This document shows, one piece after another, positions 1 through 64,000 of a stretch of DNA of 64,000 nt; the first letter of the stretch is position 1; every line of letters begins with the position of its first letter. Location of the stretch: the NCBI RefSeq assembly GCF_002920915.1, contig NZ_PQVF01000011.1, positions 308 to 64,307 on the forward strand, in the 5' to 3' direction. The notes under the pieces are model-generated. The model worked only from the letters and a program-made list of their open reading frames with translations. It was not told the origin of the DNA and made no database searches. The DNA is from Solitalea longa. GTDB taxonomy: Bacteria; Bacteroidota; Bacteroidia; Sphingobacteriales; Sphingobacteriaceae. The position numbers and the translations under genes are program-made.

Positions 1-59
1 CGCTGTTAGAACATCCCGATTTATCGGGAGGGTCCTGGGTTCGAATCCCAGCGGGATCA
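1..59 (+). tRNA. tRNA, 3' part only (5' end outside window)
   Basis: The T arm is clear: stem CTGGG/CCCAG around loop TTCGAAT at 35-51. It is followed by a 7-nt acceptor strand CGGGATC and discriminator A59; CCA is not encoded. Upstream, GAAC (9-12) would be the 3' strand of the D stem, then A13, and TCCCG (14-18) pairs perfectly with CGGGA (25-29). That leaves only six bases, ATTTAT, in the anticodon loop instead of seven, so I cannot name the amino acid. The variable region is GGGTC. It is either a genuine tRNA with an unusual loop or a degenerate copy; a terminator follows directly. Confidence 0.75.
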
Positions 60-60
60 C

Positions 61-95
61 AAAGGTTGTCAGAATCATCTGGCAACCTTTTTTTG
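61..95 (+). terminator. Rho-independent terminator after the tRNA
   Basis: A 10-bp stem (61-70 with 81-90, one G-T pair) around a 10-nt loop runs straight into a T tract. It starts two bases after the tRNA discriminator, so it very likely ends the tRNA transcript. Confidence 0.85.
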
Positions 96-122
96 TTATG
101 CCACACATCTAACTTATTCCTC

Positions 123-659
123 TCATTTATTGGTAACCGTCGCGTCCTTTTCAATAACATAGATAAAATTCAGCTTAGAGGGTTCGCCAAAATAAGCCAC
201 TTCCTGCTCACCAACCTTTTGGGCTCCTATGCGGGTAATAGCAATTTGCGAGCGTATATTGTTAGCTCCAATATGAAAATATACCCGATCAACAAACTGA
301 AATGCATAGTCCAACATCAGTTTTTTTACTGCCTTGTTAATACCCTTGCCCCAATATTGCGTAGCATAAAACGTATATCCGATTAAAACACTATTATCCT
401 CTTGGTTATAATCGTAAAAACGGGTACTGCCCACTGCCCTATTTATAGTTTTATCAACTATTTTAAAAGCTCCTTTACTTTGCAGGGCGCCTTCAAAGAA
501 TGTTCGAAAAACATCCTTTTTCCAACGGTCTTTATTCGGATGCTGCTCCCATATTTTAGGATCAGAAGCTGCAGCATACAGTTCATCAAAGTCGGTTTCA
601 AGTAAAGGAAATAGTATTACCTGTTCGTTTTCTAATGTAGGTTGTGTATTAAATGTCAT
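123..659 (-). CDS. GNAT family N-acetyltransferase (RimJ/RimL type)
   Basis: Predicted acetyl-CoA-dependent N-acetyltransferase of about 178 residues. The N-terminus (LENEQVILFPLLETDFDEL) has the opening typical of RimJ/RimL-like enzymes, and YATQYWGKGINKAVKKLML fits the acetyl-CoA pyrophosphate-binding loop (usual form Q/RxxGxG/A). The N-IRSQIAITRIGAQKVGE segment matches the conserved GNAT C-terminal part. The reading frame opens 42 bases further upstream, but I prefer the ATG at 659 because the extra 14 residues are hydrophobic and not part of the fold. The substrate is unknown. A second RimJ/RimL-like gene, frameshifted, lies at 29423-30024. Confidence 0.85.
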   Translation of the reverse strand: MTFNTQPTLENEQVILFPLLETDFDELYAAASDPKIWEQHPNKDRWKKDVFRTFFEGALQSKGAFKIVDKTINRAVGSTRFYDYNQEDNSVLIGYTFYATQYWGKGINKAVKKLMLDYAFQFVDRVYFHIGANNIRSQIAITRIGAQKVGEQEVAYFGEPSKLNFIYVIEKDATVTNK

Positions 660-813
660 AGACGATATAAAAAAAGCTAAAGCCAAAAAGTTTTCAAACA
701 ATTGTTTTTATGCCCTAAAATAAAAAATCATGAATGTGAAGTACCTAAAGAATTCATGATTATTTACACAAAACCCTGAATACATTGTTATTTTTGATAT
801 TCATCCACTCAAT

Positions 814-1608
814 ATGCTTAACAACTCAAGCTCAACCCGCATTGCTACGTATAATGTTAACGGCATTAGTGCCCGACTGCCTGTTTTACTCAAATGGTTG
901 GAAGAAACCCAACCTGATATTGTTTGCTTACAGGAACTGAAGGCTATTCAGGAAAACTTTCCGGAAAAAGCAATACGAGATTTGGGTTACAATGTAATTT
1001 GGCATGGACAGAAAAGCTGGAATGGCGTTGCTATATTGGCCTATAATGAAGAAATTAAAGAGATAAGGCGAGTTTTGCCGGGTGATCCGGAAGATGTGCA
1101 TAGCAGATACATTGAGGCCTTTGTTGGAGATCTATTAGTTGGAGGACTTTACCTTCCAAATGGCAACCCAGCTCCGGGACCAAAGTTTGATTATAAATTA
1201 GGTTGGATGAAACGATTTGAAACACATACGAATGAATTGCTCAAACAAAATGTACCGGTTGTATTATGTGGAGATTATAATGTGATCCCTACAGAAAAAG
1301 ATGTTTATAAACCCGAACGCTGGGTTGATGACGCCCTATTTAGGCCCGAGTCAAGAGAAGCTTTTCATCAGCTAACCAATAAGGGATGGATAGATGCATT
1401 AAGAAAGCTGTATCCTGATGAAACGATCTATACTTTTTGGGATTACTTTCGAAATGCCTATGGAAGGGATGCTGGTTTGAGAATCGATCATTTTCTTATC
1501 AACCCGATGCTTGAAAACAGGTTAATTAAAGCGGGCGTTGACCGCCATGTTCGTGGCTGGGAAAAATCAAGTGATCACGCCCCTGTATGGATTGAACTGG
1601 CGAAATAA
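814..1608 (+). CDS. xthA: Exodeoxyribonuclease III
   Basis: AP endonuclease and 3'-5' exonuclease of base-excision repair, 264 residues, the normal family length. Motifs run in the expected order: RIATYNVNGISAR near the N-terminus (Asn metal ligand), CLQELKA (catalytic Glu), GDYNVIPTEKDVY (Asp/Asn pair), GRDAGLRIDHFL and the C-terminal SDHAPVWIEL with the catalytic Asp-His. The ATG at 814 lies about 18 bases after TATTTTTG (789-796), which fits a Bacteroidota -7 box, though no good -33 element is visible. The gene stands alone and converges with the helicase gene on the other strand. Confidence 0.95.
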   Translation: MLNNSSSTRIATYNVNGISARLPVLLKWLEETQPDIVCLQELKAIQENFPEKAIRDLGYNVIWHGQKSWNGVAILAYNEEIKEIRRVLPGDPEDVHSRYIEAFVGDLLVGGLYLPNGNPAPGPKFDYKLGWMKRFETHTNELLKQNVPVVLCGDYNVIPTEKDVYKPERWVDDALFRPESREAFHQLTNKGWIDALRKLYPDETIYTFWDYFRNAYGRDAGLRIDHFLINPMLENRLIKAGVDRHVRGWEKSSDHAPVWIELAK

Positions 1609-1656
1609 TGATATTCTGAGTAATAGAATTCATCTTCTTCGACCCTATTAAAACAC

Positions 1657-3873
1657 TTATTTGCCAGCTGTTTGTGTTGCCTGCCAGTAGGCAACAGCTA
1701 CTTTTATCTCGGTATAAGAAAAATTAACTCCCAGGTTTTCCTTTAAAACGCCGAGGGAAACCGAGCTGTTTGCTTGAATAGATTTAAGGATAGGTTTCAG
1801 TTTTTCTTCGGAAATCAATTCTTCTACCTTAATTTCTCCGGTTGCAATAAAAGATGCTAAATGTCCTTCAATTGTCCCTTCGGTCATGTTCCGTTCCGAG
1901 GCGATCTCAGTTATACTTTTGCCACCCTTAAACAACTCTAAGCTAATGAGCTTCGTTTCACCTTTTGGAGTCTTGGTTGGAGCCTTTTCAACTTCTTGCT
2001 CAATATCATTACTTTCCACATTGCTTTTTATTTCTTCCAAGAGCAATGATGCATCGATACCTTTTGATAAACCATGAGCAATTAATTGCGCCGCCTTTAT
2101 CAGTTCAGTTTTTCTAAAGATGATTTTCCGAAGCTGCTTTAAGCCGGCCAAGTATTTCACCACCCTTTTCTTTTTGCGGGTTTGATTAATATGATCGTCA
2201 AGAGCATCCAGTATCTCGTTTATTGAACCACTGAAATAAACTGAGGCCTTGTCAATTCGTTCATTAAGCTGACGATAGTTATCACTTTGCGCCTGCACCA
2301 GCAACTGCCCCAATTGCTTTACAAATGATTCGGCCACCTTTTGTTGAGCAATGGCAGTTTTATACCATTTTTCGGCCAAATCAGCAGCTTCGGTTTTATC
2401 TGCAATTAGTCCGCCTGCCAAACTATTATAATGCTGTTCGAGATAATAAACCAGCTTATTCCAATCAAAGGTTTGCAACAAGAGTGCATTTATGTAGCTG
2501 GCCCGATCATTCTGCAATTGATGAGTGATGGTGCTTTCATCAAACTCCTTCTTACAAAACGCAATTACCCTATTGTCATTTAAAACTGCTTGAGCCGTTA
2601 TCTTCGACAATAAAACCAACCCTTGCATATTAGTAAGCCTGCTTAGTGCTACATAAACTTGACCGGAAGCAAATGAAGCGCCTGCATCAACAATGGCTTT
2701 TTCAAAGGTTAATCCCTGGCTTTTATGAATGGTTACCGCCCATGCCAATCGAACGGGATATTGCTTAAACTCCCCCAACACTATTTCATCAATACGGTCG
2801 GTGTCGCTATTAAACTGGTACTTAACATTTTTCCACGATTCCTTTTCAAGCTCTATCTCATTTCCATTATCAAATACAACAGTAATGGATTGTGTGTTAA
2901 TACTTTTTACAGTCGCTATTTTCCCATTGTAATACCTTCTGTTTTCGCCCTTATCGTTTTTAATGAACATGATCTGAGCGTTTTCCTTTAACTCAAGAAC
3001 AGTATCTGCCGGATAGGCCTTATCATTAAAATCTCCGGTAACCTCCGCATTATATTGATAGGATTTTGCTGACAACATATTCAGCTCTCGTAAATTAATA
3101 CTATTGGCCTTTGCCGTATGTGTGGTAAGGGTAATGTAATGCTCATTTTTAGGAGGCTGGAAATCGGGCTGATAATGCTGATGAAGTTGATCAAGATCAG
3201 AAGGCAACACTACATTATTTCGAATGTTATTAAGGATATTAATAAACGAAGTATCCTTTTGCCGATAAATCTTGGTGAGCTCTAAATACAGCGGCTCAGC
3301 CTGCTTTACCACATGGGCATCAAAAAAGAAAGGACTCTCGTAATAAGTTCTTAACACCTCCCATTCATCATTTTTTACTACTGGTGGCAACTGAAACAAA
3401 TCACCGATGTACACAACCTGAACTCCTCCAAAAGGTTCCGGTCGTTTACGAACATATTTCAACACATTGTCAATGGTATCCAATAGATCCGCTCTTACCA
3501 TACTTACCTCATCAATAACCAGCAATTCCATTTCCTGCATCAGTTCACGGCGGTCTTTACTGATCTTCAGGTTTTTCAAAAATGAATAGATGGTATTAAA
3601 CCTCCCCTGATCTTTGTTCCAATACGGCTGGTTTATAGGCAAAAATGCTTCAAAAGGAAGCTGGAAAAAGGAATGTATGGTAACACCTCCCGCATTAATG
3701 GCCGCAACACCCGTAGGCGCTACGATCACCATCTTTTTAGGGGTATGCTGACTGATGTATCTTAAGAAAGTAGTTTTTCCTGTTCCGGCTTTTCCAGTAA
3801 TAAACAAATGCCTGTTAGTTTGATTAACGAACTGAACTGCGTATTTAAAAGCTGAATTTGATGAATCGAACAT
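1657..3873 (-). CDS. PIF1/RecD-like ATP-dependent DNA helicase with C-terminal helix-turn-helix
   Basis: Superfamily 1 DNA helicase of 738 residues. Walker A GKAGTGKTT is at residues 27-35, Walker B is VIDEVSMV, motif III is GDLFQLPPV, motif V is TIHKSQGLTF and motif VI is YVALSRLTNMQGLVL. This is the PIF1/RecD pattern. The last 100 residues (from about LISLELFKGGKSITEIA) look like the helix-turn-helix/RQC-type domain (HTH_40) found after such helicases and after RecQ in Bacteroidota. The middle 300 residues are helical and not recognised. Probable role: unwinding of forks, recombination intermediates or G-quadruplex DNA, inferred from family only. Confidence 0.9.
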   Translation of the reverse strand: MFDSSNSAFKYAVQFVNQTNRHLFITGKAGTGKTTFLRYISQHTPKKMVIVAPTGVAAINAGGVTIHSFFQLPFEAFLPINQPYWNKDQGRFNTIYSFLKNLKISKDRRELMQEMELLVIDEVSMVRADLLDTIDNVLKYVRKRPEPFGGVQVVYIGDLFQLPPVVKNDEWEVLRTYYESPFFFDAHVVKQAEPLYLELTKIYRQKDTSFINILNNIRNNVVLPSDLDQLHQHYQPDFQPPKNEHYITLTTHTAKANSINLRELNMLSAKSYQYNAEVTGDFNDKAYPADTVLELKENAQIMFIKNDKGENRRYYNGKIATVKSINTQSITVVFDNGNEIELEKESWKNVKYQFNSDTDRIDEIVLGEFKQYPVRLAWAVTIHKSQGLTFEKAIVDAGASFASGQVYVALSRLTNMQGLVLLSKITAQAVLNDNRVIAFCKKEFDESTITHQLQNDRASYINALLLQTFDWNKLVYYLEQHYNSLAGGLIADKTEAADLAEKWYKTAIAQQKVAESFVKQLGQLLVQAQSDNYRQLNERIDKASVYFSGSINEILDALDDHINQTRKKKRVVKYLAGLKQLRKIIFRKTELIKAAQLIAHGLSKGIDASLLLEEIKSNVESNDIEQEVEKAPTKTPKGETKLISLELFKGGKSITEIASERNMTEGTIEGHLASFIATGEIKVEELISEEKLKPILKSIQANSSVSLGVLKENLGVNFSYTEIKVAVAYWQATQTAGK

Positions 3874-4064
3874 TAAAGAGATATTCCTATAGTTAAAAGG
3901 TTAAAAATAAATGCTTATTCGCTGGATTACTCAGTTTTTTAAATATAATTCCATGTATTTCTTAAAATTTCGTTCTTTCAAGTTTGATTTTTTTAGCTTA
4001 AATTAAAAGAAACTACTACCAATCAAATAGTTACATCCTAATCAATCTAAAAAAATCTGCTGTT

Positions 4065-4637
4065 ATGAAAAAACTACTCGCAATTGTATTCACATTAAGT
4101 TTGTTTTCAAGCCAGATAAAAGCTCAAAATAATGAAGTTTATATTGGCTATGGGTTAGGTTCAGTACAAGAAGCCAGCGAAACCTTTTCAGACGCATTCG
4201 TGGCCCTATTTACCGGAGAATCAACCGAAACTTCTGTAAAATTCGGACCAATAATCCTTGGTTATAACCATTATGTGAAACCCAAATGGACCATAGGTGC
4301 TCTATATTCAAACACTTCATTAGAAGGAAAAACCACAAGCAATTCCTCTTCTATTGATCTTTCTTACACCAGTACTTACAATATAATTATGGCGAGAAGT
4401 GATTATCGATACGTTAATAAAGAAAGGTTTCAACTATATTCCGGATTAGCTGCTGGTGTTGCTTTTGCCAAAGCTAAACCCATAAATGACTCAGACATTG
4501 AAACTTCATCTACCACTGAATTTGCTTTTCAGATTAATGCCATTGGTTTTCGTTATGGAAAAAAGATCGGCGTTTTTGGAGAACTGGGAGTTGGGTATAA
4601 TGGTTTTTTATGCTTTGGAGTTTCTACCAAATTTTAA
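4065..4637 (+). CDS. Small outer-membrane beta-barrel-like protein
   Basis: Exported protein of 190 residues. A signal peptide (MKKLLAIVFTLSLFSSQIKAQ) is followed by alternating hydrophobic/polar segments such as VYIGYGLGSV, WTIGALYSNTSLEG and KIGVFGELGVGYNG, ending in an aromatic residue (STKF). That is typical of an 8-strand outer-membrane barrel. Residues 30-50 contain a less regular stretch that may be an extracellular loop. No specific family or function is recognised, and the gene has no operon partner. Confidence 0.7.
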   Translation: MKKLLAIVFTLSLFSSQIKAQNNEVYIGYGLGSVQEASETFSDAFVALFTGESTETSVKFGPIILGYNHYVKPKWTIGALYSNTSLEGKTTSNSSSIDLSYTSTYNIIMARSDYRYVNKERFQLYSGLAAGVAFAKAKPINDSDIETSSTTEFAFQINAIGFRYGKKIGVFGELGVGYNGFLCFGVSTKF

Positions 4638-4785
4638 TCAGTTCTATCTCTGGTTTTTTTTCATCGATTTTCCAAATTTTATTTTACTTCACACTGAAAC
4701 ACAGTTCATTAATTAGTCAAAGCAACACTTTAACAATCAGTAATTTTCTTTCATAAAAAAACTTAAAAAAATTTATTAAAAATAT

Positions 4786-4815
4786 TTTGATAGTGTAAAT
4801 ATTACACTATCTTTG
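4786..4815 (+). promoter_or_regulatory. Bacteroidota-type promoter overlapping a palindromic operator
   Basis: TTTG (4786-4789), an 18-bp spacer and TATCTTTG (4808-4815) match the -33/-7 consensus of Bacteroidota sigma-A promoters. Between them lies a perfect inverted repeat, GATAGTGTAA (4789-4798) and TTACACTATC (4802-4811) with a 3-bp centre. It fills the whole spacer and touches both boxes, as expected of a repressor operator. The cognate regulator is unknown; the Lrp-type protein encoded just downstream is one candidate. Confidence 0.65.
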
Positions 4816-4821
4816 CTTCAT

Positions 4822-4886
4822 ATTCATAATACATAAATTGGTTGTAAGGAACTTCGCATCTCCCCGGTCGAGGTTCCTTGTTTTTT
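4822..4886 (+). ncRNA. Candidate small RNA, about 65 nt
   Basis: Transcription from the promoter at 4786-4815 should start near 4822. It would run only to a strong intrinsic terminator made of an 11-bp stem (4846-4856 with 4869-4879, one G-T pair), a 12-nt loop rich in C (ATCTCCCCGG) and six Ts (4881-4886). The interval has no start codon followed by a useful ORF. It may be an independent small RNA, or a terminated leader (attenuator) of the Lrp gene that begins 116 bp downstream. Start and identity are inferred. Confidence 0.5.
4846..4886 (+). terminator. Intrinsic terminator of the candidate small RNA
   Basis: AAGGAACTTCG (4846-4856) pairs with CGAGGTTCCTT (4869-4879), followed by G and TTTTTT. 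It lies more than 200 bp from the upstream gene's stop codon, so it is not obviously that gene's terminator. Confidence 0.8.
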
Positions 4887-5002
4887 ATACCTACCTCATC
4901 AAAGATCAACATCCTTCTCAAATTTGTTACAATTCTGTTTTTTGTCTTTTATAATGAATATTATTCTATTTATTCGTATATTAACTGAATAATATTCTAC
5001 AC

Positions 5003-5491
5003 ATGTTTGACTTAGACGATATCGATTTAAAAATCCTTTCTTTAAAACAGGAAAATGCCTGTATCTCAAATTCAGAACTGGCAAAAGAACTGGGTATGGC
5101 CCCTTCGGCCATGCTTGAGCGGGTGCGCAAGCTGGAAAAAAAAGGTATTATCCAGTCGTACCACACCCGTATTAATCCAATCGCCTTAAATCAAAAATTA
5201 TTGGCATTTATTTTCGTAAAGTCGTCCACTGCTCCAAACAGTTGCTGGCAGGATAATTCAATTAAAGATTTACCGGGAATACAGGAAGTACATCATATTG
5301 CCGGAGATGACTGTTTTTTGATTAAGATCAGAACTGAAGACTCTCAATCATTAGTTAAATGGATGCGGGAAGAACTAAGTAAAATTCAGGGCATTATCTC
5401 AACCCGCACCACCATCGTACTCGAAACCTTAAAAGAAACAACAAACCTAACTATTCCTCTAACACAAAATGAAAACGCTCAACAACATTAA
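5003..5491 (+). CDS. Lrp/AsnC family transcriptional regulator
   Basis: DNA-binding regulator of 162 residues. The N-terminal helix-turn-helix is LDDIDLKILSLKQENACISNSELAKELGMAPSAMLERVRKLEKKGII, split here only by my reading; the second helix and recognition helix fall near residues 23-45. The C-terminal half (about 65-145) is the RAM/AsnC ligand-binding domain with the conserved GxxxVHHIAGDDCFLIK-type core. It overlaps the next gene, an EamA transporter, by 23 bp, so the two are translationally linked. It probably controls that exporter in response to an amino acid. The tail after residue 150 is unusually polar. Confidence 0.9.
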   Translation: MFDLDDIDLKILSLKQENACISNSELAKELGMAPSAMLERVRKLEKKGIIQSYHTRINPIALNQKLLAFIFVKSSTAPNSCWQDNSIKDLPGIQEVHHIAGDDCFLIKIRTEDSQSLVKWMREELSKIQGIISTRTTIVLETLKETTNLTIPLTQNENAQQH

Positions 5492-6485
5492 AGAACCATC
5501 AAAAACACTTGTTTTTGCTGCTTTTGCAGCCATTTATCTTATTTGGGGATCAACCTATTTGGGTATCTCAGTGGCTATTCAAAGTATCCCTCCTATGATT
5601 ATGGGCGGGATGAGATTTTTAATTGCCGGTGTTTTATTACTGGGATGGTGTTTTTACAACAAAGAAAAATTCCCTTCCAAAACAGCCATATTAAAAAGCT
5701 GTATCACCGGTTTATTACTGCTGCTTTGGGGAAATGGAGCTGTAATTTGGGCCGAGCAATATTTACCTAGCAGCTTAACGGCTATTGTGGTTGCAGGAGC
5801 GCCTTTATGGATGGCTCTACTAGATAAACGCGAATGGAAACGATCGTTTACGAGTTTACCCATTGTAGCCGGCCTATTGATAGGGTTTTCGGGTGTAATA
5901 ATACTTGTTACCAGCGGTAATCAATCCACTCATTTTAGCTTACAAGATCATAAGCAACTGATGGGTCTTTTAGTGCTTTTAACTGGTTCTATAGCATGGG
6001 TAGGCGGTTCTTTATTTACTAAGTACTCTCCTACTGATGGATCTACTTTAATGAAGGTTAGCATTCAAATGCTGGTAGCCAGCTTAGCCTTTTTTACAGT
6101 TGCTGCCATAAGAGGTGAATATCAAAGCTATGATATCAGCCAAACAACCAATCAATCATGGTTGGCATTAACCTACCTGGTAACCTTCGGATCGTTAATC
6201 GGTTATTTATCGTATGTGTGGTTGCTTTCAGTTCGTTCACCTGCGCAAGTAGGCACTTATGCCTATGTCAATCCTCCTGTCGCTGTATTATTGGGCTGGT
6301 TGATTTTAAGTGAACCAATATCAGGTATTCAAACCTTTTCACTGGCTATTATTCTATTTGGAGTAATGCTGGTTAACAAAGGAAACAGCCAAAAAGCCAA
6401 GGCTCTAAAAAAGGAAACCGAAGAAAAGCCTCCAATGGCTCCAACTGATGAAATGAAGTTGGTTTTAGAAGAGGAAAAACAATAA
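5469..6485 (+). CDS. EamA-family (DMT superfamily) transporter
   Basis: Inner-membrane carrier of 338 residues with about ten hydrophobic segments arranged as two EamA repeats. The N-terminal IYLIWGSTYLGI and GGMRFLIAG motifs are typical of the YdcZ/RhaT/YedA-type group, as is the second-half GSLIGYLSYVWLLSVRSPAQVGTYAYVNPPVAVLLGWL. The last 40 residues are charged (KAKALKKETEEKPP) and cytoplasmic. Likely substrate class is amino acids or metabolites, exported under control of the overlapping Lrp-type gene. Specificity cannot be read from sequence. Confidence 0.9.
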   Translation: MKTLNNIKEPSKTLVFAAFAAIYLIWGSTYLGISVAIQSIPPMIMGGMRFLIAGVLLLGWCFYNKEKFPSKTAILKSCITGLLLLLWGNGAVIWAEQYLPSSLTAIVVAGAPLWMALLDKREWKRSFTSLPIVAGLLIGFSGVIILVTSGNQSTHFSLQDHKQLMGLLVLLTGSIAWVGGSLFTKYSPTDGSTLMKVSIQMLVASLAFFTVAAIRGEYQSYDISQTTNQSWLALTYLVTFGSLIGYLSYVWLLSVRSPAQVGTYAYVNPPVAVLLGWLILSEPISGIQTFSLAIILFGVMLVNKGNSQKAKALKKETEEKPPMAPTDEMKLVLEEEKQ

Positions 6486-6487
6486 AC

Positions 6488-6519
6488 AAAAAGGCGTTGA
6501 TTTAATTCAACGCCTTTTT
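6488..6519. terminator. Bidirectional terminator between EamA and M1 peptidase genes
   Basis: A 13-bp perfect stem (6488-6500 with 6507-6519) with a 6-nt loop, flanked by A and T tracts on the two sides. It can end transcription from both converging genes. Confidence 0.9.
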
Positions 6520-6536
6520 CAATTAACACCAAATTT

Positions 6537-8453
6537 CTATTTAAAACTACCGGTTTTCACAGTCTGACCTTGCTCCCATTTATTATTCTCTCTTTGTTTA
6601 TCAGGAGTAAATTCATCACCTATGGTTACACTTTTAACTTTCGCTTCAAAATACCCTTTAGCAATAAATTCAGTATTGCCGGCAGCCCATGATTCGGCAG
6701 TAAAGTGTTTTATCACTTCTTTCCCATTTTCGAGTTTAATAACTAAATGAATCGGCAACGGCAAACCGCCCTTGTTCTCAATAACAATAGACGTTTGCCC
6801 TTTTGTATCTAAAGAAACGTTATTAACGGATAAGTCAGGGTAAACCCACTCAAAGAACCATGGCCTCCAAAACCAATTCAGGTTTTTTCCGGTTGTATTA
6901 TTGAAGCTATTAAAATAGTCATACGGCGTTGGATGCTTACCATTCCAATCGTTCATGTATTGATGTAAAGCCTTAAAGAATAATTTATCACCCAACATAT
7001 CTCTAAGCACATGATAGCTTAATGCACCTTTACCGTATGAATTGGTAACATATGCAGAACCATCATAATTCTTGGTATTGGCAATCAATGGCATATCTGA
7101 ATCACTACCCGAGATCTTCTCATAGCGGGTTTTACTATAAATCCCATCATCTTCAGGCTCACCCAACAACGCCGATAATACCGTTTCGCCTATTGAAGCC
7201 CAGCCTTCATCCATCCAGGCATATTGTGTTTCATTGATGCCCATATAAAACGGAAAATAGGTATGGAAAATCTCGTGTGTGGTTAACTGCACCGCGTATT
7301 TACGGTTAGGGCTTGGATTATCATTCACCATCATCGGGTACTCCATCTGGTCAGTTCCATCAACAATGGTAATTTGAGGGTAAGGGAATGGCACTTTTGG
7401 ATATACATGGCTCATCAGTTCAACTGATTTGTTAGCAATATCCTGTACCTCAAAATAATCTTGGTGAATTTTATTATAGGCGGTATTCACCATCACACGG
7501 CGTTTGGTAACCGAATCAGCTAATACGCTACTTGCATCCCATAAATAATGATCGCTTAAAGCAAAAGCAAAGTCACTTACATTAGTTGCTTTGAATTTCC
7601 AGCTACCGGTAGGGTTTGCTGCAAACACGTTATTCTTTTTGTAATCGGTGGAATCAATAACATGAACGGTTTTATTGGTTGTTGCAGCTAATTTTAAACG
7701 CTCAGTAACGGTGGCGTTTAAGTTTTCTGCCCCGTTTTGTAAGTCACCTGTGGCCCATACAATAAAGTTCTTAGGCGCAGTAACTTCTACCTCATAGTTT
7801 CCAAAATCGTTATAAAACTCCTGAGTACCCTTATAACTCCACATGTCCCATCCATTTATATCATCATAAACTGATAGTCTTGGAAATGAATAAGCTATAA
7901 AAAACGAGCTTTCATCAATAGCACCAGTACGTTGCTGAGATCCTGTATTTACTGTATAATGCCATTTAATAACAAGTGTATTTTCACTTTTAGCAGCAAC
8001 TGAAGTTGAAGGCGTCAACATTAAATTAGTCCCATAGCGGGCAGCTTTCTTATTGTTTTGAATGTCGCTGATCTGCTCTTCATTAATTTTCAGAAAATCA
8101 ATTACAACGCCCTCATTCTCATCTTTAGGATCGATTTGAGTGTTGCGTTCAACGCCTTTCTTATAAAAATCAGGATACAAGCGAATGATCAGTCGGCTTA
8201 ATGCATCCGGACTGTTATTAAAATAGGTTATGGATTCTTCTCCGCTTAACACTTTGGTTTGCGGGTCAAAATTCATCTTAATCTTATAATCGGCGCGGTT
8301 TTGCCAGTAATTGGCGCCCGGTTTTCCATTAACGGCCCGGGTGCCTTTTTCAAATGCCGATTTAATATTAACTGTTTGATAAAGCGCTTGTGAATTGGCG
8401 TTGTAAGCTGCTAAAGCAAGTATTCCCAGCAAACAAACTTTGTAAAACTTCAT
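6537..8453 (-). CDS. M1 family metallopeptidase (aminopeptidase N-like)
   Basis: Secreted zinc peptidase of 638 residues. A signal peptide (cleavage after YNANSQ) is followed by the N-terminal saddle domain, then the catalytic zinc site HEIFH near residue 391 and the third ligand in WMDEGWAS 18 residues later. DQMEYPMM is a variant of the GAMEN exopeptidase motif, so substrate binding may differ from classical aminopeptidases. The C-terminus is a beta-rich domain rather than the full helical domain of PepN. It probably acts in the periplasm on peptides. It stands alone and faces the copper island divergently. Confidence 0.92.
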   Translation of the reverse strand: MKFYKVCLLGILALAAYNANSQALYQTVNIKSAFEKGTRAVNGKPGANYWQNRADYKIKMNFDPQTKVLSGEESITYFNNSPDALSRLIIRLYPDFYKKGVERNTQIDPKDENEGVVIDFLKINEEQISDIQNNKKAARYGTNLMLTPSTSVAAKSENTLVIKWHYTVNTGSQQRTGAIDESSFFIAYSFPRLSVYDDINGWDMWSYKGTQEFYNDFGNYEVEVTAPKNFIVWATGDLQNGAENLNATVTERLKLAATTNKTVHVIDSTDYKKNNVFAANPTGSWKFKATNVSDFAFALSDHYLWDASSVLADSVTKRRVMVNTAYNKIHQDYFEVQDIANKSVELMSHVYPKVPFPYPQITIVDGTDQMEYPMMVNDNPSPNRKYAVQLTTHEIFHTYFPFYMGINETQYAWMDEGWASIGETVLSALLGEPEDDGIYSKTRYEKISGSDSDMPLIANTKNYDGSAYVTNSYGKGALSYHVLRDMLGDKLFFKALHQYMNDWNGKHPTPYDYFNSFNNTTGKNLNWFWRPWFFEWVYPDLSVNNVSLDTKGQTSIVIENKGGLPLPIHLVIKLENGKEVIKHFTAESWAAGNTEFIAKGYFEAKVKSVTIGDEFTPDKQRENNKWEQGQTVKTGSFK

Positions 8454-8617
8454 AAATGTTTTTATTTAACGTTGAGGTGAAAATAAAATATAAAAGCCGA
8501 TTATTGCTCAATAAACCAAAACTTTTACATTTTGTAAAATAACTGACTATTGCCTCACAAAACCTATTTCATTATTAACCGTTAATTTATTGTCGGTTTA
8601 TTTATTTTATCATAAAA

Positions 8618-9193
8618 ATGCTTTTACGAATAAAAAATATGGTTTGTAACCGCTGTATTAAAGTGGTTAAAGATGAATTAGAAAAAATTGGCCAAACTGT
8701 TAATTCAATAAAACTCGGAGAAGTTGAACTGGATGACACGCCAAACGAGCATGAATTAGAACGTATTAAATCACTTTTAGAAGATAACGGTTTTGAGCTT
8801 TTGGAAGATAAACAAAGTAAGCTCATTGAACTTATTAAAAATATGATCATCGAGCTGGTGCATCGTAAAGAACCTGTAAATCTGCAAATAAATCTTTCCG
8901 ATTACTTATCATCCACACTTAACGTCGATTACAGTTATTTAAGTAATCTGTTCTCTTCATTTGAAGGTATTACCATTGAGAAATACCTGATCTTACAACG
9001 CATTGAAAAAGCCAAAGAGTTAATTTTCTATGATGAATTAACGCTAAGTGAAATTGCTTACCAGCTTGGCTACAGCAGTGTGGCTCATCTTTCCTCTCAA
9101 TTCAAAAAAACAACAGGACTAACCCCGAGTGAATTCAAAAAACTAAGAGATTCCAATAGAAAAGCGTTGGATAAAGTTGGTGGTCAGCAGTAG
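8618..9193 (+). CDS. AraC-family regulator with CxxC (HMA-like) N-terminus
   Basis: Predicted metal-responsive activator of 191 residues. Residues 1-65 resemble a heavy-metal-associated domain: RIKNMVCNRCIKVV carries CxxC where HMA domains bind Cu(I), followed by a segment with the beta-alpha-beta rhythm of HMA. Residues 85-180 form an AraC DNA-binding domain with two helix-turn-helix units (LSEIAYQLGYSSVAHLSSQFKK, quoted in two parts LSEIAYQLGYSS and VAHLSSQFKKTTG, and TPSEFKKLR at the end). It directly precedes copA, and a 21-bp tandem repeat that could be its binding site lies between them. Copper sensing through the CxxC is inferred. Confidence 0.88.
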   Translation: MLLRIKNMVCNRCIKVVKDELEKIGQTVNSIKLGEVELDDTPNEHELERIKSLLEDNGFELLEDKQSKLIELIKNMIIELVHRKEPVNLQINLSDYLSSTLNVDYSYLSNLFSSFEGITIEKYLILQRIEKAKELIFYDELTLSEIAYQLGYSSVAHLSSQFKKTTGLTPSEFKKLRDSNRKALDKVGGQQ

Positions 9194-9230
9194 GCTGTAT
9201 TCTGTCGGCAGTAACTGGTATGTACTATAA

Positions 9231-9290
9231 CTGTAGACTGGGGACTTAGAATTGGGGACTGTCGACTGGAGACTGTCGACCGGAGACTGT
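9231..9290 (+). repeat. Short direct repeats (GACTGGGGACT / GGAGACTGTCGAC family)
   Basis: Between the AraC gene and copA there are several imperfect copies of a 13-15-bp unit: GACTGGGGACT, TTGGGGACTGTCGACT, GGAGACTGTCGACC and GGAGACTGTGGG. They encode nothing and end just before the candidate operators. They resemble other short repeat families at gene junctions of this window. Confidence 0.6.
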
Positions 9291-9300
9291 GGGTCTCATC

Positions 9301-9342
9301 CAAAATCATATAAACTTCTCCCAAAATTGTATAAAGCTTTGC
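9301..9342 (+). promoter_or_regulatory. copA: Tandem 21-bp direct repeat, candidate AraC-type operator of copA
   Basis: CAAAATCATATAAACTTCTCC (9301-9321, shown as its two halves CAAAATCATATAAA and CTTCTCC) is followed head-to-tail by a similar unit at 9322-9342 (CAAAATTGTATAAA then GCTTTGC). About 15 of 21 positions agree, with two invariant blocks, CAAAAT and TATAAA. A 21-bp period is two helical turns, the spacing at which AraC proteins bind paired half-sites. A -7-like TAGCTTTG follows at 9357-9364, 24 bp before the copA ATG. Confidence 0.55.
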
Positions 9343-9387
9343 ATGAGGTTGTGAGGTAGCTTTGTTCTATTACAAACTACATAGCTT

Positions 9388-11616
9388 ATGCAAATCGATA
9401 ATAGATCAAACGAACTTCTCAAAAAGGTATTTCCGGTTGAAGGAATGAGTTGCGCTTCCTGTGCCGTGAGCGTAGAAAGTATGCTTAACAATACTCCTGG
9501 AGTAGTAAAAGCTGAAGTAAATTTTGCTGCAAATTCGGTAGCTGTTGAATACAATGCTCATTTAATTTCCCCAGAGGTACTCAAGAAATCAGTACAATCA
9601 ATCGGTTATGATCTTTTTATTGAAGACAATGCCAAAGAAGAGCAGGCAGAACTGCAGCATTTGAAATATCAACAGCTTAAAAAGAATACCATTTGGGCAG
9701 GCATATTAACATTACCGGTTGTTGTAATCGGAATGTTCTTTATGCATTGGCCTCCGGGAAACTGGATTATGATGGTTTTAACCGGAATTATTTTGTTTGT
9801 TTTTGGCAATCAATTCTTTATCAATGCTTTTAAACAGGCTAAACACGGCAGTGCTAACATGGATACACTGGTAGCTTTAAGTAGCGGGATAGCCTTTATT
9901 TTCAGTGCTATCAATACATTTTTCCCACATTTAATGCACCGTCCAGGCCAGCATACTCCAATTTATTTCGAATCGGCAGCAGTGGTGGTTACTTTCATTC
10001 TATTAGGCCGATTGTTGGAAGAACGCTCAAAGTCCAAAACTTCATCAGCAATAAAAAAATTGATGGGTCTGCAAGCTAAAACCGTTACCATAGATGATAA
10101 TGGAACGGAGCGTGTGGTCGACATTGAAAACGTTCATCCCAATCAGATCATCATTGTTAAACCGGGCGAAAAGATTGCCGTTGACGGAACGGTTATAACC
10201 GGCACCTCTTATGTGAACGAAAGCTCCATTACAGGTGAATCAGTACCTGTCAGCAAAAACCAAGGGGATAAAGTTTTTGCCGGAACCATAAATCAACAAG
10301 GAAGTTTCAAGTTTAAAGCCGAAAAAATAGGTAAAGAAACATTACTCGGACAAATCATCAAACATGTTGAAGATACCATGGGTAGCAAGGCACCTGTTCA
10401 AAAATTAGTTGACAAAATCTCCGGCATTTTTGTTCCAATTGTGCTACTTATTGCCATTACTTCATTTACCGCCTGGATGGTTTTGGGGACCGATGATCAA
10501 TGGTACCATGCAATTACAGCATTAGTTGCGGTATTGGCCATAGCTTGTCCTTGTGCCTTAGGCTTAGCCACTCCTACGGCATTAATGGTTGGCGTTGGAA
10601 AGGGAGCCGAAAACGGCATTTTAGTAAAAGACGCTGAAAGCCTGGAAATCGCCCGAAAAGTTAATGCAGTTGTCCTCGACAAAACCGGAACGATTACGCA
10701 AGGAACTCCGACAGTGACAGATTTTATTTGGCTGGAAAAGGATTTTGAAAAATATGCGCCCTTAATCCTTGGTATTGAACAGCGATCGGAACACCCGCTT
10801 GGGCAATCGATCGTAAGTTATCTCAAATCTCAGGAGATCATCAGTACAGAACCTACTGATTTTGAAAACATTTCGGGCAAAGGGTTGAAAGCGAAGTTCG
10901 ATAACAAAGTAATATTGGTAGGAAATAGAGCCTTACTACAAGCCTTTAATGCTCCTCTTTCAGAAGATATTGCTCATCAAGCCCATCAGTTACAACAACA
11001 GACTAAAACAGTTTCATTTATCGCTGTTGATCAGGAACTGATTGCCATTATAGCCATTGCCGATAAAATAAAAGCCGGATCAAAAGAAGCCATCAATGAA
11101 CTTCAATCAGCGGGTATTGAGGTTTATATGTTAACAGGTGATACTTTTGAAACGGCCCAGGCAGTAGCACAACAAACCGGAATTACCCATATAATAGCCG
11201 GATTATTGCCCACCGACAAGGCTGCTTTTGTAAAACAGCTACAAAAAGAAGGCAAAGTAGTGGCCATGTCGGGAGATGGAATTAACGACTCGCCGGCTTT
11301 AGCACAGGCCGATTTAAGTATAGCTATGGGCAAAGGATCTGACATTGCCATGGATGTAGCCAAAATGACCCTGACCTCATCCGACTTAAGGCAGATTCCA
11401 AAAGCTTTACGTTTGTCAAGTTTTACCGTAAAAACTATTCGTCAAAACTTGTTTTGGGCATTTATTTACAATCTTATAGGCATTCCATTGGCAGCGGGCT
11501 TGTTCTACCCAATTTTCGGATGGCAATTGAACCCAATGTTTGCCGGAGCCGCCATGGCGCTAAGCTCAGTTTCAGTAGTAACAAACAGCTTAAGGTTACA
11601 ACGAAAAAAAATATAA
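9388..11616 (+). CDS. copA: Copper-translocating P1B-type ATPase
   Basis: Inner-membrane Cu(I) exporter of 742 residues. One N-terminal HMA domain carries GMSCASC (CxxC at residues 22-25). Paired transmembrane helices precede the actuator domain (TGES), the CPC metal-binding motif in ACPCALGLATP lies near residue 387, the phosphorylation site DKTGTIT is near 431, the HP of SEHPLGQSI is the P1B nucleotide-binding histidine, and the hinge is MSGDGINDSPAL. CPC plus the N-terminal CxxC indicates Cu+/Ag+ rather than Zn/Cd. Regulator upstream and chaperone downstream support copper detoxification. Confidence 0.96.
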   Translation: MQIDNRSNELLKKVFPVEGMSCASCAVSVESMLNNTPGVVKAEVNFAANSVAVEYNAHLISPEVLKKSVQSIGYDLFIEDNAKEEQAELQHLKYQQLKKNTIWAGILTLPVVVIGMFFMHWPPGNWIMMVLTGIILFVFGNQFFINAFKQAKHGSANMDTLVALSSGIAFIFSAINTFFPHLMHRPGQHTPIYFESAAVVVTFILLGRLLEERSKSKTSSAIKKLMGLQAKTVTIDDNGTERVVDIENVHPNQIIIVKPGEKIAVDGTVITGTSYVNESSITGESVPVSKNQGDKVFAGTINQQGSFKFKAEKIGKETLLGQIIKHVEDTMGSKAPVQKLVDKISGIFVPIVLLIAITSFTAWMVLGTDDQWYHAITALVAVLAIACPCALGLATPTALMVGVGKGAENGILVKDAESLEIARKVNAVVLDKTGTITQGTPTVTDFIWLEKDFEKYAPLILGIEQRSEHPLGQSIVSYLKSQEIISTEPTDFENISGKGLKAKFDNKVILVGNRALLQAFNAPLSEDIAHQAHQLQQQTKTVSFIAVDQELIAIIAIADKIKAGSKEAINELQSAGIEVYMLTGDTFETAQAVAQQTGITHIIAGLLPTDKAAFVKQLQKEGKVVAMSGDGINDSPALAQADLSIAMGKGSDIAMDVAKMTLTSSDLRQIPKALRLSSFTVKTIRQNLFWAFIYNLIGIPLAAGLFYPIFGWQLNPMFAGAAMALSSVSVVTNSLRLQRKKI

Positions 11617-11640
11617 CGATTTAGTATTTACGATTTTTCA

Positions 11641-11690
11641 TCGATCATTCGTAAATCTAAAATCATCAATCTAAAATTAAATAGTTCACC
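11641..11690 (+). repeat. Junction repeat GTAAATCTAAAATC/CAATCTAAAATT
   Basis: The gap between copA and the HMA gene contains GTAAATCTAAAATCATC followed by AATCTAAAATTAAA. A matching element, CAATCTAAAATCGTC then AATCTAAAATCAATAG, sits at 47099-47129 before an ABC permease gene. It is non-coding and looks like a dispersed short repeat. Confidence 0.55.
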
Positions 11691-11705
11691 ATTAACAATT
11701 CAATT

Positions 11706-11912
11706 ATGTTACTGAAATTCAAAACAAACATCAAATGTACCGGATGCATCGCTACTATAACACCTGAGTTAAACGGATTAAAAGAAGTTAAACACTGGGA
11801 AGTAGATTTAGCTAGCACCGATAAAGTGCTCACTGTTGAAGGAGAAAATATTCAGTCTTCACAAGTGAAAGATGCTTTGAAATCTGTTGGTTACCAAGCT
11901 GAGGAGATTTAA
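11706..11912 (+). CDS. Heavy-metal-associated (HMA) domain protein, copper chaperone-like
   Basis: A 68-residue single HMA domain. NIKCTGCIATITPEL holds the CxxC that would bind Cu(I), and the rest shows the beta-alpha-beta-beta-alpha-beta order ending in the usual ALKSVGYQAEEI. It lies 89 bp after copA, which suggests it delivers copper to the ATPase or buffers cytoplasmic copper, like CopZ. The glycine-methionine usually preceding CxxC is replaced by NIK, a common variant in Bacteroidota. Confidence 0.88.
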   Translation: MLLKFKTNIKCTGCIATITPELNGLKEVKHWEVDLASTDKVLTVEGENIQSSQVKDALKSVGYQAEEI

Positions 11913-11915
11913 ATA

Positions 11916-11946
11916 ATACGTACAAAAATTTAAATTTTACACGTAT
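11916..11946. promoter_or_regulatory. Palindromic operator candidate of the PIN toxin-antitoxin pair
   Basis: ATACGT (11916-11921) and ACGTAT (11941-11946) form the ends of a 31-bp imperfect palindrome with an AAATTTAAATTT centre. It sits immediately before the antitoxin ATG at 11957. Antitoxins of this kind usually bind such palindromes to repress their own operon, so this is a likely autoregulatory site; binding is inferred. Confidence 0.5.
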
Positions 11947-11956
11947 ATTTATTAGC

Positions 11957-12208
11957 ATGGATAGCAAACTCACCCTTTCAATTAAGAAGGAGATCATAGA
12001 AAAAGCGAAGCAATACGCCAAGCTTCAGAATACTTCTGTATCGAAGTTGATTGAAAATTATTTAAGCAAAGTTTCGGCTGATTCTAAAGATTTAAGTTCA
12101 GAAGCTCTCTCTCCTTTGGTTAAAGAATTGTCGGGAGTATTGAAACTTTCTCCTGAGTTTGACCTTAAAAAAGACTATGGTAATTATCTGGAAGATAAAT
12201 ACAGGTAA
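11957..12208 (+). CDS. Antitoxin-like protein (DUF6364/ribbon-helix-helix type)
   Basis: An 83-residue protein. The N-terminal MDSKLTLSIKKEIIEKAKQYA and TSVSKLIENYL (residues about 1-37) form a ribbon-helix-helix pattern with a basic strand for DNA contact. The C-terminal half, rich in acidic residues and ending in GNYLEDKYR, should wrap the toxin. Its stop overlaps the toxin start by one base (TAATG at 12206-12210). That layout and the PIN partner identify it as the antitoxin of a VapBC-like pair. Family assignment to DUF6364 is by resemblance only. Confidence 0.8.
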   Translation: MDSKLTLSIKKEIIEKAKQYAKLQNTSVSKLIENYLSKVSADSKDLSSEALSPLVKELSGVLKLSPEFDLKKDYGNYLEDKYR

Positions 12209-12618
12209 TGGAGAGAATATTTATCGATACAGATATTGCTCTTGACTTATTGGCTAAACGAGAAGGATTTTACGAGTATGCAGCAAAGCTTTTCACTAAG
12301 TCAGACAAAGGGGAGATTACGTTATATATCTCCTCACTTTCTATTAACAATTTAAATTATTTGCTGACTAAACAACATGGACAAGTTGAAGGTCGTCGAA
12401 TACTCAATAATTTCAGGTTATTGCTGAACATATTAAGTGTTGATGAAAAGATAATTGATTTGGCGCTCAATTCTTTGTTTTCAGATTTCGAAGATGCGAT
12501 TCAATATTTTACAGCTATTGAAAACAATATTCATCTTTTAATAACACGAAATTTAAAGGATTATAAAAATGCTCAAATTACAGTAATGACTGCTGAAATG
12601 TATTTAAAGCTCCAGTAA
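12208..12618 (+). CDS. PIN-domain ribonuclease toxin
   Basis: A VapC-like toxin of 136 residues expected to cut RNA with Mg2+. Acidic residues of the PIN active site are at FIDTDIALDLL (N-terminus), in DFEDAIQYFTA (about residue 91) and near ITRNLKDYK (about 112), the usual fourth position. It is translated with the antitoxin through a one-base overlap. The pair sits inside the copper island, between the HMA chaperone and the HYC/CC/PP gene. It may stabilise the island or be an unrelated insertion. Confidence 0.88.
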   Translation: MERIFIDTDIALDLLAKREGFYEYAAKLFTKSDKGEITLYISSLSINNLNYLLTKQHGQVEGRRILNNFRLLLNILSVDEKIIDLALNSLFSDFEDAIQYFTAIENNIHLLITRNLKDYKNAQITVMTAEMYLKLQ

Positions 12619-12690
12619 TTAATCTGATAGGCTTTATTGTTACATTAATTTATTAAGAGATCTGAAAAGAAAAATCATATTTTTGTTATA

Positions 12691-13077
12691 ATGACAAAAC
12701 GTTTGCTCATATTGTGTTTTACATTTTTCTTCCTGCTGATGAATGCAGGAGTGCCAGTGTATGCACATTACTGTGGCAAAGTGTTAACCTCTACAGATTT
12801 TCATTTGACAAAAAAATGCAGTTGCACGAAGTCGGGTGAAGAACCTATGAAAGATTGCTGTAAAGACGAAGCCAAAGTAATAAAGGTTCAGGATGACTTT
12901 TTAAAGTCACAGCATCAACTTAAAATCCCTGTTTTAAGCATTCATTTTGCACTTTCCTACGTAGCGGTGTTTCTGCATGCTCCTATTGAGATTGAAAAAG
13001 TATCATTTAGCGCAGATACTTCTCCCCCTGATTTACCCGTCGAACGGTTTATCTTACATCAAAATTTCAGAATTTAG
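12691..13077 (+). CDS. HYC/CC/PP-type small exported protein
   Basis: A 128-residue protein with a signal peptide (LLILCFTFFFLLMNAGVPVYA), then AHYCGKVLTS, a cysteine cluster (KKCSCTKSG and KDCCKDEAKVI) and DTSPPDLP near the end. These HYC, CC and PP motifs define a small family seen next to heavy-metal efflux genes in Bacteroidota. A hydrophobic segment (HFALSYVAVFLHAP) may anchor it. The cysteines and histidine suggest periplasmic binding of copper; this is inference from composition and position just before the cusA gene. Confidence 0.75.
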   Translation: MTKRLLILCFTFFFLLMNAGVPVYAHYCGKVLTSTDFHLTKKCSCTKSGEEPMKDCCKDEAKVIKVQDDFLKSQHQLKIPVLSIHFALSYVAVFLHAPIEIEKVSFSADTSPPDLPVERFILHQNFRI

Positions 13078-13093
13078 TTCTATTTCCACGCGA

Positions 13094-13114
13094 AGCAATT
13101 AGTTCTTAATTGCT
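13094..13114 (+). other. Small hairpin before cusA
   Basis: AGCAATTA (13094-13101) pairs with TAATTGCT (13107-13114) around a 5-nt loop. There is no T tract, so it is not a standard terminator. The 106-bp gap between the HYC/CC/PP gene and cusA is otherwise AT-rich low-complexity DNA. Confidence 0.3.
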
Positions 13115-13183
13115 CGATGACTTTCATAAATTGCATAGAAAGTCTATCAAATTTTCAATTTCTCAAATTTTCAAATTGATCAC

Positions 13184-14458
13184 ATGATCTCTAACCTTAT
13201 TTCCTGGTCGCTCAGAAATCGGTTCATTGTAATTGTTGGAGTAATTGCCTTAAGTATTTGGGGATTTTACTCAATGCAGCAGACACCGATCGATGCAATA
13301 CCCGATTTATCGGAAAACCAGGTGATCGTTTATACGGAGTGGATGGGCAGAAGTCCTCAAATTATGGAAGACCAGGTAACGTTTCCATTGGTTACCAATC
13401 TCCAGGGGCTTCCAAAAGTTAAAGACGTAAGGGCTGCTTCGATGTTTGGAATGAGTTTTATCTATGTAATTTTTGAAGACAACGTAGATATCTATTGGGC
13501 CCGAACCCGCGTAATGGAACGGCTCAACTCAGCACAACGCTCATTGCCCGAAGGCGTAACTCCTACCCTTGGCCCCGATGGAACCGGTGTTGGACATATT
13601 TTTTGGTATACCTTGGATGCTCCCGGATATGATCTTGGCGAGCTTAGAGCTTTGCAGGACTGGTATGTAAAATTTGCCCTTCAAAATGTTCAGGGAGTAA
13701 GTGAAGTGGCATCTTATGGAGGCTTTCAAAAGCAATATCAGATATCCATTGATCCAAATAGGATCAACTATTACCAATTGAGTTTAATGGATGTTTTAAA
13801 CACCGTTAAGAATAACAATAATGATGTAGGCGGAAGGATTTTTGAGATGAACGGCACAGGTTATATCGTACGTGGGTTGGGCTACATTCAATCAATTGCC
13901 GATATCGAAAACATGACCATTGCCACTAAAAACTCTATTCCTATTCGTGTTAAGGATATCGGCACTGTTCAAATGGGTGGTGAGGCCCGCTTGGGCATTA
14001 CCGAAGAAAATGGAACTGGAGAAGTAGTTGGCGGTATTGTGGTAATGCGTTACGGAGAAAATGCCGATGCGGTGATTAAAAATGTGAAAGAGAAAATGAA
14101 GGAGGTCGAAAAAGGTCTTCCAAAGGGTGTAAAATTTAAAATAGCTTACGATAGAAGTGAGTTAATCGAATCGTCAATTAACAGCTTAAAAAACACCATG
14201 ACTGAGGAGATCATCCTGGTATGTATTATCATCATTATTTTCCTGTTCCATTTCAGCAGCTCTCTGGTCGTGATGCTTAATATCCCGATAGCTATTTTAT
14301 TAGGTTTTATTGCCATTAAAAATTTCGGTATTACTTCAAACATTATGTCGTTAAGCGGAATCGCTATCGCTATAGGGGTAATTGTAGACGATGGAATTGT
14401 AATGGTTGAAAATGCTTACCGCCATTTAACAGAGGAAGGAGATGATAACCATGCGTGA
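13184..14458 (+). CDS. cusA: CusA/CzcA-type heavy-metal RND pump, N-terminal part (split gene)
   Basis: First 424 residues of a CusA/CzcA-type inner-membrane proton/metal antiporter. TM1 (NRFIVIVGVIALSIWGFY), the porter subdomains with YTEWMGRSPQIMEDQVTFPL, and TM2-TM4 (IILVCIIIIIFLFHF, VVMLNIPIAILLGFIAI, IAIAIGVIVDDGIVMVENAY) are intact. The ORF stops (TGA at 14456) in the short cytoplasmic linker after TM4. The rest of the pump follows in the +1 frame from 14442. Together the halves give about 1055 residues, the normal size. The VDDGIVMVEN motif carries the expected proton-relay aspartates. Confidence 0.9.
   Translation: MISNLISWSLRNRFIVIVGVIALSIWGFYSMQQTPIDAIPDLSENQVIVYTEWMGRSPQIMEDQVTFPLVTNLQGLPKVKDVRAASMFGMSFIYVIFEDNVDIYWARTRVMERLNSAQRSLPEGVTPTLGPDGTGVGHIFWYTLDAPGYDLGELRALQDWYVKFALQNVQGVSEVASYGGFQKQYQISIDPNRINYYQLSLMDVLNTVKNNNNDVGGRIFEMNGTGYIVRGLGYIQSIADIENMTIATKNSIPIRVKDIGTVQMGGEARLGITEENGTGEVVGGIVVMRYGENADAVIKNVKEKMKEVEKGLPKGVKFKIAYDRSELIESSINSLKNTMTEEIILVCIIIIIFLFHFSSSLVVMLNIPIAILLGFIAIKNFGITSNIMSLSGIAIAIGVIVDDGIVMVENAYRHLTEEGDDNHA
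14433..14453 (+). promoter_or_regulatory. Shine-Dalgarno-like site at the cusA split
   Basis: AGGAAGGAG (14433-14441) abuts ATG 14442 and stands 9 nt before the in-frame ATG 14451. Such sites are rare before other genes in this window but recur in this operon, which favours real translation restart here. Confidence 0.55.
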
Positions 14459-16343
14459 TCCACGAAAACTTACCAATGAGCAGCGGATCGCTATCATTGA
14501 AAAATCCGCCAAACAGGTTGGCAAACCCGTTGTTTATTCAACCTTCATCATTATAATTTCATTTTTGCCCGTATTCTTATTGACTGGCCAGGAAGGTAAA
14601 TTATTTCATCCACTGGCCTGGACCAAAACATTGGTGATGCTAGCGTCGGTTATTTTGGCTATCACGTTTGTACCAGTAATGATGTCGTTTTTCTTAAAAG
14701 GAAAAATGCGTCCTGAAAGTCAAAACCCTATCAGCAATTTCTTCAACCGCATTTATGAACCCATTTTAAAATGGTGTCTTGAATGGAAGAAAACAGTTTT
14801 GGGAATTAACATACTGGCACTGATCATTTCAATCCCTATGATAATGGGCTTAGGCCGAGAGTTTATGCCGCCATTAGACGAAGGCTCCCTCCTATTTATG
14901 CCTGTAACATTGCCTGATGTTTCCAATGCAGAAGCAAAGCGAATTTTACAGATCCAGGATAAGATCATTCTATCGGTGCCGGAAGTAAAACACGTATTGG
15001 GCAAGGCCGGAAGAGCCAGCACAGCCACCGACAATGCGCCAATGAGCATGATCGAAAGTATTATTTTGCTTAAACCTCAAAGCGAGTGGCGCGAGGGAAA
15101 AACCAAAGATGATATTATCGCTGAACTGAACGCTAAACTCCAAATTCCAGGGGTAACCAATGGCTGGACACAACCGATCATTAACCGCATCAACATGCTT
15201 TCAACAGGCATCAGAACCGATGTTGGCGTTAAAGTGTATGGACAAAATCTCGATACGATTTACAGCATTTCCAGGGAAATTGAAAAAGCACTGAAAGACA
15301 TTGAAGGAATTACCGATCTCTACCCCGAACAGGTAACAGGCGGAAAATTCCTCGATATAAAGATCAAAATAGAAGAGTTGGGCCGGTTTGGATTGAGCAT
15401 TAACGATGTAAACATGATCGTTGAAAGCGCTCTTGGCGGTATGAACTTAACGAATACCGTAGAAGGTCGTGAACGCTTTAGTGTTAGTGTTCGTCTTGCG
15501 CAGGATTTCCGCAGCAGTATCAATGATATAAAACGTACGCTTATACAAACGCCAAACGGACCGGTGCCTTTATCATCAGTAGCAGATATTATGATAAAGG
15601 ATGGCCCTGCAATGATCAACTCGGAGAATGCCATGCTTCGCGGAACGGTTCTTTTTAATGTTCGGGGCAGAGATCTTGGAAACACAGTAAACGATGCCAT
15701 CAGTCGTTTGAACGAGACATTAACCTTGCCAAAGGGCTATTATATTGATTGGAGCGGGCAATGGGAAAATCAACTCAGGGCTACTAAAACGCTTTCCATT
15801 ATCGTTCCGATAGTACTGGTGATTATTTTCTTTATTCTCTACATGACCTACAACCAAGTTAAGGAAGCGATTATCACCATGATGAGTGTACCATTTGCTT
15901 TAATTGGAGGCGTGTTCCTGGTGTATTTCTGGGGAATAAACATTTCGGTTGCAGTGGCTGTAGGATTCATCGCCTTATTTGGAGTGGCGGTAGAAACCGG
16001 TATGCTGATGGTGGTTTATCTCGACGAAGCCATGAAACGAATGGTGAGAGAAAAAGGAGCTGCGGTATCAATTGCCGACTTGCGTCATTATGTAATTGAG
16101 GGATCGGCCAAACGCCTTCGCCCTAAATTAATGACTGTTTCGGTAACCTTGTTCGGCCTGGTTCCGATTCTCTGGAGCCATGGAACTGGCATCGACCTGA
16201 TGTTGCCAATTGCCTTGCCAATGATTGGTGGAATGATCACTTCAACCATACACGTATTGTTGGTAACGCCTATCATTTTTGAAATGACCAAAGAATATGA
16301 ATTGAAGAAGCATGGTAAAGTGGAGGTACTAAATGAAAAATAG
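14442..16343 (+). CDS. cusA: CusA/CzcA-type heavy-metal RND pump, C-terminal part (split gene)
   Basis: Remaining 633 residues of the pump: TM5 and TM6 (STFIIIISFLPVFLLTGQEGKLFHPLAWT, shown in family form LPVFLLTGQEGKLFHPLAWT), the second porter half with MPPLDEGSLLFMP and TDVGVKVYGQNLD, and TM8-TM12. It begins 17 bp before the stop of the first half. ATG 14451, preceded by AGGAAGGAG with a 9-nt gap, is a better start than ATG 14442. Either two polypeptides assemble, or the gene needs a +1 shift, or there is one extra base in the sequence. Downstream TolC starts within its last codons. Confidence 0.88.
   Translation: MITMRDPRKLTNEQRIAIIEKSAKQVGKPVVYSTFIIIISFLPVFLLTGQEGKLFHPLAWTKTLVMLASVILAITFVPVMMSFFLKGKMRPESQNPISNFFNRIYEPILKWCLEWKKTVLGINILALIISIPMIMGLGREFMPPLDEGSLLFMPVTLPDVSNAEAKRILQIQDKIILSVPEVKHVLGKAGRASTATDNAPMSMIESIILLKPQSEWREGKTKDDIIAELNAKLQIPGVTNGWTQPIINRINMLSTGIRTDVGVKVYGQNLDTIYSISREIEKALKDIEGITDLYPEQVTGGKFLDIKIKIEELGRFGLSINDVNMIVESALGGMNLTNTVEGRERFSVSVRLAQDFRSSINDIKRTLIQTPNGPVPLSSVADIMIKDGPAMINSENAMLRGTVLFNVRGRDLGNTVNDAISRLNETLTLPKGYYIDWSGQWENQLRATKTLSIIVPIVLVIIFFILYMTYNQVKEAIITMMSVPFALIGGVFLVYFWGINISVAVAVGFIALFGVAVETGMLMVVYLDEAMKRMVREKGAAVSIADLRHYVIEGSAKRLRPKLMTVSVTLFGLVPILWSHGTGIDLMLPIALPMIGGMITSTIHVLLVTPIIFEMTKEYELKKHGKVEVLNEK
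16322..16335 (+). promoter_or_regulatory. Ribosome binding site GGAGG-N6-ATG of tolC-like gene
   Basis: GGAGG (16322-16326), six bases, then ATG at 16333, inside the final codons of cusA. It supports the upstream start at 16333 although residues 2-20 look like repeat-derived sequence. Confidence 0.7.
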
Positions 16344-17637
16344 ACCTAAAGTTAGAAGTACGAAATTAGAAGTACAAAGTGGAAAATTGGAAATTTTCAA
16401 TTTGATGCTGATCTGTTTGACGCTTTTTCTCCTTCCTGCTATCACAAAAGCACAAAACACAATGTCATTAAAAGCTGTTTTGGATAGCATTACAGCGAAT
16501 AACGCCGGTTTACAGAAATTTGGTTATACCACCAAGGCTAACATCGAAATGGGTAACATGTCGAAGGCGTGGGATGCCCCTACTGTTTCATTGGGAATGG
16601 AAGAATTTCCATATTCAAATCAAATGCAAATGGACAATGGAGCTCGTAAGATGCTAATGCTGAATGTGGATCAGATGCTTCCTAACTTTGCTAATCAAAA
16701 AGCGAAGGCTGAATATTATCAATCATTCAAAAATCAAAACATGAATGATTATTTCACGCTTAAGAACAAACTTTTTGCCGAGGCCAAATCGGCTTATTTT
16801 ACTGAACTCATCAGCACAAAGCGTTTAAGTGTTTTAGCAGAGCAGGGTAAAATGCTCGAGTTGCTGATAAAAATTGCAGAAGCCAGATTACAGTATTCGC
16901 AAGCAGACCTTCCAACCATTTACAATGCAAGAGCCAAACTTGGCAGCCTCGAATCGATGAAGATCAAGGAAGAAAGCATGATTCGTCAGGCCCGTTCAAC
17001 ATTAAATTATTTAATGAGTAAGCCTTTAACTTCCGATTTACAGATCGATACTTCAATGAGTCTCTCAAGGTACAAAGAGCAAATTACTCAATATGACACA
17101 TCGTTTGTATTGCAAAACAGAAGTGATATTCAACGGATGACCAATGAGATCACCAGCATGCGACTCAATCAAAAGGTTGCTCAAACCATGTCGAAACCGA
17201 TGTTTGGCGTAGGGTTCAAAAATATGCGCATGGCTGATGGAACTTATATGTACAGCGCGATGGCCAGCATGAAGCTTCCTCTGGTACCATGGTCGTCGAA
17301 AGGGTACAAATCTGAGGTTAAGGCTATCAATTACGAGATTATGGCCATGGAGAAAGAGCGCAAAAACATGGTGAATGAAACAACCAGCATGATCAAAAAC
17401 ACCATGCTCGATTTACAAGCTCAATACAAAGGACTTGATATTTATGAGCAGCGCATCCTCCCCGACTATAAAAAAACATTTGAGGTAAACCTGAATGCTT
17501 TTGGAGAGAACAAAGGCGACATTTTCAGAACACTAATGGCTTGGGATGACCTTTTAATGAAACGAATGGATTATCTGAATGTCTTGGACCAAACCTATAA
17601 AATGGAGGTAATGTATGAAGAAGCGATTCAAAAGTAG
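16333..17637 (+). CDS. TolC-family outer-membrane efflux protein (CusC-like)
   Basis: Outer-membrane channel of the metal efflux complex, 434 residues. A hydrophobic signal segment (MLICLTLFLLPAITKAQN) follows an unusual charged leader of about 25 residues encoded by repeat-like DNA (TTAGAAGTACGAAATTAGAA). The mature part has the long helical OEP repeats, for example LKNKLFAEAKSAYFTELIST and the second copy near KNTMLDLQAQYKGLDIYEQ, the latter with many methionines (SKPMFGVGFKNMRMADGTYM), fitting copper handling. It overlaps cusA by 11 bp and the first adaptor by 23 bp. Confidence 0.9.
   Translation: MKNRPKVRSTKLEVQSGKLEIFNLMLICLTLFLLPAITKAQNTMSLKAVLDSITANNAGLQKFGYTTKANIEMGNMSKAWDAPTVSLGMEEFPYSNQMQMDNGARKMLMLNVDQMLPNFANQKAKAEYYQSFKNQNMNDYFTLKNKLFAEAKSAYFTELISTKRLSVLAEQGKMLELLIKIAEARLQYSQADLPTIYNARAKLGSLESMKIKEESMIRQARSTLNYLMSKPLTSDLQIDTSMSLSRYKEQITQYDTSFVLQNRSDIQRMTNEITSMRLNQKVAQTMSKPMFGVGFKNMRMADGTYMYSAMASMKLPLVPWSSKGYKSEVKAINYEIMAMEKERKNMVNETTSMIKNTMLDLQAQYKGLDIYEQRILPDYKKTFEVNLNAFGENKGDIFRTLMAWDDLLMKRMDYLNVLDQTYKMEVMYEEAIQK
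16345..16385 (+). repeat. TTAGAAGTACGAA repeat inside the tolC leader
   Basis: AGTTAGAAGTACGAAATTAGAAGTAC is a short tandem of an AGAAGTACRA unit (17 nt apart). A related stretch, AAGTAGAAGTACGATTTTAGAAGTACG, occurs in the first codons of the next gene at 17629-17660. In both places it is read in frame as part of the N-terminus (RSTKLEVQ and RSTILEVR). Confidence 0.6.
17604..17617 (+). promoter_or_regulatory. Ribosome binding site GGAGG-N6-ATG of first adaptor gene
   Basis: GGAGG (17604-17608), six bases, ATG at 17615. It lies inside the end of the TolC gene and decides the start of the adaptor gene. Confidence 0.7.
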
Positions 17638-18958
17638 AAGTACGATTTTAGAAGTACGATGTACGAACCGGAACTACGTAAATACACTGCGTCTTTGTGC
17701 CTCTGCGGTATTCATTCTTCTGATTATTGCTTTTAGTGCTTGTCAAAAGAAAAAACACACTGAATCAGAAGCTACCTATACTTGCCCAATCCATCCGCAG
17801 GTAGTTCAGGATCATCCGGGGACCTGCCCAATTTGTGGGATGGATTTAGAAAAAAAGGTAACCGCAACTGATGTAAACGAAAAGGAAAAGCAAGAACTAA
17901 ACGAACTGGCAAAAGAGGTAAATGGTACAGTTGTGGGTAATTTTAAAACCGTATATCCTAGAGGAAGAAATGCTAATGATACTGTAAGGCTCAACGGCTA
18001 TTTTGGTTTAGATGATCGGGCGAAGAACAGCGTATCATCCCGGGTAAGTGGTCGCATTGAAAAATTATATATTAAGTATGAAAATCAGTTAGTGAGTAAG
18101 GGACAAAAGCTGTTCGATATTTACAGTCCTGAATTGCTGGCTGCTCAGCGCGATTTATTGTTTGTAATTAAGAATAACGACATGGAGCTCGTTTCGGGTT
18201 TAAAGAACAAATTGTTCAACTTAGGAATGACCCAGGCAGAAGTAAGCCAAATTATCAAAACCGGAAAACCATTGCAACTGATCAGTATTTACAGTCCGTA
18301 TAATGGGGTTTCACATGCTCTTGCATCTGCTAGCACAGGACAAAAAGCGTCCACTACTGGTGACGGAATGGGAATGAGCAATGCTGCAACGGCTGCCAAG
18401 GGTAGTACTTCGGCTTCGAGTACCATTCGCGAAGGAATGTATGTATCAAAAGGGCAAACCTTGTTTGAGCTGATGAGCCATGGGCAAGCGTGGGTATTAC
18501 TTTCGGCATATGAAAAGGATCTTCCGTTAATTCGAACGGGAGATGAAGTGCTGATCACTGTTCCATCAGAAAAAGGTCACCTGATTACCGGAAAAGTCGA
18601 TTTTATACAACCTTATTACGACAACGATAAGCAAACAGCCACCATAAGGGTTTATATCCCAAGTCATCACGAACTAAAAATTGGTAATTTTATTCAGGGA
18701 ATGATCGTTCATAGAAATATAAGCGAAGGCTTTTTTGTTCCCAAAACGGCTGTTTATGATCTGGGCAAAACTAAAATTGTTTGGGTAGCTGATAAAGCTG
18801 ACAAAACTTTCACCGCCCGTACGGTAACCACCGGATCATCAAGTGGCGATTGGATACAAATAAAATCGGGCTTGAACGACGACGAAAAGGTGGCCGTTAA
18901 TGCTGCTTATTTAGTTGACAGCGATTCATTTATTGAAACGGAAGGAGGGGAAAAATGA
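17615..18958 (+). CDS. cusB: RND efflux periplasmic adaptor with N-terminal heavy-metal-binding domain (CusB-like)
   Basis: Membrane-fusion lipoprotein of 447 residues. A long basic leader, then LRLCASAVFILLIIAFSAC gives a lipobox (FSAC, about residues 39-42). YTCPIHPQV and GTCPICGMDLEKK form the heavy-metal-binding domain. The barrel-sandwich, lipoyl and beta-barrel parts of an HlyD/CusB adaptor follow, e.g. SGRIEKLYIKYENQLVSKGQ and FVPKTAVYDLGKTKIVWVAD. A Ser/Ala/Gly-rich insert (STGQKASTTGDGMGMS, residues about 245-270) interrupts the lipoyl region. It links TolC to CusA. Stop overlaps the next gene by 4 bp. Confidence 0.92.
   Translation: MKKRFKSRSTILEVRCTNRNYVNTLRLCASAVFILLIIAFSACQKKKHTESEATYTCPIHPQVVQDHPGTCPICGMDLEKKVTATDVNEKEKQELNELAKEVNGTVVGNFKTVYPRGRNANDTVRLNGYFGLDDRAKNSVSSRVSGRIEKLYIKYENQLVSKGQKLFDIYSPELLAAQRDLLFVIKNNDMELVSGLKNKLFNLGMTQAEVSQIIKTGKPLQLISIYSPYNGVSHALASASTGQKASTTGDGMGMSNAATAAKGSTSASSTIREGMYVSKGQTLFELMSHGQAWVLLSAYEKDLPLIRTGDEVLITVPSEKGHLITGKVDFIQPYYDNDKQTATIRVYIPSHHELKIGNFIQGMIVHRNISEGFFVPKTAVYDLGKTKIVWVADKADKTFTARTVTTGSSSGDWIQIKSGLNDDEKVAVNAAYLVDSDSFIETEGGEK
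17686..17709 (+). repeat. TGCGTCTTTGTGCCTCTGCGG element within a signal peptide
   Basis: ACTGCGTCTTTGTGCCTCTG followed by CGGT encodes TLRLCASAV of the adaptor's signal peptide. A close relative at 19034-19063 encodes TLRLCSFAV of the next adaptor. The unit (CTYTGCGCCTCTGCG) resembles short intergenic repeats of this phylum. Confidence 0.55.
18944..18957 (+). promoter_or_regulatory. Ribosome binding site GGAGG-N6-ATG of second adaptor gene
   Basis: GGAGG (18944-18948), six bases, ATG at 18955, with the ATGA overlap of the upstream stop. It is the third identical arrangement in a row in this operon. Confidence 0.7.
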
Positions 18959-20238
18959 GTAATAAGTTATTAGTAATGAGTTTTGAGTTCATCATCACGA
19001 TGCATAATTCAGTAAAACGAAAAATATATAGCTCAACTCTGCGCCTCTGCTCCTTTGCGGTTACGCTTCTAATTTTTTCATGCTCAAATGAAAAAGCAAA
19101 AGAAGGTACTCATGTGCATCAGGAAGCTCAAAAATCAGAAGTTTATTCATGCTCAATGCATCCGAATGTACGATCGGATAAACCTGGCAATTGCCCTATT
19201 TGCGGTATGCCATTAACCAAAATTGAAGGTTCGGATGTAAAAGAAGAACATACGCTGCACCTGGCTCCTGTACAATTGATAACGGCCAATATTAAAACGG
19301 ATACAATAAGAACAGGTGACCTGAACGGAAGTCTTACACTCTCGGCTAAAACCAATTACAATCGTCAGGCACAGGAAATAATTAGTGCCAAAGTTTCGGG
19401 CCGAATAGAACAACTGTTTGTGCGTAATCCGGGGGAACAAATCGCGGCCGGACAAAAACTGTATTCTCTTTATAGTGAGGAATTACAATCAACACAACAG
19501 GAGTACCTGATCAGTTTAAAACAGCGAAAGGCGTTTGAAGCGGTTTCAGTTGATATGAGTAATGCTATTGTTGCTTTAGAGCGTAAGCTGGAATTATGGG
19601 GAATGAACAAGGCGCAAATTAAGCAATTAGCTAATTCCGAAAAGGCAAATCCACGGATTACAATTTTCAGCAAACAGGCCGGAACGGTTACCGAAATACT
19701 TAAAAATGAAGGCGAGTATTTAAATGAAGGCGATGCTGTGTTAAATCTATCTTCGTTGAATGATATTTGGGTTGAAGCTGAAGTTTTTGATAATGAATTA
19801 ACCATTTTGGCTAAAAACCCGAAAATTACTGTCGAGCTGGAAGCTTATCCCGGAGAAATATTTCCGGCGGAAGTAGTGTATCAGAACCCGCATATGCAGG
19901 GTGTATCGAACATTAATCTGCTCACGTTAAAAATTAAGAATACTGTAAATCTGAAACCCGGTATGCTGGCTTATGTACATTTAACCACCGGTATTGGTAA
20001 TGAGCTAATTGTTCCAAAAAGTGCTGTTATTTATGGTGAAAAAATGAATATTGCATGGATTAAACGACCAGATGGCAGTTTCGAGCGCCGCATGGTGGAA
20101 CTCGGAAAAGAAAATAAGCAGAACGTGCAAATTTTAGAGGGACTGCACAACGGGGAAGTAATTGTAACCTCGGGAGTTTTTCTCTTAAACAGTGAATACA
20201 TTCTAAAATTCGGAACCAGTATGACTCATAATCATTAA
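18955..20238 (+). CDS. Second RND efflux periplasmic adaptor with heavy-metal-binding domain
   Basis: Membrane-fusion lipoprotein of 427 residues, paralogous to the preceding gene. The leader is long (about 42 residues) and includes repeat-encoded TLRLCSFAVTLLIFSC, giving lipobox IFSC. His-containing linker THVHQEAQ precedes the metal-binding domain (YSCSMHPNV, GNCPICGMPLTKI). Adaptor domains follow: SGRIEQLFVRNPGEQIAAGQ (hairpin and lipoyl), VWVEAEVF-type beta barrel (DIWVEAEVFDNELTI) and VIVTSGVFLLNSEYILK at the end. The alternative start at ATG 19000 (MHNSVKRK) would give a conventional signal length. Two adaptors may allow mixed complexes. Confidence 0.9.
   Translation: MSNKLLVMSFEFIITMHNSVKRKIYSSTLRLCSFAVTLLIFSCSNEKAKEGTHVHQEAQKSEVYSCSMHPNVRSDKPGNCPICGMPLTKIEGSDVKEEHTLHLAPVQLITANIKTDTIRTGDLNGSLTLSAKTNYNRQAQEIISAKVSGRIEQLFVRNPGEQIAAGQKLYSLYSEELQSTQQEYLISLKQRKAFEAVSVDMSNAIVALERKLELWGMNKAQIKQLANSEKANPRITIFSKQAGTVTEILKNEGEYLNEGDAVLNLSSLNDIWVEAEVFDNELTILAKNPKITVELEAYPGEIFPAEVVYQNPHMQGVSNINLLTLKIKNTVNLKPGMLAYVHLTTGIGNELIVPKSAVIYGEKMNIAWIKRPDGSFERRMVELGKENKQNVQILEGLHNGEVIVTSGVFLLNSEYILKFGTSMTHNH
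19034..19063 (+). repeat. Second CTCTGCGCCTCTGC element within a signal peptide
   Basis: CAACTCTGCGCCTCTGCTCC plus TTTGCGGTTA encodes STLRLCSFAV. It is about 1.35 kb from the related element in the previous adaptor gene and is in the same reading frame relative to the protein. Confidence 0.55.
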
Positions 20239-20258
20239 CCAATAATAATTTAAAGAGT

Positions 20259-20813
20259 ATGAAAATTAAATTTTATATCGCCACCGCTCTTGTAGCAGGA
20301 GTATTGGCAGCTTGTAACGGACAAAGTAAAAAAGCAGAAGCACACGATCATTCTTCGCACGAAGGTCATGATCACGAAGCCGAAGCGGCCCAAACCAGTA
20401 CAGCGAACCCTGTTCTGAACAATGAAGCGTTGAACAACGTATATGCTCACTATATTCATTTGAAGAACAATTTAGTAGCGTCAAATGAGGCAGAGGCCAA
20501 AACTGCAGCACAAGCCGTTAAAACTGCACTAGATGCGCTGAAAGACCCAGAAGCAACAAAAGCTGCAGAAACATCAGCAAGTGCTGCCGACTTAAAAACC
20601 CTAAGGGCTTCATTTGATGCATTAACCAAACAGGTTGAGCGCCTGATCAAAAAAACCGGGGTAAAATCAGGGGAAATTTATGTAGAGTTTTGTCCAATGG
20701 CCAACAACGACAAAGGAGGCTACTGGCTTTCAAACAATAAAGAAATTCAAAATCCATATTATGGAGATCAAATGATGAAATGTGGCTCGGTGAAAGAAAC
20801 ATTGAAGCAATAG
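20259..20813 (+). CDS. DUF3347 lipoprotein, copper-binding candidate
   Basis: A 184-residue lipoprotein with lipobox VLAAC. A His-rich stretch (EAHDHSSHEGHDHEAEA, residues about 27-43) is followed by a helical DUF3347 domain. The conserved end is VEFCPMANNDKGGYWLSNNK, then QNPYYGDQMMKCGSVKETL, with Cys, Met and His positions that also occur at the C-terminus of some CusB proteins. It lies 20 bp after the second adaptor and probably captures copper in the periplasm as last gene of the efflux operon. Confidence 0.85.
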   Translation: MKIKFYIATALVAGVLAACNGQSKKAEAHDHSSHEGHDHEAEAAQTSTANPVLNNEALNNVYAHYIHLKNNLVASNEAEAKTAAQAVKTALDALKDPEATKAAETSASAADLKTLRASFDALTKQVERLIKKTGVKSGEIYVEFCPMANNDKGGYWLSNNKEIQNPYYGDQMMKCGSVKETLKQ

Positions 20814-20847
20814 AACACGAATTAATTCTAATTAAAAGAATTTCAAG
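20814..20847 (+). repeat. Partial copy of the CACGAATTAATTCTAATT repeat
   Basis: Begins directly at the DUF3347 stop codon with ACACGAATTAATTCTAATTA and agrees with the first half of the 88-bp repeats at 21587 and 21741. Confidence 0.65.
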
Positions 20848-20852
20848 AATGA

Positions 20853-20883
20853 GAATGGCTGCCATTGTGCAGCCATTCTTGTT
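20853..20883 (+). terminator. Terminator of the copper operon
   Basis: GAATGGCTGC (20853-20862) pairs with GCAGCCATTC (20869-20878), 6-nt loop, followed by TTGTT. The T tract is short, but position and stem fit. Confidence 0.7.
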
Positions 20884-20921
20884 AAAAGTTTTCTAACAGC
20901 AAACTTTTACTACCTTTAGAA

Positions 20922-21227
20922 ATGTTTAACATCATCACCCGAAAAACACTTTTATATTATTGCAAACAATATCCTGATGCGGAAAGGAGTTTGAACGATT
21001 GGTATAAAACGATAGTAAAATCGGACTTTAAAAACTTTAATGAATTAAAAGAATTATACAGATCAGCAAGCATTGTTTCCGATAATAGAGTTGTTTTCAA
21101 TATTATGGGGAACAATTATCGTTTAGTAGTTCGATTCTCGTTTGAATTTAAAACAATTCACCCCAAATGGTTTGGAACTCATACTGAATATAATTCAATT
21201 GATGGAACAACAGTTAACAATAAATAA
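20922..21227 (+). CDS. higB: HigB-type mRNA interferase toxin
   Basis: A 101-residue RelE/HigB-fold toxin. It follows the HigB family pattern closely: an N-terminal TRKTLLYYCKQYPDAERSL, NDWYKTIVKSDFKNFNEL, RSASIVSDNRVVFNIMGNNYRL and the end WFGTHTEYNSID. Members cut mRNA on the ribosome. The gene precedes its antitoxin, the usual HigBA order, with one base between the stop and the antitoxin ATG. Confidence 0.92.
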   Translation: MFNIITRKTLLYYCKQYPDAERSLNDWYKTIVKSDFKNFNELKELYRSASIVSDNRVVFNIMGNNYRLVVRFSFEFKTIHPKWFGTHTEYNSIDGTTVNNK

Positions 21228-21228
21228 G

Positions 21229-21588
21229 ATGGAATTGAGACCAATTAGAACTGACGAAGAACTTGATTATTGGGCTGAATGGCTTGAATTATCCTTGGAC
21301 AAAAAACCTGAAAAGGGTTCGGAACTAGGTGATAAAATTGAAATGGTTATTTTATTAATCAAAGATTATGAAGATAAGCATTATCCTATTCCAGATCTTG
21401 ACCTCATTGAAACCATCAAGTACAAGCAAACTGAAATAGGCTTAAATCAAAGTGAATTAGCCGAATTATTAGGTATTGGCAAAAGTTATCTTTCAGCAAT
21501 TTTAAGTGGCAAAAAGCCATTAACATTAACGGTTGCTAAGCAGCTGCATAAAAAACTCGGTATTTCAGCAGATGTGCTGTTAGTTTAA
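21229..21588 (+). CDS. higA: HigA-type antitoxin (XRE helix-turn-helix)
   Basis: Antitoxin of 119 residues from the ATG at 21229; an upstream in-frame opening exists at 21142 but lies inside higB. The N-terminal part (LRPIRTDEELDYWAEWLELS and further to DLDLIETIKYKQ) is the toxin-neutralising segment, and residues about 65-115 are a helix-turn-helix (LNQSELAELLGIGKSYLSAI, then LSGKKPLTLTVAKQLHKKLG). It should neutralise HigB and repress the pair. Confidence 0.92.
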   Translation: MELRPIRTDEELDYWAEWLELSLDKKPEKGSELGDKIEMVILLIKDYEDKHYPIPDLDLIETIKYKQTEIGLNQSELAELLGIGKSYLSAILSGKKPLTLTVAKQLHKKLGISADVLLV

Positions 21589-21674
21589 CACGAATTAATT
21601 CTAATTATACGAATTTCACGAATTATCGACAAGCAAATCACTTCCTGGAAGCGGCTTGCTTGTTTTACTTTGAT
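21587..21674 (+). repeat. 88-bp direct repeat, copy 1, containing a terminator hairpin
   Basis: Starts on the higA stop codon with AACACGAATTAATTCTAATT and ends in CTTTGAT. It includes a hairpin ACAAGCAA (21629-21636) / TTGCTTGT (21656-21663) followed by TTTT, which can serve as the higBA terminator. Copy 2 begins at 21741, 154 bp later, with about 82 of 88 identical bases. Confidence 0.85.
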
Positions 21675-21719
21675 TAGGCCAATTTCACAGGTTATTTAGC
21701 TTGGTGAAATTGGCCTAAT
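21673..21719. other. 16-bp inverted repeat between the two repeat copies
   Basis: ATTAGGCCAATTTCAC (21673-21688) pairs perfectly with GTGAAATTGGCCTAAT (21704-21719) around a 15-nt loop. There is no T tract. It could be a structured RNA element, a protein-binding site or the core of a small non-autonomous element. Confidence 0.6.
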
Positions 21720-21740
21720 TTGTTTAATTGGTGATTTAAA

Positions 21741-21828
21741 AACACGAATTAATTCTAATTAACCGAATTTCACGAATTATCGACAAGCAAATCATTCCCT
21801 GGATGCGGCTTGCTTGTTTTAGTTTGAT
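21741..21828 (+). repeat. 88-bp direct repeat, copy 2
   Basis: Second copy with the same hairpin (21783-21790 with 21810-21817, then TTTT). The remaining part up to 21890 has further CACGAATT / AATTCGTG fragments in both orientations. No ORF is present, so 21589-21965 is a repeat-filled spacer before the TetR gene. Confidence 0.85.
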
Positions 21829-21965
21829 AACACCAATCTCACGAATTCCTATTTAGTGAAATTAGTTTAATTCGTGCAATTCGTGCAAACTTTAATCATT
21901 TGTTTAAATCTTTTGATTAATTACTGATTTATTTGAAACTTTGCTTTGCAAAACCTTTGGCATTG

Positions 21966-22610
21966 ATGGCTAAAAAAGAAGTAAAGGCAATTGACAGTTC
22001 TACAGAGGAGCGTATAAAACTAGCGGCTCATAAACTTTTCGCTCAAAAGGGCTATGCTGGTACTAAAACCCGTGATATAGCCTCTGAAGCAGGTATTAAC
22101 CTGGCCTTACTCAATTATTACTTCCGCAGTAAAGAGAAACTTTTTGAACTGATCATGCGCGAGCATATTCAACAGTTTTTCCAGGGGATGTTCCAGGTTT
22201 TGAATGATGAGAACACCTCTATTCAGCAAAAAATTGAAACGTTGGTTAGTCGTTATGTGGATACGTTAATGCTAAAGCCTGATATTCCCATATTTGTATT
22301 AAGTGAATTGCGAAACAGTCCGATGAACCTGGCCGAAAACATCCAGAAGAATATGCAAATCAAAAATTCGTATTTCATGAAGCAGATCAAGGAGGGCATT
22401 TCAAACGGCACTATCGACAATATTCACCCGGTTCAGCTAATGTCAAACCTGATCTCTCTTACTGTTTTTCCATTCATTGCTAACCCTATTTTAAAAACCA
22501 TACATGGCATTGATCAGGAACAGTTCAATACATTTATGCTCGAGCGGAAAAAATTGATCCCCCTTTGGATCGCCGAAATAATCAAACCTAAAACAACAAT
22601 TAATAAATAG
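21966..22610 (+). CDS. TetR/AcrR-family regulator (CecR-like by context)
   Basis: A 214-residue regulator from the ATG at 21966; the 11 residues further upstream do not fit. The TetR helix-turn-helix is at residues about 12-58 (IKLAAHKLFAQKGYAGTKTR, DIASEAGINLALLNYYFRSK). The C-terminal helices form the ligand pocket and dimer face. It is 17 bp upstream of an export operon with the same gene order as E. coli ybhGFSR, whose regulator CecR is also a TetR protein. It probably represses the operon until a toxic compound binds. Confidence 0.9.
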   Translation: MAKKEVKAIDSSTEERIKLAAHKLFAQKGYAGTKTRDIASEAGINLALLNYYFRSKEKLFELIMREHIQQFFQGMFQVLNDENTSIQQKIETLVSRYVDTLMLKPDIPIFVLSELRNSPMNLAENIQKNMQIKNSYFMKQIKEGISNGTIDNIHPVQLMSNLISLTVFPFIANPILKTIHGIDQEQFNTFMLERKKLIPLWIAEIIKPKTTINK

Positions 22611-22627
22611 ATAATTCATCAATATAA

Positions 22628-23563
22628 ATGAAAACCTCATCAATTATACTGGCAGCCACAATCATCATGTTAGGTGGCTGTAAAAAAGGCGACAATGATT
22701 TTGATGCTTCAGGAACATTTGAAGCTATTGAGACAGTAATTTCGGCTGAAGCCAATGGTACTTTAAAGCAATTTAATGTAGAAGAAGGCCAGCAATTGAA
22801 AAGTAATGAGCAGGTGGGTTATATCGACAGTGTACAGTTATACCTTCGTAAAAAACAACTGGAAAGCCAGAAAGCCGGACTCAGCTCACGCATGCCTGAT
22901 ATTTCGACACAAACAGCTGCTTTTAAGCAACAGCTAGTTGTAACCGAAAGCCAACTGAAAACTCAGTATCGCGAGCGCCAGCGTATCCAAAACCTGGTAA
23001 ATGCCGATGCCGTTCCTACCAAGCAATTGGATGATGTGAACGCTCAAATTGATGTGCTGGAAAAGCAATTGAAAGTGATCAAAGAGCAGGATGCAGCACA
23101 ACAATCGATATTAAACACCCAAACCAAAGGCTTACAAAGCGACAAAAATCCTATTCAGGCTCAAATTGAACAGTTGGACGATCAACTAGCAAAATGCAAA
23201 GTTATTAACCCGGTTAACGGAACTGTTTTGGTTAAATATGTTGAACCTAACGAGATGGTAATGCAGGGCAAGGCACTTTATAAAATTGCCGATATGAGTT
23301 ATTTAAACTTGCGAGCTTACATTACCGGCGATCAGCTTTCGAAGGTTAAAATTGATCAAAAAGTGAAGGTATTAACCGATGATGGAGCCGACAAATACAA
23401 AGAACAGGAAGGTGTGATCACCTGGATCAACGATAAAGCCGAGTTTACTCCAAAAACTATCCAAACTAAAGAAGAACGTGCTAACCTGGTTTATGCTATT
23501 AAAGTAAGGGTTAAAAACGATGGATATTTAAAAATTGGCATGTACGGAGAGGTGAAATTTTAA
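22628..23563 (+). CDS. HlyD-family membrane-fusion lipoprotein (YbhG-like)
   Basis: Periplasmic adaptor of 311 residues for an ABC exporter. The N-terminus has a lipobox (IIMLGGC, Cys about 18). Residues about 30-70 and 190-230 form the lipoyl half-motifs (ISAEANGTLKQFNVEEGQQL and VINPVNGTVLVKYVEPNEMV), separated by a long coiled coil (residues about 70-180, rich in K, Q, E and L). The C-terminal barrel ends in LKIGMYGEVKF. It connects the inner-membrane permeases encoded downstream with an outer-membrane channel, which is not encoded here. Confidence 0.9.
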   Translation: MKTSSIILAATIIMLGGCKKGDNDFDASGTFEAIETVISAEANGTLKQFNVEEGQQLKSNEQVGYIDSVQLYLRKKQLESQKAGLSSRMPDISTQTAAFKQQLVVTESQLKTQYRERQRIQNLVNADAVPTKQLDDVNAQIDVLEKQLKVIKEQDAAQQSILNTQTKGLQSDKNPIQAQIEQLDDQLAKCKVINPVNGTVLVKYVEPNEMVMQGKALYKIADMSYLNLRAYITGDQLSKVKIDQKVKVLTDDGADKYKEQEGVITWINDKAEFTPKTIQTKEERANLVYAIKVRVKNDGYLKIGMYGEVKF

Positions 23564-23565
23564 TT

Positions 23566-23635
23566 AATTACGAGTTGCGAATTATTAATTACGGGTTAAA
23601 GCTAACTCGTAACCCGCAACCCGAAATTCGCAATA
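23566..23635. repeat. Imperfect repeats of TTACGAGTTGCGAATT type
   Basis: The gap between the adaptor and the first ATPase contains AATTACGAGTTGCGAATTA, AATTACGGGTTAAAGC and the opposite-strand forms AACTCGTAACCCGC and AACCCGAAATTCGCAA. It can fold on itself but has no T tract. It looks like another junction repeat family. Confidence 0.45.
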
Positions 23636-23642
23636 AAATAAA

Positions 23643-24563
23643 ATGGTTACACTCGATAAGCTCAGTAAAACCTATAATAAAGGTAGTGTTCTTGCCGTCG
23701 ACAAGGTTTCTTTTGAGGTTAACAAAGGAGAGCTTTTCGGATTAATTGGCCCTGATGGTGCCGGCAAAACCAGTATTTTCAGAATGCTTACCACGCTTTT
23801 GCTTCCTGATGAAGGCTCTGCAACGGTTGATGGTTTTGATATTGTAAAAGACTATAAAAGCATACGAAACACCGTTGGCTACATGCCGGGGCGCTTTTCG
23901 CTTTACCAGGATCTTTCTGTTGAAGAAAACCTTAATTTCTTTGCCACCATTTTCAACACAACTATTGAGGAGAACTACGACCTTATTAAAGATATTTATG
24001 TTCAGATAGAACCTTTTAAAGATCGGAAAGCGGGAAAACTCTCAGGCGGTATGAAACAAAAACTGGCCTTGAGCTGTGCACTCATCCACCGGCCCACTGT
24101 ATTGTTTTTAGATGAGCCCACCACAGGTGTTGACGCGGTTTCGCGTAAGGAATTTTGGGAAATGTTAAAGCGGTTGAAAACGCAGGGAATTACGATTTTG
24201 GTTTCAACACCGTATATGGATGAAGCTACTCTTTGTGATCGCATTGCCCTTATCCAGTCGGGGAAAATACTTTCAATTGACACCCCTCAAAACATAGTGG
24301 ACGCATATCCTGATAACTTATTTGCCATTAAAGCTGAGTCAATTTATTATTTATTGAATGATTTACGCGCTTATACCAAAGTTAAAGGCTGTTTTACTTT
24401 TGGAGAGTTCGTGCACATTTCATTTAAGGATAAAAGCGCTACAAATGAGTCTGATATTTTGGCCTATTTAAAAGAAAAAGGGCATAAAAACATAGAAATA
24501 AAGGCCGTTACCCCCGGTATTGAAGATTGCTTCATCCGATTAATGACCGAAGAAACCAATTAA
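23643..24563 (+). CDS. ABC transporter ATP-binding protein (first half of a YbhF-like pair)
   Basis: Nucleotide-binding subunit of 306 residues. Walker A is GPDGAGKTS, the signature is LSGGMKQKLALS, and Walker B is VLFLDEPTTGVD. Residues 215-306 form a C-terminal extension common in drug and lipid exporters. In E. coli YbhF both ABC domains are in one chain; here the second is a separate gene 10 bp downstream. Energises the two ABC-2 permeases. Confidence 0.93.
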   Translation: MVTLDKLSKTYNKGSVLAVDKVSFEVNKGELFGLIGPDGAGKTSIFRMLTTLLLPDEGSATVDGFDIVKDYKSIRNTVGYMPGRFSLYQDLSVEENLNFFATIFNTTIEENYDLIKDIYVQIEPFKDRKAGKLSGGMKQKLALSCALIHRPTVLFLDEPTTGVDAVSRKEFWEMLKRLKTQGITILVSTPYMDEATLCDRIALIQSGKILSIDTPQNIVDAYPDNLFAIKAESIYYLLNDLRAYTKVKGCFTFGEFVHISFKDKSATNESDILAYLKEKGHKNIEIKAVTPGIEDCFIRLMTEETN

Positions 24564-24573
24564 CAAATCAAAA

Positions 24574-25311
24574 ATGCAGGCGGTAATAAAAGCAGATAAA
24601 CTAAGTAAGCATTTCGGGCATTTCACAGCGGTAAATGAAATTTCGTTTGAAGTGGCTCCGGGAGAGATCTTTGGCTTTTTGGGTGCTAACGGCGCAGGAA
24701 AAACAACTGCCATGCGCATGTTATGCGGTTTATCGATCCCAACCTCGGGCACTGCCACTGTTGCCGGCTTTGATGTTTACAAGCAAACCGAAGAAATTAA
24801 AAAGAACATTGGCTACATGAGCCAGAAGTTTTCATTGTACGAAGACCTGACTGTATTAGAAAATATTAGGTTTTACGGGGGAATTTATGGTCTTTCTGAC
24901 CGGGACCTGCAACAAAAGAGCGAAACCCTGATTACTCGACTGAACCTACAAAATGAAGCTAAGAAATTAGTTGGATCACTCCCATTAGGTTGGAAACAGA
25001 AGCTTTCTTTTTCTGTGGCGGTGCTTCATGAACCTAAAATTGTGTTCTTGGATGAACCTACCGGCGGCGTTGACCCGGTTACACGCAGGCAGTTTTGGGA
25101 TCTGATCTATGAAGTGGCCGACCGTGGTATTACCGTTTTTGTAACCACGCACTACATGGACGAAGCCGAATACTGTAATCGTGTATCAATTATGGTTGAT
25201 GGCAGCATTGAAGCGCTGGATACCCCGCCAAAATTAAAGCAACAGTTTTCGGCCAATTCAATGGATGAGGTATTTTATGAACTGGCCAGAGGAGCCAAAA
25301 GAAGTGAATAA
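24574..25311 (+). CDS. ABC transporter ATP-binding protein (second half of a YbhF-like pair)
   Basis: Nucleotide-binding subunit of 245 residues. Walker A is GANGAGKTT and Walker B is VFLDEPTGGVDP. The signature LSGGQ is replaced by LPLGWKQKLSFS, the same kind of degenerate signature seen in the C-terminal ABC domain of YbhF-type proteins. The two ATPases therefore probably form an asymmetric heterodimer. Confidence 0.93.
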   Translation: MQAVIKADKLSKHFGHFTAVNEISFEVAPGEIFGFLGANGAGKTTAMRMLCGLSIPTSGTATVAGFDVYKQTEEIKKNIGYMSQKFSLYEDLTVLENIRFYGGIYGLSDRDLQQKSETLITRLNLQNEAKKLVGSLPLGWKQKLSFSVAVLHEPKIVFLDEPTGGVDPVTRRQFWDLIYEVADRGITVFVTTHYMDEAEYCNRVSIMVDGSIEALDTPPKLKQQFSANSMDEVFYELARGAKRSE

Positions 25312-25438
25312 GAGAATGAGTGATTGATAGAATGAGAGGATAAATGTGTTCAATTGTTTTATTGCGAAACTGTTGACCGTCGAACTCCATCATTCTTTCA
25401 TTCCTTCATTCTTTCATTCTATCATTTTAAAAAGGGTT
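25312..25438. repeat. GAATGA / TCATTC low-complexity spacer
   Basis: GAGAATGAGTGATTGATAGA and ATGAGAGG near 25312-25340 are partly complementary to CATTCTTTCATTCCTTCATT and following TCATTC units at 25388-25427. The reading frame of the permease extends through this stretch without evidence of being coding. Confidence 0.45.
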
Positions 25439-26545
25439 ATGAAACAGTTTTTCAGCTTTGTTAAAAAAGAATTTTACCACATATGGCGCGATAAAAGAAC
25501 CATGTTCATTTTATTGGGTATGCCTGTGGTGCAAATTGTGATCTTCGGATTTGCGCTAACCAATGAGGTAAAAAACTCACAGATAGCCATTCTTGATAAT
25601 GCCAAAGATGAGGCAAGCAGTACCATCATTACGCAATTAGATGCCAGTAAGTATTTCGAAATAAGACAAAACCTACACTCCTACCCTGAAATTGAGAAAG
25701 CCTTTGAAGCCGGTAAAATAAAAATGGCTATCGTTTTTCCTCAGAATTTCAGCGAAGACCTGCATCACCTTAACAAAGCGCAGATTCAGCTGGTGGCCGA
25801 CGCTTCGGATCCAAACGTCGCCAATATTTTAACCAATTATGCCACTGCTATTATAGGCGATTATCAAAGACGGATAAACACCAACAACGTGTTGCCCTAC
25901 ACTATTGATACCGAAACCCGAATGTTGTATAACCCGCAGTTGAAAGGGGCCTATAATTTTGTTCCAGGAGTGATGGCTATGGTATTGCTGCTCGTTTGTA
26001 CCATGATGACTGCAATTACCATTGTTAAGGAGAAAGAAATGGGTACCATGGAAATCATGCTGGTTTCGCCTATGAAACCCATTATGGTAATTATTGCCAA
26101 AGCAGTTCCTTATTTATTGCTCTCAATTATAAATATTGCCAGCATTTTACTGCTAAGTGTTTATGTGCTCGAAGTACCCATTAACGGCAGTATTGTGCTG
26201 CTGGTGTTCGAAAGCATTTTATTTACCCTGGTTTCACTTTCATTAGGACTCTTGATTTCAACCGGCGCCGAATCGCAACAAACGGCCATGTTTATATCAT
26301 TGGTGGCCTTATTTTTACCAACGGTAATGCTCAGCGGCTTTATGTTTCCGGTTGAAAACATGCCGTTACCACTTCGTATCATTTCTAATATTGTTCCTGC
26401 TAAATGGTATTACAGTATTGTAAAATCAGTAATGATCAAAGGCTTAGGGTTAAAGGTTATTTGGAAAGAAACCTTAATTCTCGCCGGTATGATGTTATTC
26501 TTCTTAACATTAGCCATCAGGAAATTTAAAATCCGATTAGCATGA
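25439..26545 (+). CDS. ABC-2 type permease (YbhS-like)
   Basis: Membrane subunit of 368 residues from ATG 25439; the 31 residues of open frame before it are repeat-encoded and were excluded. One N-terminal TM helix (FILLGMPVVQIVIFGFAL) after the amphipathic FVKKEFYHIWRDKRT, a large periplasmic domain (residues about 45-170), then five TM helices, including VPGVMAMVLLLVCTMMTAIT. The ATGA overlap (26542-26545) couples it to the second permease. Confidence 0.92.
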   Translation: MKQFFSFVKKEFYHIWRDKRTMFILLGMPVVQIVIFGFALTNEVKNSQIAILDNAKDEASSTIITQLDASKYFEIRQNLHSYPEIEKAFEAGKIKMAIVFPQNFSEDLHHLNKAQIQLVADASDPNVANILTNYATAIIGDYQRRINTNNVLPYTIDTETRMLYNPQLKGAYNFVPGVMAMVLLLVCTMMTAITIVKEKEMGTMEIMLVSPMKPIMVIIAKAVPYLLLSIINIASILLLSVYVLEVPINGSIVLLVFESILFTLVSLSLGLLISTGAESQQTAMFISLVALFLPTVMLSGFMFPVENMPLPLRIISNIVPAKWYYSIVKSVMIKGLGLKVIWKETLILAGMMLFFLTLAIRKFKIRLA

Positions 26546-27660
26546 GAACGTTAAAATTTCTGCTTCAAAAAGAATTCCGCCAGATATTTCGCGACCCTTC
26601 TATTTTACGGGTCATCTTCATCATGCCGGTCATCCAGCTTATGATTTTACCCTGGGCGGCTGATTATGAAATAAAAAATATTAAACTGAGTGTTGTAGAC
26701 CACGACCACTCGGAGTATTCGCGTAAGCTGATCAATAAAATCACCGCTTCTGGTTATTTCGAACTGGCTGATTATTCAAACTCTTATAAACAGGCATTAC
26801 ACAAGGTTGAACACGATGAGGCCGACCTGATGCTGGAAATTCCAACATCGTTTGAGAAAGATGTGGTCAAAGAAAATAAAGCCAAACTTTTTATGGCTTT
26901 AAATGCCATAAACGGTGTTAAAGCTAATTTGGGAGGCGCTTATTTACGTACCATCATTCAGGATTATAATCAGGAAATCAGGCTCGAATGGTTGCAAATG
27001 CCCCGCATGAATATCGAACCCACTATTCAAATTACTTCCTCAAACTGGTATAACCCCTTGCTGAACTATAAGTACTTCATGGTTCCGGGTATCCTGGTTA
27101 TTTTGCTCACCATGATCGGTTCAAACTTGGCGGCCATCAATATTGTTAAGGAAAAAGAAATAGGTACCATTGAGCAGATCAACGTTACGCCGGTAAAAAA
27201 ATATCATTTTCTATTAGGCAAACTGGTACCATTTTGGATATTGGGCATGGTAGTATTGACTTTGGGATTATTTATTTCCTGGGCGGTATACGGCATAATT
27301 CCTTTAGGAAGTTACCTCACCATTTATGCTTTTGCGGCGGTTTACCTATTAACTGTTTTAGGACTGGGTCTTTTGATATCAACCTATGCCGGCACACAGC
27401 AGCAAGCCATGTTAATTTCCTTCTTTTTAATGATGATATTCATTTTGATGGGCGGTTTATATACCTCCATTGACAGCATGCCTCATTGGGCACAGATAAT
27501 CACCAAATTTAACCCTGTGTCGTATTTTATTGATGTAATGCGAATGGTGGTTTTAAAAGGAAGCGGCTTTTGGGATGTCCGTTACCACTTTATCATTATG
27601 TTTACGTTTGCGACGGTATTTAACGGCTGGGCGATTTGGCATTATAGAAAGACTTCATAG
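26542..27660 (+). CDS. ABC-2 type permease (YbhR-like)
   Basis: Membrane subunit of 372 residues with the same layout as its neighbour: LQKEFRQIFRDPSILRVIFI amphipathic start and first TM, a periplasmic domain, and five TM helices from VPGILVILLTMIGSNLAAIN on. The two permeases form the channel of the exporter. It ends the operon; no clear terminator follows. Confidence 0.92.
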   Translation: MRTLKFLLQKEFRQIFRDPSILRVIFIMPVIQLMILPWAADYEIKNIKLSVVDHDHSEYSRKLINKITASGYFELADYSNSYKQALHKVEHDEADLMLEIPTSFEKDVVKENKAKLFMALNAINGVKANLGGAYLRTIIQDYNQEIRLEWLQMPRMNIEPTIQITSSNWYNPLLNYKYFMVPGILVILLTMIGSNLAAINIVKEKEIGTIEQINVTPVKKYHFLLGKLVPFWILGMVVLTLGLFISWAVYGIIPLGSYLTIYAFAAVYLLTVLGLGLLISTYAGTQQQAMLISFFLMMIFILMGGLYTSIDSMPHWAQIITKFNPVSYFIDVMRMVVLKGSGFWDVRYHFIIMFTFATVFNGWAIWHYRKTS

Positions 27661-27733
27661 GTAATTATATGCAGCTTGCAATGTGAAGCAAGATTCAAAT
27701 AGTAAAGCCTGCAAGACAAAATGTAAAATATAC

Positions 27734-27764
27734 TTGACATTTAGACTTACATAGTTTACATTTG
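27734..27764 (+). promoter_or_regulatory. Promoter of the membrane-protein/XRE gene pair
   Basis: TTG (27734-27736), 20-bp spacer, TACATTTG (27757-27764), a good Bacteroidota match, 16 bp before the ATG. ATGTAAA (27721) and TTTACAT (27755) form an inverted repeat across it, a possible operator for the XRE protein encoded in the same unit. Confidence 0.65.
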
Positions 27765-27780
27765 ACTAAACTTAAAATCT

Positions 27781-28251
27781 ATGAACACTAAACTTTTATT
27801 ACCCAATAAATTTAAACCCACAGGCTGGATCCTTTTGACCGTTGGTATTATAGGCACCATATGGGAACCTTCTTTTCCCTGGCTGAGCACAAACGTATTT
27901 GGTATTATAACCAGTAATTTAGGACGATCTCTTGATTTATTTAAAGTAACCAGCGATAATCTAAGCAATGAACTTTTCTGGAGTTTGACAATTATTGGTG
28001 GCTTATTGGTGGCTTTTTCAAAGGAAAAAATAGAAGATGAATTTATTGCCAATCTGCGATTATCATCTTTTATGTGGGCAGTATTTATCAATTATGTGGT
28101 ATTACTTTTTACGGTTTTATTTGTTTATGGCCCCTCATTTATCTCGGTAATGTTAACCAATATGTTTACTGTGTTAATCATATTTATCATCCGATTTAAT
28201 TATGTTTTATATAAGGCTTCAAGAAAATTGGCAAATGAAAAATACAATTAA
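27781..28251 (+). CDS. Small integral membrane protein of unknown function
   Basis: A 156-residue protein with four hydrophobic segments: GWILLTVGIIGTIWEPSFPW, LFWSLTIIGGLLVAFS, MWAVFINYVVLLFTVLFVYG, and FISVMLTNMFTVLIIFIIRF. I recognise no family. It overlaps by 17 bp the small XRE regulator gene. This pairing of a four-helix membrane protein with a 66-residue XRE protein is common in Bacteria and Archaea, and the regulator usually controls its own pair. Confidence 0.8.
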   Translation: MNTKLLLPNKFKPTGWILLTVGIIGTIWEPSFPWLSTNVFGIITSNLGRSLDLFKVTSDNLSNELFWSLTIIGGLLVAFSKEKIEDEFIANLRLSSFMWAVFINYVVLLFTVLFVYGPSFISVMLTNMFTVLIIFIIRFNYVLYKASRKLANEKYN

Positions 28252-28435
28252 AGTAGAGCGGGCGATTAACAATTTTACACAAGAAGACTTAGCTAACAAA
28301 GTAGGTGTAAGCAGGCAAACCATTAACGCTACTGAAACAGGTAAATACATACCATCAACCGTTTTAGCATTTAAAATTGCCCGGGCCTTCAACAAACCCA
28401 TTGAATCAATTTTTACGTTGGAAGAAACAGATTAG
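28235..28435 (+). CDS. Small XRE-family helix-turn-helix regulator
   Basis: A 66-residue single-domain regulator (ATG 28235). The helix-turn-helix is FTQEDLANKVGVSRQTINAT, followed by ETGKYIPSTVLAFKIARAF and the typical end FNKPIESIFTLEE, as in YozG-type regulators. It is translated in an overlap with the preceding membrane protein. Confidence 0.9.
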   Translation: MKNTIKVERAINNFTQEDLANKVGVSRQTINATETGKYIPSTVLAFKIARAFNKPIESIFTLEETD

Positions 28436-28454
28436 ATGAAATCTCATAAAAACA

Positions 28455-28883
28455 TTATCCTTCAAACCCGTTCTTCAAATGCGTTCCATCACAATAAGGT
28501 TTGTTATTTGATCCTCCGCAGCGGCAAAAAGCGGTAGTTTTATTCTTAATAGATTCATTTCCCTCCCGATCCCTCACCTTTAAAGTTCCGTAGATTATCA
28601 GGGGACCGTTTGGCCGCACTTCCACAACGGTTTCCAACGTCTCGGCTTCCTGATTGGAAGCATCATTCATATAATAGCTCAAAGCACCTGATGGGCACTT
28701 TTTCACCTGTTCTATGATCGCCTGAGTTGTTGCCCCATTAATAGAGATCCAAGGGCGTTTTGTGGGATCAAATACAGAGGATAACCCATTAAAGCATATT
28801 CGTGAGTGAATACATTTGCCATTCTGCCAAACTACCGTCACCTCTCCATTTGAGTATTCCTTTTTAAGATTAGCTTTATCCAT
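28455..28883 (-). CDS. YjdI-type mono-cluster domain fused to a CDGSH iron-sulfur domain
   Basis: A 142-residue protein from ATG 28883 (a TTG 12 bp upstream also opens the frame). Residues 1-68 match the Fer4_19/YjdI domain (CIHSRICFNG, then KKCPSGALSY). The C-terminal part has CRCGGSNNKPYCDGTH, the CDGSH signature (CxCx2SxnPxCDGxH) for a [2Fe-2S] cluster with 3Cys-1His ligands. Expected role is redox or Fe-S transfer. It follows an OsmC gene by 4 bp on the same strand. Confidence 0.9.
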   Translation of the reverse strand: MDKANLKKEYSNGEVTVVWQNGKCIHSRICFNGLSSVFDPTKRPWISINGATTQAIIEQVKKCPSGALSYYMNDASNQEAETLETVVEVRPNGPLIIYGTLKVRDREGNESIKNKTTAFCRCGGSNNKPYCDGTHLKNGFEG

Positions 28884-28887
28884 AGTG

Positions 28888-29310
28888 TTATTCAATTGAG
28901 GTGTTAATATGAATTGGATTTGTTAACAGATTATGAATTGGACAGGAGTTAGCAATTTCGAGCAAACGTTGCATTTTCTCATCGTCCAATTTCTGGCTTA
29001 CTGATACGATCCGCGTAAAAACCGAACTGAAATGCCCGTTTTCATTCTTATGCTCTAAACAAACCTGTACCATAATATCACCGGTTATCCATTGTTTTCT
29101 GTCTACATACATTTTTAGGGTGATAGCTGTACACGCAGCCAAGCCACTCATTAGAAAGTCTGAAGGGCTCGGTCCTTGGTTCTTCCCTCCTATTTGTTCA
29201 GGTTCATCAGCAATTAGTTGATGATGCTTGGTTTGTAGCAGGGTTTTATAATTCTCTGCACCAATGGTAGCGGTTACACTTTTTATTGCTTTAACTATAT
29301 TTTTTTCCAT
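28888..29310 (-). CDS. OsmC/Ohr-family peroxidase-like protein
   Basis: A 140-residue OsmC-like protein. The two catalytic cysteines are in LAACTAITLKM and ANSCPIHNLL, with the GKNQGPSPSDFLMSG lead-in. Members reduce organic hydroperoxides, often with lipoyl or thiol donors. The operon with a YjdI/CDGSH protein suggests a shared oxidative-stress function; the link is inferred. Confidence 0.92.
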   Translation of the reverse strand: MEKNIVKAIKSVTATIGAENYKTLLQTKHHQLIADEPEQIGGKNQGPSPSDFLMSGLAACTAITLKMYVDRKQWITGDIMVQVCLEHKNENGHFSSVFTRIVSVSQKLDDEKMQRLLEIANSCPIHNLLTNPIHINTSIE

Positions 29311-29422
29311 GTGTTAAGCCCTTGTTATAAATTTAGAAGTTAATCATTATTTTTTTGTAAGCTTTTGATTAGCTGATTAAAAAACCGGCCTAAATGGTAT
29401 ATTTGATACAAATAGCCGCTCT

Positions 29423-30024
29423 ATGAACAGTATCTACCAATTTCCTCCTTTACTGGAAAATGAACGCGTAAAACTCGAACCCTTAGAACTAAAACATGTT
29501 GAAGAGCTGTTACCAATTGCTTTAAATCCGGACCTATGGCAACTAAGCTCACAAAACTTCCGCTCAAAAGAAGAACTGGAAGCTTATATAAACGCAGTAA
29601 TAGTCGAAAGAGCTACCAAAAAAGCATTCCTTTTGCTATTTATGATAAGCAATCAGGGCAATATGCCGGGTGCACACGCTTTGGCGAAATGGCTTTAAAT
29701 CATAAACGTGCGGAGATAGGCTGGACATGGATTGGACCAGAATTTCAGGGAACCGGCTTAAACAAATCGGTTAAATTTGAGTTATTAAATTATGCATTTG
29801 ACATACTGGATTTGAATCGAATTGAGATTAAAACCGATGAATTGAACCTTAAATCGCAAAACGCAATTAAGAGTATTGGCGCGATTTATGAAGGAACATT
29901 CAGAAAACACGCAATTACCTGGTCAGGAAGAGTTAGAAATTCTGTTTATTTCAGCATCATCAAAGAAGACTGGCCAAGAATCAAATTACATCTGTTAACT
30001 AAACTAAACGCTTTTCAAGTATGA
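29423..30024 (+). pseudogene. GNAT acetyltransferase (RimJ/RimL type) interrupted by a frameshift
   Basis: The first 70 residues (MNSIYQFPPLLENERVKLEP to VERATKK) are in one frame; the rest, from SIPFAIYDKQSGQYAGCTRF to the end, is in the -1 frame. The join is at CCAAAAAAGC (29626-29635), a run of six A. Joined, the product has about 200 residues with the acetyl-CoA loop (EFQGTGLNKSVKFEL), the family's full length. Possible causes: real pseudogene, sequencing error in the homopolymer, or -1 slippage on A AAA AAG. It overlaps the amidotransferase by 4 bp. A TATATTTG -7 box is at 29398-29405. Confidence 0.8.
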
Positions 30025-30722
30025 ACATTCATTATTTTCAGCACGTACCATTTGAGGGACTAGGTTATATCGAAACCTGGATCAAGGAAAAAGAATATAA
30101 TCTGACAGCAACCCGTTTTTATGAAAAGGATAAACTGCCCGATTTAAATCAGGTGGATTGGTTAATTATTATGGGAGGGCCGATGAATGTGGATGATGAG
30201 GAGCAGTATCCTTGGCTGAAGGCTGAAAAAGAGTTTATTCAAAAGGCAATTGACGCCAATAAAACCGTTTTAGGCATTTGCCTGGGAGCTCAATTAATTG
30301 CGGATGTTTTAGGTGCCGATGTATTTCCCAATAAGTTTAAAGAAATTGGATGGTTCCCTGTTGAAGTATTTGAGGCCACTCACAAATTCAATTTTCCACA
30401 AAATAAAATCACTGTTTTTCACTGGCATGGAGACACGTTTGATCTGCCTGAGGATGCCACTTTAGCGGCCAGTTCACGGGCTACTATCAATCAGGCCTTT
30501 CGATTTAAACAAAATGTTGTAGGACTTCAATTTCATTTGGAAACAACCCTTGCATGCATTGATGCCTTAATTGAAAACTGTGGTGATGAACTGATTTCAA
30601 ACGCATTCATACAGTCAGCTGATCAAATCAGAAACTTCGCCCCTAATTATATTGAAGAAAACCATGAGGCTATGCAATTGATTCTGGAACATCTTGAATC
30701 ACTAACTACTGTTTCCGTATAA
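30021..30722 (+). CDS. Class I glutamine amidotransferase (GMP synthase GATase-like)
   Basis: A 233-residue stand-alone amidotransferase. The nucleophile is the Cys in GICLGAQL (residue about 92), with the catalytic His in LQFHLE (about 174) and Glu following. WLIIMGGPMNV is the oxyanion-strand motif. There is no partner synthase domain, so the acceptor is unknown; such proteins sometimes hydrolyse gamma-glutamyl or related amides. It overlaps by ATGA the frameshifted GNAT gene, so translation of the two may be coupled. Confidence 0.9.
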   Translation: MNIHYFQHVPFEGLGYIETWIKEKEYNLTATRFYEKDKLPDLNQVDWLIIMGGPMNVDDEEQYPWLKAEKEFIQKAIDANKTVLGICLGAQLIADVLGADVFPNKFKEIGWFPVEVFEATHKFNFPQNKITVFHWHGDTFDLPEDATLAASSRATINQAFRFKQNVVGLQFHLETTLACIDALIENCGDELISNAFIQSADQIRNFAPNYIEENHEAMQLILEHLESLTTVSV

Positions 30723-30745
30723 CTTAAACAGCTATTATCAATATC

Positions 30746-30781
30746 AAAAAAAGCATCCCGAAAAATCGGGATGCTTTTTTT
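30746..30781. terminator. Bidirectional terminator
   Basis: AAGCATCCCGA (30751-30761) pairs with TCGGGATGCTT (30766-30776), with A and T tracts on either side. It separates the amidotransferase from the converging DUF5686 gene. The stem core GCATCCCGA..TCGGGATGC resembles the tRNA anticodon arm at 13-29. Confidence 0.9.
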
Positions 30782-30796
30782 ATTCCTTTCGCCTTC

Positions 30797-33364
30797 CTAA
30801 AAATCGAAAATATAAGCTGCTCTTATACCGAAACTTGCCACGTCGGGATTATCCAGATAAGTAAGGCGTTTTATAAAATCAACCCTGAATAGTTTAAAAA
30901 TATTACCAATACCAGCTCCCAATTCTACATAAGGTGTATTATTAAGCGCATAGGTATAAGGTATTCCATTTGGGTTCACCGGAAACTGATAAAGTTCGGG
31001 ATGTAATGACGGATCATTCTCTGATCGCAATGCACCAAATGCCATTTTCGCCGATATAAACTCACGAAGCTTTAACTTTTTCAGTAAGGGTACTTTATTG
31101 AGCAAATATCCATTAAACGTATGGTCGAGATAAACATTAACCGAATGGTCGGTTACAAACTCCATAAAGTTCATCAGGTTGAATGAGCGTTGAGAATAGA
31201 TATAAGTTTGATTAGCAGGAACCAAATTCAATAAAGGGAACGGCACCTGCCCAAATACCCAGCGGCTCTCAAGAGCAATATCTGTATATCCAACCTGTGA
31301 TAGGTAAAAGCGTTTGGTAATGCTTCCGCTTAACGATTGATAATTATAATCGCCACCGAAGAAATCCTTAATTCCTACGGTAAATTTTGCTGACAGTATA
31401 GGAAACTTGTTTGGAATCTGAGTTCGGTATGATTTTCCTTCAATCATTTGCTCATGGGGCGCCCAGCGTAACCGCAGCGAAAGATCTGTTGTGGTTAAGT
31501 TTTCTACTTCCGTTTGAACACCGTCATTGATAACCAAATAATGCAGATCTAGAGCAGGCGATTGTTCAGTCCTTCGAAATCCGAAATCATAGGAAAAATG
31601 GTTATTAAATTCACGAACATAATTAAACTTATAAGCACTTGTGTACAGCCACTTATTATCCTCGCCCCTTTTAAATGAAAGTAAAAATCCATCACTCTGC
31701 GACAATTCTAAGGCCTGACCGGGAATGATTGCCGTACTCTCTATTCCTACCTTTAAATAATTATTAAGGAATTTATAGATTGATTTATGATTCAAGGAAT
31801 AGGCGACAGAGGTACTGTACTTCCATTTTTCATCTTTTAAACCATAAGCTCCATATCCCTCAAAATACCAGGTTCGGTTAAACGCTGGCAATGTCCGCCC
31901 TCCAAACTTAAAGCGTGAGCCCTCCAGTTCATTAAAGCTAAAAAAGGTACTTGCCGGCCCCATTTCAAACTTACCGAATGAGTGATAGCCTGTAATTAAA
32001 AAATTGGTGATTCTAACCATACTCTTAAACCGTGGTACAGTTTGAAGCGTATCCATGTTATAATAAACCTTAGATTCAGTAGGACTTAGCGAATCTATTC
32101 TGTTCTCTTTCCAGTAGTTCTCCGATTGGGAAGTGCTGTTTGCAGCTATTACTACCGTGTCAACATTGTAATAAGAATCTTCCCGCGGATGATCAATTAC
32201 ATAATCTTTAAAGCTGATCGTGCGTTCGCCCACCACTCCTATGCCCTTGTTTTTCAAAAAGCCAAAATCTGATAATACATGGCTCGAGCTTAAGTAATAA
32301 TGACATAAACTATCCTGACTATAAGTCAAATTAATAGCTAAACTCCTGACCCAATTTAAGTTAACATCTTTATTCAGGTTCATTTCAACCTTTTTAATGG
32401 CATAACGCCCATCGAGGGTTACATACAAATTCCCCTCAAACATCATATTACCTTTAACCCGGGGAGTAAAACTCAATTCAACTAAATCACCCTCAACTGT
32501 TTTTATGGTATCTGTTATAAAAAACTTATAAGAGTCCTGGGCGTTATCAGCAATTGGACTTAAAAACTGATTGGTAACTATAAAAATGTTGTTCGCATAA
32601 ATATCAATATCAGCATACATCCTGTTCATGTAGACACTTACACCATTTTGATCAACGTATTTGCTTATATCTACCTGTTGTTTCGCTTTGATAACCGTTT
32701 TTGTTTTCTTTAATTTTTTGCTGTAGAAGTTATCCGAGATCTTCTCTTCCATGTACATTGGATAAATCGTTTTACCTTTTATCTTCAACGTATCTTTATT
32801 TTCGAATAAAAACTTCATTGGAGAAAGCAGTTTTTTATCAAGTACTTTCTGCGGAAGATCACTCAATGAAAAAACAAGCTTTTCATACTTTTCATACTCA
32901 ATGCTTTCATAGTTTTTGGGCTGATTGATGGGTTTGTTCTCAATAACCTTTTTAATAAGTGCCACTGCAGGATTGTCCTTGTTTTTGTAAGGAAGTTTTT
33001 TGCTTGCCCGTACCTCTGTTTCAGTCAGCATTTGAGCATCACTTACCATCTTAACATTGATAGTTTGAATCGTCCCTGGTGTGGCTTTCTTTGTTACTGT
33101 TTTATAACCTAAAAAACTAAACTGAAGCTGAATAGAGCTGGAGGAAGTAACGATCGAATAAAATCCATTCTCATTTGTTGTACTGCCTATTTTGGTGTTT
33201 AATAACGAAATGCTTACACCCGCAATTGGTTCACCTGTTTTGGCATCAGTAACTTTTCCCTTAATGATGGTAGATTGAGCGTAGGTAAAAGTTGATAAAA
33301 AGAAAAGAATGCAAAAAATGCTTATAAAGTTAAGATGGTAAGGTAATGAGCGGCCCCGGAACAT
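30797..33364 (-). CDS. DUF5686 protein with N-terminal carboxypeptidase-like domain
   Basis: An 855-residue outer-membrane protein. A signal peptide (FCILFFLSTFTYAQ) is followed by a carboxypeptidase-regulatory-like domain, residues about 35-115 (IIKGKVTDAKTGEPIAGVSI, ENGFYSI, FLGYKTV). The DUF5686 region follows and becomes an outer-membrane barrel in the second half, ending in SFGIRAAYIFDF. The start ATG is close to the signal peptide and has a basic n-region (RGRSLPYH). The function of DUF5686 proteins is not known to me; the layout resembles TonB-linked outer-membrane proteins but with no TonB box seen. Confidence 0.88.
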   Translation of the reverse strand: MFRGRSLPYHLNFISIFCILFFLSTFTYAQSTIIKGKVTDAKTGEPIAGVSISLLNTKIGSTTNENGFYSIVTSSSSIQLQFSFLGYKTVTKKATPGTIQTINVKMVSDAQMLTETEVRASKKLPYKNKDNPAVALIKKVIENKPINQPKNYESIEYEKYEKLVFSLSDLPQKVLDKKLLSPMKFLFENKDTLKIKGKTIYPMYMEEKISDNFYSKKLKKTKTVIKAKQQVDISKYVDQNGVSVYMNRMYADIDIYANNIFIVTNQFLSPIADNAQDSYKFFITDTIKTVEGDLVELSFTPRVKGNMMFEGNLYVTLDGRYAIKKVEMNLNKDVNLNWVRSLAINLTYSQDSLCHYYLSSSHVLSDFGFLKNKGIGVVGERTISFKDYVIDHPREDSYYNVDTVVIAANSTSQSENYWKENRIDSLSPTESKVYYNMDTLQTVPRFKSMVRITNFLITGYHSFGKFEMGPASTFFSFNELEGSRFKFGGRTLPAFNRTWYFEGYGAYGLKDEKWKYSTSVAYSLNHKSIYKFLNNYLKVGIESTAIIPGQALELSQSDGFLLSFKRGEDNKWLYTSAYKFNYVREFNNHFSYDFGFRRTEQSPALDLHYLVINDGVQTEVENLTTTDLSLRLRWAPHEQMIEGKSYRTQIPNKFPILSAKFTVGIKDFFGGDYNYQSLSGSITKRFYLSQVGYTDIALESRWVFGQVPFPLLNLVPANQTYIYSQRSFNLMNFMEFVTDHSVNVYLDHTFNGYLLNKVPLLKKLKLREFISAKMAFGALRSENDPSLHPELYQFPVNPNGIPYTYALNNTPYVELGAGIGNIFKLFRVDFIKRLTYLDNPDVASFGIRAAYIFDF

Positions 33365-33557
33365 TTGTTGGTTTTAATAATCGACCTTATTATAACGCAA
33401 AAAGGATATTGAAGTTCTGACCAATGTGTTTTTTTACACAATAAAATAATTAGATGCTCAGCCCATTGGCATAATTCTCATATATACAAGACCTTATAAA
33501 TTGATTTATTATTCTTGAAAATGATTAAAAGTTTTAAAATTGAAAGGATTTATAGTT

Positions 33558-35009
33558 TTAATTTCTCTCCAGGAGCATGTTCTTAGCACATTTCCCAATG
33601 ACATAAAGTGCATTTTCAACTTCCGGAGTAAACTGATTACAATAACCGATTCTGATAAAGTTTTCATGGCGTTTTTTAGCTGAAAATATAGAACCTGGTA
33701 AAATGGCTATTCCTTGTCTGAGTACGATATCCTGAAGCTCTATGGCGTTTACCTTTGAAGGAAGCTCTATCCAGATAACATGTCCACCTTGGGGATCGGT
33801 GACTTTTGTTCCTTCGGGGAAATACTTAAAAATAGCTTCTCTATACTTCCGCATTTGAATGTGATAAGCCAAGCGCAATGCCTTTAAATGGTTATCGTAT
33901 CGGCCATTTTCCAAAAAATGAGCAACGGCTTGTTGCATAAGTGTTGGAGCCGCAATACTGGTCATAAATTTTAGCCGCTCCACTTTTTCTTTGAATCGTC
34001 CGGGAGCTGTCCATCCTACCCGCAAACCAGGAGCCACTGTTTTAGAAAATGACGAACACAACAACACCAGTCCATGTTTATCAAACGATTTCGCATTTTT
34101 CGGCCTGCTTTTCCCAAAATAGATGTCGCCAAGGATATCATCTTCGATCAACGGAATTTCTCGTTGCGCCAATAATTCCACCAATCGCTTTTTCTCGCTA
34201 TCGGGCATGCAACTTCCCAATGGATTATTAAAATTCAACGTAAATAAACAAGCGGCTACAGGATTTTTGTCCAGCGCTTTTTCTAGTTCGTCAACGTCAA
34301 TACCCGTATCCGGATTTGTGGTAATTTCCAAAACCTTCATACCGAGACTTTCGATCGTTTGTAACACTCCATAGTAGGTTGGCGATTCAATGGCAATGGT
34401 GTCGCCTTGGTTTGCTACTGCTCGCAGACAAATATTAATGGCTTCCATGCAGCCATTGGTCACAATGATCTCTTCCTTGGATAAGCTTCCACCCCAATGC
34501 AACGAAAGACGTGCAATTTGTCGCAAGAGATTTTCATCACCCGGAGGAAAAGCATATTGAAACGATTTCCCCTTATGCTCACGTAAAACAGCTTGAATGG
34601 ATTTATTCAGTTTTGCTACCGGCAATAATTCAACCGATGGACCGGCAATTGAAAGGTCAACTATGGAATCTTTTTTATGCGGTTTAATAAAATCAGAAAC
34701 CAAACTATCTACCCTGACATTAATGGGCATTTTCCAGGTGGCAGAGGCCGAAGGCTCTTCCGCGTTTCGCTTAAATGATTTTCGAACGTAATAACCTGAA
34801 CGAGGACGGGCTTCAATCAAGCCTTTCTTTTCTAAAAGGTAATAAGCCTGAAAAACGGTCGACATACTCACCTTTTGTTCTAAGCTCAAAGAACGTACAG
34901 AAGGCATTTTATCACCGGGTTTTAAAACCTCTTGATCAATTAAACGTTGAATAGAAAGTGCAATTTTCTCAAACAACGTAACTTTGGTTAAAACGATTTC
35001 GTCTTCCAT
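33558..35009 (-). CDS. MocR/PdxR-type GntR regulator with aminotransferase domain
   Basis: A 483-residue fusion from ATG 35009. Residues about 1-75 are a GntR winged helix (ALSIQRLIDQEVLKPGDKMP, SVRSLSLEQKVSMSTVFQAY). The remaining part is a fold-I PLP aminotransferase-like domain with GDTIAIESPTYYG, FTLNFNNPLGSCM and the PLP lysine in CSSFSKTVAPGLRVGW. MocR proteins sense an amine or PLP and control a divergent gene. Here that is an EamA exporter 88 bp away, with a palindrome between them. Confidence 0.93.
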   Translation of the reverse strand: MEDEIVLTKVTLFEKIALSIQRLIDQEVLKPGDKMPSVRSLSLEQKVSMSTVFQAYYLLEKKGLIEARPRSGYYVRKSFKRNAEEPSASATWKMPINVRVDSLVSDFIKPHKKDSIVDLSIAGPSVELLPVAKLNKSIQAVLREHKGKSFQYAFPPGDENLLRQIARLSLHWGGSLSKEEIIVTNGCMEAINICLRAVANQGDTIAIESPTYYGVLQTIESLGMKVLEITTNPDTGIDVDELEKALDKNPVAACLFTLNFNNPLGSCMPDSEKKRLVELLAQREIPLIEDDILGDIYFGKSRPKNAKSFDKHGLVLLCSSFSKTVAPGLRVGWTAPGRFKEKVERLKFMTSIAAPTLMQQAVAHFLENGRYDNHLKALRLAYHIQMRKYREAIFKYFPEGTKVTDPQGGHVIWIELPSKVNAIELQDIVLRQGIAILPGSIFSAKKRHENFIRIGYCNQFTPEVENALYVIGKCAKNMLLERN

Positions 35010-35034
35010 TTTCAAAACTGATATGGTCAAATTT

Positions 35035-35057
35035 AACAAAACTGAATCTGTTTTGTT
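35035..35057. promoter_or_regulatory. Palindromic operator candidate, MocR/EamA intergenic region
   Basis: AACAAAAC (35035-35042) and GTTTTGTT (35050-35057) are perfect inverted 8-mers around a 7-bp centre. It lies 26 bp upstream of the MocR start and 41 bp before the EamA ATG, where a dimeric regulator could act on both genes. Confidence 0.55.
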
Positions 35058-35097
35058 GTTGTTTTTTTATTCAACTTTGTTTTGAAGATCAGAAAAG

Positions 35098-36048
35098 ATG
35101 CAAAACACTAACACGAAAGCTTACATAGCACTGGCAATAATTTGTGTAACCTGGGGAACTACCTTCCTTGCAACAAGGGTTGGTATCCAGTCCATTCCTC
35201 CCATTTTATTTGGGGCGATACGCCAAACTCTTGCAGCACTCTTTTTCTTTACTGTGTTTTTTATCCGCGGCGGAGTACTTCCCAAGTGGAAGGATATGCG
35301 CATGCAAGTGGTGGCGGGTTTACTCATGATTGCTTTGGGCAATGGCGTAGTGGCATGGGGAATAAAATATGTGAGCAGCGGTTTGGCTACTATTATTTGT
35401 TCAATGATGCCTATTTGGGTAATTCTGATCAATTTAGTTAGCAATTCTGGTGAAAAACTCAACTGGAAAATAGGTTTAGGAACGTTAATGGGTTTTACAG
35501 GGCTGGCATTGATTTTCCGTGACCATTTAACCGAACTGCAAAACAAAGAGTATTTATTTGGAATTATAGTTATTGTGTTTGCCAGCATTTCATGGACCTT
35601 GGGAACCATGATCGCCAAAAAGAATTTCTCTGAAAAAGTAAATCCATTTCTTTCCTCAGGTATTCAAACTTTAACAGGCGGTTTGTTGCTATTTGTTTTT
35701 AGTCCTTTTGTCGACAACTATGAACATTTAAAATTCAATCAAAATGCCTTACTGGCACTTGCCTATCTGGTAATTTTGGGCTCGGCTGTTTCTTATACCT
35801 GTTATAGTTATGCATTGTCTAAACTACCTACATCTGTGGTAGCTATGTACGCTTACATTAACCCGGTAATTGCAGTTATTATGGGTTGGTTGATTTTAGA
35901 TGAAAAGCTGAATAGCGTGATAGGAATTTCAGCCGCGATTATTCTTACCGGATTGTATTTGGTTAATCAGGGATTTAAAGCACAAACCGTAAAACCAAAT
36001 CAGGAGTCATTGAAGCCTGAGATGGCAGGTATTAAATACGAAGAATAA
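35098..36048 (+). CDS. EamA-family (DMT) transporter
   Basis: A 316-residue carrier with ten hydrophobic segments in two EamA repeats: ICVTWGTTFLATRVGIQSIP at the start, ISWTLGTMIAKK in the middle, LGSAVSYTCYSYALSKLPTS and AYINPVIAVIMGWLIL in the second repeat. Divergent from the MocR regulator, it probably exports an amine or amino acid sensed by the PLP-binding regulator. A GNAT gene follows in the same direction after 44 bp. Confidence 0.92.
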   Translation: MQNTNTKAYIALAIICVTWGTTFLATRVGIQSIPPILFGAIRQTLAALFFFTVFFIRGGVLPKWKDMRMQVVAGLLMIALGNGVVAWGIKYVSSGLATIICSMMPIWVILINLVSNSGEKLNWKIGLGTLMGFTGLALIFRDHLTELQNKEYLFGIIVIVFASISWTLGTMIAKKNFSEKVNPFLSSGIQTLTGGLLLFVFSPFVDNYEHLKFNQNALLALAYLVILGSAVSYTCYSYALSKLPTSVVAMYAYINPVIAVIMGWLILDEKLNSVIGISAAIILTGLYLVNQGFKAQTVKPNQESLKPEMAGIKYEE

Positions 36049-36092
36049 AACCATTCGGCATTTAATTAAGATCAATATTAAAATGGAATAAT

Positions 36093-36560
36093 ATGGAAAC
36101 GCTCACTGTCAACATCGTTGATTTTAATTCAACCCATTACAAAGCTTTTGAAGCGTTGAATAGCGCTTGGATAGAAAAGTATTTTTACCTCGAGCCCATT
36201 GATAAAGAAGTGCTAAGTAAGCCCGACAAATATATTTTTGCTCATGGGGGTGCTATTATAATGGCTGAAGTGGATGGACAAGCGGTTGGAACCGTAGCTC
36301 TAAAGCGTGTTGATTATGAAACTTTCGAGATGACCAAAATGGCTGTTGATGAAAACTACCGAGGCTTAAAGATTGGTTGGCTGTTGGGAAAAGCCATTTT
36401 GAACAAGGCAAAAGAATTAGGGGCTACCAAAGTGATCTTGTATTCAAACCGCATATTGGTTCCCGCAATTACCATGTACCATAAACTTGGCTTTGTTGAG
36501 GTTGCATTAGAAGAAAGTGGCTATGTACGTTCAGATATTAAAATGGAAATTGATGTCTAG
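36093..36560 (+). CDS. GNAT family N-acetyltransferase
   Basis: A 155-residue acetyltransferase. MTKMAVDENYRGLKIGWLLG has the acetyl-CoA loop (motif R-G-x-K-I-G), and LYSNRILVPAITMYHKLGFV is the conserved C-terminal helix and strand. It resembles MarR-associated or small-molecule GNATs. As partner of the EamA exporter it may acetylate the same amine or amino acid, but this is inferred from position. Confidence 0.9.
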   Translation: METLTVNIVDFNSTHYKAFEALNSAWIEKYFYLEPIDKEVLSKPDKYIFAHGGAIIMAEVDGQAVGTVALKRVDYETFEMTKMAVDENYRGLKIGWLLGKAILNKAKELGATKVILYSNRILVPAITMYHKLGFVEVALEESGYVRSDIKMEIDV

Positions 36561-36607
36561 CAGCTCTTGTGAGAGTCTGAAAGCGATTCCATTTAAACCG
36601 TCCATTA

Positions 36608-36629
36608 TTTTGCAAAATATTTGCAAAAC
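36608..36629. promoter_or_regulatory. Repeated TTTGCAAAA operator before the DeoR gene
   Basis: TTTTGCAAAA (36608-36617) and TTTGCAAAAC (36620-36629) repeat with an 11-bp period, one helical turn, 33 bp before the preferred DeoR start. The same TTTTGCAAAA core is in the promoter region of the sugar-acid operon at 43248-43257, suggesting both are bound by the DeoR protein. Confidence 0.55.
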
Positions 36630-36661
36630 TGCTTATTTTTATGCCAGTTAATTGCTTTGGC

Positions 36662-37435
36662 ATGAACGAAAAAGAAGTAGTACACTTTTCAAAAGAAGAC
36701 AGGAAAAACCATATTCTAAAGGAAATCAACTTACACACGCGTGTGAGTTTTGAAACACTTTCCAATCAACTTTCTGTTTCAGAAGATACAATTAGAAGAG
36801 ATATCAATGAATTGGAAGCTGAATCACTGGTTATAAAAGTAAAAGGTGGTGCGATGACAAAAGCGTATCATCATACTTCATTAACAGAAACTTACGCTGG
36901 CGATGCCAAAAGAATAATTGCTGAAAAAACAGTTAATCTGCTTAAGAATAATATGGTTTTGCTCATTGGAGGAGGCACCACCATAAGAGAATTTATTCGA
37001 ATAATTCCAACCGATTTATCACTTACTGTTTTCACTGTCAATGTTTTATCGGCTGTTGAACTTCTTGACAAACCTAATATCAAAACGATCATGATTGGCG
37101 GAAGCATTTCACCTTATAGCCAGATGTGTGTAAGTGGTGATGTTTATAATCAGTTAGCCAACATTAAAGCAGATCTATTGATCTTAGGAACTAACGCTCT
37201 TGCTATTGAAGGTGGTTTTTCGGATTCAGACTGGGAAACGGTTCAGGTAAAAAAAGCAATGATAAAAGCTGCTAAAAAGACCGCCATTTTAACCATTTCT
37301 GAAAAATTGAATACAGAGCTGAAAATGAAAATCGCCAGTTTATCAGAAGTAGATTTTGTAATTACCGAAATTAATGCTGATAGTGATAAACTAACCCCTT
37401 ATAAGCAATCCGTACCTAAATTAACCTTTCTTTAA
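36662..37435 (+). CDS. DeoR-family regulator of the adjacent sugar-acid operon
   Basis: A 257-residue regulator from ATG 36662 (ATG 36641 adds seven residues). The N-terminal DeoR helix-turn-helix is HTRVSFETLSNQLSVSEDTI followed by RRDINELEAE. The C-terminal DeoRC phosphosugar-sensor domain includes LLIGGGTTIREFIR and MIGGSISP and LILGTNALAIEGGFSDSDWE. DeoR proteins usually bind a phosphorylated sugar pathway intermediate. It converges with, and overlaps by 4 bp, the last gene of the minus-strand operon; KDPG or KDG would be a logical ligand (inference). Confidence 0.92.
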   Translation: MNEKEVVHFSKEDRKNHILKEINLHTRVSFETLSNQLSVSEDTIRRDINELEAESLVIKVKGGAMTKAYHHTSLTETYAGDAKRIIAEKTVNLLKNNMVLLIGGGTTIREFIRIIPTDLSLTVFTVNVLSAVELLDKPNIKTIMIGGSISPYSQMCVSGDVYNQLANIKADLLILGTNALAIEGGFSDSDWETVQVKKAMIKAAKKTAILTISEKLNTELKMKIASLSEVDFVITEINADSDKLTPYKQSVPKLTFL

Positions 37436-38502
37436 TCCCAGTTTTTCATCAGGAAATTGATCCAATTCTGGTGGAAGATATTATTTAAGTCTTCCTGTGA
37501 ATAACCATGATTTCTGAAAATGACAACCAACTTTTGCAAATCAGCAATTGTGTCTAAATCGTAAGGACATTGCTCTGTGCCAAAAGCACCGTCAAGATCG
37601 GAACCGACACCTATATGAAGCGCATTACCTGCAAGCTGGCAGATATGATCCATATGTTTAAAGACTGTCTCCATAGAACATTCCATTTTCAGTGGAGTTG
37701 AAACACCTCTTTGCCAATCAGGCACCAACATCCATGCATCTAAAGCTCCCCCAATAACGGCTCCTCTTTTAATTAATTCCTTAATTTGATCATCACTGTA
37801 TTGTCGATTATGGTTTACCAGGCTGCGGCAATTGTTATGGCTTGCCCATACCGGACCGTTGAAATTGTCCATGGCTTGCCAAAATGCATCATCACAAAGG
37901 TGGGTAGCATCCAATATAATATTCAAGCGTTCCATTTCTTTGAGCAAGGCAATCCCATTTGAATTCATTTTTCCAGCGGCATCCGTTCCGTTTGCATACC
38001 TTCCCGGACCATAATGTGCCGGCCCAACCGCCCGTAAACCATAATTAAAAGCTCTTTCGAGATACGATAAATCAACCAGCGAATCAGCTCCTTCTAAACT
38101 TAAAATATAGCCAATTGGCTTTTTATCATTAGCAGTTCCATCGTTCCATAAATCAATTTGCTGGCGGAGTGATTTCTTATCCGTAATCTGAACCATTTCA
38201 CCGGCATCTTCCATTGATTTATACCAGGCAAGCTGTGCCTGGGTTTGTGCCCATGCTTGTTCCGGAGAATTCCATCCTGGAATAATACTATCCGGCTTTA
38301 CATAGCGGGCAATCTGGGTGGCCACTACAATTCCAATATTCCCCTTCCTTAAATCCGGTAATGAAACAGTTGCTCTTTCTCGATCAGGCTTATCCGTCAT
38401 GCCTTTCTCAAGAAAACGAAGTGTATGAGCATCATTTCTTAAATCCCTGTTCCATTCCATAGCATTCATGCTAAGGTCGAGATGTGCATCAACAATAAAC
38501 AT
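37432..38502 (-). CDS. M19 membrane-dipeptidase family protein
   Basis: Zinc dipeptidase of about 356 residues from ATG 38502. The metal site is clear: VDAHLDLS (HxD) at the N-terminus, LSLEGADSL (bridging Glu), DATHLCDDAFW and ASHNNCRSL (zinc histidines), and GVGSDLDGAF (the Asp). No signal peptide, so it is probably cytoplasmic. Bacterial M19 enzymes often cleave dipeptides whose C-terminal residue is D. As last gene of the operon it may release the substrate of the PLP enzyme from a dipeptide or an N-acylated form. Confidence 0.9.
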   Translation of the reverse strand: MFIVDAHLDLSMNAMEWNRDLRNDAHTLRFLEKGMTDKPDRERATVSLPDLRKGNIGIVVATQIARYVKPDSIIPGWNSPEQAWAQTQAQLAWYKSMEDAGEMVQITDKKSLRQQIDLWNDGTANDKKPIGYILSLEGADSLVDLSYLERAFNYGLRAVGPAHYGPGRYANGTDAAGKMNSNGIALLKEMERLNIILDATHLCDDAFWQAMDNFNGPVWASHNNCRSLVNHNRQYSDDQIKELIKRGAVIGGALDAWMLVPDWQRGVSTPLKMECSMETVFKHMDHICQLAGNALHIGVGSDLDGAFGTEQCPYDLDTIADLQKLVVIFRNHGYSQEDLNNIFHQNWINFLMKNWD

Positions 38503-38521
38503 AGAAACTAGTGTAATCTGA

Positions 38522-39640
38522 TTAAATATTAATTTTCCTTTTACGTGCTGTAATTGCCCAACTATCAACTATTTCATGCTGATCATCAATTATCTGCATG
38601 TCATCATATAATGCACAGGTTGGACAAACATGATACGGAATAGCATAAACTTTTTCGCCAATTAAGTAATCCCTGGTACCACGATTCTCCAAAACCAAAT
38701 GCTCTTCTGAATGAGCAATCGGAACCAGTTCTTTATCATTCAAAATAACCAGGCGTTTATCCAGCGGATTTTCAGCGGCAACTGATTTGTAGCCTAAATC
38801 AACACATAAAGTACCAGGCGTTGGCTTAGAAATAATGGACCCAACGAGCAGTGCAGCTGTTTCGAATGGCTGTTCCGGTAGATTTGTTTGATAATTTACA
38901 TCCCAAAACACAAAAGTTCCCGGACTGCATTCCACATCTTTGCAGTTTGCATAAATCGGAAATGTATTAGATCCTCCGGCAACAATTTTCAATTTATACT
39001 CAAGTTGATTTTCAATATTCGCAAGCTGGTTCATCACTTTTGCAAGTGATTCTTCCACCAATTGTTTTCGTTGTTCCACCAAACCCTTTATATGACCGTC
39101 ATAAATATGCAGTCCGGCCAAATTTAGATTAGGCATTCTGCTTATAAGAACCGCCATTAAAGCCCAGTCTGCATTTATATCTACACCGGTTCTATTCATC
39201 CCGGTATTTAGATCAAGATAAACGGTAAGTTTCAAGCCATTTATCACTGCTAAATCAGAAAGTTGTTGTGCAACTTGAAGATCATCAACAATAACCGAAA
39301 ATGCAGCATCCGGATACTTAAGTATTAGGTCAATCCAACGTTGCCGCTTGCCCCCGGTTGGTTGATAAGCCAATAAAATATCCTTTATACCAAATATGGC
39401 ACTTAATTCTGCCTCTGCAATAGTGGCACATTTAACCTTGTTAATACCATAACTCTTATACAGGTTAAGAATTTCGCCACACTTATGTGTTTTTATATGA
39501 GGTCTTAAACGCTGGGTATCTCCATCTATTAAGTCAATCAGCAGTTCAATATTGTGTTTTACAGGGTTCAGGTAAACAGCCAGAAATGGAGTATCTGGAA
39601 GCGTTTCAGGTTTTATCTCCCACCAGTAATCGTTCATCAT
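38522..39640 (-). CDS. Fold-III PLP enzyme, D-threonine aldolase/D-serine dehydratase family
   Basis: A 372-residue PLP protein. The PLP lysine is in RPHIKTHK, in an alanine-racemase-like N-terminal barrel (LAGLHIYDGHIKG, LKIVAGGSNTFPIYA). The C-terminal beta domain ends in PIAHSEEHLVLE and IPYHVCPTCALYDD, whose His and Cys match the Zn/Mn ligands of D-serine dehydratase and D-threonine aldolase. It lies between the KDPG aldolase gene and the dipeptidase gene. Possible reactions: elimination of ammonia from a D-2-amino acid, such as D-glucosaminate to KDG, or D-threonine-type aldol cleavage. Sequence does not decide. Confidence 0.88.
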   Translation of the reverse strand: MMNDYWWEIKPETLPDTPFLAVYLNPVKHNIELLIDLIDGDTQRLRPHIKTHKCGEILNLYKSYGINKVKCATIAEAELSAIFGIKDILLAYQPTGGKRQRWIDLILKYPDAAFSVIVDDLQVAQQLSDLAVINGLKLTVYLDLNTGMNRTGVDINADWALMAVLISRMPNLNLAGLHIYDGHIKGLVEQRKQLVEESLAKVMNQLANIENQLEYKLKIVAGGSNTFPIYANCKDVECSPGTFVFWDVNYQTNLPEQPFETAALLVGSIISKPTPGTLCVDLGYKSVAAENPLDKRLVILNDKELVPIAHSEEHLVLENRGTRDYLIGEKVYAIPYHVCPTCALYDDMQIIDDQHEIVDSWAITARKRKINI

Positions 39641-39642
39641 AC

Positions 39643-40290
39643 TTAGTTTCTTGCTTTGTTAATAAGCGTAATCAAATTGCTGAACAATTGATATGATAAA
39701 TCATAATCAAGTCTTTCAAGGGTTTCTTTAGAAAACAAATGCGAACCAATCCCTACGCAAGAAACACCTGAGGAAAACCAATCCTTAATATTCTCTTCTT
39801 GTAAGGTTACACCTCCGGTAGGCATTAATTTCAGGTTGGGGAATGGAGCTTTAATAGCTCTGACATAGCCGGGACCGCCAATTTTATCAGCCGGAAATAG
39901 CTTTACCAATTCAGCTCCAAGCCTGTTGGCATACAACACTTCGTTTAAGGTTGCAGCTCCCGGAATCCAGTAAATTTTATTATCGATACAGTATCGGCCT
40001 ATCTCCGGATCGATATGCGGGCAAATGATACAATCGGCTCCTGCCTCCTTATAATCAATTGCATCCTCAACAGTCAGGATAGATCCAACAGCTATTTTAA
40101 TATCGAGATTATGTCTGGCTCTTACATCAAGCATATGAGTAAAAACTTCTTTTGAGTTTGCTGAACGGGTGGCAAACTCAATAACTTTAATACCTGCATC
40201 GGCTGCTGATCTGAGGATAATTTCAGCAGTTTCAGCACTTATATGGGTAACCAATGGGAGAACCCCTTGTTTATTTAAGATATGGTACAT
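39643..40290 (-). CDS. eda: KDPG/KHG aldolase (Eda family)
   Basis: A 215-residue class I aldolase that cleaves 2-keto-3-deoxy-6-phosphogluconate to pyruvate and glyceraldehyde-3-phosphate. Key residues are present: E in IEFATRSANS (position about 38), the Schiff-base lysine in LVKLFPADKIGGPG and LMPTGGVTLQE before the phosphate site. It starts 10 bp after the kinase stop. With the kinase it forms the lower pathway for KDG. Confidence 0.92.
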   Translation of the reverse strand: MYHILNKQGVLPLVTHISAETAEIILRSAADAGIKVIEFATRSANSKEVFTHMLDVRARHNLDIKIAVGSILTVEDAIDYKEAGADCIICPHIDPEIGRYCIDNKIYWIPGAATLNEVLYANRLGAELVKLFPADKIGGPGYVRAIKAPFPNLKLMPTGGVTLQEENIKDWFSSGVSCVGIGSHLFSKETLERLDYDLSYQLFSNLITLINKARN

Positions 40291-40300
40291 TGGATACTAT

Positions 40301-41332
40301 TTATCGGCTTATTCGATTACTCGAGCCGTTTTTGATAAAATGAGCAACTTCTTCTGCTGAAGAGATGGCAAAATCGCCATGCACACTTTGCTTGATAACA
40401 CCGCATGCAACCGCCCATTCAATACATTCCTGTGCTGAAAGTTTATTGATCAATCCATAAAGCAAACCAGCTGTAAACGCATCTCCCGATCCAATTTGAT
40501 CGGTTACCCAATGTATTGCATGCTGCTTTGATTCAAAAAAACTCCCCTCATGTATTAACATAGCGGAGTACAAATGAGACAATCCATCCGACTTTCTAAA
40601 GCTCATTGCCAGGGTTTTCAGATGGGGCATTTTTTTGGCTAAAAATTGATAAGCCTGTAGGAACCGTTCAGCATCGCTAATGCTCTTATTGGTTTTTAAT
40701 CCAAAGTAAATTTCTATTGAATCTAAATCGGCAACAGCAATTGTGCTATAGTTTAGCAAACCGGGCATTATCTCGGATGCTGCTTTTCCATACTGCCATA
40801 ATTTTGAGCGGTAATTAAAATCCGAAGAAATTATTTGTCCATTATTATAAGCTGCCTGTATCGCCTCAGAACAAACCTGGCTTGCCTCATAAGAAACAGC
40901 TGCACTTGAACCCGACCAATGAAAATGGGTGCTTTTTTCAAATATTGAAGCCCAATCAATTTGCTTTAAACCAATGGTGGCAAAAGATGAATTAGTACGA
41001 TCGTAAATAACTTGAGATTGCCGGATTTGATTGCCATTTTCAAAAAAATACAAGCCCATTCGATCTCCTCCAAAAATGCACTGCTGAGTATCTACACCAT
41101 ATTTGAGTAATTCACTTAAAGCAAGTCGGGCCAAATCATTATCAGGAAGCCTGGTAATAAACTCTGTAGCAATACCCAATTGAGAGAGCAATACACTTAC
41201 ATTAGCCTCAGCACCTCCGATATGAACATTCAGTTCAGTGGTTTGTGTAAACCGAGCTCCATTTTTGACACTCAATCGTAACAATAACTCTCCAAAGGAA
41301 ACTACTTTCGGCTCTCTGACAATCGTATTCAT
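40301..41332 (-). CDS. PfkB-family sugar kinase, probably 2-keto-3-deoxygluconate kinase
   Basis: A 343-residue kinase. The PfkB first signature is in VHIGGAEANVSVLLSQLG, and the second in DQIGSGDAFTAGLLYGL with the catalytic Asp in GSGD. An ELLLRLS start and GLYFFENGNQIRQSQVIYDR in the substrate part resemble KDG kinases. Its place next to an Eda gene supports KDG to KDPG phosphorylation, although other 2-keto-deoxy acids are possible. It is 12 bp after the RidA-like gene. Confidence 0.88.
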   Translation of the reverse strand: MNTIVREPKVVSFGELLLRLSVKNGARFTQTTELNVHIGGAEANVSVLLSQLGIATEFITRLPDNDLARLALSELLKYGVDTQQCIFGGDRMGLYFFENGNQIRQSQVIYDRTNSSFATIGLKQIDWASIFEKSTHFHWSGSSAAVSYEASQVCSEAIQAAYNNGQIISSDFNYRSKLWQYGKAASEIMPGLLNYSTIAVADLDSIEIYFGLKTNKSISDAERFLQAYQFLAKKMPHLKTLAMSFRKSDGLSHLYSAMLIHEGSFFESKQHAIHWVTDQIGSGDAFTAGLLYGLINKLSAQECIEWAVACGVIKQSVHGDFAISSAEEVAHFIKNGSSNRISR

Positions 41333-41344
41333 TTACGGGGTCTC

Positions 41345-41812
41345 TTAATTTAGTTCAAAAAGTGCTTCAACTTCAACCGGAATATTATCAGGTAAAGAAC
41401 CCATACCCACGGCACTTCTTACACCAATACCGTTTTCCTGGCCCCAAACTTCTGCAAACAGTTCACTACATCCGTTTATAACGTAAGGATGTCGTAAAAA
41501 ATCACCGGTACAGTTAACCATACCCAAAACTTTGATCACTCTTTTAACTGCATTCAGGCTACCGAAGTTGGTTACAATGGTTGAAAGCATCGTTAAGCCA
41601 ACCTGACGCGCAGCCAACTTTCCTGCTTCAATATCCATATCCTCACCTATCCTACCAATAATTAGCGATTTATCATTTTGAACAGGCCCATGACCTGACA
41701 GGTATAAGTATTTACCTTCTACCAGGAACGGTTTATAAATTCCCAAAGGTTGAGGCGCGGGAGGAAGTGTTAAGCCTAGCGCTTCAAATTTTTCTTGTGG
41801 AAGTGAGTTCAT
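41345..41812 (-). CDS. RidA/YjgF-family enamine/imine deaminase
   Basis: A 155-residue protein of the larger YjgF-like branch. YLSGHGPVQ near residue 37, GQENGIGVRSAVGMGSLPDN with the substrate-binding Arg and IPVEVEALFEL at the end fit the family. RidA proteins hydrolyse the enamine/imine made by PLP dehydratases and release ammonia and keto acid. In one operon with a fold-III PLP enzyme this supports an amino-acid or amino-sugar-acid dehydration step. Confidence 0.9.
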   Translation of the reverse strand: MNSLPQEKFEALGLTLPPAPQPLGIYKPFLVEGKYLYLSGHGPVQNDKSLIIGRIGEDMDIEAGKLAARQVGLTMLSTIVTNFGSLNAVKRVIKVLGMVNCTGDFLRHPYVINGCSELFAEVWGQENGIGVRSAVGMGSLPDNIPVEVEALFELN

Positions 41813-41813
41813 G

Positions 41814-43136
41814 TTACTTCTGAATAATAAAGTTTACTATAAAAATGAAGGTAATACCCAGCACCGAAACCAGTGACTCCATAACGGTCCAGGTTTTAAA
41901 GGTATCTTTCATACTGATATTGAAATATTCTTTGAACATCCAAAAACTTGGATCATTTACATGTGAGCACATTAAACTGCCTGCTCCTATTGACAATACC
42001 AAAAGATTAGGATCAATCCCATTAACCTGTAATAAAGGTAATAAAACACCGGCAGTCATTAAACCAGCTGCTGTAGCCGAACCAATACAAACCCGTATGA
42101 TGGCGGCCATTACCCAGGCAAGCAGGTAAGGATGGATATCTAGTTGAATTAAATATTGAACAATAGACTGACTTACCCCACTTACAGACATTACTTCCTT
42201 CAAGCATCCTGCTCCACCAACAATGAATATGATCATAGCAACATCTTTAATGGCCACGGCATAATCGTCCATAACCATCTTCAAACTTTTACCACTACGA
42301 ATACCTAAGGTATATGTGCATATTAAAAGCGAAACAAGCATTATACTACTAGGGCTTCCCAAGGTTTTACAAACAGCTATGAGCAAAGGGTCCTTCCAGA
42401 TTAATGGCAACAGGGAAGTTATGGTTAATCCAAAAACCGGGAATAATGAAGATAAAATACTAACAGCAAATCCCGGCTGCATGTTACCGTTAACAAACTC
42501 TTCAACTTTTACGATTTCGTTGGACGCATTCTCCTTGATATTCTTAAAAAAATTGGAGAATAATAACCCGGCAATAAGAATGGTTGGTATTGCAATTAAG
42601 ATCCCATAAATCAGCACCATCCCTATATTTGCATTGAACATTTTACTTAATGCCATAGGCGATGGATGGGGAGGTAAAAATCCATGGGCAACAGAAAGAG
42701 AGGCCAGCATTGGGATACCTAAATACACCTTTGGTAATTTAAGCTGATAAGCAATTGAAAAGATCAAAGGGATTAATAACACAAAGCCAACACTGTAAAA
42801 CAGCGGAATACCAACAATAAAACCCGTGGTCATTAAACCTAAGCGAACATACTTAGGGCCAGTCCAGTTCATAATGGTTTTGGCTATTACATTGGCAGCT
42901 CCCGATGAAACAGTCAGCTTTCCAATACAGGTTCCGAAAATTATGACCAGTGAAATTGCCCCTAGCATATCACCCATTCCCTTTTCTATGGTTTGAGGTA
43001 ATGTTGATATAGGCAAACCCAAAAGTAACCCGGCGATTATAGAAGTGATGATGAAGGCCAAAAACGGGTTAACTTTTAAGACAGTGATTTGTAAGATGAG
43101 AAAAACAATGCAAGCTATCAGAATCAAAACACTCAT
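41814..43136 (-). CDS. GntP-family gluconate-type permease
   Basis: A 440-residue proton symporter from ATG 43136; the preceding 14 residues of open frame are not hydrophobic. About 12-14 TM segments are visible, with FLPPHPSPMALSKMFNANIG and GSLMCSHVNDPSFWMFKEYF, both GntP hallmarks. GntP proteins carry gluconate and related acids, D-serine (DsdX) or fructuronate. As first gene of the operon it takes up the substrate. One base separates its stop from the next start. Confidence 0.93.
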   Translation of the reverse strand: MSVLILIACIVFLILQITVLKVNPFLAFIITSIIAGLLLGLPISTLPQTIEKGMGDMLGAISLVIIFGTCIGKLTVSSGAANVIAKTIMNWTGPKYVRLGLMTTGFIVGIPLFYSVGFVLLIPLIFSIAYQLKLPKVYLGIPMLASLSVAHGFLPPHPSPMALSKMFNANIGMVLIYGILIAIPTILIAGLLFSNFFKNIKENASNEIVKVEEFVNGNMQPGFAVSILSSLFPVFGLTITSLLPLIWKDPLLIAVCKTLGSPSSIMLVSLLICTYTLGIRSGKSLKMVMDDYAVAIKDVAMIIFIVGGAGCLKEVMSVSGVSQSIVQYLIQLDIHPYLLAWVMAAIIRVCIGSATAAGLMTAGVLLPLLQVNGIDPNLLVLSIGAGSLMCSHVNDPSFWMFKEYFNISMKDTFKTWTVMESLVSVLGITFIFIVNFIIQK

Positions 43137-43214
43137 TGGCTTTTCGTTTTGGAGTTTTTTAAGTTGAAATATTATCACAAATCATCAACACGGTTCTATG
43201 CACCTGTATCAAGC

Positions 43215-43276
43215 CAAATATATAAATTAATTTACAATTTGCTTTTTTTTTGCAAAATGATGCTATTTTTTTGCAA
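43215..43276 (-). promoter_or_regulatory. Operator and -7 box of the sugar-acid operon
   Basis: On the minus strand TATATTTG (43222-43215) fits a -7 box; a good -33 is not visible. Upstream lie two 16-bp direct repeats, seen on the plus strand as TGC-T9-GCAA (43240-43255) and TGCTA-T7-GCAA (43261-43276), 21 bp apart. The first contains TTTTGCAAAA (43248-43257), also present before the DeoR gene. Two-turn spacing supports binding of a dimeric repressor. Confidence 0.55.
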
Positions 43277-43345
43277 CAACAATATAAACTTCATTAAATC
43301 AGCAGATTAATTTTAGATTTAGGCATATTAACACAACTACCCAAC

Positions 43346-43756
43346 ATGATCACCTACCAAATAGAAAAAACGATTCCTATAGAAGAGTTCAAAGAACTTT
43401 TAATCCAATCGACGCTAGGAGAACGTCGACCAATAGAAGATGATGATCGATTACAGAAAATGCTAGATTTTGGAAATCTGCTTGTCACTGCCAGAGATAA
43501 TGGCAAGCTAGTAGGAATATCACGGGCATTAACTGATTTTGCATTTTGCACCTATTTATCTGATCTAGCAGTTGACCGGGATTATCAAAAGCAAGGAATT
43601 GGAACAGAACTGATTCGTCAAACGAAACTCGCTTCGCCGATGGCCAGATTAATTTTATTGGCAGCTCCGGCCGCCATTGGCTACTATCCCAAAATTGGTA
43701 TGACCAAGTACGAGCATTGCTTTTTGTTGGACGATGTTAATAATCTGAATAAATAA
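43346..43756 (+). CDS. GNAT family N-acetyltransferase
   Basis: A 136-residue acetyltransferase. YLSDLAVDRDYQKQGIGTEL is the typical strand plus acetyl-CoA loop (QxxGxG), and LLAAPAAIGYYPKIGMTKYE matches the C-terminal part. Similar to ElaA/PhnO-like small GNATs. It shares its upstream region with the sugar-acid operon on the other strand. Substrate unknown. Confidence 0.9.
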   Translation: MITYQIEKTIPIEEFKELLIQSTLGERRPIEDDDRLQKMLDFGNLLVTARDNGKLVGISRALTDFAFCTYLSDLAVDRDYQKQGIGTELIRQTKLASPMARLILLAAPAAIGYYPKIGMTKYEHCFLLDDVNNLNK

Positions 43757-43759
43757 CTA

Positions 43760-45265
43760 TCAACAGACAACCCTACCCTTTTCCAATTTAAGTTTTCGAT
43801 CAATACAAGCAGGCATTTCGCTTTCGTAGTGAGAAACGTAAATCAGTGTTTTTTCAAAATGCTTACAAATGTCATTTACAATACTGGTAAAATGACTGGT
43901 TTGATAACGGTCCAAACCCTGGCAAGGTTCATCCAACAGCAACAATGGTGGATTTTTAACCAATGAGCGGATTAAAAGCAGCAATCGTTGTTCTCCTAAT
44001 GAAGCCTTATAAAACGGTTTGTTGCTCAAGTGTTTCAAATCCATTATCTCCAGCCAGCTCTTCACTAAAGCTTGCTGAAAATAACTTACCTCAACCGATG
44101 AACCCATTTGATCATTAAATCCTGAGCAAACGGTTTCATAAGCCGTTGTCGGATCCTGTGAAAACCCGCTTAAGGTATAGTCATTTGAAGCCACACTTAT
44201 CGCTTCAACATATGAACTTGTACGCTGAAAGAAATTATGCATTTCGGGTGATACATAACCTATTTTTTGTTTGATATCCCAAATGCTTTCTCCGCTTCCG
44301 CGCTTTTTATCAAATAAATAAACTTCGCTTTGGTAGGCCTGTGGATTATCGGCATAAATTAAACTTAGCAATGTTGACTTGCCCGATCCATTTTCGCCAG
44401 TTAAGGACCAATGTTCTCCCTTTTTAACTTTCCAGGAAACATCGTCTAAGATCAGTTTATCATCAAAACCGATAGTTACATTTTCCATTCTTACAGCATT
44501 CTCAAAAGAAGAATCACTATTCGTTGAATATTGCTTTATTTCTTCCCAATTGACTTCTTTTCCGATGGTTATTGCACCGTGGCCATCTTCTTTCTGAAAC
44601 TCATGGTAAGTGAAGACATGCTTAATTTCACCATTATTCATTGAAAATATGCGGTCAGTACAAGTCGGAATTTCATCAGATGCAACGATTACCAGCGTTA
44701 TTCCAAACGTATTTTTTAAAATAGCCAGCAACTCATGCAAAGCAGCCCTGGTTTTTACATCCAACCCAATAAAAGGCTGATCGAGCACTAACAAGGTTGG
44801 CTTTGCCAGTAAAGTCTGCGCCAGCTGCACACGTTTCCCTTCACCGTTAGAAAGTTCAATAACCGGCTGATTCAGTTTATCTTCTAACAATAATAAATGT
44901 ATGATCTCATTGAGCTCCTGCTCCTCAGCATTTGCCCGAGCTAAAACTTGTGCAACGGTTGGAAAATTCCCGTGATAGTTACGATCGAAACGCTGCCCGA
45001 AATAAGTTCGATTGTGAAAGGCAAAACGGAAATCGTGTTGCTGATGCACAAAAACCCGTCTTATACCCTCATCATTAATTTGAATCGAACCGCTCGAAAT
45101 AGGATAATGCCCTGCAATAACTTTAGCCAGCGATGTTTTTCCGGCACCTGATTTACCGGTAATCACCACACATTCGCCTTTGTTCAATGTAAACGAACAA
45201 CGGTTTAAAATGGCTTCACGTTGCAAAACCAATGATATATCCTGAGCTTCGATAAGTTGTTTCAT
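43760..45265 (-). CDS. Soluble ABC protein with two ATP-binding domains (ModF-like)
   Basis: A 501-residue protein without TM segments, start ATG 45265. Domain 1: Walker A GKSGAGKTS, signature LSNGEGKRVQLAQ, Walker B LLVLDQPFIGLD. Domain 2: Walker A GENGSGKST, signature ASLGEQRLLLLIRS, Walker B LLLLDEPCQGLD. The second half, IGYVSPEMHNFFQRTSSYVE, resembles E. coli ModF. No permease gene is near. The signature sequences lack the second glycine of LSGGQ. Function unknown; possibly a transport regulator or translation factor-like ATPase. Confidence 0.88.
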   Translation of the reverse strand: MKQLIEAQDISLVLQREAILNRCSFTLNKGECVVITGKSGAGKTSLAKVIAGHYPISSGSIQINDEGIRRVFVHQQHDFRFAFHNRTYFGQRFDRNYHGNFPTVAQVLARANAEEQELNEIIHLLLLEDKLNQPVIELSNGEGKRVQLAQTLLAKPTLLVLDQPFIGLDVKTRAALHELLAILKNTFGITLVIVASDEIPTCTDRIFSMNNGEIKHVFTYHEFQKEDGHGAITIGKEVNWEEIKQYSTNSDSSFENAVRMENVTIGFDDKLILDDVSWKVKKGEHWSLTGENGSGKSTLLSLIYADNPQAYQSEVYLFDKKRGSGESIWDIKQKIGYVSPEMHNFFQRTSSYVEAISVASNDYTLSGFSQDPTTAYETVCSGFNDQMGSSVEVSYFQQALVKSWLEIMDLKHLSNKPFYKASLGEQRLLLLIRSLVKNPPLLLLDEPCQGLDRYQTSHFTSIVNDICKHFEKTLIYVSHYESEMPACIDRKLKLEKGRVVC

Positions 45266-45477
45266 GCACACAATCGATAATTTTCTGTGGCGCCAAATGT
45301 AAGAGGTTTCATTCAACATTAATTCTATAAAACGCCAGTTTGTACGATTCCTAACCAAGAAGTTGTTATTAAGACGGTTGGTAATTTGGAGAAATGGTTA
45401 AAAGAATTAATTTCGGTCATTGAAAACGACTAACCATTTTACCATAAAAAACAACAGCAAAAGCAGCTATTTTAAAG

Positions 45478-46131
45478 ATGAAAAAACTATCAATACTTTT
45501 AATTTTCTTATTAATTCAAATCAATTCATTTAGTCAGGATAGAACTGTAGTAGAGAAGGATTATTTGATTTCAGTTCCCAAAAAATGGATATCAATTTCA
45601 AAAGAATTTACAAATCAACTTCAGAAGGAAAAAACACAGGAATTAAGATCTTATATAATTGGATTCTCTAAATCAGATTCTACAGCACAAGAGTTACCTT
45701 ATTTGATAGCTAGTTATGTCGAAATTCCAGGTTCGGAAAATAGTTTATTCAGGGAGGTTTTAGAAATCCAAAGAGATGTATTAAAAGAGAAAGGGTTTAA
45801 TGTCGATTTTAAGATTGATAGTATAAATTACAATTTTTATACTGAGCTGAAGATCCATAATACAATAACCTACCAGGGATACAGTGTTGGAGGAAATGGT
45901 ACTCTTTTTCTTAACTATTATCCTGCAAGCAATTCAGATGAAGAACGAATTCTGTTTCAAAAAATACTGAGTTCAGTTAAGCACAATAAAAAATTCTTAA
46001 ATAAGGATACTCTTCTAGCAGAAAAACAAGGTTATGAAAAGGAAGCTGGTAAATCTGCTATGTTAGCTTTAGTTGGATTGGGGTCGTTAACCTTGATTTC
46101 GTTCATTAGAAAAAAATCAAGTAAAGACTAA
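45478..46131 (+). CDS. Exported protein of unknown function with C-terminal membrane anchor
   Basis: A 217-residue protein with a signal peptide (LSILLIFLLIQINSFSQ) and a C-terminal hydrophobic segment (SAMLALVGLGSLTLISFI) followed by RKKSSKD. The middle part (YLISVPKKWISIS, GNGTLFLNYYPASNSDEERI) resembles the PsbP-like or DUF-type lipid-binding fold used in small secreted proteins, but I cannot name a family. The last 30 residues look like a tail anchor facing the periplasm. Confidence 0.65.
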   Translation: MKKLSILLIFLLIQINSFSQDRTVVEKDYLISVPKKWISISKEFTNQLQKEKTQELRSYIIGFSKSDSTAQELPYLIASYVEIPGSENSLFREVLEIQRDVLKEKGFNVDFKIDSINYNFYTELKIHNTITYQGYSVGGNGTLFLNYYPASNSDEERILFQKILSSVKHNKKFLNKDTLLAEKQGYEKEAGKSAMLALVGLGSLTLISFIRKKSSKD

Positions 46132-46407
46132 CTTGAGATCATTATGCTTTCATGGAATGAAACAAGGACCTACGGAACAAAAATGTTAGCATCACGCAAT
46201 TCCAACATGAATTAAACACTTGGTTTTTAGAATATTTTATCATTTAAAAATCAAAACATCACACAGGAACCATCTAATAACCTTTTTCCAAAGCATTGCT
46301 CAGGAAAACTTGCAAACCTCCCCCCTTCAGCTAACAAGGTCGTTACACTGGCTTTGCTTTTTTATTCAGCTTACGATCAGTATTTTCGGTGCACAAAACC
46401 AATCATA

Positions 46408-47034
46408 ATGATCAGTATTAACTCGGTTAAACAATTCTATAACGGCGCTACTCAACTCCATTTCAACGACTGGTTGGTTAATTCGGGCGAACATTGGCTG
46501 ATGCTAGGTGGTTCGGGAACGGGAAAAACAACTTTGCTGCATATTATTAGCGGTTTATTAAAACCGACCGAGGGCAACGTTAACATAGAAGGTACTGATT
46601 TATATAGTTTGAAGGGCGCTGATCTTGATCATTTCAGAGGAAGAAATATTGGTGTTATCTTCCAACAGCCCCATTTGATTAAAAACCTTAACGTTTTAAA
46701 CAATGTAATAGCTGCCCAATATTTTGCCGGTTTAAAGGAAGATAAAAAGCGAGCATTGGAAGTACTTGAGTCATTAGGCTTATCATCAAAAACTAAATCC
46801 CTTCCTGCGGAACTTAGCCAGGGACAAATGCAGCGGGTAGCGATTGCTCGGGCTGTTGTCAATCATCCAAAAATTGTTATTGCTGATGAACCTACCTCAA
46901 GCCTGGATGACGAAAACACTGATTCGGTATTGAAACTTCTTGAAGAACAGGCAGAACGTAATAAAGCAACATTGGTAATTGCTACGCATGATGAACGGGT
47001 AAAAAAACGATTGACAAGACAATACATGCTTTAA
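46408..47034 (+). CDS. LolD/MacB-type ABC transporter ATP-binding protein
   Basis: A 208-residue nucleotide-binding subunit from ATG 46408. Walker A is GGSGTGKTT, the Q loop is GVIFQQPHLI, the signature LSQGQMQRVAIA and Walker B IVIADEPTSSLD. Together with the FtsX-type permease gene 95 bp downstream it forms a type VII (MacB-like) system. The three DUF3299-like genes that follow suggest a metal-related or lipoprotein-related role. Confidence 0.92.
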   Translation: MISINSVKQFYNGATQLHFNDWLVNSGEHWLMLGGSGTGKTTLLHIISGLLKPTEGNVNIEGTDLYSLKGADLDHFRGRNIGVIFQQPHLIKNLNVLNNVIAAQYFAGLKEDKKRALEVLESLGLSSKTKSLPAELSQGQMQRVAIARAVVNHPKIVIADEPTSSLDDENTDSVLKLLEEQAERNKATLVIATHDERVKKRLTRQYML

Positions 47035-47098
47035 TTAGAGAATCACCAATTTGTTATCAACAAGCATAAAAAGCCGAAGCTCTCGACATGCAATTCAA

Positions 47099-47129
47099 CA
47101 ATCTAAAATCGTCAATCTAAAATCAATAG
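47099..47129 (+). repeat. CAATCTAAAATCGTCAATCT repeat
   Basis: Two direct copies of CAATCTAAAATC separated by GT sit just before the permease ATG. The related element is at 11655-11690 behind copA. Confidence 0.55.
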
Positions 47130-48452
47130 ATGAATCTTTTAAAACTTAGCTGGTATAATTTAAAAGCCAATATACTTTCCACACTTCTGAATGTTTTATT
47201 GCTTTCTTTCGGCATAGGAATTATTGCCTTACTCATGCTGGCCTCCGACCAGATAGGCAAGAAACTGGAAAGCAATGCAAAAGGGGTTGATGCTGTTGTG
47301 GGCGCTAAAGGAAGCCCCCTGCAACTAATCCTTTCGAGCATTTATCAGATCGATAATCCTACCGGCAACATTAAACAATCAGAGGCGCAAATGATTATGC
47401 GCAATCAAGCGGTAAAACTGGCGGTCCCGCTGGGTCTTGGCGACAGTTATGAGCAATTTCGAATTGTAGGCACAAACGCAAAATATGCTGAACTTTATGA
47501 ATTAACACTGGCTGAAGGCAAACCATTCGACACCTTATTTGAAGTAAATATTGGCGCCACCGTGGCAAAGGTAAAACACCTGAAAATTGGTGACAGCTTT
47601 CATGGTTCACATGGTTTGGTTGAAGGAGGAGAAGAACATCATGAGCATAACTATAAAGTAGTAGGCATATTCAAAGAATCAGGCTCTATTGCCGATAACC
47701 TGGTACTTACTTCCATGCCGAGTATATGGGCCATGCATACCGAAAGTACAGCTCATGAGGCCCCTCATAAGCATCAACAAGGCGAAGTTGAAACAATGGG
47801 GCCCGATGCAGGCTTCGAAGAATCTAAATTAGTACATGACCAGTTTCATGGGGAAGCTCCACTTGAAGAGACAACAACTCCAGTTCCTGCGCCAATAGAA
47901 AATCAAAATGAGCCGGAAATAACTTCCATATTAATTAAATATCGCTCACCGGTAAGTGTGGTTACCTTCCCTCGTTTTGTAAATACACAAACCAATATGC
48001 AAGCCGCTTCTCCGGCTCAAGAGAGTGCTCGCCTGTTTTCATTGATCGGTGTTGGAGTAAAAGCCATGCAGTGGTTTGCAGGGCTCATTATCATTATTTC
48101 AATTTTCAGCGTATTTATCAGTTTGTATAATTCGTTAAAAGAGCGCAAATACGATCTGGCCATCATTCGTACGATGGGAGCCCCTCGAAGTAAAGTATTT
48201 TTGCTGATCATTACCGAGGGACTGCTTTTAGCCATAATTGCTACATTTATTGGCTTATTATGGTCGCATGGAGCGCTTGAGTTTATCGGGCATAATCAAG
48301 ACACTGAACAAACCAAATTAACCGGTTTAACGTTTTTAAAAGACGAATGGAAACTTATTTTCGGTGGATTGGTTATTGGACTAATCGCTTCGGTAATTCC
48401 AGCTATTCAGGCTTATAAAGTTGATATATCGAGAACCTTAGCAAATAGCTGA
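47130..48452 (+). CDS. FtsX/MacB-type ABC permease with a His-rich periplasmic loop
   Basis: A 440-residue permease. TM1 (LLNVLLLSFGIGIIALLML), a periplasmic domain of about 270 residues and three C-terminal TMs (WFAGLIIIISIFSVFISLY, VFLLIITEGLLLAIIATFI, GGLVIGLIASVIPAIQAYK) give the FtsX topology. The periplasmic part carries two His-rich stretches, EGGEEHHEHNY near residue 165 and HTESTAHEAPHKHQQGE near 205, which could bind zinc or copper. Partner of the preceding ATPase. Confidence 0.9.
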   Translation: MNLLKLSWYNLKANILSTLLNVLLLSFGIGIIALLMLASDQIGKKLESNAKGVDAVVGAKGSPLQLILSSIYQIDNPTGNIKQSEAQMIMRNQAVKLAVPLGLGDSYEQFRIVGTNAKYAELYELTLAEGKPFDTLFEVNIGATVAKVKHLKIGDSFHGSHGLVEGGEEHHEHNYKVVGIFKESGSIADNLVLTSMPSIWAMHTESTAHEAPHKHQQGEVETMGPDAGFEESKLVHDQFHGEAPLEETTTPVPAPIENQNEPEITSILIKYRSPVSVVTFPRFVNTQTNMQAASPAQESARLFSLIGVGVKAMQWFAGLIIIISIFSVFISLYNSLKERKYDLAIIRTMGAPRSKVFLLIITEGLLLAIIATFIGLLWSHGALEFIGHNQDTEQTKLTGLTFLKDEWKLIFGGLVIGLIASVIPAIQAYKVDISRTLANS

Positions 48453-48522
48453 TAGTTCATAGATCATAGCCAATTTACTATGATCCATGAACTAAGATCC
48501 ATGAACTAAGATCCATGAACTA
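48453..48522 (+). repeat. Three 14-bp tandem repeats plus inverted copy
   Basis: TGATCCATGAACTA (48481-48494) is followed by two copies of AGATCCATGAACTA (48495-48522). TAGTTCATAGATCATAG (48453-48469) pairs with CTATGATCCATGAACTA (48478-48494), one mismatch, so the array also forms a hairpin. It fills the gap between the permease and the first CYFCG gene; copy number may vary between strains. Confidence 0.8.
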
Positions 48523-48534
48523 AAACTAAAAAGC

Positions 48535-49002
48535 ATGATTAACAAAAACATATTCAAACTTACACTCGTATTAGCACTATTAGCCGCAACCAATATTGCC
48601 AACGCGCAGCAAGCTGAAAAACCACCGGAACATGTGGCTATAAAATCAGTTAGCTGGGACATTATAAATGACTTGACCTATAAGATGGATAAGGCCGGCG
48701 ATTATACACCTATTTTCAGTAATCGACTCAAAGCACTCAGTGGAAAAGTTATCGACTTAAAAGGATATATCGTTCCATTTAAAATGGGTGCAAAGCATAA
48801 AAATTTTGCCATTTCTGTTTTACCCATTAGCCAATGCTATTTTTGTGGGCAAGGCAATATTCCTCCAATGGTTGAGGTGGTAATGAAAGATGCCATTCCG
48901 TATACTGATAAAATAATTACAGTGAAAGGAAAAGTGCGGTTGAACCCAAATGATTCAAACCATATGGAAATTCTTGTTGAAGAGGCTGAACAGGTTGATT
49001 AA
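48535..49002 (+). CDS. DUF3299-like exported protein with CYFCG motif, copy 1
   Basis: A 155-residue protein with a signal peptide (LTLVLALLAATNIANAQQ). The core reads KVIDLKGYIVPFKMG, then ISVLPISQCYFCGQG and IPPMVEVVM, then IITVKGKVRLNPND. This OB-like domain with a Cys pair two residues apart matches the DUF3299 pattern (GyvvPl...CyfC...p.MV.V) found beside LolD/FtsX-type ABC loci. The CxxC could bind a metal or be redox active. First of three paralogues. Confidence 0.78.
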   Translation: MINKNIFKLTLVLALLAATNIANAQQAEKPPEHVAIKSVSWDIINDLTYKMDKAGDYTPIFSNRLKALSGKVIDLKGYIVPFKMGAKHKNFAISVLPISQCYFCGQGNIPPMVEVVMKDAIPYTDKIITVKGKVRLNPNDSNHMEILVEEAEQVD

Positions 49003-49013
49003 GATATATTTTG

Positions 49014-49598
49014 ATGAAAATACCGGATCATTTAAAGAATAATTGGAATGGGGTACTTTATCTCATTGGCATACTTGTGCTAATTTTATTATTTGCTCAA
49101 CTGAAATTTTCAGATAATAAAACCGCTCAAAATAATGCAGCAGAAGAAGAACCTATCGCCGGTATTCCTGTCCCTGCCGATACGACAACTCCACCTGCTC
49201 ATTTATTGCATGAAAAAATGATTACCTCGGAGCTTTGGACAAAGCTGGCGACTTTAACCTATAAAAAGGAAATTATCGACAATGAACAATGGACCATTCC
49301 TGTTTTCGCGCCGGAAGTAAAAGCGATGGAGGGGGAAACCATTACCTTGAAAGGGTATTTGATTCCGCTGGAAAAGGGCCTGCAACATCAGTTGTTCATG
49401 CTTTCAGTTTTACCGATAGACCAATGTTATTTTTGTGGAAAAACCCAAGGAGTTCCCGAAATGGTGGAAGTGAATATGAATAAATCGATTGCCTATACCA
49501 AAGAAGCGATCACCATAAAAGGCATATTACAATTGAACGAACGCGACGAAGAGCATTTTGCCATGATGCTAATGGGAGCAGAAATAGTCGATCAATAG
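49014..49598 (+). CDS. DUF3299-like membrane-anchored protein with CYFCG motif, copy 2
   Basis: A 194-residue paralogue from ATG 49014 (the frame opens with TTG three bases earlier). Instead of a cleaved signal it has an N-terminal TM anchor (NGVLYLIGILVLILLFAQLK). The domain carries TITLKGYLIPLEKGLQHQLF, LPIDQCYFCGKTQ and AITIKGILQLNERDEEHF. Twelve bases separate it from copy 1. The linker (AEEEPIAGIPVPADTTTPPA) is acidic and proline-rich. Confidence 0.78.
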   Translation: MKIPDHLKNNWNGVLYLIGILVLILLFAQLKFSDNKTAQNNAAEEEPIAGIPVPADTTTPPAHLLHEKMITSELWTKLATLTYKKEIIDNEQWTIPVFAPEVKAMEGETITLKGYLIPLEKGLQHQLFMLSVLPIDQCYFCGKTQGVPEMVEVNMNKSIAYTKEAITIKGILQLNERDEEHFAMMLMGAEIVDQ

Positions 49599-49634
49599 CC
49601 TGATTAAACCACCAAGCATTCCTTTATTTTGAAA

Positions 49635-50075
49635 ATGAAGAAACTTACAATTATTCCAATTCTATTACTGATATCCTATTTTTCTAAGGCTCAGCATACA
49701 GCCGATATGATAAAATCGCCGGTTTGGGATGTGATTGGCACCTTAAAAATAAACAAAGTAACTACGGATAAACAGGTAGCCGTTTTTTCAGCCCAGATAA
49801 AATCAATGGAAAACAAAAGGGTGACCTTACAAGGCTACATGATCCCGATTGAAGAAGGCATTAAACATAAGCGTTTCTTGCTCTCTACATTACCGGTAAA
49901 TCAGTGTTATTACTGCGGAAAAAATGGGGTTCCAATTATGATTGAGATTGAAATGGAGACACCTATTGATTTCTCCTATAAACCAATTGAAATTTCAGGG
50001 ATCTTTAAATTGAACTACAAGAACGCCGCCGAGAATATTCCAATTTGGTTGATAAACGCCACACAGGAAGATTAA
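49635..50075 (+). CDS. DUF3299-like exported protein with CYYCG motif, copy 3
   Basis: A 146-residue paralogue from ATG 49635 (a TTG lies six bases upstream). A signal peptide (LTIIPILLLISYFSKAQH) precedes the domain: VTLQGYMIPIEEGIKHKRFL, LPVNQCYYCGKNGV and KPIEISGIFKLNYKNA. Sequence is about as far from copy 1 as from copy 2, so duplication is old. Confidence 0.78.
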   Translation: MKKLTIIPILLLISYFSKAQHTADMIKSPVWDVIGTLKINKVTTDKQVAVFSAQIKSMENKRVTLQGYMIPIEEGIKHKRFLLSTLPVNQCYYCGKNGVPIMIEIEMETPIDFSYKPIEISGIFKLNYKNAAENIPIWLINATQED

Positions 50076-50081
50076 CAACAT

Positions 50082-50954
50082 TTACCACTTTGCTTGCTGT
50101 TCTTTAGTGCTGATCATTATTCCCATAATTTTTGTGGGCAATGGCAATCTGTCGAGATTCATTTTACGGTACCAACGTTTAGGAATTCCAGAGGTGTCCA
50201 TCACAAAGTCAATGCCTTCGGTATTTCTTACAATCAGGTTCTCTTCTTCCCATCTCGACTCTAAATAACCATAAGCAAGCACCAGGTCATCCAGTAACAT
50301 CCCAACCGAAATATCACGGTCAGTTTTAAAATAAGGGTGCTTCGCAATTATCTGACGAATAATACATACTGAATCACCGTCACACTCGGGGGTAATGAAT
50401 AAATACTGGCTGGTTTTATCAGTAGCTGTTACCTGGTATTGTTCGTACTTATTTTTTTGATCGTAAACATACACCTTATACACCCGATCTTTCGGGAATA
50501 TCTTCTTAATGGTGTCAACATTCATCCCAATTTTAAGTACCCCTACTGAGTTTATTTTGATAATATTAGGAGCCAGTTTTACAACCGCCGGTTTGGCTTT
50601 TGGGTCTGTTCCTGCCTTTTTAGGGTCAGTTGATTTGACTTTGGGATCTGTTTTCTTGCCGGTTGAAGTTCCTTTTTTAGTGGCAGTTGTTTTAGTATTT
50701 GCTACTTTTATCTTCGCAGCACTTGCCGAATCGAGTGTAGTTGGATCCGCTCCAACAACTTTCATCGAATCAACAACTATTGCTTTTTTAACAGAGTCGG
50801 TTTTTGTGGTTGTTTTTTTTGCAGCTGTTTTTGTGGTAGCTGCTGGTGTTTTTGCTGATGATTTAGGCTTTTGCTGAGCCATTACAACTCCTTGGCCCAT
50901 TAAAAAAACTACAATGAACGTGTATAAAAATAAATAGATCCCTTTCACCTTCAT
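50082..50954 (-). CDS. Exported protein of unknown function with Lys/Thr/Ala-rich linker
   Basis: A 290-residue protein from ATG 50954. A signal peptide (FLYTFIVVFLMGQGVVMAQQ) is followed by about 100 residues rich in K, T, A and P (TAAKKTTTKTDSVKKA, KKGTSTGKKTDPKVKST), which look like a flexible linker. The C-terminal 150 residues (IKINSVGVLKIGMNVDTIKK, YLFITPECDGDSVCIIRQI) form a compact domain with a Cys pair. I do not recognise it. It converges with the DUF3299-like cluster after 6 bp. Confidence 0.7.
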   Translation of the reverse strand: MKVKGIYLFLYTFIVVFLMGQGVVMAQQKPKSSAKTPAATTKTAAKKTTTKTDSVKKAIVVDSMKVVGADPTTLDSASAAKIKVANTKTTATKKGTSTGKKTDPKVKSTDPKKAGTDPKAKPAVVKLAPNIIKINSVGVLKIGMNVDTIKKIFPKDRVYKVYVYDQKNKYEQYQVTATDKTSQYLFITPECDGDSVCIIRQIIAKHPYFKTDRDISVGMLLDDLVLAYGYLESRWEEENLIVRNTEGIDFVMDTSGIPKRWYRKMNLDRLPLPTKIMGIMISTKEQQAKW

Positions 50955-51009
50955 TTCAACGCGCTTTTCAAAAATCATTCTTTAAAATTCCCTGTTACTA
51001 GTATTATAA

Positions 51010-51453
51010 TTAGTTTGAGCGTGACCAAATATCTGTTCTACCTATTATCGATACACCTATATACCCTCTCACATTCAGATTATTCTTATCCTTTAAAGTT
51101 AATTTACAGGAGTAAGTTTTACCACTTTTCGGATCGTAAATCGAACCATCAGCCCATTTAACGTCATCCGTATCATACTTAAACCCTTTCAATATCTCTA
51201 ATCCCATTAATAAACGGTTGCGCTGCGCTTCCTCCGGATTCTTAGTGTCCTTTTTATCCTGTCCGTTTGTTTCCTTAGGATTTTTTAGCCAAACCAATTT
51301 TCCATAGAACTCATTCCCTTTCTTAAAAATCTGAATTTTGGCATCTTTCTCCTGATTTAGCCAAATTCCCACAATCGCATCAGCTCCGCTTTGGGCAAAA
51401 CTTGCCATAGCAAAAAAACATGCTGTAACCGTTAATGCAATAAGTTTCTTCAT
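51010..51453 (-). CDS. DUF2147 exported protein
   Basis: A 147-residue protein with a signal peptide (LIALTVTACFFAMASFAQ) and a DUF2147 domain: GIWLNQEKDAKIQIFKKGNE at the start, LLMGLEILKGFKYDTDDVKW and DGSIYDPKSGKTYSCKLTLK, ending LNVRGYIGVSIIGRTDIWSR. The conserved WxxG-IYDPxxGKxY block and the C-terminal GRTxxW are characteristic. Function unknown; a small lipocalin-like barrel is likely. Confidence 0.9.
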   Translation of the reverse strand: MKKLIALTVTACFFAMASFAQSGADAIVGIWLNQEKDAKIQIFKKGNEFYGKLVWLKNPKETNGQDKKDTKNPEEAQRNRLLMGLEILKGFKYDTDDVKWADGSIYDPKSGKTYSCKLTLKDKNNLNVRGYIGVSIIGRTDIWSRSN

Positions 51454-51475
51454 AATAAGTTTAATTTATTGAATA

Positions 51476-51489
51476 AGTTTTGCAAAACT
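51476..51489. promoter_or_regulatory. 14-bp palindrome between divergent DUF2147 and peroxidase genes
   Basis: AGTTTTGCAAAACT is a perfect palindrome. TAGTTTTG (51490-51483, minus strand) fits the -7 box of the DUF2147 gene and lies within it. Another -7 box, TAATTTTG (51512-51519), serves the plus-strand gene. Its core TTTTGCAAAA is the same 10-mer found before the DeoR gene and the sugar-acid operon. Confidence 0.5.
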
Positions 51490-51539
51490 ATAATAAAACC
51501 CGACTGTTAAGTAATTTTGACAACAAAACGTATAACAAT

Positions 51540-52094
51540 ATGGAAACCTTAATGATAGTGTTAACCCTCTTTTTGGGGGCATGTAACTCAAAAGTGATTA
51601 GCAATGACGCAAATACACAGCCAAAAACTAGTTTTTACGACTTGCAATACACCTCTATTGATGGTCAGGTCATCGATTTTAAACAATATAAAGGCAAAAA
51701 GCTTTTAATTGTAAATACGGCTTCAGAATGTGGCTTTACCCCTCAATACAGCGATCTTGAAAAATTAAATGAGGAATATGGCACCAAAGTAGTGGTACTT
51801 GGATTCCCAGCCAATAATTTCGGAGGACAAGAGCCTGGCTCAAATACAGAGATTAAAGGCTTTTGCAAGAAAAACTACGGTGTTACATTCCAGCTGTTTG
51901 AAAAATCATCGGTAAAAGGTGATGATAAAAACGTTGTTTACCAGTGGTTGACGGATAAAAATAAAAACGGATGGAACGACCAGGAACCAACCTGGAACTT
52001 CTGTAAATATTTGATCAATGAGAAAGGCGAATTAGTTAAATTTTTCCCTTCAAAAATAAAACCGACCGATACCGAAATCATTTCGATGTTATAG
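51540..52094 (+). CDS. Glutathione peroxidase-family lipoprotein
   Basis: A 184-residue thiol peroxidase from ATG 51540. A short signal with a lipobox (LTLFLGAC) anchors it, although a basic n-region is missing. The peroxidatic Cys is in NTASECGFTPQYS, and the catalytic Gln and Trp/Asn are in GFPANNFGGQEPG and PTWNFCKYL. The second Cys in GSNTEIKGFCKKNYG serves as resolving cysteine, so it probably uses thioredoxin rather than glutathione. Divergent from DUF2147. Confidence 0.92.
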   Translation: METLMIVLTLFLGACNSKVISNDANTQPKTSFYDLQYTSIDGQVIDFKQYKGKKLLIVNTASECGFTPQYSDLEKLNEEYGTKVVVLGFPANNFGGQEPGSNTEIKGFCKKNYGVTFQLFEKSSVKGDDKNVVYQWLTDKNKNGWNDQEPTWNFCKYLINEKGELVKFFPSKIKPTDTEIISML

Positions 52095-52121
52095 AGTTTT
52101 TCTTTAAGAAAACTCCTAAAG

Positions 52122-52152
52122 CGCCTTTTTCAGTTTGAAAAAGGCGTTTTTT
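52122..52152 (+). terminator. Terminator of the peroxidase gene
   Basis: CGCCTTTTTCA (52122-52132) pairs with TGAAAAAGGCG (52136-52146), 3-nt loop, then TTTTTT. Confidence 0.9.
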
Positions 52153-52271
52153 CATTAAACCCAAAACCATTACTCCTGCTTTTGCTACTGTATTGTTACG
52201 CTTTTAAACGAATTGATATACAATAATAAGTGATAGCTTTACTATTACATATATCTAATTCTCAATACAAA

Positions 52272-53141
52272 ATGCAGAAGAAATCATTACTCATTGCAGC
52301 TTTTGTTTTAACAATGCTTAAAGTAAAGGCTCAATCTACCTCAATTCAAGAAATAAAGGGCTTTAATCATCCCGAAAGTGTTGTGCAGCATGGAAACTTT
52401 CTCTACGTTTCGGACATAGGCGAAAAAATGGAGCCGTCCCAAATAGATGGTGATGGATTTATTAGTAAAGTAAATTTTAAAAAGGGCAAAGTTGAAGAGT
52501 TAAAATTTATTACGGGTTTAAATGCCCCTAAAGGGAGCGCCTTTATTGACGATGTCTTATACATTGCAGATATCAATCGAGTAGTCGGCTACAACGTTAC
52601 TACCCGCCAAAACGTATTTGAACTGCCTGTAAGCGGATCGAAGTTTTTAAACGATGTGGAAGCGACCAAGGGGAAACTTTATGTTTCGGATACTGATTTA
52701 GGAAAAGTTTTTGAGCTTGATGTAAAGAGCAAAACCTATAAGCTGCTGGCTACTGAAATAATTCCTGGAGCTAACGGACTGAGTTATAGCGACAAAACCA
52801 CTAAGCTTTACTGTGTTGGCTTTAGTAACGACGGCCAAAATCCAAATGGCAACGTTTATGCAATTGACCTTTCGAGCCTGAAAACAGAAAAGATCTCTAA
52901 ATACGAGGGATATTTGGATGGCGCAGTACTAAAAAACAATAAGCTTTACATTTCTGATTGGAAAGCATTTGAGAAAAAAGGTGTATTGGCAGAAATTGAC
53001 CTTTCAAAAAATGAGGCCCATACCATTACCCTAGCTAACCTCATCAACGGCCCTGCTGATTTTACGGTAAGTACCGATGGAAGGTATTTCATAATTCCTG
53101 CTATGCTCGATGGAAGTATTCTGATTGAAAAAATTCAATAG
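52272..53141 (+). CDS. SMP-30/NHL-type beta-propeller exported protein
   Basis: A 289-residue protein from ATG 52272. A signal peptide (SLLIAAFVLTMLKVKAQ) is followed by repeated blade units such as FNHPESVVQHGNFLYVSDIG, FIDDVLYIADINRVVGYN, ATKGKLYVSDTDLGKVFELD and NKLYISDWKAF. These YVSD/YIAD repeats are typical of NHL or SMP-30/gluconolactonase-like propellers. Binding or lactonase function cannot be decided; the SMP-30 metal residues are not evident. Confidence 0.85.
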   Translation: MQKKSLLIAAFVLTMLKVKAQSTSIQEIKGFNHPESVVQHGNFLYVSDIGEKMEPSQIDGDGFISKVNFKKGKVEELKFITGLNAPKGSAFIDDVLYIADINRVVGYNVTTRQNVFELPVSGSKFLNDVEATKGKLYVSDTDLGKVFELDVKSKTYKLLATEIIPGANGLSYSDKTTKLYCVGFSNDGQNPNGNVYAIDLSSLKTEKISKYEGYLDGAVLKNNKLYISDWKAFEKKGVLAEIDLSKNEAHTITLANLINGPADFTVSTDGRYFIIPAMLDGSILIEKIQ

Positions 53142-53159
53142 TGACTATAAAACCTAAAA

Positions 53160-53204
53160 AAGTAAAACGGCGCGAATGGTTAACCCAATTGCGCCGTTTT
53201 ACTT
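53160..53204. terminator. Bidirectional terminator between the propeller gene and rpoN
   Basis: AGTAAAACGGCGC (53161-53173) pairs with GCGCCGTTTTACT (53191-53203) around a 17-nt loop, flanked by A and T-rich DNA. It lies between two converging genes. Confidence 0.85.
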
Positions 53205-53219
53205 GTTATAAACAGTTGC

Positions 53220-54695
53220 TTAAAGTTCTTTTCTTAATCGAGCTACTGGTATGTTCATTTGCTCGCGGTATTTAGCCACTGTACGTCGGGCAATATTATA
53301 TCCTTTGTCTTTTAGTATTTCAGCAAGCTTTTCATCAGCAAGCGGGCGTCGTTTATCTTCACCGCCAATACAATCTTCCAATATTTTCTTCACCTCACGG
53401 TTCGATACTTCTTCTCCACTCTCGGTTTGAATAGCCTCAGAGAAGAATGACTTAAGCAAAAAGGTGCCGAATTCGGTTTGAACGTATTTACTATTGGCCA
53501 CCCTCGAAACGGTGGAAATATCCATTCCGATCTGATCAGCAATATCTTTCAAGATCATTGGTTTAAGCTTACGCTCATCCCCTTCCTGAAAATAATCATA
53601 TTGATAATGCATAATGGCGTTCATCGTTTTGATCAACGTTTGCTGACGCTGCTTTATCGCATCAATAAACCATTTTGCCGAATCAAGTTTTTGTTTCACA
53701 AACTGAACCGCTTCCTTAAGTTTTTTATCCTTACTGGTTTGCTTGTCGTAAGTTTGAAACATCTCCTTATAATCACGGCTTACCCGGAGTTCAGGAGCAT
53801 TTCTTGAGTTCAGCGTAAGGATCAACACACCATCGTTATTAGCAATATGAAAATCAGGTATTACCTGCATTTGCTTAGTATTGCCGTCGGCGTTTGAATC
53901 ACCCGGTTTGGGATTGAGTTTCAATATTTCGTTTACAGCCGCCTTTAATTCTTCCGGAGATATACCTAGTGAACGTTCGAGCTTTTCATAATGCTTTTTG
54001 GTAAACTCATCAAGATAATTCTCTACAATTTCAATGGCCAGGTGCACCACCCTACTGTCCTGATCTTTTTTTCGTAATTGTATAAGCAGACATTCTTGCA
54101 AATCCCTGGCTCCAATTCCTGGTGGATCAAAACCTTGAATGACCTTTAACATCATTTCCACCTCATCCTCCGTCGCATCAACATTCTGCGAAAATGCCAG
54201 ATCATCAATTAAAGATAAAATCGGTCGGCGTAAATATCCGTCATCATCAAGACTACCAATAAGTTGTTGGGCTATTAAAAAATGACGATCATCGAGATCG
54301 ACCATATTAAGCTGAAACTGCAGCATTTCAAAAAAAGAACGTGACTCGGCATATGGCAATTCTTTTTTATCATCCTCATCATCCGAATCATAAGCCAAAG
54401 AAGTGGCATAATCCTTTTCATCGTCTTGTTGCAGGTAATCTTCTATACTAAATTCTTCCGATAGCTCAGTTTCACCTTCCTTGAAATCTTCTTTGTCGTC
54501 ATCGTCAAAATTGTACTCGTCCTTCTCCTCGTTATGGGCCATCAGACTTATGTCTTCTAAAGCAGGATTCTCTTCTAACTCTTCCTTAATTCGCGCATCC
54601 AGCATTACAGTAGGAATCTGCAACAACTTTATAAACTGAAGTTGTTGTGGAGATAGCTTCTGTAATAGTTTCTGCTGCAGGTTCTGTTTTAGCAT
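53220..54695 (-). CDS. rpoN: RNA polymerase sigma-54 factor
   Basis: Alternative sigma factor of 491 residues from ATG 54695; a TTG 24 bp upstream also opens the frame, but MLKQNLQQKLLQKLSPQQLQ is the family start. Region I (the Gln/Leu-rich N-terminus) is followed by an acidic region II with many Asp and Glu (NFDDDDKEDFKEGETELSEE), the core-binding domain, a helix-turn-helix (LKDIADQIGMDISTVSRVAN) and the RpoN box ARRTVAKYRE near the C-terminus. It needs AAA+ activators, none of which is encoded in this window. Confidence 0.95.
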   Translation of the reverse strand: MLKQNLQQKLLQKLSPQQLQFIKLLQIPTVMLDARIKEELEENPALEDISLMAHNEEKDEYNFDDDDKEDFKEGETELSEEFSIEDYLQQDDEKDYATSLAYDSDDEDDKKELPYAESRSFFEMLQFQLNMVDLDDRHFLIAQQLIGSLDDDGYLRRPILSLIDDLAFSQNVDATEDEVEMMLKVIQGFDPPGIGARDLQECLLIQLRKKDQDSRVVHLAIEIVENYLDEFTKKHYEKLERSLGISPEELKAAVNEILKLNPKPGDSNADGNTKQMQVIPDFHIANNDGVLILTLNSRNAPELRVSRDYKEMFQTYDKQTSKDKKLKEAVQFVKQKLDSAKWFIDAIKQRQQTLIKTMNAIMHYQYDYFQEGDERKLKPMILKDIADQIGMDISTVSRVANSKYVQTEFGTFLLKSFFSEAIQTESGEEVSNREVKKILEDCIGGEDKRRPLADEKLAEILKDKGYNIARRTVAKYREQMNIPVARLRKEL

Positions 54696-55080
54696 AGTTT
54701 CGGCATTGGCTTTTGACAAATGTAAATTGAAAAACGGAAATTTAATATGCTTTCCTTATTGTATCCCAATTAAAATAACTAACAAATCATCTAATAAACA
54801 AAAAACGAGACAATTAGGATTTGAATTGTGTTTCTGTAGCTTTTATTTTCCCAAAACAATATAACTAATATTCACTAATAGTTAATAATCAATCTTTTAA
54901 TAAAATATCTATTCAGGCATTCAATTGAATTTTATATAAAATTTAATTAAATTGAATAGTATGATATTCTAAACACTTTTAATTAATTTTAAATCATAAT
55001 AGTAAAGTGTTTGTTTTTTCCTTAAAAGCAAATAAATTGAAGTAGTTAACGAACCGTAATTTTAAATAACTTATACAGCT
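54696..55080. other. 385-bp AT-rich spacer between rpoN and mscL
   Basis: No coding sequence seen. It contains an inverted repeat (ATTCAATT near 54919 and AATTGAAT ending at 54957) around a TTTTATATAAAATTT-type AT core. I could not find a good -33/-7 pair for mscL. The AT content is above that of the rest of the window. Confidence 0.5.
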
Positions 55081-55500
55081 ATGGGTTTTATAAAAGAATT
55101 TAAAGAGTTTGCCATGAAAGGCAGTGTAATTGACCTTGCAGTAGGGGTGGTTATTGGAGGGGCATTTGGCAAAATTGTCACTTCTTTGGTTGACGATATC
55201 ATTATGCCGCCGATCGGATTTTTGCTAAAAGGAATTGACTTTAAAGATTTGAAATTACATCTTAAAGAGGCGGTGGTTGATGCATCAGGCAAGGTTACTG
55301 CACCTGAAGTAAGTATTAACATCGGCAACTTCATCCAGGTGTTAATTCAATTTATAATTATAGCTTTTGCCATATTTTTAGCCGTAAAAGCAATTAATAC
55401 TGTTCGTAAAAAAGAAGAGGTTCCTGCAGCTCCAACGCCTCCTCCTCCAACTGAAACATTGCTTGTTGAAATAAGAGATTTACTTAAAAACAGATCATGA
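55081..55500 (+). CDS. mscL: Large-conductance mechanosensitive channel
   Basis: A 139-residue inner-membrane channel that opens on hypo-osmotic shock. The N-terminal amphipathic helix and TM1 ([40 protein letters not shown]) and TM2 ([20 protein letters not shown]) are well conserved. The periplasmic loop ([19 protein letters not shown]) is of normal size. The C-terminal helix ends in [17 protein letters not shown] after a Pro-rich hinge. Confidence 0.96.
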
Positions 55501-55506
55501 TATTAT

Positions 55507-55540
55507 AAATAAGCCGGTTTAGTATCGGCTTATTTAGTTT
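55507..55540 (+). terminator. Terminator of mscL
   Basis: AAATAAGCCG (55507-55516) pairs with CGGCTTATTT (55526-55535), 9-nt loop, followed by a short T-rich stretch. Confidence 0.7.
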
Positions 55541-55628
55541 ATTATACAAAACCTGTGACCATTTATCGCTTATATTTTTACATTTCCACCACTTAGTCCG
55601 GTAATTAAATTCTTTTATTTTTGCCGGC

Positions 55629-56561
55629 ATGCAAAAACCGGTTATTTTTTTAACTATTGTTTTACTTATCTGCGTAAAAGCTTTCGGCCAGGAAACTGAT
55701 TCAATTCCCAAATGGACAATTGACGGAACCAATACCTTTTTGTTTAGTCAGGCTGGCTTCAATAACTGGGCTGCCGGCGGACAGAATGCTTTAACCTTTA
55801 TTGCCGGCTTTAAATTAACAGCCAATAAAGTAACCGAAAAAGGCAGATGGGAAACCATTTTTGATTCGGCCTTTGGCACTCAACAAATCGAAGATAAAGA
55901 ATACCGAAAAACGGAGGACAGGTTTGAGTTAAACTCAAAATACGGTATAAAAGCCTCGGATAAGCTTTTCGCCACTTTTTTAGTTTCAATACGAAGCCAA
56001 TTTGTGGTAGGTCACAAATACTCCGATAACGGTGCTCCAACAAAAGTTTCTGATTTCTTATCACCGGGTTATATTACCGCATCTGTAGGATTGGATTATA
56101 AACCGTACGAAGGACTTTCCTTATTTATCTCTCCTGTTGCATCCCGAAACACCATTGTTTTAGATCAGGAACTGGCCGACAAAGGAGCCTATGGGGTTAC
56201 AAAAGCCGTTTATGATGATCAGGGTAACCTGATAAAAAGCGGTAGTAATTATTACCAACAAGTGGGTTTGAGTTCGAGCTTTAGATATGGCGGCAAATTA
56301 TTCGAAAACGTAAACCTTACTACCAAGCTCGATCTGTTTAGTACTTATGAAAATTTAAATGCAATTGACGCTTATTGGGAGGCCCTATTTGATTGTAAGA
56401 TCAACCGTTTTTTAACCGCTAACCTTTCAACAGGATTAATATACGATCAGAAAGTATTGATCAAGAAAATTGAAGATGTAAACGGTGTGCCTACAGAAGT
56501 TAGCAGACCCCGTATTCAATTTAAAGAAATTATAAGCCTTGGACTTAAGTTTATCTATTAA
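55629..56561 (+). CDS. DUF3078 exported protein
   Basis: A 310-residue outer-membrane-like protein. A signal peptide (VIFLTIVLLICVKAFGQ) is followed by the DUF3078 hallmark TFLFSQAGFNNWAAGGQNAL, then alternating strands (FKLTANKVTEKGRWETIFDS, FATFLVSIRSQFVVGHKY) and a C-terminal LGLKFIY. The last residues are aromatic, as in outer-membrane barrels. TATTTTTG (55616-55623), a -7-like box, is only 5 bp before the ATG, so transcription may begin close to the start codon. Function unknown. Confidence 0.88.
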   Translation: MQKPVIFLTIVLLICVKAFGQETDSIPKWTIDGTNTFLFSQAGFNNWAAGGQNALTFIAGFKLTANKVTEKGRWETIFDSAFGTQQIEDKEYRKTEDRFELNSKYGIKASDKLFATFLVSIRSQFVVGHKYSDNGAPTKVSDFLSPGYITASVGLDYKPYEGLSLFISPVASRNTIVLDQELADKGAYGVTKAVYDDQGNLIKSGSNYYQQVGLSSSFRYGGKLFENVNLTTKLDLFSTYENLNAIDAYWEALFDCKINRFLTANLSTGLIYDQKVLIKKIEDVNGVPTEVSRPRIQFKEIISLGLKFIY

Positions 56562-56579
56562 TACTTATCCCTTTTAATT

Positions 56580-57479
56580 TTAAAAAGATCGCTTGACCTT
56601 CGGATCTGTAATAATTACGAAATCGGCAAGGTTTAAATATTTGGCAAAATCAGGGTTATCAAAAGAATCATCCGAAAAACAACTAATGGTCATTACGCTG
56701 ACACCTGCTTTCTTTAACCGATAGCAGGTTCCAAGGTATTCGTCACTATGAAATCGACCATTTAGTTGAAGTATTTTATAGTCTTTCTTCTTACGCAGAA
56801 AAGTTGATATAGCATCAGCCATGGTAGCATCCCATAAATTTTGCGACTGATAAATTTGTAAGCCTGGTATTGTATGGTCTCCCATGGTTTGTAAAAATTT
56901 ATCATAGTAAGCACCGGTTAATGTATCAATTGGCAACCCCGGAAGCCATTTCTTCGCATCATCACTTAAATAATTTAAGGAACCAAGACCCAATCTTGTA
57001 ACGCGGTTTACATATCGTGCTGGTGCATTAGCAGCAATTACCTTTAGGTTCTTCTCTTTGGCAAACTCAACCAAAGGTTTATAGTCACTGTAATTCTTCC
57101 AGCAACGAGCCTCAGTAATAAAATTCTTCTCCTTAATTAATCCGCTTAGGTATTCATCTAAAACAAGCTGAACATCACGTTCAAACATTTCCATTGATAA
57201 GGCCAGTTTTGAACCGTAGGCACCGTTTAATTCCTTTAAAATGCTTAATTCAAGAAAATGTCCCACCGAATCATTATGTTCTTCACCGAACTGAACAACC
57301 TGAAATTTATTTGCATATTTTATCACCTGAGCCAGATCAACTTGTTTTCGATCCTTAACGGAGTAAATTTTATACTTATTCTCAATCATTTGAGCATTTA
57401 TATTAAAGGGTAACAGTTGAATACAAAAGCAAACAATGGCTGTTTTAACTAACAAGTGTAAGCGTTGATTATCAAACAT
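56580..57479 (-). CDS. ChaN-family haem-binding-like protein
   Basis: A 299-residue exported protein of the ChaN/TraB-Tiki-like group. The signal segment (TAIVCFCIQLLPFNINAQ) precedes FQVVQFGEEHNDSVGHFLEL (GEEH motif), LALSMEMFERDVQLVLDEYL and LKVIAANAPARYVNRVTR. These three blocks match E. coli ChaN, an iron-regulated lipoprotein that binds haem as a dimer. No lipobox is seen here. It stands alone and converges with the DUF3078 gene. Confidence 0.85.
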   Translation of the reverse strand: MFDNQRLHLLVKTAIVCFCIQLLPFNINAQMIENKYKIYSVKDRKQVDLAQVIKYANKFQVVQFGEEHNDSVGHFLELSILKELNGAYGSKLALSMEMFERDVQLVLDEYLSGLIKEKNFITEARCWKNYSDYKPLVEFAKEKNLKVIAANAPARYVNRVTRLGLGSLNYLSDDAKKWLPGLPIDTLTGAYYDKFLQTMGDHTIPGLQIYQSQNLWDATMADAISTFLRKKKDYKILQLNGRFHSDEYLGTCYRLKKAGVSVMTISCFSDDSFDNPDFAKYLNLADFVIITDPKVKRSF

Positions 57480-57607
57480 AAATTCAATTAATAAAGAAAT
57501 TCCAAAACGATAAAATAGTCATTATTTAGCAAGCCCGGCCACTTATTTAATGATAAAAAGCTGTTAATTTGATTGATATAGAAACCTAAAAGATTTCTAA
57601 ATTTCAT

Positions 57608-57638
57608 TTTGATATAAAAAAAAACAACTCTATATTTG
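57608..57638 (+). promoter_or_regulatory. Promoter of rpmH-rnpA-yidD
   Basis: TTTG (57608-57611), 19-bp spacer with an A tract, TATATTTG (57631-57638): an almost perfect Bacteroidota promoter, as expected for a ribosomal protein gene. It is 45 bp before the rpmH ATG, leaving a leader of about 35 nt. Confidence 0.85.
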
Positions 57639-57682
57639 CAGCCCTGTTAAAGTAGTTTATAAACAGCAAAGAATATAACGAG

Positions 57683-57841
57683 ATGAAAAGAACATACCAA
57701 CCATCAAGACGTAAAAGAAGCAACAAGCATGGCTTCCGCGAAAGAATGGCTTCTGCAAACGGCCGTCGCGTATTAGCCTCACGTCGTGCAAAAGGCAGAA
57801 GAAAACTTACTGTATCTGACGAAAAAAGACATAAAGCTTAA
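57683..57841 (+). CDS. rpmH: 50S ribosomal protein L34
   Basis: A 52-residue protein too short for usual ORF cut-offs. It begins [20 protein letters not shown] and ends [16 protein letters not shown], matching L34 along its full length; very basic, binds 23S rRNA. A strong promoter lies upstream. The rpmH-rnpA order is the classical one of the replication-origin region, although dnaA is not in this window. Confidence 0.98.
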
Positions 57842-57930
57842 TTGATTTAGGCCTGATGGCTTAATTGAGCCGGTGAGTATATTTGGATTTGCCATTTTAG
57901 TCCACTAAAAAATCCGGTTTCAAATTATCA

Positions 57931-58332
57931 ATGAATACTTTTAAAAAAGAAGAACGATTATGTAGTAAACTGCTCATTAATGAGTTACTACAAAATGGTT
58001 CTTCTTTCCTTTTATACCCTTTCCGTATTACCTGGATTCCCTCAAGCGACAATTCCCAGGTATCTTCTGCTCAAATTTTAATCAGCGTATCCAAAAAACG
58101 ATTTAAAAGAGCAAATAAACGTAACCGTGTTAAGCGTCTTATCCGCGAAGCCTATCGTTTAAACAAACAATCTTTACTTTACCCCTTTCTTTCACAACAC
58201 GATTTTCGTATTGTTTTTATGTGCAGTTATATTGGAAACGACATTTTTACGTTCGAAGAGTTAGAAAAAAAGCTTAAATTAATGCTAATTCGTTTAAGTA
58301 AAGAGATAGGTAAAAGTTTGCCAAACGATTGA
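57931..58332 (+). CDS. rnpA: Ribonuclease P protein component
   Basis: A 133-residue basic protein that assists RNase P RNA in processing the 5' ends of tRNAs. The RNR motif is in [20 protein letters not shown]. The N-terminal [20 protein letters not shown] also matches the family. It overlaps yidD by 4 bp and follows rpmH by 89 bp. Confidence 0.95.
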
Positions 58333-58556
58333 TGCTAAACAAAATTTTCAATTCTGTTTTTATTGCCTTAATTAGGATTTACCAGTATGCAATTTCTCCC
58401 CTACTGGGTCAAAATTGCCGGTTTACTCCTACCTGTTCGCAATATGGTGTAGAGGCAATAAAAAAGCATGGCCCCTGGAAAGGTGGATTATTAACCGTAA
58501 AACGTATTGGACGTTGCCATCCATGGGGTGGTCATGGACATGACCCTGTTCCTTAA
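58329..58556 (+). CDS. yidD: Membrane protein insertion efficiency factor
   Basis: A 75-residue small protein with the YidD signature: [20 protein letters not shown], then [20 protein letters not shown] and [17 protein letters not shown]. The three conserved Cys are present. It helps YidC-dependent insertion. The ATGA overlap with rnpA is typical. Confidence 0.96.
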
Positions 58557-58626
58557 CATTAAATTTATTTACGTATAATTATCCATAGGAATAATTTTTG
58601 AGACTAGGTGTAAGATTGATTTTATT

Positions 58627-60282
58627 ATGTTAAAACGCTACAAAAAAACGCTCTTAATCTCAGCCATTGCAGTTGGCTCTCTCGGCTCCATGGCTTTTGT
58701 TGATGACTTCTTTGAAATTTCTAAGAATCTTGACATTTTTTCAGCTCTTTACCGTGAAGTGAATACTAATTACGTTGATGAAGTTGAACCGGCTAAATTA
58801 ATGCGAACTGGCATTGATGCCATGCTTAAATCATTGGACCCTTACACTAATTTCTACTCCGAATCTGAAATTGAAGATGTGAAATTTATGACCACAGGGC
58901 AGTATGGTGGTATTGGGGCAACAATAATGCAGCGCAGAGGAGAAATAATTGTCAACGAACCCTATGAAGGCTCACCTGCACAACAGGCTGGGTTACGGGC
59001 CGGTGATATCATTACTGCTGTTGATGGCCGACCGGTAAAAGGTAAAACCAGTGGCGACATCACTACCTTCCTAAAAGGTCAACCCAATACAACAGTTACC
59101 CTTACACTTTTACGTCCGGGAGAAAAAACTGAATTTCAAAAGGTATTAACCCGCCAGGAGATCAAAATTAAAAATGTGCCCTATTATAGCATGATCAACG
59201 AAAATGTTGGTTTCATAAAACTTACCGGATTTACCCAAAATGCGGGTAATGAAGTAAAAGAGGCATTAGCTGAACTGAAAAAGAACGCTGGTTTAAAGGC
59301 CATTATACTTGATCTAAGAGGAAATCCGGGAGGATTACTTAACGAAGCCGTTAATGTAACCAATGTGTTTATTGACCGTGGACAACTAATAGTAACCACC
59401 AAGGGTAAGGTTGTTGATAATAACCGTAATTATAAAACCATTAATGCGCCAATTGATCTAAATATTCCGGTTGCGGTATTAACCAACAGTCAATCGGCTT
59501 CAGCATCCGAAATTGTTTCTGGTGCTATACAAGATCTTGACCGTGGTGTAATTGTTGGTCAACGCACTTTTGGTAAAGGTTTGGTTCAAAACACCCGACC
59601 ATTGGCCTTCAATACTCAAATGAAGATCACAGTTGCCAAATACTACATTCCAAGCGGTCGTTGTATACAGGCATTGGACTATACCCACAGAAATACTGAT
59701 GGTAGTGTTGGTAAGATCCCTGACTCTTTGATCCGCGAATTTAAAACCGTTAACGGTCGTAAAGTATTTGATGGTGGTGGCGTTACTCCTGATTTCGCTA
59801 CCGATCAAATCTCTTTAAGCAGTATTTCTCAAAGCTTGATCAGCAAAGGATTGATCTTCGACTATGCTACAACTTATCGGAATAAACATGCAAGCATTAG
59901 CCCTACCAAAGACTTCAAATTCACAGATGCTGATTTTACTGATTTCGAAAAATACTTAGCTGATAAAGATTATGATTATGTAACCGCAAGCGAAAAAACA
60001 CTTGAGGATTATAAAAATGCTGCAGTTAAAGAAAAGTACTTCGAGGCCATCAAACCTGATTATGAAAAACTTAAAAACTCATTAAAACATGACAAACTAT
60101 CTGATTTAGTGAAGTTTAAAGAAGAAATAACAACGTTGCTTGAAAATGAAATTTCATCGCGTTACTATTATCAAAAAGGTAAAATAGAGTCTGCTTTAAA
60201 ACGAGATAAAGATGTTAAAAAAGCCATTGAGGTGTTAAGCAATACGAATCAGTATAACTCAACACTGGCAATTAAAAACTAA
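58627..60282 (+). CDS. S41-family carboxy-terminal processing protease
   Basis: Periplasmic serine protease of 551 residues. An N-terminal signal or anchor (LLISAIAVGSLGSMAFV) is followed by a PDZ domain (residues about 90-170, with YGGIGATIM and SPAQQAGLRAGDIITAVDG). The peptidase domain has the serine in LTNSQSASASEIVSGAIQ and the lysine in VGQRTFGKGLVQ. The last 150 residues form a helical C-terminal extension often found in Bacteroidota CtpA-like enzymes. Exact substrate unknown. Confidence 0.93.
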   Translation: MLKRYKKTLLISAIAVGSLGSMAFVDDFFEISKNLDIFSALYREVNTNYVDEVEPAKLMRTGIDAMLKSLDPYTNFYSESEIEDVKFMTTGQYGGIGATIMQRRGEIIVNEPYEGSPAQQAGLRAGDIITAVDGRPVKGKTSGDITTFLKGQPNTTVTLTLLRPGEKTEFQKVLTRQEIKIKNVPYYSMINENVGFIKLTGFTQNAGNEVKEALAELKKNAGLKAIILDLRGNPGGLLNEAVNVTNVFIDRGQLIVTTKGKVVDNNRNYKTINAPIDLNIPVAVLTNSQSASASEIVSGAIQDLDRGVIVGQRTFGKGLVQNTRPLAFNTQMKITVAKYYIPSGRCIQALDYTHRNTDGSVGKIPDSLIREFKTVNGRKVFDGGGVTPDFATDQISLSSISQSLISKGLIFDYATTYRNKHASISPTKDFKFTDADFTDFEKYLADKDYDYVTASEKTLEDYKNAAVKEKYFEAIKPDYEKLKNSLKHDKLSDLVKFKEEITTLLENEISSRYYYQKGKIESALKRDKDVKKAIEVLSNTNQYNSTLAIKN

Positions 60283-60306
60283 AACATTAAAAATGCTATT
60301 TTTGAG

Positions 60307-60339
60307 GGCGAAAGCAGAAAAGCTTTCGCCTTTCTTTTT
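60307..60339 (+). terminator. Terminator of the S41 protease gene
   Basis: GGCGAAAGC (60307-60315) pairs with GCTTTCGCC (60322-60330), 6-nt loop, followed by TTTCTTTTT. TATTTTTG (60297-60304), a -7-like box, lies just before it and could give tsaB its own promoter. Confidence 0.85.
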
Positions 60340-60342
60340 ATC

Positions 60343-61026
60343 ATGGCCCTAATTTTAAGTATTGAAACTGCTACAGCCTGCTGCTCGGTAGCCTTGTCGG
60401 AAAACGAACAACTGATCGCTTATAAAGAAGAAACTAGTCCTAATATTCATGCAAGTTCACTAACACTATTTATTGAAGAAGTGCTCAAAACAGCAGGGCG
60501 TGTTCCTTCTGATTTGGATGCAGTAGCAGTAAGTATGGGCCCCGGTTCTTACACAGGGTTACGCATTGGTGTTTCTACGGCGAAAGGACTTTGTTATTCA
60601 CTGGATAAGCCACTAATTGCAATAAACACACTTAAAGCAATGGCCAATGGTCTTTTATTAACAGGGATTGATACGAAAGATACGCTGTTGTGCCCGATGA
60701 TTGATGCCCGAAGAATGGAAGTTTTTACTGCCGTTTATAATGATCAATTAGAAGTAATCGAGGAAACAAATGCAGCTATAATTAATGAAGATTCGTTTGC
60801 CGAATTGCTAAGCAACAATCGTGTTATTTTCTTTGGAAATGGCGCAGAGAAATGCAAATCAGTATTGACCACATCCAATGCCATTTTCATCGAAGATTCA
60901 GTTAATTCGGCCCGTTATATTGCTCCGCTGGCTTATAAGCAGTTTGAGCAAAAACAGTTCGAAAATGTAGCTTATTTCGAACCATTTTACCTTAAGGATT
61001 TTGTAAGCACTCAGGCTAAAGGATAA
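60343..61026 (+). CDS. tsaB: tRNA threonylcarbamoyladenosine biosynthesis protein TsaB
   Basis: A 227-residue ASKHA-fold protein that with TsaD and TsaE makes t6A37 in ANN-decoding tRNAs. LILSIETATACCSVALS is the N-terminal strand, ASSLTLFIEEVLKTAG follows, and VAVSMGPGSYTGLRIGVSTAKGLCYSL is the conserved middle (shown in pieces MGPGSYTGLRIGVSTAKGL). The short C-terminal part is normal for TsaB and distinguishes it from TsaD. Confidence 0.95.
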   Translation: MALILSIETATACCSVALSENEQLIAYKEETSPNIHASSLTLFIEEVLKTAGRVPSDLDAVAVSMGPGSYTGLRIGVSTAKGLCYSLDKPLIAINTLKAMANGLLLTGIDTKDTLLCPMIDARRMEVFTAVYNDQLEVIEETNAAIINEDSFAELLSNNRVIFFGNGAEKCKSVLTTSNAIFIEDSVNSARYIAPLAYKQFEQKQFENVAYFEPFYLKDFVSTQAKG

Positions 61027-61030
61027 TATA

Positions 61031-62461
61031 CTATTCACCAAAATCTTTGGTACGCTGAACTCGTCTGCGGGCGGTTCGGCTTTTCTTTTTATCATCCATA
61101 GGTATATAGGTCGCCGTTTCGGCATAATAACACTTACCGAATTTAAACACCACTCCGAAGTTTACATTTGCTGTTGTGCGGGAATCATAATAATAAAACG
61201 TGTCGTCATTGGCGGCTTTAATCAACTTTATCGTTCCTAATAAATTATCAGAACCAATGATAAAATCACACACTCTTGACTTTATCATAAAATGAGTCCC
61301 CACCTGAAAAGCATTATTGGTATTATATTGAGCCTGCAGCAGGAAATGATAATTTTTGTAAAAGAAATCATTTATGATCGCCAAATCCGATTGCCAATTC
61401 TGAAGCGGCATAGACACGAAAAAAGACGAACGCAAATACGGTAAAATCTTACCACTTACCCCACCTTCTAAACGTGCCGGCAATGATGTACGAAAATGCT
61501 TTTGAGTAATAGTAGTATCGTTAAATTTCAGGAGATTTTTTACGCTATCAACAGAATAGTCTTTCAATAAGATACCGTTTATATAACGTCGGCCATCATA
61601 AACCTTTTCACGGTTAAAATCATTCCAGTTTATAAAGCCTGCATCTTTCACATATAACGAAGCTTCCCAATCTTCATTAAACTGAGCGTTTACACCGGCT
61701 GAAAAGGTAAAACCTGGATTTTTAAAATTAGGCAGGAAATGGTTTGCCGTTAATGAATCAGTTTTACCCAATAGTTTGGATGAACCGGTTAAACTTAAAA
61801 ACAACTCATTTTCTTCGGGCTCATTTAAGCTTTGTTGAATATCCATGCGGGTATTAGTGAATTTAAGATCACCATAGTTTATACCACTTGCATAACCGAG
61901 CTTAATCCCGGCGGTTAAAAAGTCATTTATACTTCGGCTAAAGCCAAAGGCTACCTGCGTGTAAGCTCCGCCATAACTATTGGTAACAAATTGATTGGAA
62001 TAACTTCCCACTTCAAGATTATTACTATTAAATGTTGAAACTGCCTCATTCTTTATATTGCCAGTTCCGTAAGCTTTCGAAGATACATCAATCAGCAATT
62101 CGGAATGTGTGCGATAATCGAGCAGGATTTTGGCTGCGATCCAATTGATGGAAGTAGTACCAACCCAATAGTTTACATTCTGTGGATTTGCAAGAGGGGG
62201 AATATGATAAAGCGTGCGGCTTTTGTTTAATGCATTATTTCGAAGTAAAGTATCTGCATCACCAAAAATCCTTGTATCGGCTGTAAATGAAGGAATGAAG
62301 CAATTGAATTGAACCAAGTTACAATCACTTTTTAAAACTCTTATCGCAGGGTTTTCAAGCGATTCAAACAGTGTTCCAGAGCCAAACACAGCAATTCGTT
62401 GCGCAAAAACCGCTGATGAAAGCAATAATAAAGTAATAATGAGCGTAAGGCGTTGTTTCAT
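61031..62461 (-). CDS. DUF5723-like outer-membrane protein
   Basis: A 476-residue exported protein from ATG 62461. Signal peptide TLIITLLLLSSAVFAQR, then long beta-rich sequence with NPQNVNYWVGTTSINWIAAK and FGFSRSINDFLTAGIKLGYA, and FGVVFKFGKCYYAETATYIP near the end. This resembles DUF5723/PorP-like barrels of the phylum. The C-terminus is unusual: after the barrel it ends with KKKSRTARRRVQRTKDFGE, a basic tail that would not fit a barrel end inside the periplasm. Function unknown. Confidence 0.7.
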   Translation of the reverse strand: MKQRLTLIITLLLLSSAVFAQRIAVFGSGTLFESLENPAIRVLKSDCNLVQFNCFIPSFTADTRIFGDADTLLRNNALNKSRTLYHIPPLANPQNVNYWVGTTSINWIAAKILLDYRTHSELLIDVSSKAYGTGNIKNEAVSTFNSNNLEVGSYSNQFVTNSYGGAYTQVAFGFSRSINDFLTAGIKLGYASGINYGDLKFTNTRMDIQQSLNEPEENELFLSLTGSSKLLGKTDSLTANHFLPNFKNPGFTFSAGVNAQFNEDWEASLYVKDAGFINWNDFNREKVYDGRRYINGILLKDYSVDSVKNLLKFNDTTITQKHFRTSLPARLEGGVSGKILPYLRSSFFVSMPLQNWQSDLAIINDFFYKNYHFLLQAQYNTNNAFQVGTHFMIKSRVCDFIIGSDNLLGTIKLIKAANDDTFYYYDSRTTANVNFGVVFKFGKCYYAETATYIPMDDKKKSRTARRRVQRTKDFGE

Positions 62462-62594
62462 ACGATACAAGCAGTTAATAAAGGCAGACGTTTATGATTA
62501 ATTATTTTTATACTGAACGCCAAACAGATAGTTTCATTCAAAAACGAAAAAATATTCAATTGTTACACAACACTATATAAGTTTTTTCTCTTGA

Positions 62595-64000
62595 TTATTT
62601 CTTGTAAATGATCACCTTTTTATTTGAAGTACCCGTTATAACCGTTGCGTTCTTGTACAATTTTGAATTATATACAGTAAAGAGAGAATTGCCATTTATC
62701 GGAAAACCGGAAACCAGTTCACCTTTCTCGGTTAATTCAATTAGCTGACTAGTTTCAGGCAGATGCACACCTATACTATATTTATCAGGAGTCTGTTCAA
62801 AAAATTGAATCTTCGGAGAAACCTGACCAACTTCAGGTTCGTAATCATAGATCAATGAGCCGTCGGTTGAGTAAACAAACAAATGGTTTTTGTCGAAGAA
62901 AACATATTCCGGCTTTTGATCCCCCACAATATTACGCATAGCGAACAAATGTTTTTCCGACCAGGTGCCCAGGCTTTTGGAGCGTAATCGTCCATCAAAA
63001 AATATAGTTACGATGTTTCCTGCTGTATCAGTACTAACGAATTTTGAATCAGTTGCCGAGCGATTCGTCACTGGATAAAAATCATTATTCACTTTATTAG
63101 GAAGCTTTCCATTTGTTAAAGTTTTTCCTTTTCGGTCGTAAAAACAGAATTTATTATCCTTGGTGACTGTAAATAAAAAGGTAATTCCAGCCACCTTCGC
63201 CATTTGGAAGCCTTTCTCAATGTAGCCTGCATTTTGTTTCGGATTCCAGCCTTCCACGGCCTTTGCCGAAAGATCAAATACATATACTGATTTATTATTA
63301 AAGCAGGTGAAAATCCGGTAGTCCTGCGTTCCTTCGTAATCAAAAACCGACACAGGAGCTGTACATTTCTTTTTAAATACTATTGGGAACCCAGGTAAAG
63401 GTTTGGCATTCTCATCACAGGCATACAGCTTTGACGAAGTATTAAAAATCAGGATGGGTTTTCCATCCCTTTCTTTAACGTTTACATTTCCTAAAAGCGG
63501 ATTGTCCAGTTTCAGTTTCCAAAGTAACCTTCCCGCTTCATTTACCAAATACATTTGATTTTGCTTATCCACTAAAACAAAGGCATCATCGCCTTTTTCA
63601 AGCTTCAAATTCAATGGCTGCTTTAAAAGGTCGGCATCCAGGTTAAAGGTGGTTGCTATTTGGTAAGAAGCAGAATCGATTGTTTCCTTGGGCTTTTCTG
63701 AATGAGGCAAATAAAGCAGGTTTAAATTGCTAAAGAATTCCCCTTCGCTTGAGTTTAACTGAAATGTTAATCCATAGTAATTTGAAAAACCATTTGCGCC
63801 TTTTACAAAATCAGTAAACTCCTTATTTATCCCACCAGCTAGCATATTTTGACTATTGGCTCTATTCAGGTAAATGTAAATGTTCGACTGTTCATTAATA
63901 TAATTTGCAAATGATTGATAGTCTTTATCGCTTTGCAAGGGGTTAACCTGCAAATATTCATCTATAAAATTTTGAAGACTACTTTGAGAAATTGCCGCGA
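62595..64000 (-). CDS. Protein of unknown function, 5' part outside window
   Basis: The open frame runs without a stop from the stop at 62595 to the right edge (at least 467 residues), so the N-terminus is missing. The visible part has a first half (YINEQSNIYIYLNRANSQNM, YYGLTFQLNSSEGEFFSNL) and a second half with beta-propeller-like repeats (DDAFVLVDKQNQMYLVNEAG, LLWKLKLDNP, IFNTSSKLYACDENAKPLPG, YVFDLSAKAVEGWNPKQ). This matches PQQ/WD-like quinoprotein repeats. Probably exported; I recognise no family with certainty. Confidence 0.7.
   Translation of the reverse strand, partial: AAISQSSLQNFIDEYLQVNPLQSDKDYQSFANYINEQSNIYIYLNRANSQNMLAGGINKEFTDFVKGANGFSNYYGLTFQLNSSEGEFFSNLNLLYLPHSEKPKETIDSASYQIATTFNLDADLLKQPLNLKLEKGDDAFVLVDKQNQMYLVNEAGRLLWKLKLDNPLLGNVNVKERDGKPILIFNTSSKLYACDENAKPLPGFPIVFKKKCTAPVSVFDYEGTQDYRIFTCFNNKSVYVFDLSAKAVEGWNPKQNAGYIEKGFQMAKVAGITFLFTVTKDNKFCFYDRKGKTLTNGKLPNKVNNDFYPVTNRSATDSKFVSTDTAGNIVTIFFDGRLRSKSLGTWSEKHLFAMRNIVGDQKPEYVFFDKNHLFVYSTDGSLIYDYEPEVGQVSPKIQFFEQTPDKYSIGVHLPETSQLIELTEKGELVSGFPINGNSLFTVYNSKLYKNATVITGTSNKKVIIYKK

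Follow-up and report, generated by a model that had tools for sequence, protein, structure and literature searches.

The operon described here, from Solitalea longa, probably encodes a Bacteroidota route for the use of N-acetyl-D-glucosaminate (GlcNAc1A), the end unit of chitooligosaccharides oxidized at C1. What was observed is its gene content, gene order, conservation, repeat distribution and co-occurrence; the substrates, the reactions and the regulation in the model are all inferred from these. The operon lies in a window of 64,000 nucleotides, which is the whole stretch of DNA that was analysed, and comprises the following features.

41814–43136, minus strand: GntP-family permease, probable sugar acid uptake (PF02447, E 3e-131; TIGR00791, 448.6 bits against a cutoff of 292.75)
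41345–41812, minus strand: Rid-family protein, probable imine/enamine hydrolase (PF14588, E 1.6e-13; PDB 3d01, E 8e-27)
40301–41332, minus strand: PfkB kinase, probable 2-keto-3-deoxygluconate (KDG) kinase (PF00294; PDB 2afb, "2-keto-3-deoxygluconate kinase", E 6e-59 across 336 residues)
39643–40290, minus strand: KDPG/KHG-family aldolase (PF01081, E 3.7e-33; PDB 8di1, E 7e-37; PDB 1wa3, a KDPG aldolase, E 1.5e-30)
38522–39640, minus strand: fold-III PLP enzyme, probable D-glucosaminate dehydratase/deaminase (PF01168 and PF14031; K50, H337-x-C339)
37432–38505, minus strand: M19 amidohydrolase, probable GlcNAc1A N-deacetylase (PF01244, E 9.5e-45)
36641–37435, plus strand: DeoR-family regulator, convergent to the operon (PF00455 and PF08220)
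36610–36626: operator-like inverted repeat TTGCA-N7-TGCAA upstream of deoR, one of three places in the 4.5 Mb genome
43239–43255: the same operator-like repeat upstream of gntP, one base off, another of the three places
43260–43276: imperfect second copy, a further 21 bases upstream (by eye)
43215–43222, minus strand: putative TAnnTTTG-type promoter element downstream of the repeats (by eye)

The six minus-strand genes are tightly packed, with gaps from gntP to the M19 gene of 1, 12, 10, 2 and about 16 bases (from ORF coordinates), and the 3' ends of the M19 and DeoR genes overlap by 4 bases. All seven reading frames are open at the positions given in the earlier note, whose six-gene cluster with a convergent DeoR gene is present as described and has its families matched by Pfam. 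The gntP frame reaches 43178, with a likely start at 43136; the M19 frame reaches 38568, and its true start should lie near 38505 because homologues have about 356 aa. The families are clear from sequence, with one adjustment of label: the protein previously called RidA-like does belong to the Rid family, but its best Pfam match is PF14588, and the canonical PF01042 falls below its cutoff. Conservation of the gene order elsewhere in Bacteroidota, which the earlier note had proposed as a check, was borne out. The complete order is retained in 25 of the 31 Flavobacterium loci, with deoR convergent in all 31, and a second genome of the window's genus (G002) carries all seven genes in identical order; given this conservation, the arrangement exceeds chance. 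Flavobacterium johnsoniae strain CI04 (L049) carries the operon.

In the proposed pathway, GntP would import GlcNAc1A, and the M19 amidohydrolase would remove its acetyl group to give D-glucosaminate, in chemical terms a D-amino acid with a beta-hydroxy group. From this the PLP enzyme would eliminate water, the Rid protein would aid conversion of the resulting enamine/imine to KDG and ammonia, the PfkB kinase would phosphorylate KDG to KDPG, and the aldolase would cleave KDPG to pyruvate and glyceraldehyde-3-phosphate. The chemistry anticipated earlier, from PLP-dependent elimination and Rid imine hydrolysis through KDG and KDPG to these two products, is consistent with the findings. Against the route, no AA10 LPMO (PF03067) was found in any of 60 genomes, S. 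longa included, in a search that Flavobacterium genomes lay outside. The kinase and aldolase also have matches that stay under cutoff (NF041332, 188.8 bits against 440; TIGR01182, 145.3 bits against 156.05). A KDPG-family aldolase is encoded elsewhere in each of the 28 searched genomes whose locus has none.

The PLP enzyme displays the features of fold-III D-serine dehydratase-like proteins, namely PF01168 with PF14031, the lysine and an H-x-C motif, and it shares its domains with the D-threonine aldolase/D-serine dehydratase/BhcC family. K50, H337 and C339 are invariant in an alignment of 13 sequences, and the H-x-C motif recurs in Vibrio OngC. We take this motif to have a zinc role, and the roles of the lysine and the H-x-C residues are likewise assumed; its presence favours a dehydratase over an aldolase. 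The H-x-D metal motif of D-threonine aldolases, present in the two such enzymes aligned, is replaced by H337-x-C339. The BhcC model NF045642 gives the enzyme only 126 bits against a cutoff of 690. At E 1e-30 or better, the PLP gene occurs in 12 of 60 relatives (S. longa included) and in two of four genomes of the genus, and so is not general in the group; no relative was found in viral contigs. In a tree of 69 rows built by a quick method, the window's enzyme groups with those of its genus, Flavobacterium and Pedobacter (L060 and L061) with support of 99. The Pseudoflavitalea enzymes, whose kinase is in a companion operon, fall elsewhere, so the kinase label on the tree needs two changes; that label covers 14 rows, including L038, L052 and L055, which have no kinase in their own locus. 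OngC sits on a very long branch, of unsure placement.

The genomic context of the relatives directs attention to chitin-type substrates. GH20 genes stand beside the pathway genes in 38 of 93 loci, comprising all 31 from Flavobacterium and seven others, and in the 60-genome set a GH20 gene is no more than 10 kb away from four of the 14 PLP sites, where 0.28 would be expected (Poisson P 2e-4). Membership of GH20 in the cluster or regulon was seen in Flavobacterium, Pedobacter, Arcicella and Pseudoflavitalea relatives, and SusC and SusD genes lie upstream of gntP in 24 of the 31 Flavobacterium loci and are present in L068. Against this reading, 54 of 61 loci outside Flavobacterium and the window's genus have no GH20 within up to 20 kb of sequence, and the window's own operon has no adjoining GH20 or SusC/D. 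The nearest GH20 of the S. longa genome (L110) is on a separate contig, with 49–53% identity to GH20s of the loci, and none of the genome's four GH20 genes has an exact copy of the inverted repeat within about 10 kb. As a separate observation, the core neighbours in Mucilaginibacter are a GH63-like protein, a PAP2 protein and three proteins without a Pfam match, and these, like most of 30 annotated neighbour genes, give no hint of substrate.

Regulation would be exerted by DeoR, repressing the operon and its own gene through the 17-base inverted repeat. Two of the three places where the repeat occurs in the S. longa genome flank this operon, and a control scan with the pattern reversed gave one match. 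The promoter assignment at 43215–43222 applies a TAnnTTTG consensus that we presume to hold here. An initial motif model of two boxes 4–5 bases apart proved too narrow and was superseded by the 17-base repeat, which was defined from upstream regions whose loci were afterwards counted, so that a binomial value for the counts is not a usable probability. With up to one mismatch allowed, 26 of 31 Flavobacterium loci have the repeat ahead of the operon, and 23 have it in the stretch from deoR to GH20, where the other eight lack it. Its density in those Flavobacterium intervals is 5.93 sites per kb against 0.055 elsewhere, and three control motifs were flat, which shows only that the enrichment is not due to composition. 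In Flavobacterium, tandem copies with a comparable spacing can also be seen by eye ahead of susC or gntP.

The role proposed for the M19 protein is the weakest part of the preferred explanation. It has PF01244 and retains the E, H, H, R and D positions when aligned to M19 chains, and in both family and aligned active-site residues it resembles the renal and bacterial dipeptidases; it differs from them in forming a subfamily that tracks the PLP gene of this pathway. Of 19 genomes encoding the PLP enzyme, 16 have a member of this subfamily and three do not; the 12 genomes that lack the enzyme have none (Fisher 3e-6). Eight regions around M19 genes distant from the PLP gene were examined: L138 and L139 read SusC-SusD-GH20-Rid-PfkB-M19, L136 SusC-SusD-Rid-M19, and L137 M19-Rid adjoining GntP, L142 has GntP-Rid at 2.4 kb, and L135, L140 and L141 have no visible partner gene. 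Also against the reading, the PLP and M19 genes have different neighbours in L090 and, judged by shared gene clusters, in L021, L067 and L096. The suggestion that the dipeptidase frees its substrate from a peptide or N-acyl form survives mainly in its second half, as relatives in which these genes are linked to GH20 and SusC/D favour an N-acetyl substrate over a peptide.

Three other explanations share much of this evidence. That the operon acts on free D-glucosaminate or on some other 2-amino aldonic acid, such as one derived from galactosamine, which M19 would release from a peptide or an acyl conjugate other than acetate, is unlikely, even though the kinase and aldolase matches cannot separate KDG from KDGal, the M19 relatives carry dipeptidase names, and the window's operon has GntP only and no oligosaccharide uptake; GH20 and SusC/SusD alongside the same genes in several genera indicate an N-acetylhexosamine-containing oligosaccharide instead. 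It is quite improbable that the operon serves to break down a simple beta-hydroxy D-amino acid such as D-serine or D-threonine, freed from dipeptides by M19, with the kinase and aldolase serving another purpose. Such a role would suit the solved structures nearest to the PLP enzyme (those of D-threonine aldolase and D-3-hydroxyaspartate aldolase), the absence of kinase and aldolase from many relatives and six Flavobacterium operons, the sub-cutoff match of GntP to the model for the D-serine carrier DsdX, and the acceptance of both amino acids by OngC, but it leaves unexplained why a KDG-type kinase and a KDPG-type aldolase share a putative regulon, or companion operons, with GH20 and SusC/D.

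The deacetylation step itself has a second candidate in the S. longa genome, an unlinked 578-aa D-aminoacylase-family protein (L120) with an apparent signal peptide (by eye) and 32% identity to Vibrio OngB over 530 positions. Its best PDB match, 9g5m (E 2.9e-79), is also that of Vibrio OngB. With this enzyme, GlcNAc1A would be deacetylated probably outside the cytoplasm, GntP would import D-glucosaminate and M19 would be accessory; we consider this quite unlikely, since among named chains the protein is nearer D-aminoacylase (E 6e-72) than PpOngB (E 1.4e-63), its gene is unlinked, and it is for M19 that co-occurrence with the PLP gene has been demonstrated.

For the preferred GlcNAc1A route, the closest known system is the ong pathway of Pseudoalteromonas prydzensis ACAM 620, an oxidized chitin route in which, according to its description, the steps after deacetylation fall to a fold-III PLP enzyme and a KDG kinase, with a KDPG aldolase added in some genera (PMC9537276). 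The same paper reports that the Rid protein OngD is essential although its role is not established, that OngC also takes D-serine and D-threonine, and that a survey by similarity to ong genes placed the complete pathway only in Gammaproteobacteria and one Betaproteobacterium (PMC9537276). A version assembled from distant proteins would have escaped such a survey. Both systems combine an inner-membrane carrier, an amidohydrolase, a fold-III PLP enzyme, a Rid protein, a PfkB KDG kinase and a repressor, together with a KDPG aldolase (in some ong clusters) and, on the Bacteroidota side only in relatives, GH20 and TonB-type outer-membrane uptake.

As a yardstick, the ong cluster of Vibrio sp. THAF191d (NZ_CP046066.1, L147) was located; the first two Vibrio matches (L131 and L132) lay outside any ong cluster, and a further PF14031 match in the first record proved to be the cluster. 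Its order, named from ORFs and PMC9537276, is GH20, aldolase, kinase, SSS, RidA, OngB, OngC and RpiR, with OngB matching PDB PpOngB at E 2.8e-170. The proteins themselves are distant. The operon's PLP enzyme has 20% identity to Vibrio OngC (E 1e-16) and matches PDB 3gwq at 1.8e-11, whereas OngC does so at 1.7e-104, which places it outside the OngC subfamily; the kinase and aldolase have 24% and 27% identity to their Vibrio counterparts by similarity comparison, and the Rid protein has no significant match to OngD. The ong carrier is of the SSS family and its regulator an RpiR protein, in contrast to a GntP carrier without a match to SSS and a DeoR regulator here. M19 does not match Vibrio OngB, and a tblastn search with OngB against the window and collected loci matched only L120 and, weakly, L141.

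The earlier note had instead presented the operon as a non-PTS counterpart of the Salmonella dga route. That route reportedly consists of a D-glucosaminate PTS and a glucosaminate-6-phosphate ammonia-lyase, and like the proposed one it ends at a 2-keto-3-deoxy-6-phospho acid; here, in contrast, elimination would precede phosphorylation. A profile search of the operon genes found no dga-type PTS permease or ammonia-lyase family, so dga was set aside as closest relative in favour of ong (PMC9537276). The amino-sugar-acid substrate of that interpretation is thus supported and sharpened to GlcNAc1A, and its nearest system is replaced.

The chances are about even that Bacteroidota have a separately assembled oxidized-chitin pathway, in which an M19 "renal dipeptidase" would have turned carbohydrate N-deacetylase and a D-threonine-aldolase-like enzyme D-glucosaminate dehydratase. 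On that view they would live on GlcNAc1A released by the LPMOs of other organisms, given the lack of an AA10 LPMO in the 60 genomes searched. No description of such a Bacteroidota locus was found among the open-licence papers listed. If the reading is true, the consumers of LPMO products would extend at least to Flavobacterium, Pedobacter, Pseudoflavitalea and the present genus, cross-feeding would be suggested, and another family would join the carbohydrate deacetylases. Genes now named dipeptidase, D-threonine aldolase family enzyme and gluconate symporter would gain a function, and the operon bears on the repeated presence of Rid proteins in pathways of this kind.

As the earlier note had described, six genes on the minus strand, with a DeoR regulator gene converging on them, lie at 36641-43178 of the window, confirmed by ORFs and Pfam families. 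In operon order, the six encode a GntP permease, a YjgF-like Rid protein (PF14588), a PfkB kinase, a KDPG/KHG aldolase, a fold-III PLP enzyme (Ala_racemase_N + D-ser_dehydrat) and a Peptidase_M19 protein. The M19 protein probably starts at the methionine at 38505, the listed ORF start being too far upstream, because homologues of ~356 aa begin at that methionine; GntP probably starts at 43136 rather than at its listed ORF start, since its homologues span ~439 aa. The window, with a G+C content of 38%, sits in contig 3 of a 4.5 Mb genome that is 99.99% complete. Elsewhere in the window, at 13184-16343, an apparent single large gene, presumably of an efflux-pump family, is read as two overlapping ORFs (424 and 633 aa), a split possibly due to a frameshift or an assembly error.

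Conservation of gene order was evaluated in the best 80 of 590 confirmed loci from a scan of a species genome collection and in 13 stretches from relatives (93 in total). Among the best 80, the order GntP-Rid-PfkB-aldolase-PLP-M19 recurs in 25 of 31 Flavobacterium loci, the other six (L038 and L052-L056) being without kinase and aldolase, and the convergent DeoR gene is present in all 31. Across the 49 named loci outside Flavobacterium in the same best 80, some of them cut by contig ends, 37 have Rid as the immediate upstream neighbour of the PLP gene, 29 have M19 as its immediate downstream neighbour and 17 have GntP further up; a kinase resembling the window's occurs in two (Pedobacter L060 and L061) and an aldolase at the locus in none. 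Rid-PLP-M19 is therefore a widespread core, often accompanied by GntP, to which kinase and aldolase are an addition. A PF01081 aldolase is encoded elsewhere in all 28 genomes searched, out of 29 aldolase-less loci considered; this is a test that might have come out negative, but a weak one because the family also occurs in 8 of 14 control genomes. The PLP gene was found at E 1e-30 or better in 12 of 60 relatives, own genome included; in the tree, the enzyme of G016, a genome from the window's own family, groups with that of an uncultured Mucilaginibacter (SH-aLRT 100), which probably places the window in Sphingobacteriaceae. A second PLP gene copy in genome G022 (L029, 1719-2820) is apparently broken into two pieces.

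The M19 protein probably belongs to the pathway. Among 31 genomes, hand-chosen and many of them for M19 missing at the PLP locus, its subfamily (E at most 1e-60) is present in 16 of the 19 that encode the PLP enzyme and in none of 12 genomes of the same family that do not, the latter including two from the window's own genus (Fisher 3e-6, uncorrected for kinship). Eight regions were fetched around M19 genes located away from the PLP gene. Two Pseudoflavitalea loci (L138, L139) carry SusC-SusD-GH20-Rid-PfkB-M19, Pedobacter caeni (L136) carries SusC-SusD-Rid-M19, and Pedobacter ginsengisoli (L137) has M19-Rid with a divergent GntP adjoining; in L142, GntP-Rid lies on the opposite strand, 2.4 kb from M19, and no partner was seen in L135, L140 and L141. 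The parts are thus shared among loci, while their arrangement varies. Separately, an ABC ATPase and permease pair 3 kb from the window operon (46354-48452) shows 50-56% identity to one that Pedobacter L135/L136 carry less than 3 kb from M19, a shared neighbourhood. Locus L090 (3330-9008) combines the same PLP family with an M19 relative, 56-60% identical to the window M19, and L021, L067 and L096 join it by shared gene clusters. In L090 the companions are two 3-hydroxyacyl-CoA dehydrogenase-like proteins, a class III aminotransferase and a ceramidase-like protein; L096 has a canonical RidA beside the PLP family gene and M19 relative. These loci probably serve another pathway, one acting on an amine or an amino acid.

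A GH20 beta-hexosaminidase (PF00728, E 5e-121 in L030) accompanies 38 of the 93 loci: all 31 Flavobacterium loci, which are not mutually independent and where it is divergent from deoR, plus L019, L022, L023, L027, L060, L061 and L068. In the 60-genome set, GH20 lies within 10 kb of the PLP gene at 4 of 14 sites versus 0.28 expected. SusC and SusD are located upstream of gntP in 24 of the 31 Flavobacterium loci, and the pair is also present in L068. These neighbours suggest a connection with oligosaccharides that contain N-acetylhexosamine. The Arcicella locus L068 (SusC-SusD-Rid-PLP-M19-GH20) additionally contains an alpha-L-fucosidase (PF01120; 6842-8203), which a plain chitin substrate does not explain.

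An operator-like inverted repeat, TTGCA-N7-TGCAA, flanks the window operon:

36610-36626, upstream of deoR: exact 17-base copy
43239-43255, upstream of gntP: copy with one base changed
43260-43276, upstream of gntP: second imperfect copy

A slightly relaxed, A/T-centred form occurs at three places in this genome, the copies at 36610 and 43239 and one on contig 35, within an ORF and with no pathway gene near; a control pattern gave one match. Of 29 exact repeats in 35 loci (670 kb), 11 precede the operon and 14 occupy the deoR-GH20 interval; the regions holding these 25 make up 1.9% of the sequence. By locus, exact copies lie upstream of the operon in 8 and in the deoR-GH20 interval in 14 of the 31 Flavobacterium loci, rising to 26 and 23 with one mismatch allowed, upstream sequence being short in four loci. 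Density with up to one mismatch is 5.93 sites per kb in those intervals versus 0.055 elsewhere, and three control motifs gave no comparable enrichment there. These figures are descriptive rather than a test, because the repeat was defined from part of the counted regions. Eight loci (L031, L048, L052-L057) have no site with up to one mismatch between deoR and GH20, and in the window's genome none of the four GH20 genes has an exact repeat within ~10 kb. Besides kinase, aldolase and this repeat, L052-L056 also lack SusC/D upstream; L038, likewise without kinase and aldolase, lacks SusC/D yet keeps a repeat between deoR and GH20. The operon, deoR and GH20 regions may form a putative regulon.

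The nearest solved chains to the PLP enzyme are D-threonine aldolases (4v15, E 1.9e-29) and a D-3-hydroxyaspartate aldolase. However, it carries H337-x-C339 where two aligned D-threonine aldolases have H-x-D, and this motif and K50 are invariant in an alignment of 13 sequences. In D-serine dehydratases such a pair serves to bind zinc, which favours a dehydratase over an aldolase. The kinase is best matched by the 2-keto-3-deoxygluconate kinase 2afb (E 6e-59), and the aldolase matches 8di1 (KDPG and KHG aldolase, 7e-37) and 1wa3 (KDPG aldolase, 1.5e-30); both score below the curated NCBIfam cutoffs, and therefore neither is certified by those models. Where it aligns with solved M19 chains, the M19 protein retains their E, H, H, R and D. 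Matches of the Rid protein are the uncharacterized 3d01 and the 'Rid family protein' entries PA0814 and ACIAD3089.

One study (PMC9537276) describes the ong cluster of Pseudoalteromonas prydzensis, comprising a TonB receptor, GH20 OngA, an SSS carrier, the deacetylase OngB, the fold-III PLP enzyme OngC, the RidA protein OngD, KdgK and an RpiR-type repressor, which converts N-acetyl-D-glucosaminate (GlcNAc1A), the C1-oxidized end of chitooligosaccharides, to KDPG. In that study, growth on GlcNAc1A is lost in ongB, ongC, ongD or kdgK deletions, D-serine and D-threonine are further substrates that OngC deaminates, OngD had no known role, some clusters additionally hold a KDPG aldolase, and the complete pathway was found only in Gammaproteobacteria and one Betaproteobacterium (PMC9537276). 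A Vibrio locus (L147), its ORFs named by likeness to that list, reads GH20, aldolase, kinase, SSS, RidA, OngB, OngC, RpiR; its OngB matches P. prydzensis OngB at E 2.8e-170, the top PDB match being 9g5m (3.1e-192). The window PLP enzyme shares the H-x-C motif with Vibrio OngC at 20% identity (E 1e-16), while kinase and aldolase reach 24% (6e-9) and 27% (3e-23), Rid only E 0.59, and the L030 GH20 34% to OngA; M19 and GntP have no significant match among the Vibrio cluster proteins. Such comparisons suggest that the operon and ong share functions and broad superfamilies.

M19 is the sole amide hydrolase within the operon, and would take the place of OngB as deacetylase of GlcNAc1A. M19 enzymes hold a free carboxylate via a conserved arginine; GlcNAc1A resembles an N-acetyl-D-amino acid in shape and carries such a carboxylate. 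Alternatively, deacetylation could fall to an unlinked, apparently secreted D-aminoacylase-like protein of the same genome (L120, 1411-3147, 578 aa), which is 32% identical to Vibrio OngB and shares its best PDB match. In the window's genome GH18 is matched five times, once at borderline level, and GH20 four times; no AA10 LPMO was found in the 60 genomes. The amino-sugar-acid route proposed in the earlier note is thus partly supported and sharpened, its likely substrate now being GlcNAc1A and M19 the candidate deacetylase. Most economically, the operon would serve Bacteroidota as a route for GlcNAc1A in which M19 stands in for OngB.
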